Below are positions 1 to 33,649 of a stretch of DNA of 33,649 nucleotides, piece by piece. Source of the stretch: Candidatus Helarchaeota archaeon (lineage in GTDB: Archaea; Asgardarchaeota; Lokiarchaeia; Helarchaeales; HEL-GB-A); NCBI GenBank assembly GCA_016840125.1, contig JAEOSY010000076.1:1-33649 (forward strand). The letters are read 5' to 3'. Within the stretch, counting starts at the first letter, position 1. Each line of letters opens with the position of its first letter. The notes beneath the pieces were generated by a model. The model was not told the origin of the DNA. It saw only the letters and a program-made list of their open reading frames with translations, and did no database searches. Made by a program: the position numbers and the translations under genes.

Positions 1-129
1 AACGCGCCGACCTCCATCATTGTAGAGGTATTTAACCTGCGCCCCACAGTGGGAACAAACTTTTGGTTCATTGTCACTCCATCGAACATACAATAAATCG
101 AGACTCTCTTTTTCAATTTCAGTTGACAT
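1..129 (-). CDS. Zinc-ribbon-type protein, partial (C-terminus outside window)
   Basis: An ATG at 129 on the minus strand opens a frame that stays open for 43 codons to the left edge, so only the N-terminus is visible. It begins MSTEIEKESLDLLYV and contains a Cys-x2-Cys pair (CSHC, residues 25-28) in a context typical of half a zinc ribbon; the second metal-binding half would lie outside the window. A TATA-like stretch (ATTTAAATCC on the minus strand, 151-160) lies about 25 nt upstream of the ATG, which would give a nearly leaderless mRNA. Function cannot be named. Confidence 0.55.
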   Translation of the reverse strand, partial: MSTEIEKESLDLLYVRWSDNEPKVCSHCGAQVKYLYNDGGRRV

Positions 130-828
130 TAAAAATACTTTCGTTTAATGGGATTTAAATGTTTCGGCGCCCCCGATTTTTGTCGGAAAAGATTACTTTT
201 GCAGATCATGTTTTTTAAGAGAAAAAGAAATGAATACTATTCATTTAAATAGGTCTAATATGTATCTACGCTAATCTTTTATTGATATAATGCTAGTTCT
301 TCTCCCAAGAACAACCTTTTTAAACCTGAACTATAATACAGCTTTTCAAGGAAAACGATGAAAAAGGATTCGGGTTAGACAAAAAAAAGGACTGGGAATA
401 AATCAGGAATACTTGATGTGGAAGTGAAAGGTACCTCCTCATTTTCTGTTTTTTAACCCCAACCCCCTCCTCCCTACATTTCCTTTTTGATGAGAAGGTA
501 CCCATTAAATCCACACTTTTCTTGAACATACTTGAACAAAAATCTATAGATTTTTTTAGTTGGGTGAATCTCCAGTAAATTTTAAGTAATTCTTTTTAGG
601 ATCAGAGCTAAAAGTTGATTAGCACGCTTTTTTTCATTAATTTAATTGAAACGAATGGAATTTAAATAAGATTTCGATTAATCGATTGTGGTATAAATAT
701 AGATGAAGCTATTAATCTTCGTTTAGATTTAAAGTTAGAATTATCCAAATAATTGATGTAATTGTTTCCGTAATTTAAAAAGGAGAAAGTATGAAATAAT
801 AGCTATTAAGTAATTTTGGGATTTAAAA
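130..828. other. AT-rich intergenic region with promoter elements
   Basis: No convincing gene is seen in these 700 bases. The stretch holds the minus-strand TATA-like box for the gene ending at 129 (151-160), a 15-nt palindrome ATGAATACTATTCAT (230-244), and plus-strand TATA-like boxes at about 660-668 and 692-699 (TATAAATA). The latter could drive the gene at 829 with a leader of roughly 110 nt. A Shine-Dalgarno-like AGGAG at 781-785 precedes a three-codon mini-ORF (ATG AAA TAA, 791-799) rather than the real gene. Confidence 0.5.
692..699 (+). promoter_or_regulatory. Candidate TATA box upstream of 829 gene
   Basis: TATAAATA is the best archaeal TATA match ahead of the 829 gene, and possibly of map downstream of it. 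Transcription would start near 720, leaving a leader of about 110 nt with the mini-ORF at 791. Inferred from sequence alone. Confidence 0.35.
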
Positions 829-1218
829 ATGAAACTTAGAGAAATTGAGGGTAAACCCTCCTTCAAACTGGGGGATAAATTGGGATATTTCCTCTGGAAG
901 GATAAAGATGGGATTCATCTAATCTGGACGACAAAAGGAAGGTTGCATAGTTTTCGAGGGAAAATAACAGGGGATGCCAACTTAACAATAAAAAAACGAA
1001 TACAGCTTGAATCAAATGATCAGCTTGAGCAACCGGATCCTAAAACAATTACATGGGAAACTCGAACGGGGAATGACATTGATGGTCTTATATTTACAAC
1101 GGATGAAAAATTCAGAATGGAGTTAATGGTGGACTCCGTGAAGATTGGTCGCAATAACATCTATTGTGGTCGGTCCCTACACATACCAGATCATAATCCA
1201 TTTACAGTTGAAGTATAG
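829..1218 (+). CDS. Conserved-type hypothetical protein, beta-rich
   Basis: A 129-residue soluble protein with no signal peptide or membrane segment. It alternates short hydrophobic strands and charged turns (KLGDKLGYFLWKDKDGIHLIW, from residue 15), which suggests a small all-beta fold. Tryptophan and aromatic residues cluster in the first 35 residues. I do not recognise a catalytic motif. The ATG is chosen because translation reads cleanly from it; no strong Shine-Dalgarno is visible directly upstream. It lies 35 nt ahead of map in the same direction and may be cotranscribed with it. Confidence 0.7.
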   Translation: MKLREIEGKPSFKLGDKLGYFLWKDKDGIHLIWTTKGRLHSFRGKITGDANLTIKKRIQLESNDQLEQPDPKTITWETRTGNDIDGLIFTTDEKFRMELMVDSVKIGRNNIYCGRSLHIPDHNPFTVEV

Positions 1219-1253
1219 TTAATTTAAAATAGGATCATAATTAGAGTTGTAAT

Positions 1254-2225
1254 ATGTCTGAAGATAAGCAAAAGGGCGCTGAAACCAAAAAAACATCCGA
1301 ACCTGAAAGTGAAGAGGAAGACGAAGAAAAGAAATATGAACATTATAAGAAAGCAGGGGCAATCCATTATGAAGCTCGGAAACTCGCGGAGCCCTTAATT
1401 AAAGTAGGGGCGAAAGTAGTAGACATTTGTGATGCTATTGAAACTTTTATTCTTGAGAAAGGTGGGGGACTCGCGTTCCCTGTGAATGTTTCCCGCAATG
1501 AAATTGCAGCTCATTATACAGCCTCAAGTGCGACAGATCCAACCACCCTTCAAGAGGGAGATATTGTTAAGGTTGATATTGGAGTGCATGTGGAAGGGTA
1601 TATCGCGGATGGTGCTTTTACAGTAACATTTAATGAGGATTTTGAGAAATTGGTGGAAGCCTCTAAAGCAGCTCTTGATGCCGTTATAGGGGTAATCAGG
1701 CCAAAAAGAGAAACTCAAAAACTGGGGGCCATAGCTGAAGCAGCAATTAAAAGCCTTGGATATCGTCCAGTAAGAGATTTATCCGGACATATTTTAGACC
1801 AGTGGGAATTACATGGTAAGAAAACAATCCCTTCGGTCACCCTCCCGACTGGCGAAAAGATTGAAGAAGGGGAGGTGTATGCAATTGAATTTTTTGCAAC
1901 CACTGGAACAGGAAGTGTACATGATCTTCCTCCAACGTATATCTATAACCTAGTTCCACTCCGACGTCCAATACGGAGTAAAGGGGCACGCCAGATAGTG
2001 CGTGAAGTCAGTAACAAATATAAGACCCTTCCCTTCGCGAAACGTTGGCTCCTACGGGATCTCAAAGGTGGAGTGCTTTTAGGATTTCGGGAACTCACCC
2101 GTGTCGGAATACTCCATGAATACCATCCTTTAGCTGAGAAAAAGGGCATTTTTATTTCCCAAGCAGAAGATACGGTGATTATTGAACACGATGGTTGTTC
2201 TGTGACCACTCGAAAAGATATTTAG
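1254..2225 (+). CDS. map: Methionine aminopeptidase, type II
   Basis: Removes the initiator methionine from new proteins (pita-bread metalloprotease, two divalent metals). All expected metal ligands are visible in order: D108 (VDIG), D119 (IADGAF), H179 (SGHIL), E212 (AIEFF) and E311 (IEHDG), with the active-site histidines H87 (IAAHYT) and H187. The roughly 60-residue insert between H179 and the last glutamate that carries the lid helices marks type II, the archaeal/eukaryotic form. At 323 residues it is somewhat longer than usual archaeal versions because of an N-terminal 30-residue tail that is first Lys/Thr/Ser-rich and then acidic (SEPESEEEDEEKK). A comparable charged tail is known from eukaryotic MetAP2, but this one may be independent. 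Confidence 0.95.
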   Translation: MSEDKQKGAETKKTSEPESEEEDEEKKYEHYKKAGAIHYEARKLAEPLIKVGAKVVDICDAIETFILEKGGGLAFPVNVSRNEIAAHYTASSATDPTTLQEGDIVKVDIGVHVEGYIADGAFTVTFNEDFEKLVEASKAALDAVIGVIRPKRETQKLGAIAEAAIKSLGYRPVRDLSGHILDQWELHGKKTIPSVTLPTGEKIEEGEVYAIEFFATTGTGSVHDLPPTYIYNLVPLRRPIRSKGARQIVREVSNKYKTLPFAKRWLLRDLKGGVLLGFRELTRVGILHEYHPLAEKKGIFISQAEDTVIIEHDGCSVTTRKDI

Positions 2226-2237
2226 CGTGATCGCTCA

Positions 2238-2555
2238 TTGAGTAAACAGCAAAATAATGAAGAAGGATATCCCTTCGGAGTTTATTTTTGTTCTAAATGT
2301 AGAACCGTAATTATGTGGTATCCGGATACTAAGAAACATCCAGAAATGAATCTTTTTCCAGGTACCATAGAATGCGTTACTTGTGGAGCTTTAATAGAGC
2401 CCAGCGAGAAATTACGCATTGTAAACATTTGGTCGGACTTAGTCCCTAGTTTTCTTAGTGTGATTGAAAACTATCCCTTTTCTAAAGCCATTATTTGTGA
2501 TGAAGAACATGTGCACTTTGTTTGGGAAAAAGCCCAGCTACAGACGGATAACTAA
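2238..2555 (+). CDS. Small zinc-ribbon protein
   Basis: A 105-residue protein that begins at a TTG 12 nt after the map stop codon and in the same reading frame. Two Cys-x2-Cys pairs (CSKC near residue 18 and CVTC near 47) form a probable zinc ribbon. The C-terminal half is mixed helix/strand with several aromatic residues. No ATG lies near the proper position, so TTG is the likely start; the ribosome-binding site is weak, which fits translation coupled to map. Role unknown. It converges tail to tail with asnS, leaving only two bases between the genes. Confidence 0.65.
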   Translation: MSKQQNNEEGYPFGVYFCSKCRTVIMWYPDTKKHPEMNLFPGTIECVTCGALIEPSEKLRIVNIWSDLVPSFLSVIENYPFSKAIICDEEHVHFVWEKAQLQTDN

Positions 2556-2557
2556 TT

Positions 2558-3850
2558 TTAAGGATAAACGCGCCTCATTGTGCGAGGGTATGGAATGGTA
2601 TCTCTAATGGACTCTAACTTACAAATCCATTTCACTACGCGCTCCATCCCTAAACCAAAACCCGCGTGCGGCACAGTCCCATATTTACGTAAATCGATAT
2701 ACCATTCATAATCCTTCTTGTTCAACCCAGCATCTTTAATTAGCTTGAGAAGCTCACCCGCGTCATGAACTCGTTGTCCTCCTCCAATAATCTCCCCGTG
2801 CCCCTCAGGAGCAAGGCAGTCAGCACAATTGACGACTTTAGGATTGTTCGGATCAGGCTTATGATAAAAGGCTTTAGCTTCCCGTGGATAATCATAGACA
2901 AATAGGGGGGTCTTACGGTTTTCAGTTAATGTACGTTCATCCTCAGCACCTAAATCTTGACCCCACTCAATCTTATGTCCAGTAGTATTTAGATGCTTAA
3001 CAGCTTCTGAATACGACATACGATCAAATGGAGGTTTTATCTTTAACTCAGAAGGGTCGCGTCCAAGAAATTTTAATTCGATACTTTTTTCTTTTACCAC
3101 CCTCTTAAGAATATGAGAGACCAGTTGCTCCTGAATTTCCATGTTTTGGTTTAAATCACAAAAAGGGATTTCTGCTTCGAGCATGTAGAATTCAGTAAGA
3201 TGTCTTACCGTTCGGGATTTCTCTGCACGGAAAGAGGGAGCAATGGTATACACTTTACCAAGTGAAAAGATTAGGGTTTCCAGATAAAATTGGCTGGATT
3301 GAGTGAGAAAAGCTTCAGTATCAAAGTACTTCATTTGAAATAAAGTTGATCCACCTTCTACGGCGGCGGTGATAAACATTGGACCATGGACCTCCAAGTA
3401 ATTATTCATTTTAAACCATTCTCGAGCAGCTTCGAAGACTAAAGCTCGGATTTGCATGATTGCCGTCAATTTACGGCTGCGTAACCACAAATGACGTTTA
3501 TCAAGCAAGAATTGGACACTCTGATCTCGTGTAATTGGAAAAACTTCAGCTAAACCAACGACTTCAACATTCTTAACTGATAACTCGATCCCACCTGGGC
3601 TTCGTGGCTCTTCACGAGTTGTACCACTAATAATCACAGAAGATTCGATTGAGATTTTTCGAGCCACCTCAAAGGCATCGGCTCCTAGGATTTTTTCTTC
3701 GATAATTGATTGGATGATTGCCCCGCCTTCTCGAATCTGTAGAAACAAGATTTTCCCTGATTTTCGGCGCCGAAAAACCCAACCTTTAATCTGAACATCC
3801 TGTCCAATCATTTTTTTTGCATGGATTTCAGCGATTGAAACCTCTACCAT
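2558..3850 (-). CDS. asnS: Asparaginyl-tRNA synthetase
   Basis: Class IIb aminoacyl-tRNA synthetase, 430 residues. The N-terminal OB-fold anticodon-binding domain covers about residues 1-105 (VQIKGWVFRRRKSGKI is typical). Motif 2 is FRAEKSRTVRHLTEF with the following YMLEAE, and motif 3 is GFGLGMERVVKWI. The active-site signature YFDTEAFLTQSSQFYLE and the stretch LAPEGHGEIIGGGQR favour asparaginyl- over aspartyl-tRNA synthetase. The presence of the OB fold separates it from the archaeal AsnRS-like asparagine synthetases that lack it. The ATG is preceded by GGTGAG, a good Shine-Dalgarno. If it is a true AsnRS, this organism charges tRNA-Asn directly. Confidence 0.92.
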   Translation of the reverse strand: MVEVSIAEIHAKKMIGQDVQIKGWVFRRRKSGKILFLQIREGGAIIQSIIEEKILGADAFEVARKISIESSVIISGTTREEPRSPGGIELSVKNVEVVGLAEVFPITRDQSVQFLLDKRHLWLRSRKLTAIMQIRALVFEAAREWFKMNNYLEVHGPMFITAAVEGGSTLFQMKYFDTEAFLTQSSQFYLETLIFSLGKVYTIAPSFRAEKSRTVRHLTEFYMLEAEIPFCDLNQNMEIQEQLVSHILKRVVKEKSIELKFLGRDPSELKIKPPFDRMSYSEAVKHLNTTGHKIEWGQDLGAEDERTLTENRKTPLFVYDYPREAKAFYHKPDPNNPKVVNCADCLAPEGHGEIIGGGQRVHDAGELLKLIKDAGLNKKDYEWYIDLRKYGTVPHAGFGLGMERVVKWICKLESIRDTIPYPRTMRRVYP

Positions 3851-3915
3851 TTATCTCACCTGCAGTTTCTTATTACACTGTAAATTAATAAATGTAAAGC
3901 CTCATTTTTGATTTG

Positions 3916-4620
3916 ATGAAAACAAAAGGAAAATGTCTCATTTTTGTAAGCTTGGTCATTTTTACTATTTTATTAATCCTCTTATACCTCGATCGCGTTT
4001 TAACTGCGGATGGGGATATTGTTTTTCAAACGATCCAAGAAGTAGATACCCGGATTTTGCTCTTCATAAATCCCAATGGTGATGTGGTTTTCTTTAACAG
4101 CTTTTTTTGGATCCTAACAACATACTTCGATATTGGAATCACGGTACTTGTCGTTCTATTATTTAGTCTTTCATTCTTCATTAATGCGTTAAAAAAATAT
4201 CAATTCATTCTGTTTGTAGTGCTGTTAGTGTTTTTAATCAACTCTTATGCCTCAAATCATCTTAAAGATTTATTTGAACGATCGCGACCCCAAGAGTTTA
4301 GCTCAATTGAGGAGTTTTTTTTTGGATATATTAATCCAATAGAACTTAAATTGGGAACAAACAGCTTCCCCTCAGGGCATACAAGCACGGCATTCTCCAT
4401 GATGATTCCACTCATTATTTATGTAAAGCCAAAGTGGTTAAAAGCAGGATTTTTAATCTATGCATGTCTTCAGGGTTTAAGTCGTGTGTGGTTGGGAGCC
4501 CACTTCCCGGTTGACGTTCTTATGGGCGCTTTTTTTGGAATATTAATTGGCGTAATATTTTTTTATGTAAGTCGATCTGTAATAACAAGAATAGATCCAA
4601 AATATCTACGTTTAGATTAG
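3916..4620 (+). CDS. PAP2-family membrane phosphatase
   Basis: Integral membrane phosphatase of the phosphatidic-acid phosphatase type 2 superfamily, likely acting on lipid or polyprenyl (di)phosphates. All three signature motifs are present: KDLFERSRP (K117-P125), PSGH (152-155) and SRVWLGAHFPVD (S189-D200, nucleophile-activating His196). Hydrophobic segments at roughly 7-27, 55-70, 73-92, 97-112, 158-170, 176-190 and 202-218 fit the usual six-helix core plus an N-terminal anchor. ATG at 3916 is preferred over the overlapping TTG at 3913. A second PAP2 gene follows 26 nt later and the pair is probably cotranscribed. Exact substrate unknown. Confidence 0.88.
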   Translation: MKTKGKCLIFVSLVIFTILLILLYLDRVLTADGDIVFQTIQEVDTRILLFINPNGDVVFFNSFFWILTTYFDIGITVLVVLLFSLSFFINALKKYQFILFVVLLVFLINSYASNHLKDLFERSRPQEFSSIEEFFFGYINPIELKLGTNSFPSGHTSTAFSMMIPLIIYVKPKWLKAGFLIYACLQGLSRVWLGAHFPVDVLMGAFFGILIGVIFFYVSRSVITRIDPKYLRLD

Positions 4621-4646
4621 TAAACTAGTTGAGTTAGGTTAATAAA

Positions 4647-5462
4647 ATGTCTAAAGAAAAACCAAGGAGAGGTTCAATTGTTCTTATTCTATTAATCATT
4701 ACACTTAGCGTCTGGGCGGTATTAGCGGTTGTTTTTGGATTATTCGATCTACGAATCTCCATTGCAATAGTAAATGAGAAAAATCTATTTGGAATTTTTG
4801 GAGCAGATTATGGAGAAGGGCCGGGGTGGGGGATATTTGGGGTAGGTCTCGTTGTGTTGATAGGGAGCGCGTTCTCAAACCTAAACAAACAAAAAATTCC
4901 TGCATATATCCTAATGGCTATCGCAATGGTCGCGTTTATAATTGGATTTCTAATTGATTCAGAGGATTTAGTTCATTATGGAGGGTTCATTGGTTTTTCA
5001 ATTTTAATTTTCGTTGTGCTTACTAGAAACCATGACTGGCGTAGTTATAGAAATTTAGCATTGATTGTAGTATTGCTATTTGTGATTAATCCAGCGTTAT
5101 TTGTCACTGGTACGAAGCCTTTATTCGGAAGAGTTCGATTTAGGAATTTAACCGCACCTCCGATTGATTTTTATCCAGAATATACGCCCTGGTTTAATCC
5201 GCCTTGGTTTGATCTCAAAAACTTATCTTTTCCTAGCGGACACACGGCGATGGGGTGGATGCTCCTTCCTCTAATGATTCCGCTTCGGAACAAGGAAACT
5301 TGGGTTAAAATCACGGGTTCAGTTCTAATTCTCGGTTGGGGATTCTTCGTAGGGCTCTCCCGAATTCTTATCGGAGCCCACTACGCTTCGGATGTTCTGT
5401 TTTCTACGGGAGTGGCTTGTGTCGTAGTAATTTTGCTTTATAAGAAGTACTATCTCAAATAA
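4647..5462 (+). CDS. PAP2-family membrane phosphatase (second copy)
   Basis: A 271-residue paralogue-like neighbour of the preceding gene. It keeps PSGH (196-199) and SRILIGAHYASD (S238-D249), but the first motif reads KPLFGRVRF, with Phe where most family members have Pro after the arginine. It has seven or so hydrophobic helices and an insert of about 30 residues, rich in Pro and aromatic residues, between motif 1 and PSGH. The insert could form an extracellular loop for substrate selection. Lipid phosphate or polyprenyl diphosphate hydrolysis is the likely role. The two copies differ strongly in sequence, so this is not a recent duplication. Confidence 0.85.
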   Translation: MSKEKPRRGSIVLILLIITLSVWAVLAVVFGLFDLRISIAIVNEKNLFGIFGADYGEGPGWGIFGVGLVVLIGSAFSNLNKQKIPAYILMAIAMVAFIIGFLIDSEDLVHYGGFIGFSILIFVVLTRNHDWRSYRNLALIVVLLFVINPALFVTGTKPLFGRVRFRNLTAPPIDFYPEYTPWFNPPWFDLKNLSFPSGHTAMGWMLLPLMIPLRNKETWVKITGSVLILGWGFFVGLSRILIGAHYASDVLFSTGVACVVVILLYKKYYLK

Positions 5463-5466
5463 ACTA

Positions 5467-6384
5467 TTAGTGAGAATTCAGCCAATCGCGCAATTTATCC
5501 CAACCCCACTCAATAAAAGCGGGATCCGTTGTCAGGACATGGTAGCTTTTAGGAACCAGGACCAATTCTTTATCCTCGGATTTGATAGTTTCAAAGTACT
5601 GAGAAACACCTTCAGCATTGACAACCTTATCATCTTTCCCCTGGAAGATTATTATTGGGATTTCTATTCTTTCTCCAGAATTGTAAGCCTTTTTGGAGAA
5701 TTTATTCACTTGAAAAATATAGCGTAGGGAAACTGCTTCAAGATGATAGGGATTCTCAAAATCAAAGCGCTGATGAGTCTCATCACGAATTATCGCCGCC
5801 TCATTTCCTTTTGTGGCAAATAGGTGCTTTCCTGGTTTGAATAGATAGATTATAAACCCGCCAATAAACTTGAGAACGTCTTTAATGGAAAATGATCCCA
5901 TGATTACCTTGACAGCGGGAGCAAATTCCACAATTCCCTGCAGTAATTCAGGATTTTGTATAGCAAAGTTTAAGGAAACCACCCCGCCCATACTCTCACC
6001 AAAAACAAATATCGGAGTATTAGGATGTATTGTTTGAAGATATTCGGTAAACTCCTTGTAATCGTCAAGAATAAGTTGGAAATCTTTGATGTCACCTTTT
6101 GGACCTTCTGAACGCCCATGACCTCGATAATCCATAACGTAGAACGCAGAGCCCGTTTGTTCTACAATCTGGTCTGCGTAAAGTACAAAATAATCCCCTT
6201 CGGCGGCCATCCCATGGCATCCAACTATAACTTTTTTGATTTTTTGGGAGGCGGGTTTGAAAACCCGATAAAACAACTTCAGCCCTGCGGAATTAGTGAA
6301 ATAATCCCATTCGGGGGTTGTTGTAGGATGAGTTCTCAATTTTTCAAGTAAATAAAAAAGCGAGTTTGAATCAGCATCAACCAT
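5467..6384 (-). CDS. Alpha/beta hydrolase, monoacylglycerol lipase-like
   Basis: A 305-residue soluble serine hydrolase of the alpha/beta fold (Hydrolase_4 / lysophospholipase type). The oxyanion region is GCHGMAAEGD (55-64), followed by MDYRGHGRSEGPKG and the nucleophile elbow GESMGG with Ser131. The acid is Asp251 or Asp252 (FQGKDDKVV) and the base is His282 (KSYHVL). A cap region with hydrophobic helices lies at about 155-230. This layout matches monoglyceride lipases and lysophospholipases; in an archaeon with ether lipids the true substrate is unclear. It ends only five bases from the oppositely oriented PAP2 gene. Confidence 0.88.
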   Translation of the reverse strand: MVDADSNSLFYLLEKLRTHPTTTPEWDYFTNSAGLKLFYRVFKPASQKIKKVIVGCHGMAAEGDYFVLYADQIVEQTGSAFYVMDYRGHGRSEGPKGDIKDFQLILDDYKEFTEYLQTIHPNTPIFVFGESMGGVVSLNFAIQNPELLQGIVEFAPAVKVIMGSFSIKDVLKFIGGFIIYLFKPGKHLFATKGNEAAIIRDETHQRFDFENPYHLEAVSLRYIFQVNKFSKKAYNSGERIEIPIIIFQGKDDKVVNAEGVSQYFETIKSEDKELVLVPKSYHVLTTDPAFIEWGWDKLRDWLNSH

Positions 6385-6447
6385 TGTAACCGTATACCAA
6401 TTAGATTTATTTTATAAAAAAGAGAGGGGAAAATTGTAGATGCTAAT

Positions 6448-7365
6448 TTAGATGAAATATTTGGCGATAGGGGCGAAAAATTTGATTACGGGGACCTTCC
6501 ACCCAAGATTTTCCCGTAAGTCCTCTAGATAATGTTCAAAGGTGCGATCCTGAAACTGCAATACTTCTTGGGAACGCTGTGTATCATACCAATCTAGCCA
6601 AACATGATCTTCACTAAATTTCTCCTTTTTTGGAGGTGGAAGGTTGAACATGGCAAAGATTTGGGTAATCTGATCATAAAAGGTAGTCTGACAGCAGGAA
6701 CCTCCGCCGATGATGTAAATCTCGCGAGAAAGGGGTGTAGTCGCGGCATTTCTGCATGCGGTTGCGATATCTTTTGGGTGAATAAACTCAACGCGATTAT
6801 CCCATGCGATACTGTACATCTGTTTCAAATAAGTAGGACTTAAATCAACTTCTAAATGTGGACTTTCTGCAAACCGGAGAATAACCCAATCCAAGGTGCA
6901 AGCCTTAACGATTTCTTCGCATATCGCTTTATCAGAGGTATAAAAATCAGACATGATTACGGGGTAATCACTTGTAATGGGCGGTTCTAGATGGTGTGTA
7001 TGACCTACAACTGTAACACTTGAGGCAAAAACCAACCGACAATTTGGATTCACGTTCTCAAGTTTACGAACGAGATTTAGAGTCCCGCCAACATTAATTT
7101 TTCTTGCCCAAGGTTCCTCACTTTTCGGGGGAATTATAAAGGCTAAATGAATCACAACATCCATTTCTGACATATTTTCAGGATAGGTGTCGGGATCTGT
7201 AATATCACCCCAGTGAATATATTCAGAGGGGAATTGCTTTGCGGTCTTTTGGTTTCGTGAGGTCTTCACATCAAAAAGTGTGACCTCAAACCCAGAATCC
7301 AATAATAATCTTGATAGGTGCCGTCCTAGGCCACCCAAGGCCCCTGTTACTAAAACCTTCATCAT
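6448..7365 (-). CDS. NAD(P)-dependent epimerase/dehydratase family protein
   Basis: Extended short-chain dehydrogenase, 305 residues. The N-terminal Rossmann nucleotide loop is TGALGGLG (7-14), and an acidic residue at the end of strand 2 (FDVKTS) suggests NAD preference. The catalytic set is Ser115/116 (ASSVTVVG) with Tyr142-x3-Lys146 (YTSDK). The C-terminal part should bind a sugar nucleotide or other substrate; it cannot be predicted. The start has two consecutive ATG codons (7365 and 7362) and no clear Shine-Dalgarno. A 10-bp palindrome lies 26 bp upstream, between this gene and the divergent regulator at 7586. Confidence 0.85.
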   Translation of the reverse strand: MMKVLVTGALGGLGRHLSRLLLDSGFEVTLFDVKTSRNQKTAKQFPSEYIHWGDITDPDTYPENMSEMDVVIHLAFIIPPKSEEPWARKINVGGTLNLVRKLENVNPNCRLVFASSVTVVGHTHHLEPPITSDYPVIMSDFYTSDKAICEEIVKACTLDWVILRFAESPHLEVDLSPTYLKQMYSIAWDNRVEFIHPKDIATACRNAATTPLSREIYIIGGGSCCQTTFYDQITQIFAMFNLPPPKKEKFSEDHVWLDWYDTQRSQEVLQFQDRTFEHYLEDLRENLGWKVPVIKFFAPIAKYFI

Positions 7366-7390
7366 TTATCAATACCCATTTTTTAATACT

Positions 7391-7414
7391 ATTATACCAC
7401 TAATGTGGTATAAT
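7391..7414. promoter_or_regulatory. Perfect inverted repeat, candidate operator
   Basis: Arms of 10 bp (ATTATACCAC and GTGGTATAAT) flank a 4-nt spacer TAAT. The site sits between the divergent genes 6448-7365 and 7586-8242, close to the start of the former, where it would overlap or lie just upstream of that gene's promoter. It could be an operator or a transcript hairpin. Confidence 0.5.
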
Positions 7415-7420
7415 CTTAAT

Positions 7421-7543
7421 TCCTTGTAATAACAAGGAGTCGGTAGGATTGGAGATTTCTCTTAAACAATCTAGAGATAAAACTTGAAATTACAAGGTTT
7501 ATATGGATATCATTCTTATCCAATATTGTAATTACAAGGTTTA
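7421..7543. promoter_or_regulatory. Cluster of ATTACAAGG motifs, candidate operator
   Basis: Three copies of the same 9-mer: inverted as CCTTGTAAT at 7422-7430, and direct as ATTACAAGG at 7489-7497 and 7531-7539. The first is part of a palindrome TCCTTGT-AATA-ACAAGGA (7421-7438). The two direct copies extend to a 14-nt identity (AATTACAAGGTTTA) and are 42 bp apart, close to four helical turns, so a protein could contact both on one face. They lie 43-165 bp before the HTH_10 regulator gene, which suggests autoregulation. A similar CTTGTAAT occurs at 8751-8758 before the HD gene. Confidence 0.45.
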
Positions 7544-7585
7544 ATAATTCTCATTATAATTAGAGAAAGACCTCTTGGGATTAAT

Positions 7586-8242
7586 ATGCCGGTAATGAAA
7601 AGAATAACACTGCAGATTTCCAAAGATTTTGTTGCGAAAGTGGGTTTTAAATCATTAATTAAGTATGTAAAGAAGGTAGAGTTACAAAAAATTTATTGGT
7701 ATGATGATAAAACGTTATGGGCAATCCAGAAGTTCGAGTTTCATAGCCCAGAATTTACCCCAGCAGCCTTACAAGGTATAGATGGTATAGGAATAAAATA
7801 TATTGAAGAGTTAAAAAAAGAGGATGAAAAAACATATATATGCTTGGTCAAAACTGAGAAGGAAACACAGTTCCATGAGATTCTATCGGAATTTAATATA
7901 ATTCTTGATTATCCTCTAATTATTACAGAAGACTATATAAAAATTTCATTAATAAGTGATGAATCAATTTTGAAACGGCTTCCCAAATATCTTTCAAAAA
8001 AAGATTATGAGATCCTAAGTATTTCAAATCCGACTCATGATATCAGTGAAAAAGTCCAAATTCAATTAACTAATAAACAACAGGAAGTAATACAATATGC
8101 CGTAGATAGGGGGTTCTTTGAAATTCCTCGAAATATCAAGTCGAAAGCAATCGCAGATAATTTTAAGATTACCGTGAGTGCATTCAATGAACTTTTAAGG
8201 AGGGTAGAAAGAAAGCTCTTTAAGACATATTTTAACAAATGA
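7586..8242 (+). CDS. HTH_10 (bacterio-opsin activator type) transcription regulator
   Basis: A 218-residue protein whose last 56 residues (161-216, starting LTNKQQEVIQYAVDRGFFEI) match the archaeal HTH_10 helix-turn-helix domain of the Bat/bacterio-opsin activator group. The segments TNKQQEVIQ, RGFFEIPR and LLRRVERKL are the hallmarks. The first 155 residues look like a small alpha/beta sensor domain and resemble nothing I can name. It is preceded by repeated ATTACAAGG sites, so autoregulation is plausible. The neighbouring hydrolase, epimerase and alcohol dehydrogenase genes are candidate targets. Confidence 0.85.
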   Translation: MPVMKRITLQISKDFVAKVGFKSLIKYVKKVELQKIYWYDDKTLWAIQKFEFHSPEFTPAALQGIDGIGIKYIEELKKEDEKTYICLVKTEKETQFHEILSEFNIILDYPLIITEDYIKISLISDESILKRLPKYLSKKDYEILSISNPTHDISEKVQIQLTNKQQEVIQYAVDRGFFEIPRNIKSKAIADNFKITVSAFNELLRRVERKLFKTYFNK

Positions 8243-8250
8243 GTTTTCTT

Positions 8251-8739
8251 TCAACCTTTATTTGAAAGATTTGCAATATATTGATTAAAAAACCGTTTCA
8301 GTTTTAGTAGATGGATAATCCAATCTAACTTATCTGCCAGCCAGATTACGAAGGAGAAAATAGTTTGAGGATAAGGGCCTAATGGGAACATATGGGTTCG
8401 AGCGGCTTCGACTATAATTGAGGGTTCATTCATTCGCTGTAATAACTTGACACCAGCAAGTGAGTGATTAAAGTTATGGTCTTGGGCGAATTTGGGGGTC
8501 ACAGTGGCATATCCAATATCATGAAGTAATCCCGCACGGATACAGTATTTTTGATCTTGTAAAAAGAGTTTACTGAGCTTGTGAGCGAAATAACCGATTC
8601 GAATACTATGTTTCAATCGATTATAGATTTCAGATGGGGGTTTAACCCTATGGGAGGAAAAATATTGTAGCTTTTGAATATGTGGATGACGGAGTAATTT
8701 TTTTATGATTGGTACAAAAGAGGATTTCACTGTACTCAC
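8251..8739 (-). CDS. HD-domain phosphohydrolase
   Basis: A 162-residue HD-superfamily metal-dependent phosphohydrolase. Metal ligands can be traced as His44 (RLKHSIRIG), His73-Asp74 (LLHDIGY), His92 (FNHSLAG), His116 (RTHMFP) and Asp137 (LADKLDW). The layout resembles uncharacterised HDIG-type nucleotide hydrolases. There is no additional domain. It converges on the HTH_10 gene, eight bases apart. A CTTGTAAT motif (8751-8758) 12 bp before its start resembles the repeats upstream of that regulator. The substrate is unknown. Confidence 0.82.
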   Translation of the reverse strand: MSTVKSSFVPIIKKLLRHPHIQKLQYFSSHRVKPPSEIYNRLKHSIRIGYFAHKLSKLFLQDQKYCIRAGLLHDIGYATVTPKFAQDHNFNHSLAGVKLLQRMNEPSIIVEAARTHMFPLGPYPQTIFSFVIWLADKLDWIIHLLKLKRFFNQYIANLSNKG

Positions 8740-8868
8740 TTGTCTAATTGCTTGTAATGACTAGGAAAACAAATTATGTAGTAAGTAGATCTTTAATCTA
8801 TTGAATAAAAAAGGATTGATCTATTAGTTTTATAGGTAGAAAATTAGTATCAATACAGTGAATAAGAG

Positions 8869-10029
8869 ATGACATTGAAATTACTAGAGGGCGAACAAAT
8901 ACCAAAAGTAATGAAAGCTGTTGTATTAAAGGAGTCATATAACCTTGACTATACAACTATTCCAGTATGGCCAATTGATACCTACAAAGATCCAGATATT
9001 ATTTTAATAAAAGTCAAAGCTTGTGGTGTTTGTGGTTCTGATTTTAGATATTACCAAGGAGAGAATCCTTGGGCCCAACATACGGTAGGCAAACATATCG
9101 AGAATCCGCCTAATATTGTACTGGGGCACGAATATAGTGGTATAGTCGTTGCAGTTCTCTCTGAAAAAAACAAAAAGTGGTTGGGAAAGCGAGTGGTTCC
9201 CATCTGTTCGAAAGTGTGTGGGAAATGTGAGATGTGTAAAACAAACAGGGCGCATCTCTGCGAACAAACCATCCATATGGGGCATGGGCAAGGCTGGGGA
9301 AAACGTTCCTATTATCCAGGAGCCTATGCAGAGTATGCCCCCGCTTGGGCCGCGGGTTGTTATGAGATTCCAGTGAATGTGAGTTTCGAGCAAGCAGCAA
9401 TGATGGATGTATTGGCGGTTTGTATGCATGCATTTCAACGAGCCAACCATCACATAGATTCACCCATCCTAATTATGGGAGCTGGACCAATTGGGAATGG
9501 AATTGGACAAATTGCTAGAGCTTCCGGCGTTAAGGATGATGATATTATTATTATGGAAAACTCAAGCGTTGCCTTGAGTGTTGCCGAAAGGACGGGATTC
9601 CAGAAAATTGTTGATTCATCGGATAAAAATGTGGTCGAGTTGTTTAAATCGATTCTCGAAATAACTGGAAATCAGAAGGTTATTTCCGTTTTTGATAGTA
9701 TTGGGACTGATTCAAGTTTTAAGGTTGGGTTTAAACTGCTTAATAAAGGTGGATCCTTCGTGAATTTGGCAGTTCATAATCAAGAAATTGCTAATTTTAA
9801 TCAGATGCAACTTTCAAGCGAGCGAACAATAACCACATCAAGTAATTTCGCCATTCCAGCCTATGAGAGGGCTTGGAAGTGGTTGTGTAAGGGAAAACTT
9901 TCCATAAAGCCATGGCTTACAAACATTTCCTTACAAAATGTACCTCTAATTTTTGCTGAGACGAGTAAAAATAAAAAGGCACGCGACTATTTTAAACTAG
10001 TAATTCAACAAGAAGAAGTAATAGTTTAG
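8869..10029 (+). CDS. Zinc-dependent alcohol dehydrogenase-like protein (MDR family)
   Basis: Medium-chain dehydrogenase/reductase, 386 residues. Catalytic zinc ligands: Cys55 (CGVCGSD) and His87-Glu88 (LGHEYSG). Structural zinc lobe: Cys117, Cys120, Cys123 and Cys131. The Rossmann motif GAGPIG is at 204-209. Family members oxidise alcohols, polyols or threonine with NAD(P); the relatively long N-terminus and substrate-pocket sequence do not allow a narrower call. ATG at 8869 is used; an internal ATG (Met15, KAVVLKE) is also a normal family start. The GTPase gene follows after 18 nt, but a functional link is not evident. Confidence 0.9.
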   Translation: MTLKLLEGEQIPKVMKAVVLKESYNLDYTTIPVWPIDTYKDPDIILIKVKACGVCGSDFRYYQGENPWAQHTVGKHIENPPNIVLGHEYSGIVVAVLSEKNKKWLGKRVVPICSKVCGKCEMCKTNRAHLCEQTIHMGHGQGWGKRSYYPGAYAEYAPAWAAGCYEIPVNVSFEQAAMMDVLAVCMHAFQRANHHIDSPILIMGAGPIGNGIGQIARASGVKDDDIIIMENSSVALSVAERTGFQKIVDSSDKNVVELFKSILEITGNQKVISVFDSIGTDSSFKVGFKLLNKGGSFVNLAVHNQEIANFNQMQLSSERTITTSSNFAIPAYERAWKWLCKGKLSIKPWLTNISLQNVPLIFAETSKNKKARDYFKLVIQQEEVIV

Positions 10030-10047
10030 GTAGATGATGGCAAGTTG

Positions 10048-10581
10048 ATGAGAGTAGCTTTTAAGTGGAAGGTAATTGTACTTGGGGAGCCCACGGTAGG
10101 AAAAACAACGTTAATGCTAAGGTACACAGAGAAAAAGTTTAATGAACTTTATATCCCAACAGTTGGGGTTCAGGTCTCTGTAAAACAGGTCCCAATCAAG
10201 CTGGATAAGGAGAAAGCTCTTGTCGATTTAAATATCTGGGATATTGCAGGTCATAGTAAGTTTCAGGATATCCGGAAAATTTTCTATGAAGGGGCGAATG
10301 CCTTTTTGCTACTCTATGATATTACTAATGAATCCTCATTTGAGGAAACGTCCTATTGGGCAGATGATTTAGGTAAGATCATTGGAGATCAATATGGAAT
10401 TCTTCTCGGGAATAAACGGGATTTGGGAAAACAACGGGTTGTTAAAGAAGGGGCGGGAGAAGATAAAGCATTTGAAATGGGTTTGGATTTCTTTGAAACC
10501 TCAGCGAAGTCAGGGGAAAATGTAGAGAAAGTCTTTGAGACAATAACTCAAAAACTTCTAACCCGGTTTGGGGAACAATAA
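10048..10581 (+). CDS. Ras-superfamily small GTPase
   Basis: A 177-residue GTPase with every G motif: G1 GEPTVGKT (13-20), G2 Thr38 (YIPTVG), G3 DIAGH (65-69), G4 NKRD (122-125) and G5 ETSAKSG (150-156). The domain is close to Rab/Arf-sized, with no insertion. The residue equivalent to Ras Gln61 is His69, and the Ras Gly12 position is Pro15, so intrinsic hydrolysis may be slow or use a different mechanism. There is no C-terminal cysteine for prenylation. ATG at 10048 is preferred over the TTG at 10045. The longin/roadblock-like gene immediately converges on it, and such proteins often regulate small GTPases. Confidence 0.93.
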   Translation: MRVAFKWKVIVLGEPTVGKTTLMLRYTEKKFNELYIPTVGVQVSVKQVPIKLDKEKALVDLNIWDIAGHSKFQDIRKIFYEGANAFLLLYDITNESSFEETSYWADDLGKIIGDQYGILLGNKRDLGKQRVVKEGAGEDKAFEMGLDFFETSAKSGENVEKVFETITQKLLTRFGEQ

Positions 10582-10586
10582 AATCC

Positions 10587-11030
10587 TTATCCGAATATCG
10601 ATCGCAAGCGATCATCAGGTTTTTTAGCTAAATCACCTAAAACTCTATCAAAAGCAGGTATAAAATCGTCAAAAAGAGCCAAATCCACATTGAGGTCGTC
10701 CAAAAAATCATACCGTTGAATGAATAAGTCTAAAATTCTCGTTAAAGCACTTTTCGCCAATTTTAAGTTGAGTTTCTTATCACCAATAGTATACGCAATA
10801 ATATTAAGCGGGGGAGTTTCGCGCATAGGACGACTTAGAAGAACGATGGTGAAGTTTTTCATGGAAAAGCTCTCCATTTCATCAGCGAAAACTTCAGTTG
10901 CAAAGGAATTTAAAGCGCTCAGAAAGCCACCTCGTAACATGGGATCCACACTCATGTCATTCTCCTTGTAATACTGCTTAGAAACAAGTGGGACGCCGTT
11001 ATTGATGATTCCCATTTCAAAGATGACCAA
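10587..11030 (-). CDS. Longin/roadblock-like protein
   Basis: A 147-residue protein with the pattern of a small GTPase-associated alpha/beta module: an N-terminal strand pair (GIINNGVPLVSKQYY), a helix (GGFLSALNSFATEVF, 34-48), a strand block (MKNFTIVLLSR) and C-terminal helices. The GFLSA-x2-SF-x2-E block also occurs in the C-terminal domain of the 13980-16016 protein, so both share a module. Start: a TTG at 11030 with GGAGG 12 nt upstream; the next ATG (11015) would also keep the domain intact. The gene converges on the Ras-like GTPase with a five-base gap. The fold assignment is inference from pattern. Confidence 0.6.
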   Translation of the reverse strand: MVIFEMGIINNGVPLVSKQYYKENDMSVDPMLRGGFLSALNSFATEVFADEMESFSMKNFTIVLLSRPMRETPPLNIIAYTIGDKKLNLKLAKSALTRILDLFIQRYDFLDDLNVDLALFDDFIPAFDRVLGDLAKKPDDRLRSIFG

Positions 11031-11216
11031 TTTCTGAGAGAGCCTCCAAATTCATTCGTTCAAATCAATTACTCTAATCGCTTTAACATGTAAGTTTTGT
11101 TAATCCTGATATATAAATATCAAACTCAATTACAGTTGATTTTAAGAATTGCGCAATTGCACTTGAGAAGGTTTCGATTTTTTTTGTCGGAGATTGATAA
11201 AAAAGGAAAAAAAGAC

Positions 11217-11224
11217 TTAAATAC
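11217..11224 (+). promoter_or_regulatory. TATA box of the 54-aa gene
   Basis: The sequence TTAAATAC lies about 55 nt before the GTG of the small gene at 11275. Transcription would start near 11245, leaving a leader of around 30 nt that includes the GAGGGG ribosome-binding site. Confidence 0.4.
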
Positions 11225-11274
11225 ATACAAGTTTAAAAAGAGAGATAACCAGATTGTGCCTTGAGGGGTAATTT

Positions 11275-11439
11275 GTGGATATAGAACGAATTTGGCGACA
11301 AATTGAACGAATCAAAGAATGGGGTAATGTGAAATATTACTCTGAACGTGGAGTAGAGCAAGAAATTTTGAAGCCCCTAAATAAAATCATTGATTTTGAA
11401 AGAAATAAACTTATTTTTGAGAATAATTTTACTTATTAA
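11275..11439 (+). CDS. Small hypothetical protein, 54 aa
   Basis: A GTG at 11275 is preceded by GAGGGG (11263-11268) at normal spacing and by a TATA-like box at 11217. The frame runs 54 codons to TAA at 11437-11439. The product starts VDIERIWRQIERIKEWGN and is amphipathic and mostly helical, with alternating charged and hydrophobic residues; it could be a small coiled-coil or adaptor. I do not recognise it. The combination of TATA box, strong ribosome-binding site and open frame argues against chance. Confidence 0.55.
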   Translation: MDIERIWRQIERIKEWGNVKYYSERGVEQEILKPLNKIIDFERNKLIFENNFTY

Positions 11440-11485
11440 TAGAAAAAATCTAATTTATAGAGGTTTTTAATAAAAAAAAGGGAAT

Positions 11486-12427
11486 TTATAGTTTTAAGAC
11501 CTCTTTCAGGACAATTTGATGTTTGCCAAGAGTGCCGCCGTAATTCCCTGCTGTAATTTTTTTGATTCCTGCGACTTGAGTAGCAGCTTGTATTCCAGTA
11601 GCGGTTGCAGCTTGTACGGTTTCCAACGAGATTCCATTCAAGACAATTTCGAGAACGCAATTAACACCGTCAGGGATCTGTGAATCGGAGATTTCGGCTT
11701 TCAGAGTCGGACAAAAGGGGTGATTGGTGGATGCATGCATGAATTTGGCATACTTTAAAGACCCAGTTTTAGAGCCACTTCGGCAGACGCCTCCAGGAAA
11801 ACTGGTAATCGCACCCTCGATCGCGTTGATAGCCTTTACGGCGTCCATTGAAGCTTTCAGGGTATTCTCAAGTGTATCACCAAGAATGAAGAAATTACCA
11901 CCGGCAACCGCTTTTTTAGCTTTCATATATTCTTCAATTGTGAAGATCCCTTCCATTACAGGGATATTCCAGACTTTTCGATCACCAACAGTTCCAGGTT
12001 TTTCCCAACCATCACCAAAGTAACGCATATTCTTACCTGTTGCGAAGATTGCTGGTTTTTTCTCACCGGATTTCTTGTCCTTGTACAAAGATGGCTCCTC
12101 GTTAAGCCAATCAAACAGTGCAGTTGTGGGACAAGTGAGAACGCATTGACCAATCCGATTCATAAGGACACCGCCGAGTTTTTTTCGTTTTGTGAATAGC
12201 ATACAAGAAACACCCGGACGCTTATCAGGAGTTTGATCTGCCGGGATAATTTTATCGATAGCAGCTTCACAATCACACGCGATAGTTGAAACCGCGAAAC
12301 CTGTAAAGATGCGAGCACAGGTTAAAGCCCAGTCCTCATTCACTGCGGTGATTAAAACACGGGAACACCACATTGTGAACGCTTCAGCATACGTATCGTC
12401 TATCTCAACACCATTTAATTCTAACAT
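11486..12427 (-). CDS. ftr: Formylmethanofuran--tetrahydromethanopterin formyltransferase
   Basis: Transfers a formyl group between formylmethanofuran and tetrahydromethanopterin (EC 2.3.1.101), the second step of the archaeal methyl branch of the Wood-Ljungdahl pathway. The sequence is typical from end to end: start MLELNGVEIDDTYAEAF, middle blocks CPTTALFDWLN and GGNFFILGDT, and end ITAGNYGGTLGKHQIVLKE. Its 313 residues are close to the usual roughly 300. It is encoded alone, without the other pathway genes nearby, but HdrBC lies about 7 kb away. Depending on the organism it can run in the reductive or oxidative direction. Confidence 0.96.
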   Translation of the reverse strand: MLELNGVEIDDTYAEAFTMWCSRVLITAVNEDWALTCARIFTGFAVSTIACDCEAAIDKIIPADQTPDKRPGVSCMLFTKRKKLGGVLMNRIGQCVLTCPTTALFDWLNEEPSLYKDKKSGEKKPAIFATGKNMRYFGDGWEKPGTVGDRKVWNIPVMEGIFTIEEYMKAKKAVAGGNFFILGDTLENTLKASMDAVKAINAIEGAITSFPGGVCRSGSKTGSLKYAKFMHASTNHPFCPTLKAEISDSQIPDGVNCVLEIVLNGISLETVQAATATGIQAATQVAGIKKITAGNYGGTLGKHQIVLKEVLKL

Positions 12428-12596
12428 TTAATCCTCTCATTAAGTTAATTCCACTTTGGAAATTCAATTAGTTTTTAATTACCTTATTTCTCCTTAAAAG
12501 GATTTTTCTATAAGGGATGCGGAAAAAATCAAATAGTACAGACCTGATATTTTAGTATTCATTATTTACGTCCTAATTAACCAGTTAGGAGATTAG

Positions 12597-13970
12597 GTGG
12601 AAAAAATGCCAACTATAGGTGAAGTTGATCTACTTATTGGTATTTTCAGCACCGTTTTTGTGCTAACTATGCTAGGGTCCTTCGGAGCCGCGCTCTTTGT
12701 GAAGAAACATCGATCTAAATTTGCAATAATAACCGGAGTCTTGGCGGCTCTTTTGTTGGTGGTGTTAGTGATTGCACTCGCAGCGCCTTTTATGTATTTC
12801 ACTGGAGGGGGAGAAACGCCAATATTAGGAATGGGAAATATAGTTGTTGGAATTATTTTTTTCATATTTGCATTTCTCTGTCTCCTAATTACCAGAGACA
12901 TTAATAAAATGCGAAGAATTGGAGATTCCGTGGAATTACGCGAGGGTGTCTATAATGGTATCTTATCTTCGGTTCTTATTATCGTGATGGGCTTATTTTA
13001 TTTAATCCCGGGAATATTGGTCGCATCACTTAATACAATTGAGGAGAGTTTATCTATTTTATCGTATCCTACACCAACTGCTACATTCGCGATTTATTTT
13101 TTGGGATTTGTTATTCTTTTCGTAGCCGTTTTTGTTTTATACGAATGGAAAACTGAAAAATTCTCAAAAGCCCCACCCTCTGAACAGAAAGTGCATAAAT
13201 TGGATAAGGAACTCAGTAGAAAAGCGTTTCACGTGCTTATTATCGGTGTTTTAGCGGTCTACCTGATTGTGGGATCGTTAGTAGCAACATCACTATATGA
13301 ACAACTTATAAGCCCGGCGTATACATTTTGGGGATATGGGGATATTTCAGGGGGGCTTAATTTTATTATTACAAATCTCGTAGATGGAGGACAACTCTTT
13401 ACCATGTTTGGAATTACAGTCGTTTTAGAATTTGTTTTAATTCTGGATTTAATCCGTCTTAAAGCCCCACGGTACTTTCCAGCGAGAATGCTCTCGAACC
13501 TATATAGAGAGAAAGAGAAAGATACTCTAGGACCGCATATCTATCTCGTTGTTGGAATGCTATTTGCGATTGTAGTTTTTCCACCACCGATCGCGATGTC
13601 TGTAATCGCAATCAGTGCCTTAGGGGATGCAACGGCTACAATTGTGGGAGTGACCAAAGGGAAGCGGAAAATTCGCCCTGGCATCTCGAATAAGACTTGG
13701 GAAGGCTGTATAGCAGGAATGATCGCATCGTTTGCTTTTGGCTTTATAGGATTCATTTCACTCGCCTTTGCACCCGCATATTTTGGATCAGTCGGAAATG
13801 ATATTGGGATGGGGATAGTATTAGGGCTCGTATTGAATGGAATAGCTGTTCCCATATTCTTTTTAATTGATTATTATACCCCTAAACCCTTACCCTTCTC
13901 TGATAATTTACTCAATCCTCTAATAATTGGTATGGCGATGTATGGGATTTATCTCCTTTTCCCAATTTAG
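12597..13970 (+). CDS. CTP-dependent lipid kinase-like membrane protein
   Basis: A 457-residue polytopic membrane protein with about ten hydrophobic segments. The C-terminal half resembles the dolichol kinase/diacylglycerol kinase (SEC59/DGK1) and cytidylyltransferase superfamily: RKAFHVLIIG (209-218), REKEKDTLGPHIYLV, ALGDATATIVGVTKGKRKI and KTWEGCIAG. Such archaeal proteins phosphorylate polyprenols or unsaturated ether-lipid precursors using CTP. The first 190 residues carry five extra helices with no clear family. The GTG at 12597 is chosen because AGGAG (12586-12590) sits at a proper distance; the ATG at 12606 is too far. The next gene follows 9 nt later. Confidence 0.78.
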   Translation: MEKMPTIGEVDLLIGIFSTVFVLTMLGSFGAALFVKKHRSKFAIITGVLAALLLVVLVIALAAPFMYFTGGGETPILGMGNIVVGIIFFIFAFLCLLITRDINKMRRIGDSVELREGVYNGILSSVLIIVMGLFYLIPGILVASLNTIEESLSILSYPTPTATFAIYFLGFVILFVAVFVLYEWKTEKFSKAPPSEQKVHKLDKELSRKAFHVLIIGVLAVYLIVGSLVATSLYEQLISPAYTFWGYGDISGGLNFIITNLVDGGQLFTMFGITVVLEFVLILDLIRLKAPRYFPARMLSNLYREKEKDTLGPHIYLVVGMLFAIVVFPPPIAMSVIAISALGDATATIVGVTKGKRKIRPGISNKTWEGCIAGMIASFAFGFIGFISLAFAPAYFGSVGNDIGMGIVLGLVLNGIAVPIFFLIDYYTPKPLPFSDNLLNPLIIGMAMYGIYLLFPI

Positions 13971-13979
13971 GATTTTATT

Positions 13980-16016
13980 ATGGGGAATTTACGCGCTCTT
14001 TTAATTCAAATTATTCAGATTTCTTTAATAAGGTTAGACAACATAAGTTTTTTTATGGAGAAACCCTATTGGGGCGGAAAATCCCCTAAAAGGTTTGAGG
14101 ATGAATATCAAATAGCACTCGAATATTTGAGAGCGTTTAAAATAATTTCATTTACAAAACTTAGAGAAATTACAGGGTTGCAAGAAGACGAAATAAAAAA
14201 ATTTTTGAAAGAGTTATTAAATTCTGGAGAAATTACGGGAGAATATAGGGAAGGAGTGTTTTATAGAGATCTTTCTTTGACGAAAAAAAAGAGAGGATTA
14301 CTTCTAGATTATCTCAATTCTAAAAATAAAATTTCTCTTGATGATGCATCCCGGTTGGGACGTCTTAGTGAGAGACAAACTACACAATTAGTTGAGGAAT
14401 TTTTACAGGAGGGAATCGTTAAAGGTAAATGGGAAAATAATATTTTCATAAATCTTGCAGTTGAAAGCATTCCGTCTCAAGAATTCGAAGTGAAAAGAGA
14501 ATACGATTATGTCGGGGGACAAGTAAGATTTAAAGTAGTTGTTAGAAACCTCACTCAAAATCCGATAAGCAAAATTAATACTATGATTACTGTGGGTGAT
14601 CAATATATTGTAGCTGATTCAAACCAATCTATCTCGGCGCTTATGCCTGGAGAAACAAGGGGTGTGGATTTTTTACTTTCCCCACTAACTTGTGGGACTT
14701 CTAACATTTTTGGGACTGTTTCATATACAGATCATATTGGGGAAGCTCACAGTACGACTATAAAACCAAAGGATATTAACATTAAATGTCCATTAGTAGT
14801 ACCCGCTGAGGCAACTAGCGAAGAAGTAAATAAATGGCGTAAATCTCTCCTAAAGGGGGCAAGTTCGTTCCCCATACACGGAATCCCTCGCCTTCAAGCA
14901 TTTAAAATTGTATGTGATCAAGTAGCTGCACTGGATTTGAATCAATTTCAATATAATGAAGACCAACTATCATCCACATACACAGGAGTTGCAAAAATAT
15001 CAGGAAACAAAATAATAGTCGCGATAAGAGCGGTGGGTGATGAAATAAAACTAATTATATGGACACGTGATTTAAGAGAAGCAACTGGCTTTATCGCATA
15101 TCTTAAAAATCTAATCAAGATGGCGATAGACACTACCCAAAAACTTAGGGTCAGTGTCGAAAAAGTTGGTCAAAAAATACTTGACGCATTAGATATAATC
15201 GAAAGATTATTTCAGTTAGCTATATTTTGTGAAAACATGAATGTTGCACGCGAAATTTTACTTATTTTAAAAGAGATTAAAATAAAAATAGATAAACAAT
15301 TTGAGAATCTCCCAATTGTGGAATTATTAGATAAATGGGAATTAGAAGTCACAACACAATTTGACGAGGAAGAGCCAATTAGTGAATTTGTAGCAGCTAG
15401 TCTTTTCTATGAAATAATTAATTGGATGAAAGAAATGGCAAATATTGCCAGCACGAACGTAAAATTGTATGCTGATACTTTTAAAGATGATGAAATAGCT
15501 ATAAAAACGAGTAGTGAGAAAGTTGAGAAAATATTAGAGCAAATTATTGAATTAGAAGAGATTTATTCTAAAATCATCCTTAAATATATAATGGTTATTA
15601 ACATAAATAGTGGAATTCTTCTCTATTCGCAAGCATGTAGTGGGTTTGTATTTGACGGAGATTTAGTTTCAGGATTTCTGAGTGCAGTTAGTTCTTTCGG
15701 ATTTGAGCTCACGAAAAAAGAGAGTGCTATGAGGGCAATCCAATATCATGATTTTGAAATCGTACTTGGGAGTGGGAACTATATTAGTGTAGCAATAGTA
15801 TTAAGTGGAAAAATTACAGAATTTCTTCGTAATAAATTAAGTAATTTTGTAAAAAACTTTGAGTATGTCTATGAAAGTGATTTGAAACAATGGGTAGGAG
15901 ATACTTCAGTTTTTGATGATGCAAACCATATTGTAAAAAGCATTTTTAAGGTATCTACAGAGAACGGTTCACCTACATCTAAAAAAAATAACGAGGAAGG
16001 AATAAAAGATGAATAG
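13980..16016 (+). CDS. Winged-helix / adaptin-ear-like / longin-like multidomain protein
   Basis: A 678-residue soluble protein. In order it shows two winged-helix-like repeats (about 38-97 and 102-160; pattern ISFTKLREITGL...ELLNSGEITG and KISLDDASRLGRL...FLQEGIVKG), a beta-sandwich (167-268), a mixed alpha/beta block (280-390) reminiscent of the platform part of adaptin or coatomer ear domains, a helical/coiled-coil stretch (391-535), and a C-terminal longin/roadblock-like domain (533-660) that shares the block GFLSA-x2-SF-x2-E with the 10587-11030 protein. Its end overlaps the next gene by 8 bp. ATG at 13980 has AGGA upstream; ATG 14055 (MEKPYW) is an alternative start. The domain names for the beta-sandwich/platform and longin parts are inference. 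Confidence 0.6.
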   Translation: MGNLRALLIQIIQISLIRLDNISFFMEKPYWGGKSPKRFEDEYQIALEYLRAFKIISFTKLREITGLQEDEIKKFLKELLNSGEITGEYREGVFYRDLSLTKKKRGLLLDYLNSKNKISLDDASRLGRLSERQTTQLVEEFLQEGIVKGKWENNIFINLAVESIPSQEFEVKREYDYVGGQVRFKVVVRNLTQNPISKINTMITVGDQYIVADSNQSISALMPGETRGVDFLLSPLTCGTSNIFGTVSYTDHIGEAHSTTIKPKDINIKCPLVVPAEATSEEVNKWRKSLLKGASSFPIHGIPRLQAFKIVCDQVAALDLNQFQYNEDQLSSTYTGVAKISGNKIIVAIRAVGDEIKLIIWTRDLREATGFIAYLKNLIKMAIDTTQKLRVSVEKVGQKILDALDIIERLFQLAIFCENMNVAREILLILKEIKIKIDKQFENLPIVELLDKWELEVTTQFDEEEPISEFVAASLFYEIINWMKEMANIASTNVKLYADTFKDDEIAIKTSSEKVEKILEQIIELEEIYSKIILKYIMVININSGILLYSQACSGFVFDGDLVSGFLSAVSSFGFELTKKESAMRAIQYHDFEIVLGSGNYISVAIVLSGKITEFLRNKLSNFVKNFEYVYESDLKQWVGDTSVFDDANHIVKSIFKVSTENGSPTSKKNNEEGIKDE

Positions 16017-19000
16017 AATCCGAATTAAAGGCTTGTTTTTACTATTTTTTTTCCTTTCTTCATCGATTTCATTGGCTCCGCTTCTTCTTAATTATAAAGT
16101 CTTTACTGAAGATGAGGATCTGATTGAAAAAGATATTTCCGTTTTTAACTCTGTCGCAGCAATGGATGCTTCACCTCTCAAAAATGGAGGTGGCTGGTTT
16201 GTTCCTGCTTTCTATGAGGAAGGGATTTATTTTAATTATTACAGAGGGATTTCAAGTGAGGTTGCATTTGGAAAGGATGAAATCAATTACATAATTCAAA
16301 ATAACGATGAAAACCGTGCTGTGCTATCTGTCAAACTTGAAAATTGTAATGATGTGCAACCAATAGGCGAGGAGCCGCTTAATCAAATAACAAACTATTA
16401 TTTTGGAAAGGATCCTGCAAATTGGAAAACAAATATTCCGAATTTCGCAAAAGTTAGGTATCAAAATCTTTATGATGGAATAGATCTAGTTTTTTATTCC
16501 TCGGAAGGTAGCCTAAAATATGAATTTATTGTTGCAGCAGGGGCGGATGTTACTCAAATTTATTTAGTTTATGATGGGATTGAGAGCTTAGAAACAGATC
16601 TGAGTGGTACAACGTTAATCGCCAAAACAATAGCAGGAGAAATGCGAGATGTGGGTCTTATTGCTTATCAGGAAGATCAACAGTGTGGTATTAGTTATAT
16701 ACCAATCCAATTTCTAATAAATGAGAATTCCATAACCTTTAATGTAAGCGAATATAATGACAACTTGGAGTTAATCATAGATCCTTTAATATATTCTACT
16801 TATTTCGGGGCAGCTGGGATAGATTATGGGACTTCAATGAAAATAGATGATAATGACACCTATTACTTCACTGGCCATACCAAATCTTTTTCATTCTGGG
16901 GCGATGTGGCAGTTGTGAAATTTAACCCGAGTGGACCAATTTATACAACCCTTCTAGGAGGGACCTTGGGGGACCACTCGTACGGACTTGCGCTTGATCC
17001 CTACGGTTGCGTCTATGTTACGGGGCACACAACTTCAGACAATTATCCTACGACAGTAGGTGCGTTTAATGAAACGTTTGGTGGGGGTGGAACCCAGGGT
17101 GATGTTTTTATAACAAGATTGGATGAAAATGGTAACCTAAATTACTCGACATTATTAGGGGGGAATACTGATGATTACGCGAGATCGATAGCACTTGATG
17201 AGAACAACAGCGTTTATATCACCGGAGTGGCTCAAACCTCCTTTGAAACTACGCCCGGTGCGTATGATCAATCCCATAATGGCGATTATGATGCATTTGT
17301 TGCTAAATTAAATGCCAACTTATCAAACCTCATCTATTCCACGTATATAGGTGGAAGCGGTCGTGATGATGCGTATTCAATTGACCTTGATAGTAATGGT
17401 AGTGTCTATATAACAGGGCATACTACCTCCAGTGGTTTCCCCCGGACCAATACAACGCCTTATGGGGGAGGTATTTTATATGGAGATGCCTTCGTTACAA
17501 AACTAAATCCAAGTGGCTCGAATATAACATTTTCGAGTTTTATAGGAGACGCCCAAGATGAGGAGGGGAGATGTATCAAGGTTGATGATTCTGGCAATAT
17601 GTTCATTGGTGGTTATTCAGAATCACCAAATTTCCCTACGACGAGTGATGCTTACGATAGAACACATAACGATAATTGGGATTGTGTATTCATTATTCTA
17701 AACGCATCGGGATTCGTGAAATACTCCACTTTTATAGGTGGTAGTAATAAGGATTACCTAGAAACAATTGCAGTAGAGTCCAATAATAGTTTTATTCTGG
17801 GAAGTTCTACATATTCTACCGATTTTCCGACCACAATAGATGCGTATAATCGAACCCACTCTAATGCGGAAAATGATTGGGCGTTACTTAAATTGAATCT
17901 TACCGCTGGACTTATTTATTCGACATACTTTGGAGGGAATTGGTCTGACAGTTTTAATGAGGCACATCTTGATGCTGAGGGTAATATACATTGTGTGGGT
18001 GCTTCAAAATCAACGAATTTTCCCACCACACCCGACGCCTATAATCAAACTTCAAATGGTAATTGGGACCCAATAATCATGAAGTTTCTTAATTTCCCTA
18101 CATTAACAGATGTAAATTTTACATCTACTATCGAATTGGGGGCTGAACAAAATGTATCCCTAATTCTTGAGCATCTTTCACCCCTCTCGAGCTGCTTAAT
18201 TGAAGTTGAAGGGAGTAATCAGAGCCTTCATCAAAATAGCTATTGGGAGTTGTATTACAATTGGACACCATCAGTGGTAGGTAGTATAAGTTGTCGGGTA
18301 TTTTTCAATGATACGTCTGGACGTTGGAACGCAACCAGAATTAATTTTACAGTTGAAGATACGACTGCACCTAATCTAATTTCCCCCATCGTGAGAGCTG
18401 ATCCTGTAGAACTAGGTGAATTGCAATGGATTAATGTAACAATATCTGATTTTAGTAATATCACGATTCCCCCCTTAATTGAGATAGATGGAGAAAATCA
18501 AACAATGCAATTATTACAGAATAATACTTGGAGTTTTAATTGGATACCCGTTCAAGTCAGTATGATCAATTGGATAATTCATGTAAATGACACATGGAGT
18601 AATTGTAATCAGACTGGGGGATCCTTTTGGGTAAATGATACAATAGCGCCAGTTGTTATAAATGTTAATTACCAAAACACAACACAAGTCAACGTAATGC
18701 AAACGATATTGATCAATTTAACCGATTATTCGGGTATTTCTAAATGTTTCGTTGAGATTGGAGGAGTAAATAACACAATGCTGAATAATACCCCTACTAC
18801 ATTCTTTTATAATTGGACCCCGATAAGCTCGGGTGAATTTCATTATTGGATCTATTTCAATGATTCCCAAGGTAATTGGGATCGTGTGATCATAGATATT
18901 ACCGTGAGTAGTATTAGTAATGGTGGGGATGGTTTTTTATTATGGTTAGTATTGATAGGTGCAATAGTTGGAGTGGTCGGAACAGCAATTGTCCTCAGAG

Positions 19001-19278
19001 CAAGAAGAAAAGTAGAGATAGTTCCATCATCTTTAACCGCCTCCGTCAGCACTGGTTTTATGAAAGAAATGAAAAGCGGCGGATTAACGGAAAGAGAGTT
19101 GGATAGCATTTTATCGCGTCTCTTTAAAGATTTGATGGGTAAGTCTGATGTCGATATCCAAAAGCTTGCTCTTAAATATGGGGTAAAATTTCAGCTATTA
19201 GAAAGAATTATTGTTCATCAAATCTATAAAGGCAATATCAACGGATTTTTAGAGAGTAATTATTTATACATTGAATAG
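16009..19278 (+). CDS. Membrane-anchored seven-bladed propeller receptor-like protein
   Basis: A 1089-residue surface protein. Residues 1-28 are a signal peptide; about 60-255 is the domain that usually precedes SBBP repeats (IPNFAKVRYQNLYDGIDLVF). Then come seven SBBP beta-propeller repeats, each starting near S/T-T-x-x-G-G (263, 313, 380, 444, 509, 573, 638), exactly one complete seven-bladed propeller. Three Ig-like beta domains follow (698-783, 786-877, 880-967), then a transmembrane helix (976-997) and a 90-residue cytoplasmic tail. The tail (1025-1089) has a winged-helix-like pattern (SDVDIQKLALKYGV...YKGNINGFLESNYLYI). Many N-x-S/T sequons suggest glycosylation. Its ATG lies inside the preceding gene, so the two are translationally coupled. 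Confidence 0.85.
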   Translation: MNRIRIKGLFLLFFFLSSSISLAPLLLNYKVFTEDEDLIEKDISVFNSVAAMDASPLKNGGGWFVPAFYEEGIYFNYYRGISSEVAFGKDEINYIIQNNDENRAVLSVKLENCNDVQPIGEEPLNQITNYYFGKDPANWKTNIPNFAKVRYQNLYDGIDLVFYSSEGSLKYEFIVAAGADVTQIYLVYDGIESLETDLSGTTLIAKTIAGEMRDVGLIAYQEDQQCGISYIPIQFLINENSITFNVSEYNDNLELIIDPLIYSTYFGAAGIDYGTSMKIDDNDTYYFTGHTKSFSFWGDVAVVKFNPSGPIYTTLLGGTLGDHSYGLALDPYGCVYVTGHTTSDNYPTTVGAFNETFGGGGTQGDVFITRLDENGNLNYSTLLGGNTDDYARSIALDENNSVYITGVAQTSFETTPGAYDQSHNGDYDAFVAKLNANLSNLIYSTYIGGSGRDDAYSIDLDSNGSVYITGHTTSSGFPRTNTTPYGGGILYGDAFVTKLNPSGSNITFSSFIGDAQDEEGRCIKVDDSGNMFIGGYSESPNFPTTSDAYDRTHNDNWDCVFIILNASGFVKYSTFIGGSNKDYLETIAVESNNSFILGSSTYSTDFPTTIDAYNRTHSNAENDWALLKLNLTAGLIYSTYFGGNWSDSFNEAHLDAEGNIHCVGASKSTNFPTTPDAYNQTSNGNWDPIIMKFLNFPTLTDVNFTSTIELGAEQNVSLILEHLSPLSSCLIEVEGSNQSLHQNSYWELYYNWTPSVVGSISCRVFFNDTSGRWNATRINFTVEDTTAPNLISPIVRADPVELGELQWINVTISDFSNITIPPLIEIDGENQTMQLLQNNTWSFNWIPVQVSMINWIIHVNDTWSNCNQTGGSFWVNDTIAPVVINVNYQNTTQVNVMQTILINLTDYSGISKCFVEIGGVNNTMLNNTPTTFFYNWTPISSGEFHYWIYFNDSQGNWDRVIIDITVSSISNGGDGFLLWLVLIGAIVGVVGTAIVLRARRKVEIVPSSLTASVSTGFMKEMKSGGLTERELDSILSRLFKDLMGKSDVDIQKLALKYGVKFQLLERIIVHQIYKGNINGFLESNYLYIE

Positions 19279-19495
19279 AACAAACGGTAAGAAGAAAGCG
19301 GGAAAAAAGAGAAGACGACGATGCTGAAATAGATTTAAAAAACCACATTTTCTATTTTGAGGTTTGATTCCTTACCCAATTCATGTGTTTTGCTTTGTAG
19401 GTTCAAATACAACTTGGGAATATAATCCGAAGGATATAAAAAACGATTTTTGAATGTGTTGTTAGAAGCGAAGTATTTTATGTGAAGTGAATGGT

Positions 19496-20062
19496 ATGGC
19501 TTTAGATAAGGAGAAGGTCGTGCGTGTGCAAGATACGGAGTTCCAAGACGAAATCGTGGATGCCGGAAAGATCCTTCCCGATGTTGATAAACTAAGAACG
19601 TGCATTCAGTGCGGTACATGTGTCGGCGGGTGCCCATCAGGGCGGAGAACCGCATGGAGAATTAAGACACTATTTCAGAAGGCGATGCTTGGGTTAAAAG
19701 AGGAAGTGCTTGATTCAGATGATTTATGGTGTTGTACAACCTGCTATACTTGTCAGGAGAGATGTCCTCGAGGCATTAGCACAACCGATGCAGTTCGCGT
19801 GATTCGAAATATAGCATTTCGAGAAGGATATGCAAAGAAGAATCACTTATTTGTATGCTCACTTTTATTCAAGTTTGGACACGCCGTCCCTGTAAATGAT
19901 CCCACCAAAGAATTACGAAAGAAATTAGGGTTAGGGGAATTGCCCCCAACAGTCCATTCGTATCCAGAAGGGTTAAAAGAAGTGAATATCATTTGTGAGA
20001 AGACAGGATTTAAGGAAGTGTGGGAGAAGCAGTGGAAAAAAGCGCAGGAGGCACAGAAATAA
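19496..20062 (+). CDS. hdrC: Heterodisulfide reductase subunit C-like iron-sulfur protein
   Basis: A 188-residue protein with two [4Fe-4S] motifs: Cys36-x2-Cys39-x2-Cys42-x3-Cys46-Pro, and Cys80-x2-Cys83-x2-Cys86-x3-Cys90-Pro. This spacing and the following helical C-terminus are typical of HdrC, which passes electrons to the HdrB active site. ATG at 19496 is preferred (MALDKEK); an upstream in-frame GTG exists at 19487. The gene overlaps hdrB by one base. HdrA and a hydrogenase are not in the window, so the partner complex (HdrABC-Mvh type or other) cannot be told. Confidence 0.88.
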   Translation: MALDKEKVVRVQDTEFQDEIVDAGKILPDVDKLRTCIQCGTCVGGCPSGRRTAWRIKTLFQKAMLGLKEEVLDSDDLWCCTTCYTCQERCPRGISTTDAVRVIRNIAFREGYAKKNHLFVCSLLFKFGHAVPVNDPTKELRKKLGLGELPPTVHSYPEGLKEVNIICEKTGFKEVWEKQWKKAQEAQK

Positions 20063-20961
20063 TGACAGTGGAGAGCGAAAAAAAATATGCCTTTTTTCTA
20101 GGATGTCTGACCCCAAATCGATACCCGGGAATAGAATATGCCACAATTGAATCATTTAAAATATTAGGGTATGATTTAGTGGAATTAAAAGGTGCAAGTT
20201 GCTGCCCAGCTCCAGGTGTATTTGGAAGTTTTGACCTACAAACTTGGGCAACCGTGGCAGCTCGAAATCTTCTGATTGCGGAACGCCAAGGAAACAATAT
20301 AACCATGACATGTAATGGGTGTTATGGATCCTTGCAGGAAACAAATCATCTAATTCACGAAAATGAGGAATTAAAAGGGCGAATTAATGCGGTCCTTAAG
20401 GAAGCAACGGGTTACGAGTATAATGGTACAGTTAAGGTGAGACATTCCATTGAAATTTTACGAGATGAGATAGGGTTTGATAAGATTCGGGATGCTGTTG
20501 TTAAGCCACTCACGGGAATAAAAGTTGCTGTACATTATGGTTGCCATTTTTTAAAGCCGAGTAAGGTGCGAGGACAGGGATCTTCAGAGCGCCCGCGGGT
20601 TCTGGACGATTTTTTAGATGCCATTGGAGCCGAATCCGTTATGTATAGAGATCGGAATATGTGCTGTGGAGCAGGTGGTGGAGTTCGGGCTTATGTAAAG
20701 GATGTTGCCTTAGATTTCACATCCGAGAAAGTGGAAAACATGATGGCTGCGGGTGCGGATATCATTACAACTCCATGCGCTTTTTGTCAATTTCAATTTG
20801 ATGTTGGACAACAAGAACTCAATAAGGCGCATGAAACAAATTATAACCTGCCAATTATTTTTTACACTCAGCTCCTCGCGATTGCATTGGGTGTTTCCCC
20901 CTTAGAAATGGGACTGGAAACGCATAATACCCAGGTCCAGACCTTCTTAGATAAACTTTAA
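20062..20961 (+). CDS. hdrB: Heterodisulfide reductase subunit B-like protein
   Basis: A 299-residue protein with two CCG cysteine-rich motifs that bind noncubane [4Fe-4S] clusters: Cys15, Cys47-Cys48, Cys84-x2-Cys87; and Cys161, Cys201-Cys202, Cys239-x2-Cys242. In HdrB these clusters perform disulfide cleavage (CoM-S-S-CoB in methanogens; other disulfides or flavin-based bifurcation partners elsewhere). The ATG overlaps the hdrC stop (TAATG), and AGGAGG (20046-20051) gives a strong ribosome-binding site. This fits a two-gene operon. Any role in methanogenesis is not supported by other genes here. Confidence 0.9.
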   Translation: MTVESEKKYAFFLGCLTPNRYPGIEYATIESFKILGYDLVELKGASCCPAPGVFGSFDLQTWATVAARNLLIAERQGNNITMTCNGCYGSLQETNHLIHENEELKGRINAVLKEATGYEYNGTVKVRHSIEILRDEIGFDKIRDAVVKPLTGIKVAVHYGCHFLKPSKVRGQGSSERPRVLDDFLDAIGAESVMYRDRNMCCGAGGGVRAYVKDVALDFTSEKVENMMAAGADIITTPCAFCQFQFDVGQQELNKAHETNYNLPIIFYTQLLAIALGVSPLEMGLETHNTQVQTFLDKL

Positions 20962-21033
20962 AGCATTTTTTGCTGCTTTTCTTTCTTTTTTTTCTTTGAT
21001 TTGAAGTGTTTTGATTTTATTTTAAAATAGAGA

Positions 21034-21504
21034 TTAGGTTTCTTTGATAAATTTACCTTTAGTATCTATTTCTTCCTTCCGAATTCTGGTGGATGATATT
21101 GGCGTTCCATCTTTAGCAGTTATTAATTTTATTGTGAAAATGGATAATGGTTTCATCCCCCTCTCGAGCCGAATTTGGTTTATTTTTTCGGCCCCCTCAA
21201 TAGTATCTTCACTTACAACGATCCCCTCTTGTTCTTTTAGAGTGATTGCGACACCGAAAGGATCCTCTAATGGAATGATTTCGTAACGCCCCGCATACCC
21301 CTCACTATTTAAAAATTCTTCAAGTGCTTGCTTCCTTTCCGCATACGATTGGATTTTTTCTTTTGCTTCCTTCCGTTGGTGCATGGCTTCGTTAGTCAAG
21401 GCGACAAGGACTTTCGCTCCTACTTCAAAGGCTTTTCTCAAAAGAACTTTATGGCCATCATGGATAGGTCCGAAGGTTCCCGCAACTCCCACAAGTTGTA
21501 ACAT
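21034..21504 (-). CDS. coaD: Phosphopantetheine adenylyltransferase, archaeal type
   Basis: Transfers AMP from ATP to 4'-phosphopantetheine in coenzyme A synthesis. The nucleotidyltransferase signature is GTFGPIHDGH (residues 9-18; H15 and H18 form the HxGH motif), and the second motif ISSTRIRKEE lies near residues 137-146. The 156-residue length and sequence blocks match the archaeal/eukaryotic-like PPAT family rather than bacterial CoaD. It ends 73 nt past hdrB on the opposite strand. There is a short gap to the membrane zinc-ribbon gene upstream. Confidence 0.9.
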   Translation of the reverse strand: MLQLVGVAGTFGPIHDGHKVLLRKAFEVGAKVLVALTNEAMHQRKEAKEKIQSYAERKQALEEFLNSEGYAGRYEIIPLEDPFGVAITLKEQEGIVVSEDTIEGAEKINQIRLERGMKPLSIFTIKLITAKDGTPISSTRIRKEEIDTKGKFIKET

Positions 21505-21555
21505 AAAATCCCCCTAGAAAGAAAAAGATTGAAAAAGAATCAGGTTTCTGATTCA

Positions 21556-22038
21556 TTAATTCTCAATAAATTTGGGTTTTGGAGGTTCCGTATCTTTTTT
21601 TGAATCTTCGTCCCCGGTTTCTGCGCTGTCGGTCTTTTCTTTGGGAGGATTTCGTTCCACCTCAAAAATAGCGGCAATGTGAAGGGTGCTATTACACTTT
21701 TCACATTTTTCATCGAGCTCTTTGTAAACAAAATCGCCCCGTGCAAATTTCCGCCCTTCTGTGAATTTACAGTCAGGTGCATTTGTACATCGTACAAGAG
21801 AGATAGTGTCGAATTCCGGTTTGATAAGACCTTGTTGAGCAATCGCCAGTATTGGAACACCCGCAAAGAGGAGCATGAGTCCGACTAAGAGCATATAAAC
21901 TGGATCCAATGGAATAAAACTTCCACCATAGAAAAATGAAGAAATTCCGAACATAGTGAGAATCATTCCGGCACCCATTAAAAGATATGCGATAATTTTC
22001 ATAATTTTAGAAGAAGTAGTATATTTTTGTTCAGACAT
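21556..22038 (-). CDS. Membrane protein with cytosolic zinc-ribbon
   Basis: A 160-residue protein beginning MSEQKYTTSSKIMKI. Two transmembrane helices (about 13-37 and 48-68) are followed by a zinc-binding module with cysteines in CTNAPDC and CEKC, then a charged tail rich in Lys/Glu/Pro. The ATG at 22038 is chosen because AAGGAGG precedes it at the right distance; an upstream GTG at 22059 is weaker. The ribosome-binding site lies across the stop of the upstream DUF1512 gene, so the two are cotranscribed. Function is unknown. Confidence 0.8.
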   Translation of the reverse strand: MSEQKYTTSSKIMKIIAYLLMGAGMILTMFGISSFFYGGSFIPLDPVYMLLVGLMLLFAGVPILAIAQQGLIKPEFDTISLVRCTNAPDCKFTEGRKFARGDFVYKELDEKCEKCNSTLHIAAIFEVERNPPKEKTDSAETGDEDSKKDTEPPKPKFIEN

Positions 22039-22051
22039 GATTTTTTCCTCC

Positions 22052-23167
22052 TTAATCACCTACTCCGCAACAATTGCCAATCCCTGCAATAATAATGTTA
22101 TCACCCTCAGAAGTACGAGTTTTAATTGCAGATTTTAAAATTTTTAACGCTTTTGGAACACTATTAATAAGATCTTTGGTCATCGCACCCAAGGCATCCC
22201 CTTGGCTTTCCTCAATGACTAAACCATCCATGGGAAGATTGTATTTAACTCCAGCGGACTCTTCGATTTTATACTTTTCAACGCCAGGACCACCAATAAC
22301 CGAGCCAACACCCTCAATTACAGTGCCCGTCTTTTCACCTTCGAGTTTTAACCCAGCATCAATCATAATTAATCGTGCAATTTTCCCGTTCTTTTCCTCA
22401 ATTAATTTCTTTATTGCTTCACCGGGTTTTCCAACGCGAGATCCGGCCCCAGTTGCACGGATAATAAAGGCGTTTCGCCCCTCAATATCCATCTCAAATA
22501 GTGTTATATCCTGAGTATAGCCCTTTGTTATTTTCGGCGGCGATTTTTTGTTATATTCGCGGACTAGGGCAGAGGTGATCATGGGACCGATGCCATCTCC
22601 AATAGGTTTTCCTTTACTAAAAGCTTTTAATGCTTTAAAGAGAGCTTTGGCAATTTCCATGATTAGAGGTAGCTGCATTTGAACTTGCATCAGTATTACG
22701 AGACTCTTTGTTTTCTTCCCGAGTATTAGATAATGGCGAATGATTTTATAGACCATATTAACAGAAGAAGCGGCTTCTACTGTACCTTCGATATTAGATG
22801 CGTCATCTGGTGATGCGGCAGGAGCGATTTGTTGCACATGCCATTCCCATCTGTTTTTACGAATATTAAGAATGTGTTCAAGACGATTAATTATGCCCGC
22901 AGGGTCGAGAGAAACAGGCATTACCGTAAAGAAGTCCATTAAAGAATTTAAGGTTGGACGGGGATCACCCTTCGGTTTTCCTATCTCATTTACCATTTTT
23001 GTAAGAATGTCCTTCCCTTCATTATTCATCCGCTCTAATTCGAATAAGGCACGTTCTATCTGTTTCTGCATCATCCATGCCTGCATGCGTTGATTATAGA
23101 AAAAGATTACGAAGAAAAATCCAAGAAAAATAAGCTGAAATATCCAAGACCATTCATTACCCTGCAT
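22052..23167 (-). CDS. DUF1512-type archaeal membrane-anchored protein
   Basis: A 371-residue protein with one N-terminal transmembrane helix (about 8-25), a helical/coiled segment (28-180) and a C-terminal alpha/beta domain with glycine-rich motifs (IGDGIGPM, GAGSRVGKPGEA, GVGSVIGGPGVEKYKIEE, GIGNCCGVG). This profile matches the conserved archaeal family DUF1512. No biochemical role is established. Gly-rich motifs and strands suggest ligand binding. It is first in a two-gene operon with the membrane zinc-ribbon protein. The last residues include two adjacent cysteines (NCCGVGD). Confidence 0.78.
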   Translation of the reverse strand: MQGNEWSWIFQLIFLGFFFVIFFYNQRMQAWMMQKQIERALFELERMNNEGKDILTKMVNEIGKPKGDPRPTLNSLMDFFTVMPVSLDPAGIINRLEHILNIRKNRWEWHVQQIAPAASPDDASNIEGTVEAASSVNMVYKIIRHYLILGKKTKSLVILMQVQMQLPLIMEIAKALFKALKAFSKGKPIGDGIGPMITSALVREYNKKSPPKITKGYTQDITLFEMDIEGRNAFIIRATGAGSRVGKPGEAIKKLIEEKNGKIARLIMIDAGLKLEGEKTGTVIEGVGSVIGGPGVEKYKIEESAGVKYNLPMDGLVIEESQGDALGAMTKDLINSVPKALKILKSAIKTRTSEGDNIIIAGIGNCCGVGD

Positions 23168-23556
23168 CGTTCATTTCACACCGAATAAATTGAATTTTTT
23201 AATTGGAAAGCATTTCGCTTCAAATGATTAGCCATTTAGAAAGCTTAAAGTTCCAATTCCTAGTTGTCTGCTTTAGTTATTCTAGGTTATTGGAATAAAC
23301 TTAACTTTCTATTAAAAAATTGTGGCACTTTTCTTTACTTACGCGTCACACTAGAGATTGAAAAAGGGACAGTATTTAAACTTCACCGTAAAGTGGTCAA
23401 TTTTTTGAGTAATTGTGCAGACGCCTCATGAAGATGAATTTTATTTTGTAATGCTATTTCCCTATAATCCATCACATATCGTTCAACCTTCCCATTAGTT
23501 ATAAAAAGTTATAAATTTCTCTAAAAATCTATAAATTCCTATGCCAATGCTTCATC

Positions 23557-23910
23557 TACCCGCATGCGAGTAGACCCGCCCTAAGGTTATCAGGCGGTAC
23601 GCCCGTCGCCGGGTTCAAGCCATCCAGCGCGGTGGTGAAGGTTCCCAAGGGCTGCCTCTTGAAGTTGGTCGCTGGGTCTGGAGACTTGAAGGGAGTTACC
23701 CCGTGCTACTCAAAAAGTGCCTGAATTCTTACTCCATTCCTAGGAGGGACTGCTCGTGTTCAAACGGGGCTTTAGAACGTCCCCGACTTGTGCGAGCAAC
23801 CACTACGAATGGGGGGATGAGAGTCCTGAAATTCAAATGCTCTTTGAGGTGATAGCCACACCGTAAGAACGGGTGTGATCACTTAATATGAGGACGCCCT
23901 TCCTTTTAAA
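23557..23910 (+). ncRNA. Candidate structured RNA, about 350 nt, unassigned
   Basis: A GC-rich block without convincing ORF between AT-rich flanks. A TATA box CTATAAAT (23529-23536) lies about 25 nt before the start, and a T-rich stretch follows the end. Stable hairpins: CTAC/GTAG with inner CGC/GCG (23556-23573), CCGCC/GGCGG (23576-23597), TGCTCG/CGAGCA (23751-23798) enclosing CGGGG/CCCCG, and GTGAT-CACACC with GGTGTG-ATCAC (23849-23882). One segment (GATGAGAGTCC, 23817-23827) resembles conserved region I of RNase P RNA in 9 of 11 positions, and the loop GTAAGAA (23863-23869) recalls an RNase P hairpin. The spacing does not fit a normal RNase P, so the assignment is left open. Confidence 0.5.
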
Positions 23911-24040
23911 CCCTTCGGATTCATTTGCGCATTTCTCGTGTTTGCGCATTTTCTTTAGGAGATTTTTATAACTTTTTATACATTTTATAACAATTTGAGT
24001 ATCAGTTCAAACGGTACTGGATTTTCACCTTTACAAAACT

Positions 24041-24049
24041 TTTTTAAAA
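24041..24049 (+). promoter_or_regulatory. TATA box for the permuted 5S rRNA
   Basis: TTTTTAAAA is centred about 25 nt before 24071, which is the first base of the outer stem around the 5S-like RNA. The spacing is what an archaeal promoter needs. Confidence 0.45.
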
Positions 24050-24070
24050 TGAGGTGTCCTCTTTTGTATA

Positions 24071-24251
24071 GGATTAGATTTGCGTTGAGATTCACGCCGA
24101 ATCAAGCTCTGAAACGATTCAGTTGGTACTATAGTGCGAGAGCCTATGGGAAGGCTGAGAAGCTGAACTTCGGTTCGGTCATAGCTCAGAGGTTATACCC
24201 GTTCTCATTCCGAACACGGCAGAGTGGGTCTCATGCCACCAAATCTATTCC
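24071..24251 (+). rRNA. Circularly permuted 5S ribosomal RNA (core 24099-24220)
   Basis: The 3' half of 5S rRNA comes first: loop B strand GAATCAAG, helix II strand CTCTGA (24107-24112), then helix V (TTCAG 24118-24122 / CTGAG 24155-24159), a loop-E-like region and helix IV (CTATAG 24129-24134 / CTATGG 24144-24149). Helix I is GCTGAAC (24162-24168) paired to GTTCGGT (24173-24179) and closed by the tetraloop TTCG. The 5' half follows: CATAGC, helix II strand TCAGAG (24186-24191), and the helix III/loop C block CCCGTTCTCATTCCGAACAC, the strongest 5S signature. The new ends meet in a 10-bp stem (24086-24095/24224-24233) and a 12-bp stem with one mismatch (24071-24082/24240-24251). The core is 122 nt, the normal 5S size. 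Confidence 0.8.
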
Positions 24252-24327
24252 ACTTTTCCTCTATATCCTTTTCAGTCACCTATTAAAAGTATGTAGAGGA
24301 CTTTATTAATAAGCATTGGATAAAACT

Positions 24328-24335
24328 CTATATAA
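24328..24335 (+). promoter_or_regulatory. TATA box for tRNA-Trp
   Basis: The sequence CTCTATATAAAC (24327-24337 region) ends about 14 nt before the tRNA, and its centre is about 20 nt upstream. It may drive tRNA-Trp and tRNA-Pro together, since they are only 13 nt apart. Confidence 0.45.
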
Positions 24336-24349
24336 ACAGGACTAATTAT

Positions 24350-24518
24350 GGGGCTGTAATGTAGCCAGGTATCATGCTGGGCTCCAGAAGGAACCTAAAA
24401 TTAGGGTCTGCTGACGGAAGGATGACGAACTTTTGGAGCGGATCCTGGTGAGACCCAGAGAAACGACACAGCGCGTGCGTTTCCGGTAGTATTCGCCGGT
24501 TCAAGTCCGGCCAGCCCC
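24350..24518 (+). tRNA. tRNA-Trp (CCA), with intron and extra insertion
   Basis: Acceptor GGGGCTG (24350-24356) pairs with CAGCCCC (24512-24518). The anticodon stem is CTGGG (24377-24381)/CCCAG (24454-24458), anticodon CCA at 24384-24386. The T arm is GCCGG-TTCAAGT-CCGGC (24495-24511). A 65-nt intron lies at the canonical position 37/38 (about 24388-24452). The variable region between 24459 and 24494 is 36 nt instead of about 5, and contains a hairpin GAAACG/CGTTTC, so a second intron of about 31 nt is likely. CCA is not encoded. The first intron contains CTGA (24411-24414) and ATGACGA (24422-24428), resembling D' and C' boxes. Confidence 0.88.
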
Positions 24519-24531
24519 ATATTATAATACT

Positions 24532-24636
24532 GGGCGGGTAGTCTAGTCTGGCTATGATTCCAGGTTTGGGACCTGGAGGTCGTGGGTTCGAATGACTCCC
24601 ATCGGACGGTAGGAGCCCGATACTCCCATCCCGCCC
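24532..24636 (+). tRNA. tRNA-Pro (TGG), with T-loop insertion
   Basis: Acceptor GGGCGGG (24532-24538)/CCCGCCC (24630-24636). Anticodon arm CCAGG-TTTGGGA-CCTGG with anticodon TGG at 24567-24569. The T stem is GTGGG (24582-24586) with T loop TTCGAAT, but its 3' strand CCCAT (24625-24629) comes only after a 31-nt insertion (24594-24624). The insertion holds a hairpin ATCGG/CCGAT and repeats the exon sequence ACTCCCAT once. CCA is not encoded. Confidence 0.9.
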
Positions 24637-24672
24637 ATATTAATCTCACCAATGGAGTGAAAGGTTGAGTGA

Positions 24673-25176
24673 ATGAATCCTCCAGAAACCGAAGAACCAC
24701 AAGTAATGACGGATAATCAGAAAATTTCTATATTAGCAAACCTGGAATTAGCCGTTCAGAGCGAAAAGTTTCATGCGATCTATCTTTTAGCTGAAGATGC
24801 AACCATTGTCCAAAGGGAAGAGCCTCCCAGCCCTACCATCGATTTGGATTCATTGCGATCGACACTCATGAATGCTCTTAAAGTCGCACCCCACCTTGCT
24901 GAATTTATGGCACACTACCAAGATCAACGAATAGTGGTCCGTCCACTTAAAATGGCACTCAAGGGAGGACCTGCGAGCATTCCAGGCATTTCATTAATCG
25001 CCCTTATCCTACCGCTCACGAAAGCTTACAAGAAGGATGTTAATGAGTTCATCCGGAATCTCCTCACCCCATTTATTAAAAAGAAGGAAAAACCGAAAGG
25101 TAAAAAGAATGGGTTGGATGGAGAAGTAAAAAAGCGGCTTGCTCAAAAGGTTTTAAACGATTTAGATAAAATTTAG
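24673..25176 (+). CDS. Hypothetical protein, 167 aa
   Basis: The gene starts at an ATG 36 nt after tRNA-Pro. The product is soluble, with an acidic N-terminus (MNPPETEEPQV), a central mixed segment with a run of Pro/Ile/Leu (SIPGISLIALILPLTKAYKK, around residues 99-118) that may be amphipathic, and a C-terminal Lys-rich stretch (FIKKKEKPKGKKNG) before a final helix. I recognise no motif. The basic region could bind RNA, which would fit its place between tRNA genes, but this is speculation. AAGG about ten bases before the ATG is a modest ribosome-binding site. Confidence 0.6.
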   Translation: MNPPETEEPQVMTDNQKISILANLELAVQSEKFHAIYLLAEDATIVQREEPPSPTIDLDSLRSTLMNALKVAPHLAEFMAHYQDQRIVVRPLKMALKGGPASIPGISLIALILPLTKAYKKDVNEFIRNLLTPFIKKKEKPKGKKNGLDGEVKKRLAQKVLNDLDKI

Positions 25177-25208
25177 TTTGATTATTTTTACGAATTTTTA
25201 AAAAGAAG

Positions 25209-25312
25209 AGCCCCCGGCGCGAATTGAACGCGCGACCAACAGATTACAAGTCTGTCGCTCTACCGACTGCCCAAATCTGTCGCTCTAGACAGATTTTCTG
25301 AGCTACGGAGGC
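25209..25312 (-). tRNA. tRNA-Thr (TGT), with D-loop insertion
   Basis: Read on the minus strand, the acceptor is GCCTCCG/CGGGGGC (with a U·G pair), discriminator T. The anticodon arm is ACAGA-CTTGTAA-TCTGT, anticodon TGT. The T arm is GCGCG-TTCAATT-CGCGC. In the D arm, GCTCAG is followed by a 30-nt insertion (25268-25297) before GTCGGTAGAGC. The insertion forms a perfect 9-bp hairpin (AAATCTGTC/GACAGATTT) and contains a 12-nt copy (TAGAGCGACAGA) of the tRNA's own D-stem/anticodon-stem sequence. A TATA-like run lies upstream at about 25345-25360. Confidence 0.9.
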
Positions 25313-25406
25313 TTAGAGATAGGAATTTTAAGTACTTACATTATTTAAAAATATTTAATCTTTATTGAGCTAGTAGAAAAACAATAAAAAGTATTGTGTC
25401 TATTGA

Positions 25407-25413
25407 ATATATA
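25407..25413 (+). promoter_or_regulatory. TATA box for tRNA-Met
   Basis: The stretch TATTGAATATATAC ends near 25414, about 37 nt before the tRNA start, and gives a transcription start near 25435. The transcript may continue into tRNA-Leu. Confidence 0.4.
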
Positions 25414-25450
25414 CAATCTTCGTTAAGAAGATTCGTTGAGACGCAACACC

Positions 25451-25618
25451 GCCGGGGTAGCTCAGCCTGGTTAAAATTGTAACCATGATGGTGGAATGGT
25501 CACAGCGCTGGACTCATAAGGTATGAACATCTCGTTCATCATACGGCCTGTGAAATCCAGAGATCGTGGGATCAAAAAATGCCTCCTAGTAAGGTGTTGG
25601 ATACGCCCACCCCCGGCA
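25451..25618 (+). tRNA. tRNA-Met (CAT, elongator-like), with three insertions
   Basis: Acceptor GCCGGGG (25451-25457)/CCCCGGC (25611-25617), discriminator A. Anticodon arm CTGGA-CTCATAA-TCCAG with anticodon CAT at 25515-25517. Three insertions are needed to fit a normal tRNA: D loop (about 25472-25502, ~30 nt), anticodon loop at 37/38 (about 25519-25554, 36 nt) and T loop (about 25578-25605, 28 nt), between T stem GTGGG (25566-25570) and CCCAC (25606-25610). The T loop begins ATCAAAA rather than TTC, unusual for a tRNA. The G-C first pair favours an elongator rather than an initiator. Confidence 0.85.
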
Positions 25619-25623
25619 TTCCT

Positions 25624-25641
25624 TTCTCAGGTCCCTGAGAA
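25624..25641 (+). other. Strong hairpin between tRNA-Met and tRNA-Leu
   Basis: TTCTCAG (25624-25630) and CTGAGAA (25635-25641) form a perfect 7-bp stem with loop GTCC. It starts six bases after tRNA-Met. It may be a processing or termination element, or the end of a precursor. No T-run follows, so an intrinsic terminator is unlikely. Confidence 0.4.
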
Positions 25642-25667
25642 CAGAGCGATCCGGCGGTTACTTCTGT

Positions 25668-25845
25668 GCAGGGGTAGCCAAGCCTGGTAAACGGAAACTG
25701 GTGCTAGGGTCAGTTTATCAGCCAAACGGCGCTGGACTTAAGATCCAGTCTCGAAGGAGATTGAAACGATGAGTCGTTTGGACCTGTTTCCGTGGGTTCA
25801 AAATCGCATTTGGCTTCAAGTGCAATGAATCGCCCACCCCCTGCA
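25668..25845 (+). tRNA. tRNA-Leu (TAA), with three insertions
   Basis: Acceptor GCAGGGG (25668-25674)/CCCCTGC (25838-25844), discriminator A. Anticodon arm CTGGA-CTTAAGA-TCCAG, anticodon TAA at 25739-25741. The D loop has an insertion of about 33 nt (25689-25722). After a plausible class II variable arm (TCTCGAAGGAGA, 25749-25760) comes a further 31 nt (25761-25791) with a hairpin AAACGA/TCGTTT. The T stem is GTGGG (25792-25796)/CCCAC (25833-25837); between T loop TTCAAAA and the 3' strand lies a 29-nt insertion (25804-25832). Without the insertions the tRNA has normal size. Confidence 0.87.
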
Positions 25846-26220
25846 TTCTTTACCCTTTATCTTCTTTATGCCTTTCCTAAACAACGCTCGCTTCGTTTTA
25901 AGGTAATCAAATTTTCAAAGTGGATAATGTTTAAAAGAAGCGATCGAAATCTAATCTTAAAGAATTAATCAAAGCAGATTAATGACACTTATCATATTTC
26001 ATAAAATCAATCATTAAATTGGTCATCAAATTAATTATTTAACTCATTTCATCCTTATTAACAAAAAAAAGAAGAAAAATTATTACCTACTTGAGTAAGA
26101 GCTTGAATGGGAATAATTAGGACGAAGTTAGTAAAGTAGTTAGGCATGTAATTGTAATTGATCCGCTCTTTTTGATTGATTTTCGAAATGAAACAACATA
26201 TTCGAAAAGGTTATGATTAT
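25846..26220. other. AT-rich intergenic region before dnaG
   Basis: No gene is seen. The stretch is AT-rich, with short runs of A and imperfect palindromes, and holds the presumed promoter of dnaG (TATA-like elements around 26030-26045 and TAAAGTAGTT near 26132). A T-rich run after tRNA-Leu (25846-25862) may end its transcript. Confidence 0.4.
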
Positions 26221-27456
26221 ATGGCACATGGAATTAGTACAACCAAATATATTATTCATGGAAAAATTGAAGTAGATGGAATCGTCGAAAAACCAGATGT
26301 GGTAGGCGCCATATTTGGTCAGACGGAGGGCTTACTGGGCGAGGAATTAGATCTTCGCGAATTACAAAAAACTGGGCGAATTGGACGAATTCAGGTTACT
26401 ATAGAGTCAGAAGGTGGCAAATCCTTCGGGAAAATTCTTATTCCGTCAAGTTTGAATCGGGTAGAAACCTCCATTTTAGCCTCCGCATTGGAAACAGTTG
26501 ATCGGGTGGGTCCTTGTACCGCCACTATTCTCTTAGAGAGTATTGAGGATGTGCGAGAATCCAAGCGAAGGCAAATTATAAACCGTGCGGCGATGCTATT
26601 GAAGCATTGGGAGGAAGATGTAATACCAGAAAGTCAAGAAATAACTAATGAAGTTCTACAATCAGCTAAAGTAGGGGAAATTACAAAATATGGCCCAGAA
26701 AATCTCCCAGCAGGTCCCGATTTAGAAGGATCTAACAGCATTGTAATTGTCGAAGGGCGTGCAGATATTCTGAATTTGCTAAAGGTTGGAGTTGGAAATA
26801 CAATTGCGGTTGAAGGAACAAATATCCCTAAAAGTATCGTGGAGCTTTCAAAGAAAAGAGAATGTACCGCGTTTTTAGATGGAGATCGTGGTGGTGACTT
26901 GATCTTAAAAGAATTGATGCAAGTTGCGGAAATAAAATTCGTCCTAAGGGCCCCTGCAGGCAAAGAAGTGGAAGATTTAACAAGAAAAGAAATTGTTAAA
27001 ATCATGCGAAATAAAATACCGATTAGTAAGATATATCTTGAATCGGATAAAAAGAAGGGGAAAAATAAGAAAACTAAGAAGTCGAAAAAATTTCCGCAGA
27101 GTCAACAAAGGTCCAAGAAAAGTAAGAAACCCACTATTGATTTGCCGCCCGTATTAGCGCAGGGTATTGTCAAGTTAAAGGAAACTTTACAAGCAAATAT
27201 ATATGATCAAGAAAATAATTTAATAGAAACAATAGGCGTTCGGGGATTAACAGATAAATTACCAAGCTATGAAAAAGACATCTCGGCGATCGTGTTCGAT
27301 GGCGTCATTACTCAAAGATTAATTGATATCGCCGCAGAGAGGAATATTCGGTATATTGTAGGAGCTCGAAAGAGTAATCTAACTAAGGTCCCGACAGACA
27401 TAAAAATAGTCACTTTCGATCAAGTAGATATATCAAATCAGAACAAAAATAAATAG
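26221..27456 (+). CDS. dnaG: Archaeal DnaG-like primase
   Basis: A 411-residue protein of the archaeal DnaG family, which contains a TOPRIM domain and is known both as a possible primase and as a core subunit of the archaeal exosome. The TOPRIM acidic residues are visible: Glu in SIVIVEGRADIL (about residue 178) and the DGD in FLDGDRGGD (about 220-222). The N-terminal IIHGKIEVDGIVEKPDVVGA and the DVRESKRRQIINRA block are archaeal DnaG hallmarks. A Lys-rich linker lies at 275-310, and the C-terminal domain follows. The start ATG (26221, MAHGIST) is preferred; the ATG at 26188 would add 11 residues, and a further upstream TTG seems unlikely. Confidence 0.93.
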   Translation: MAHGISTTKYIIHGKIEVDGIVEKPDVVGAIFGQTEGLLGEELDLRELQKTGRIGRIQVTIESEGGKSFGKILIPSSLNRVETSILASALETVDRVGPCTATILLESIEDVRESKRRQIINRAAMLLKHWEEDVIPESQEITNEVLQSAKVGEITKYGPENLPAGPDLEGSNSIVIVEGRADILNLLKVGVGNTIAVEGTNIPKSIVELSKKRECTAFLDGDRGGDLILKELMQVAEIKFVLRAPAGKEVEDLTRKEIVKIMRNKIPISKIYLESDKKKGKNKKTKKSKKFPQSQQRSKKSKKPTIDLPPVLAQGIVKLKETLQANIYDQENNLIETIGVRGLTDKLPSYEKDISAIVFDGVITQRLIDIAAERNIRYIVGARKSNLTKVPTDIKIVTFDQVDISNQNKNK

Positions 27457-27509
27457 GTGACTCATCCATGTACCTACTTCCAGTTCCGACCTGTTATTCC
27501 CAGAAAGAA

Positions 27510-27519
27510 ATATTTAAAT
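27510..27519 (+). promoter_or_regulatory. TATA box for rps2
   Basis: The stretch ATATTTAAAT with a purine-rich BRE-like AGAAAGAA upstream is a textbook archaeal promoter. Transcription would start near 27540, giving about 60 nt of leader before the ATG at 27602. Confidence 0.6.
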
Positions 27520-27601
27520 CTAGATTTGTAAATATTGATTTAATCTCAGAAATTCATAATTATGGCTTCGTTAGCCGTTGTTATTGCTAGGAGATTCATA
27601 T

Positions 27602-28768
27602 ATGACTGAGGAAAAAGAGGATACACTCTTAATTGCAAGAGACCAATACTTGGCTGCGGGAATTCATATTGGAACTCAGATTAAAACGCAAGATATGATA
27701 CCATTTATCTACCGAATCACGCGAGCTGGACTTTATGTTATAGATATAAGACAAACTGACGAACGAATGCGAATCGCAGCTAAATTTATCTCACGGTTTG
27801 ACCCAGAAAGAATGGTAGTAGTCTCAGCGCGGCGTTATGGGCACAATCCTATCCAACAATTTGCCCATATTGTTGGCGGTCACGCCATCCCAGGGCGATT
27901 TGTTCCCGGCACACTCACCAATCCAAATGCGCGAAGCTTTCTTGAGTGTGATTTACTGGTAATTGCTGATCCCAGAGCGGACAAACAAGCCCTCAGAGAG
28001 GCAAAAATTGCCAAAATTCCGGTTGTCAGTTTCTGTGATACAGATAATAATTTAGGTAGTATTGATTTATGTGTTCCCGCGAATAACCGGGGGAGAAAAG
28101 CGCTTGCCTTAATTTTCTGGTTACTTACACGTCAGGTGCTCCTTGAAAAGGGCGAAATCGGTAGAGTTGAGGATTTTGACGTGGATGTAAATAGATACCA
28201 GTCAAGAGGGTTAATCTCCTATGAGCCAACAGGTGATCGTCAGAAAATCCTATCACAACTCAAAGAAGTGGTTAGCGAAGAAGAACAAGAGAAACCTAAG
28301 GATGAAATTACGACGGAACCTGAGAAAGTCACTGAGGAAAAACCTGAGGAAAAAGTAGAAGAAAAACCAGCTGAAGAACCTGTAGAGAAGGTTGAAGTAG
28401 AGATCCCCGAGACTAAAGCACCGGTGGAAGAAAAGCCTGCCGAAGAGATTTTAGACAAAAAAGCTCCCGAGGTGCCAGCAGGAGACGTCGTTAAGCCCGA
28501 AGACCTCATTGATGGTCCGTTACCTGAGCCAAAGCCAAAAAAAGCAGCAAAGAAAAAAGCGAAAAAAAAGCCTAAAAAAGAAGAGAAGGAAAAAAAGGCT
28601 AAAAAAGAAGAGAAGGAAAAAAAGGCTAAAAAAGAAGAGAAGGAAAAAAAGGCTAAAAAAGAAGAGAAGGAAAAAAAGGCTAAAAAAGAAGAAAAGGAAA
28701 AAAAAGATAAGAAAAAAAAGGGGAAAAAAGCTAAAAGTGAGGAGGATACTAAGCCAAAGGATGAATAA
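27602..28768 (+). CDS. rps2: Small ribosomal subunit protein uS2 with long C-terminal extension
   Basis: A 388-residue protein. The first ~205 residues are an ordinary archaeal uS2 (LAAGIHIGTQIKTQDMIPFI, VVSARRYGHNPIQQFA, GHAIPGRFVPGTLTNP, LIVIADPRADKQAL and VPANNRGRKALALIFWLL-type blocks). The C-terminal 180 residues are extra: a Glu/Pro/Val-rich segment (about 220-305) followed by a Lys/Glu-rich repeat region. The ATG follows TAGGAG at good distance. Archaeal uS2 is usually near 200-230 residues, so the tail roughly doubles it. The tail lies on the solvent side of the small subunit and could bind RNA or a partner. Confidence 0.95.
   Translation: MTEEKEDTLLIARDQYLAAGIHIGTQIKTQDMIPFIYRITRAGLYVIDIRQTDERMRIAAKFISRFDPERMVVVSARRYGHNPIQQFAHIVGGHAIPGRFVPGTLTNPNARSFLECDLLVIADPRADKQALREAKIAKIPVVSFCDTDNNLGSIDLCVPANNRGRKALALIFWLLTRQVLLEKGEIGRVEDFDVDVNRYQSRGLISYEPTGDRQKILSQLKEVVSEEEQEKPKDEITTEPEKVTEEKPEEKVEEKPAEEPVEKVEVEIPETKAPVEEKPAEEILDKKAPEVPAGDVVKPEDLIDGPLPEPKPKKAAKKKAKKKPKKEEKEKKAKKEEKEKKAKKEEKEKKAKKEEKEKKAKKEEKEKKDKKKKGKKAKSEEDTKPKDE
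28571..28705 (+). repeat. 27-bp tandem repeat encoding KKEEKEKKA
   Basis: Five copies of a 27-bp unit start at 28571, 28598, 28625, 28652 and 28679; the middle copies are identical and the first and last diverge slightly. They encode a nine-residue Lys/Glu repeat at the end of uS2. Near-identity shows recent expansion by slippage or recombination. Copy number may vary between strains or assemblies. Confidence 0.9.
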
Positions 28769-28793
28769 AAAGAGAAAAAACAAAAACCTGATT

Positions 28794-28952
28794 CATATTC
28801 AAAGACTCAGGAATACTACACTTCTCTTTTAACTAGAATTAATCTCAAACTACTAATTTTCCAGTTGTATATCGCTCTCAGAATATTTACCACTATACCT
28901 AGATATTCGCTGCTATTTTATCATTCCGTGTCAATTACCATATTCAAAGACT
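28794..28952 (+). repeat. 14-bp direct repeat pair
   Basis: CATATTCAAAGACT occurs exactly at 28794-28807 and 28939-28952, 145 bp apart, after rps2 and just before the small gene at 28966. Whether it is functional is unknown; it could be a regulatory motif or a remnant of duplication. Confidence 0.5.
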
Positions 28953-28965
28953 GTGAGGCATTTTT

Positions 28966-29091
28966 GTGATATGGGACGATAAAATTCTGGATGAGCTTGA
29001 CCAGGACGAATTAGAGTTGCTTTGTAATCCCCTCAATCTCTTCAATCGCGAGGACGATGAAACGTTTTATTTCTTTATTATAATAGAATAA
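28966..29091 (+). CDS. Small acidic hypothetical protein, 41 aa
   Basis: A GTG at 28966 with GTGAGG (28953-28958) seven bases upstream opens a 41-codon frame ending TAA at 29089-29091. The product begins VIWDDKILDELDQDELELL and is strongly acidic in its first half, with an aromatic, hydrophobic end (TFYFFIIIE). It could be an isolated helix or a small adaptor. No similarity is recognised, and the frame may be accidental, though its ribosome-binding site and acidic bias favour a real gene. Confidence 0.38.
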   Translation: MIWDDKILDELDQDELELLCNPLNLFNREDDETFYFFIIIE

Positions 29092-29135
29092 GTAAGATCA
29101 CAAAAATTTTAATATGATTATGTCCTATTTTTTCC

Positions 29136-29443
29136 TGCGGGTTCGATGTTTTTTTCCCTTTACGAGGGCAGCTTGAGATTCCGATGACAGTATGCGCAAG
29201 CAAAGGGAATACAATTGTTTCTTCGGAAACACCCCCTTACCGTAAAACCATGACGATGGGCTCTTTTACGAGAAACATTTAGATGTGTCATCTATCGATG
29301 AGTAGGAGTCAACCCCCATGGTGACAGGTGAGATTGATGTTGGGTATTACCCGTCATGAGAGAATCTAGCTGAGGGTCTAAGGAGCATTCCCACCGAAGA
29401 GGCTAGGAGTTAGTGCGCGGGGCACACCAGCATCTCTTTTTTT
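29136..29443 (+). ncRNA. Candidate structured RNA, about 310 nt, unassigned
   Basis: A GC-enriched block without a good ORF. TATA-like TTTTAATAT (29107-29115) precedes it and a run of seven T ends it (29437-29443). Strong stems: TTCCCTTT/AAAGGGAA (29154-29161/29202-29209) enclosing GCTTG/CAAGC (29171-29175/29197-29201), GTTTC-TTCG-GAAAC (29217-29230), CGTAAAA/TTTTACG (29241-29247/29264-29270) and a GGGT/ACCC hairpin near 29340. The piece GGAGCA (29380-29385) recalls the SRP-RNA helix 8 motif, but its expected partner is not clearly present. SRP RNA, RNase P RNA or a new RNA are possible. Confidence 0.45.
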
Positions 29444-29511
29444 ATTATTAAAAGGACTTTTATATTTAAAGCATTTTGCTTCTCACTTAAATCTAAAATA
29501 AATTCTCCGAC

Positions 29512-29656
29512 ATGACTTGCGTCCACAAGGGGAGTTGTCAAGGTTGTTCTCTATAAGTCGGGTTATCCCAAACAATTTGGACATGCAATAATTTCTTCTG
29601 ACGAATTTAGTGATAAGTTACACACCGTGCAATTCCCACCAGCTATTTTTTCTTAG
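29512..29656 (+). pseudogene. Possible small Cys-rich protein with a +1 frameshift
   Basis: An ATG at 29512 starts MTCVHKGSCQGC and stops early at 29554-29556. The next frame, starting at the same point (about 29548), stays open to TAG at 29654-29656 and encodes LYKSGYPKQFGHA and more. One extra T in the GTTGTTCTC stretch would explain it, joining the parts into 47 residues with C-x5-C-x2-C. A TATA-like box lies at about 29460-29468. It may be a sequencing or assembly error, a decayed gene, programmed frameshifting or chance. Confidence 0.25.
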
Positions 29657-29681
29657 TACCCAAAAAAAAAGTGAAGGATTG

Positions 29682-32600
29682 TTACATCCCTTTGCTGGGT
29701 TTCTTTGGAGTGGGGGGTGCTGATTTCAGGGGCAGGGTTGCTACTGGACGAGAGCGAATTAGCAAACCAAATACCACTAGCGCTGCTGCGATCGCGATGC
29801 CGGCAATGATGATTGAGATAGGTAGCCAGTCGAGTGGCTCTTGGATTACCTTTCCAGGGTAATCATTAACATCTAACGGGTTTGTTCCAGCTAGTACTTC
29901 CGCGCCGTCGGAATGACCATCACCATCGGTATCACTGATTGTAGCATTGGTGAAATAAACTGCCACCTCACTCCAATCTAAGAGTCCATCGCCATCTGTA
30001 TCATTTGATAGGGGATTAATGCCATAAGTTACCTCGAATTCATCGTTGAGGTTGTCCCAGTCCGTATCTGGAACGCAAGGGTCTGTATTATATCCGAGTT
30101 CATCAGGATCCGATAAACCATCACCATCCGTATCAACTAAGTTCGGGTCCGTTTGATAGAGTATCGTCTCATTTCCGTCCGATAGTCCATCACCATCTGT
30201 GTCATTGAGGGTAGCATTGGTGAAATATATAGTCACCTCGTTCCAATCTAAGAGCCCATCTGCATCCGTGTCATTTACGAACGGATTTGTTCCATAATTT
30301 AACTCGAAACCATCATTGAGGTTGTCCATGTCAGTATCTGCTGAGAAGGGATTCAACCCCAGAGAGAATTCATTTCCATTGGAAACCCCGTCTCCGTCCA
30401 AATCGGAGTTCAGATCAATGATATTTTCGACCCACCAATTGGTGTTTCCCGAGTCATTTATTTGGGAAGGTGGAATACCAAAATAATTATCTATTATAAC
30501 GTTACGATAGAAAGAATTGAACTCAGATTCGACCGAAATACCGAAATTACCATTGGAGTGAAGCCAGTTATATGCTGCTTCATTACTTTCACTCCCCCCA
30601 CTCAAATATAATCCATATTGTGTGTTATTATTGGCCATGTTGCTCGTCAAAATATTCCAATTGCCATTCTGAAAATGAAATCCATCAATACTATTATCAT
30701 TAGCGCTGTTGTTCGTCATTGTATTATTATATGAATTGCTTAAATAAACACCGTGCTCTCCATTACCATTTGCAGTATTATTAGTTAGCGTATTATTGTA
30801 TGAATTGCTTAAATAAACACCCTGATTTGGATTATTAGTAGCAGTAGTATTAATAATCTTACCGTTTTTTACGTTCACAAGATAAATGCCTGAATAGCCT
30901 CCATCTGCATTAATGAATTTAGAATTTCGGAGGATGAAATGGGCATCGACATTTTGAATAGTACATCCATGTAAGCCTGCATAAGTTCCATCTTTAGTCT
31001 GATTTTCGATAATATAAGGATTAGCCGCCGTTCCATTCCCTTGGTTCGTATACAGGTCAAAATCCGCGTTTTGTGTTATAACTATAAGCGTTTTTGGTCC
31101 AACTTGGAGGTCATTATTTGCGATAACAGAGAAATCAGTAACATAACCAGTGTTCCAAATGTTTCGTTTATTATTGCAAAGAATATTCCATGTAATGTTG
31201 GTGTAGGCTGCCCAATATATCAGAATCCCACGAGCGTTATTTTTCATCGTGTTTCTGTAAATTACGTTAGATTGACTAATATGCCAAGAGGGCCATATTT
31301 GAATTCCAGCTATTGTATTGTCATTTGCGGTATTCCCTATGAATGTATTAGATTCGCAGTCATCTACTAATCTGAAGCCATAAGCCTTATTGCCATTAGC
31401 AGTATTATTCACAAAATTATTGGAAAGGACATGCTCATCTAAAAAAAATCCAGAATTATCGTTTTCATTGGCAGTGTTATTGGTTAGGGTATTCCAATCA
31501 GAATTATCAAATAATACAAAGCCATTCTGGGTATTATTATTGGCAGTGTTGCTCGTCAGCGTATTATCGTCTGAATTGCGTAAATATATTCCATTCTGGG
31601 TATTATTAGCAGTGTTGCTCGTCAGAATATTATCTTCTGAATAGCGCATATATATTCCATTCTGGGTGTTATTATTGGCTATGTTGCCGGTCAAATTATT
31701 CCAATCGCCATTTTGAAAATGAAATCCATCCATACTATTATCATTAGCAGTATTGTTCGTCATTGTATTATTGTGTGAATTGATTAGATAAACGCCATGA
31801 TCGTTATTACTATTGGCCGTGTTATTTTTCAGTATATTATTGGCTGATTCATTTAAATAAATTCCAAATTCATTATTTTTAAGGATAATATTGAATGATA
31901 AATTGTTCTGGTCGCAGTTCGTGTCAAGAAAAATTCCAGTCCAATTATTTTCCATGAGGGTGTTATGGGTCAGTATATTATTACTGCAATTGTTCCATAA
32001 CCGAATTCCATATCTTTGATTTTTAGAGAGATTATTATAGGATAAGGTGTTGTTATCGCATTTGTCTAGTAAAATAATGCCAGAATGTTCATTGTCAGTG
32101 GCGGTGTTGTTGGACAGCGTATTATTATCGCATTCTGATGAAATCATAATTCCAGTTTGATTATTATTATTGGCGGTGTTGAAAGTCAGCGTGTTATTCC
32201 TGCAAGAGAACAATAATCGTATTCCCATTTTTGTATTATTTGTGGCGATATTCTTCGTCAACGTATTATTCTCGCAATAATTTTGCAGTACAATTCCAAA
32301 TTCTCCATTGTCATTTGCGGTGTTGTTCATCAGCGTGTTCCCATCGGAAAAATCACGTAACATAATTCCATTTCCGCCATTATCCGCGACGGTATTGTTA
32401 TAAAGATTTCCATTCGTAACATTCTCAAGAAGAACCGCAGCATTTCCGGGATCTGTTCCGGTCACCGTACAGTTGCGGAGAATGAAAGGTGCACTGGTAT
32501 TATTAATCAAAATGCCTGAGACCCCCAACCCGCTGGCATCGATCCCATAATTCTCGATGATAAAGGGGTTGGTGATAGAGCCATTCCCTTGGTTCGAAAA

Positions 32601-33649
32601 AAATTCGAAGTCCGCATTGCTGTTAATCGTCATCATATAATAATTGTTACTAATTGTATTGCCCGCGCATGATACTTCAACAATGGTCTGTCCATTGCTC
32701 AGCAAGGTGTTCCATCGTATTACGTTATTATCAGAACTTACTAATCTAATTCCATCACCGTCGTTCTTTACGATCGTGTTCTTCTCAATCTCACTTAGAT
32801 CGGTGTAATCAAAATAAATGCCGTGCCCATGATTAGCTTTGACGAGATTGGCAGTAACATTATTCTGTTGGTTATGATTCGCGCTGAGTCGCTGTGCAAA
32901 TATCCCATGTCGCGTGTTGTTTTGGAACGTATTGCCGTAGATCGTATTCCAATCGGAGAGGTCATACAGGTACAGACCATCCTCACCATTGTTATTGGCA
33001 GTATTACCCATCACATCGCAATTATCCGAATTCCTTAGGTGGATCCCATCCCCTCCATTATTATTAACAGTATTCCCAATAAGAACATTAAGGTTTGACC
33101 ATCCCACAAGGATTCCCCGACCCGTATTCGCGTTTACCGTATTGTTGATCATAGTATGGTTTCCTGTACCCCAAAAGTAAATTCCAGTCCCTCCATTCTC
33201 TTCTATGGTGTTCAAGGTGATATTGTTATTGTTCCCGTAGGATACTCGAATTCCTAAATTACCATTCCACTTTAGAGTACAGTTGTAAATCACCCCATCA
33301 TCTACATAATCCAGATATATTCCATTATAGGTCGCATCTGTATTGGTGATGGTGCAATTGCGGAGGATGAAATGCGAGGTTGTACGGTTGATATAAATCC
33401 CATGCGCTCCGAACCCGCTGGCATTGATCACATAATTCTCGAGGATCCAGGGGGAATTCGCTGACCCATTCCCCCCCGAGTCATAGAGATCAAACGCTGA
33501 GTTATTTAAAATGGCAATCGGGACATCCGCCCTAATCTTGAGTTCTCCATCTACTTTTGCTACTTTTGAAGAATAATTTTCTTGACCGGGATGCCAAACC
33601 ATCATCAGAATAAATGACAAAATAAAAAGTATTGTGATTAATTTAGAAG
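29682..33649 (-). CDS. Giant beta-helix (NosD-like) surface protein, 5' end outside window
   Basis: 1321 residues are visible; the frame is open to the right edge, where it encodes a hydrophobic signal sequence (SKLITILFILSFILMMVW), so the true start lies just beyond the window. Three right-handed beta-helix modules follow, each opening with a similar block (for example NADFDLYTNQGNGTAANPYI) and then short PbH1 repeats rich in Asn (N-x-T/L-x-x-N-T/A-A-N-x-N). Next come calcium-binding thrombospondin type 3-like repeats (DTDGDGLSDG type, encoded about 30420-29880), one transmembrane helix (about 29830-29760) and a short basic tail. This is typical of an archaeal cell-surface or S-layer-linked protein. 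Many N-x-T/S sites suggest glycosylation. Confidence 0.9.
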   Translation of the reverse strand, partial: SKLITILFILSFILMMVWHPGQENYSSKVAKVDGELKIRADVPIAILNNSAFDLYDSGGNGSANSPWILENYVINASGFGAHGIYINRTTSHFILRNCTITNTDATYNGIYLDYVDDGVIYNCTLKWNGNLGIRVSYGNNNNITLNTIEENGGTGIYFWGTGNHTMINNTVNANTGRGILVGWSNLNVLIGNTVNNNGGDGIHLRNSDNCDVMGNTANNNGEDGLYLYDLSDWNTIYGNTFQNNTRHGIFAQRLSANHNQQNNVTANLVKANHGHGIYFDYTDLSEIEKNTIVKNDGDGIRLVSSDNNVIRWNTLLSNGQTIVEVSCAGNTISNNYYMMTINSNADFEFFSNQGNGSITNPFIIENYGIDASGLGVSGILINNTSAPFILRNCTVTGTDPGNAAVLLENVTNGNLYNNTVADNGGNGIMLRDFSDGNTLMNNTANDNGEFGIVLQNYCENNTLTKNIATNNTKMGIRLLFSCRNNTLTFNTANNNNQTGIMISSECDNNTLSNNTATDNEHSGIILLDKCDNNTLSYNNLSKNQRYGIRLWNNCSNNILTHNTLMENNWTGIFLDTNCDQNNLSFNIILKNNEFGIYLNESANNILKNNTANSNNDHGVYLINSHNNTMTNNTANDNSMDGFHFQNGDWNNLTGNIANNNTQNGIYMRYSEDNILTSNTANNTQNGIYLRNSDDNTLTSNTANNNTQNGFVLFDNSDWNTLTNNTANENDNSGFFLDEHVLSNNFVNNTANGNKAYGFRLVDDCESNTFIGNTANDNTIAGIQIWPSWHISQSNVIYRNTMKNNARGILIYWAAYTNITWNILCNNKRNIWNTGYVTDFSVIANNDLQVGPKTLIVITQNADFDLYTNQGNGTAANPYIIENQTKDGTYAGLHGCTIQNVDAHFILRNSKFINADGGYSGIYLVNVKNGKIINTTATNNPNQGVYLSNSYNNTLTNNTANGNGEHGVYLSNSYNNTMTNNSANDNSIDGFHFQNGNWNILTSNMANNNTQYGLYLSGGSESNEAAYNWLHSNGNFGISVESEFNSFYRNVIIDNYFGIPPSQINDSGNTNWWVENIIDLNSDLDGDGVSNGNEFSLGLNPFSADTDMDNLNDGFELNYGTNPFVNDTDADGLLDWNEVTIYFTNATLNDTDGDGLSDGNETILYQTDPNLVDTDGDGLSDPDELGYNTDPCVPDTDWDNLNDEFEVTYGINPLSNDTDGDGLLDWSEVAVYFTNATISDTDGDGHSDGAEVLAGTNPLDVNDYPGKVIQEPLDWLPISIIIAGIAIAAALVVFGLLIRSRPVATLPLKSAPPTPKKPSKGM

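What the first reader, a model, noticed from the sequence alone, without database searches (positions are those of the whole stretch)
24071..24251. A circularly permuted 5S rRNA gene
The segment reads as 5S rRNA in swapped order: the 3' half (helix II strand, helices V and IV, helix I strand) precedes the 5' half (helix I strand, CATAGC, helix II strand, helix III/loop C). Helix I, where 5S rRNA normally has its two ends, is closed by C(UUCG)G, an extra-stable tetraloop. The interrupted helix II pairs exactly (CTCTGA with TCAGAG), and the core is of normal length. The new ends are clamped by a 10-bp and a 12-bp stem separated by a 3x6 internal loop, a natural processing site. I know of permuted 5S rRNA in some mitochondria, but not in archaea, and no normal 5S gene is seen in this window.
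Basis: partly seen in the sequence, partly recalled or inferred. Interest (0 to 1): 0.93.

Follow-up and report, generated by a model that had tools for sequence, protein, structure and literature searches.

The report
Swapped-halves 5S rRNA gene in Asgards
In what is likely an Asgard archaeon, the gene for 5S ribosomal RNA has its two halves in swapped order, with the molecule's usual two ends fused into a hairpin; by model score most related genomes searched carry the same swapped gene and almost none of those has an ordinary one, so it is likely the 5S RNA that their ribosomes use.

Summary
Window 24071-24251 holds a 5S rRNA gene in permuted order. In native order Rfam matches it at 26.8 bits (cut-off 38), over its 5' half. 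Joined in ordinary order it scores 71.0 bits with a model of ordinary 5S (native order 33.0; best of 300 shuffles 2.8). The nearest named relative (Ca. Helarchaeota Hel_GB_A) has the same gene and clamp. In its phylum 138 of 227 genomes score 47 bits or more with a model of the permuted form; 133 of the 138 have no over-cut-off ordinary 5S, among them seven genomes held essentially in one contig. On 85 aligned cores the interrupted helix II is paired in 91% of cells, with many two-sided changes. A class of 47 genomes has ordinary 5S (43) and no permuted one. Break points vary: five loci open in loop C, one before helix III; helix I stays a closed hairpin. The gene is not beside 23S in the 30 genomes where both were placed. 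Expression, mature ends and ribosome incorporation are inferred; linear or circular final form is undecided (no canonical splice motif in the window's clamp). Ten literature searches found no such report for archaea.

The parts
24035..24049 (+). TATA-like promoter element (AAAACTTTTTTAAAA); centre of the T6A4 run about 26 bases before the clamp
   Evidence: sequence; same element at the same spacing in L002, T-run from 1969, clamp from 2000. Promoter role inferred.
24071..24082 (+). outer clamp stem, 5' strand (pairs with 24240-24251; 11 pairs and one U-U)
24083..24085 (+). internal loop, 3-base side
24086..24095 (+). inner clamp stem, 5' strand (pairs with 24224-24233)
24099..24168 (+). 3' half of 5S rRNA: loop B 3' side, helix II strand (24107-24112), helices V and IV, helix I 3' strand (24162-24168)
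   Evidence: alignment of 85 cores, pair counts, rearranged score
24169..24172 (+). UUCG loop that closes helix I where ordinary 5S has its two ends
   Evidence: loop lengths 2-15 in the 85 cores, 4 in 41 of them
24173..24220 (+). 5' half of 5S rRNA: helix I 5' strand, CATAGC, helix II strand (24186-24191), helix III and loop C
   Evidence: RF00001 match
24224..24233 (+). inner clamp stem, 3' strand
24234..24239 (+). internal loop, 6-base side
24240..24251 (+). outer clamp stem, 3' strand

Best explanation
This is a circularly permuted 5S rRNA gene that is likely the cell's working 5S gene: it is predicted to be transcribed from its own promoter as a linear RNA whose two new ends pair in a clamp, and the RNA would fold into an ordinary 5S shape with helix I capped by UUCG and enter the large ribosomal subunit opened at loop B. 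Shown: the swapped order, the closed helix I, the covariation of helix II across the swap, the presence of the form in many related genomes, the lack of an over-cut-off ordinary 5S in nearly all of them. Inferred: transcription start near the first clamp base, linear mature form, assembly into ribosomes. Likely origin (inferred): tandem duplication of an ordinary 5S followed by loss of the outer halves.
For: Rearranged window 71.0 bits, native 33.0, 300 shuffles at most 2.8; rearranged above native in 85 of 85 cores, rearranged length 112-119. L002 homolog with the same clamp. Pair counts on 85 cores: 88.8% of 2570 cells paired, 33-48% when slid; 760 cells with two-sided changes against 253 (sd 15) in shuffles; helix II 91.1%, helix I hairpin 98.4%. 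R2 at 47 bits or more in 138 of 227 genomes (tallied in 71); 133 of them without RF00001 over cut-off. Seven of the 138 (G012, G053, G054, G055, G121, G122, G174) have one contig as long as the stated genome size to 0.1 Mb and none of the seven has an over-cut-off RF00001. Not beside LSU in 30 of 30 genomes where LSU was found (28 on another contig, 2 more than 300 kb away). In the tandem locus L035 helix II pairs within each permuted copy (-12.4, -8.2 kcal/mol) and poorly in the ordinary reading (5' strand of copy 1 with 3' strand of copy 2: -2.9). TATA-like motifs lie mostly 60-51 bases before the UUAAG anchor. An E. coli strain with only circularly permuted 5S, built into 23S, is viable (PMC7283268, abstract and passages).
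Against: No RNA evidence. The window's genome is not held. R2 alone is not specific: ordinary 5S in Halobacteriota score up to 56 bits and tandem ordinary ones up to 95; 24 of the 138 genomes are known by score only. Five of the 138 also have an over-cut-off RF00001: three beside bacterial LSU (G045, G110; G134), one lying over the permuted gene itself (G034, 38.4 bits), one unexplained (G017 C117, 48.3 bits). The structure counted was taken from the window's own fold, which favours it; one measure (further pair types, 100 against 98.2, reached by 171 of 500 shuffles) shows no excess. Clamp pairing is less clear: own trailer better than every distant trailer in 32 of 92 loci, within the best 5% in 56 of 92, 36 weak; the window's is bettered by 1 of 90.
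Confidence: 0.85

Rival explanations
1. The transcript is cut in the clamp and its ends are ligated, so that the working 5S is a covalently closed circle; the gene's break point is then only the place where the circle is closed and can wander.
For: Break points differ while helix I stays closed: loop B 3' side in the aligned cores, loop C in L124, L125, L127, L130, L131, before helix III in L145. A canonical bulge-helix-bulge pattern fits 27 of 92 leader/trailer pairs against 16.5 (sd 3.4) for mismatched pairs. Circular 5S-derived RNAs were found in Halobacterium and Sulfolobus (PMC12558985, passages) and circular 16S/23S in Asgard transcripts (PMC12918454, passages).
Against: No such motif fits the window's clamp, and the one hit in L012 is not in its clamp. 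The excess may only reflect that true clamps are complementary. The predicted transcription start at the clamp's first base needs no cut. PMC12918454 says that 5S is not circularised in the cultures studied, and PMC12558985 suggests degradation.
Confidence: 0.3
2. It is a rearranged extra copy or a 5S-derived regulatory RNA, and an ordinary 5S gene elsewhere serves the ribosome.
For: The window's own genome could not be searched; metagenome assemblies miss rRNA genes; one permuted genome (G017) has an ordinary-like 5S on another contig.
Against: 0 of 4 genomes of the nearest order have an over-cut-off ordinary 5S; seven essentially one-contig genomes have none; compensatory changes in all five helices show selection on the whole 5S fold.
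Confidence: 0.06
3. It is an assembly artefact or the seam of tandem ordinary 5S genes.
For: Tandem ordinary 5S do give high scores with the permuted model (L154, L156).
Against: Single copies inside long contigs of many genomes; the helix I loop is 2-15 bases, too short for a spacer; in the one tandem locus helix II pairs within each permuted copy.
Confidence: 0.02

Closest known systems
Ordinary archaeal 5S rRNA (Rfam RF00001)
   Same: All five helices, loop C, loop B and helix IV/V motifs; core of 112-119 bases
   Different: Halves in swapped order, helix I a closed hairpin, new ends clamped; native-order score below the family cut-off
Permuted mitochondrial 5S rRNA (Valach et al. 2014; Rfam RF02547 mtPerm-5S)
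   Same: Same principle: a permuted 5S gene. Known to me from the family name, reference lists and a mention in PMC11528492; the paper itself is not held
   Different: In archaeal genomes, not organelles; RF02547 reaches its cut-off in 0 of 4 genomes and matches none of the permuted places
Engineered circularly permuted 5S within 23S of E. coli (PMC7283268, abstract and passages)
   Same: Native ends joined, new ends in loop C or D, functional; the loop C opening resembles L124, L125, L127, L130 and L131
   Different: Engineered and fused into 23S; here natural and, where placed, apart from 23S
Circularly permuted 23S of Pyrococcus furiosus (PMC7758197; seen in search listing and abstract start)
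   Same: Archaeal rRNA with changed end-to-end order
   Different: There the permutation is made by RNA processing; here it is in the gene
Permuted LSU-1 fragment of Polytomella mitoribosome (PMC9576764, passages)
   Same: Old ends fused to a loop, new ends elsewhere; tandem duplication proposed as origin
   Different: Mitochondrial 23S fragment, not 5S

Membership tests
5S rRNA (homology) | Sequence and helices I-V of 5S when halves are put in ordinary order | tested here: met
   71.0 bits rearranged, 33.0 native, shuffles at most 2.8; pair counts
Rfam RF00001 as it stands | Match in native order above the gathering score of 38 | tested here: not met
   26.8 bits; none at gathering threshold
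5S rRNA (function) | RNA present in the large ribosomal subunit | not testable with these tools
   no RNA or structure data on hand
Permuted mitochondrial 5S (RF02547) | Match above the family's cut-off of 39 bits | tested here: not met
   0 of 4 genomes of the nearest order; no match at the permuted places
RNAs excised and circularised at a bulge-helix-bulge motif | 3-base bulge, 4-bp helix, 3-base bulge in the clamp | tested here: inconclusive
   none in the window; 27 of 92 loci against 16.5 (sd 3.4) in mismatched controls
Tandem ordinary 5S genes | Over-cut-off ordinary 5S at the place | tested here: not met
   none in the window; none in the order of G001

The most novel reading that the evidence does not exclude
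Most Asgard lineages run their ribosomes on a circularly permuted 5S rRNA that is a closed RNA circle in the mature ribosome; the permutation arose early in Asgard evolution, its break point has since moved at least twice, and ordinary 5S in some Asgard classes is either ancestral or a reversal, which bears on the ribosome of the lineage from which eukaryotes came.
Probability: 0.25. Interest if true: 0.97.

Novelty: new variant of a known kind. Interest (0 to 1): 0.91.

Why it matters
5S rRNA was known in permuted form, as far as I know and could find, only from mitochondria and from engineering. If these genes are what Asgard ribosomes use, a whole phylum of free-living cells, the one from which eukaryotes are thought to come, has a ribosome with a rewired 5S. 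It also explains a practical puzzle: 5S genes could not be predicted in circularised Heimdallarchaeum genomes (PMC8813620, passage), and MAG quality rules that demand a 5S gene may mark such genomes down. The natural variety of break points tells where 5S can be opened without loss of function.

Tried and rejected
Rejected: (1) bulge-helix-bulge processing site in the window's clamp (no fit in either polarity). (2) The genome-wide pattern scan as a measure of spread: it found four stretches in genome contigs, one real (L002) and three haloarchaeal ordinary 5S with a chance CATAGC behind (L001, L003, L004), and it missed the other permuted Asgard genes, so it says nothing on absence. (3) R2 score alone as proof: in Halobacteriota 156 of 392 genomes pass E <= 1e-8 and seven matches exceed 72 bits; I opened three, of which L154 and L156 hold two over-cut-off ordinary 5S in tandem and L155 one right behind the match; the other four, and the 45-56 bit matches, were not opened, so permuted genes there are not excluded. 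(4) A clamp test by duplex energy: own leader/trailer mean -24.3 against -15.4 with distant trailers, but 36 of 92 loci weak; an earlier form, own trailer best in 25 of 90, is blunted by near-identical relatives. (5) mtPerm-5S model: no match at these places.

Rows dropped before counts: of 100 R1 matches, 94 regions were distinct and 85 were aligned. I left out L054, L081, L085 (cut at contig ends), L083, L093, L113, L117, L119, L120; several of these have insertions in the 5' half. In one search, 69 four matches had no anchor and four more lacked flank.

Full report
Observation. The 181 bases at 24071-24251 read as 5S rRNA in swapped order, at the stated coordinates. Rfam at its gathering threshold finds no 5S in the window; in E-value mode RF00001 matches 24171-24247 with 26.8 bits, E = 0.0068, skipping the second half of the model. 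The region folds better than 199 of 200 shuffles. An HMM of ten ordinary 5S genes (nine from the same phylum, one haloarchaeal) scores the rearranged core 71.0 bits, the native order 33.0, and 300 shuffles at most 2.8; in all 85 aligned cores the rearranged order scores higher (means 54.0 and 24.8).

Where it comes from. No whole genome is held for the window. A collection scan with a pattern for '3' half, short gap, CATAGC' hit a contig of Ca. Helarchaeota Hel_GB_A (L002), which carries the same gene with the same clamp, 89% mean column identity. The window's DnaG is 75% identical to that genome's, the best of 76 genomes with a match in an 83-genome class. HdrB, FTR, archaeal DnaG and archaeal-type uS2 also point to an archaeon. 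That the window is from an Asgard archaeon near Helarchaeota is an inference from these.

Spread. In Hel_GB_A's genome RF00001 gives only two half matches at the permuted gene and one weak match elsewhere. In its order, 0 of 4 genomes have an over-cut-off ordinary 5S and 4 of 4 have the permuted gene. In the phylum, a two-sequence model (R1) hits 104 of 227 at E <= 0.5. A model of 85 cores (R2) gives 47 bits or more in 138 of 227; RF00001 is over its cut-off in 64 of 227. Both in five: G045 and G110 beside bacterial LSU, G134 beside bacterial LSU, G034 where the match lies over the permuted gene, and G017 unexplained. By class: class of G001, 63 of 83 permuted, 8 ordinary (two of them the contaminants); class of G012, 55 of 58 permuted; class of G173/G174, 2 of 2; class of G180, 0 of 47 permuted and 43 ordinary, best R2 score 45.0; the other 37 genomes, 18 permuted, 10 ordinary, 9 neither. 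In all, 30 of 227 have neither at these thresholds, one of which (G084) proved to be permuted by reading (below). DNA was fetched for 114 of the 138 genomes; 85 cores including the window are shown aligned; the remaining 24 genomes rest on the score.

Strength of the classification. R2 by itself is not specific: ordinary haloarchaeal 5S reach 56 bits and tandem ordinary 5S reach 95. The claim therefore rests on R2 together with the lack of an over-cut-off ordinary 5S, and on reading the loci. Seven of the permuted genomes consist, to 0.1 Mb, of one contig (G012, G053, G054, G055, G121, G122, G174) and have no over-cut-off ordinary 5S. Searches of more than 40 genomes used stricter filters that lose weak matches.

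Structure. On the 85 cores, 88.8% of 2570 cells form standard pairs (33-48% when the partner is slid by 1-3 columns); 760 cells have two-sided changes against 253 (sd 15) in shuffles; helix II, whose strands are in swapped order, is 91.1% paired with two-sided changes in all six pairs; helix I as a hairpin 98.4%; helix III 99.4%; helix IV 88.4%; helix V 68.3%. The number of further pair types does not exceed shuffles (171 of 500 reach it). The structure was taken from the window's fold, which favours it. Helix I loops are 2-15 bases, 4 bases in 41 of 85, and UUCG itself in 12.

Clamp and ends. In the window an outer stem (11 pairs and a U-U) and an inner stem (10 pairs) are separated by a 3x6 loop; against L002 there are two-sided changes A-U to U-A in the outer, and A-U to G-C and C-G to U-A in the inner stem, with one A-C mismatch in L002. 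Other clades have other clamp sequences; statistical support across loci is moderate. In the aligned cores both ends often carry a copy of the CGGAA-like helix III / loop B junction, which fits an origin by tandem duplication. The break lies at the loop B side of helix III in these; in L124, L125, L127, L130 and L131 the loop C 3' side and helix III strand stand upstream, so the break is in loop C; in L145 (G084) all of helix III stands upstream, so the break is before it. In L035 (G058) two permuted copies lie in tandem with unlike clamps, and helix II pairs within each copy.

Expression signals. AAAACTTTTTTAAAA lies about 26 bases before the first clamp base in both the window and L002, the spacing expected (recalled) between an archaeal TATA box and the start of transcription. 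In 92 loci, TATA-like motifs fall mostly in the bins 60-56 and 55-51 bases before the UUAAG anchor (19 and 20 loci; one locus may count twice), and runs of five T are commoner 20-79 bases after the GAAC anchor than further downstream. In 30 of 30 genomes with an LSU match, LSU is on another contig (28) or more than 300 kb away (2); different contigs could still be neighbours in the cell.

Mechanism. Most likely the RNA stays linear, its new ends held by the clamp, and is assembled as 5S with helix I capped. Shown: gene order, fold conservation, distribution. Inferred: start site, mature ends, ribosome incorporation. A circular product is the chief rival: break points wander, and archaea circularise rRNA and make 5S-derived circles (PMC12918454, PMC12558985, passages), but the window's clamp has no canonical bulge-helix-bulge, and over 92 loci the excess of such fits (27 against 16.5, sd 3.4) may only reflect complementarity.

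Known. Permuted 5S is known from mitochondria (Valach et al. 2014, not held; mentioned in PMC10085705 and PMC11528492, passages). PMC10085705 lists natural permuted RNAs and names 5S only through that paper. PMC8813620 reports that 5S could not be predicted in circularised Heimdallarchaeum genomes (passage). PMC9723677 reports 5S genes in MAGs of Borrarchaeum and Jordarchaeum (passages), in line with a mixed phylum. Ten searches of an open-licence library without preprints listed no paper on permuted 5S in archaea; subscription papers and preprints are not covered.

Noticed in passing
window 24350-24519 (+): tRNA gene with a long intron (RF00005, 40.1 bits over 170 bases; likely tRNA-Trp, my reading) right after the 5S, missed by ARAGORN; followed by tRNA-Pro at 24531-24607.
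   Followed up: no
L039 1043-1239 (-): Two tRNA genes, one interrupted, also lie just downstream of the permuted 5S in G003 of the same order; possible conserved neighbourhood.
   Followed up: partly
L035 1364-1657 (-): Two permuted 5S copies in tandem, about 20 bases between model matches, with unrelated clamp sequences.
   Followed up: yes
L124, L125, L127, L130, L131 and L145: Other break points of the permutation: loop C (five loci) and before helix III (one locus).
   Followed up: partly
L148, L149, L119, L120, L123: Permuted 5S with a hairpin inserted in loop C.
   Followed up: no
L147 893-1759 (-): Three tandem ordinary 5S genes about 374 bases apart in G087, a genome of the same class as the permuted ones.
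   Followed up: no
G017 C117 (L134 1001-1138, -): Ordinary-like 5S (48.3 bits, 138 bases) in a genome that also has the permuted gene; contaminant or second gene not decided.
   Followed up: partly
window 27578-28768 (+): uS2 reading frame of 396 aa with the uS2 domain only in residues 19-210; the rest is an unexplained extension or a wrong frame end.
   Followed up: no
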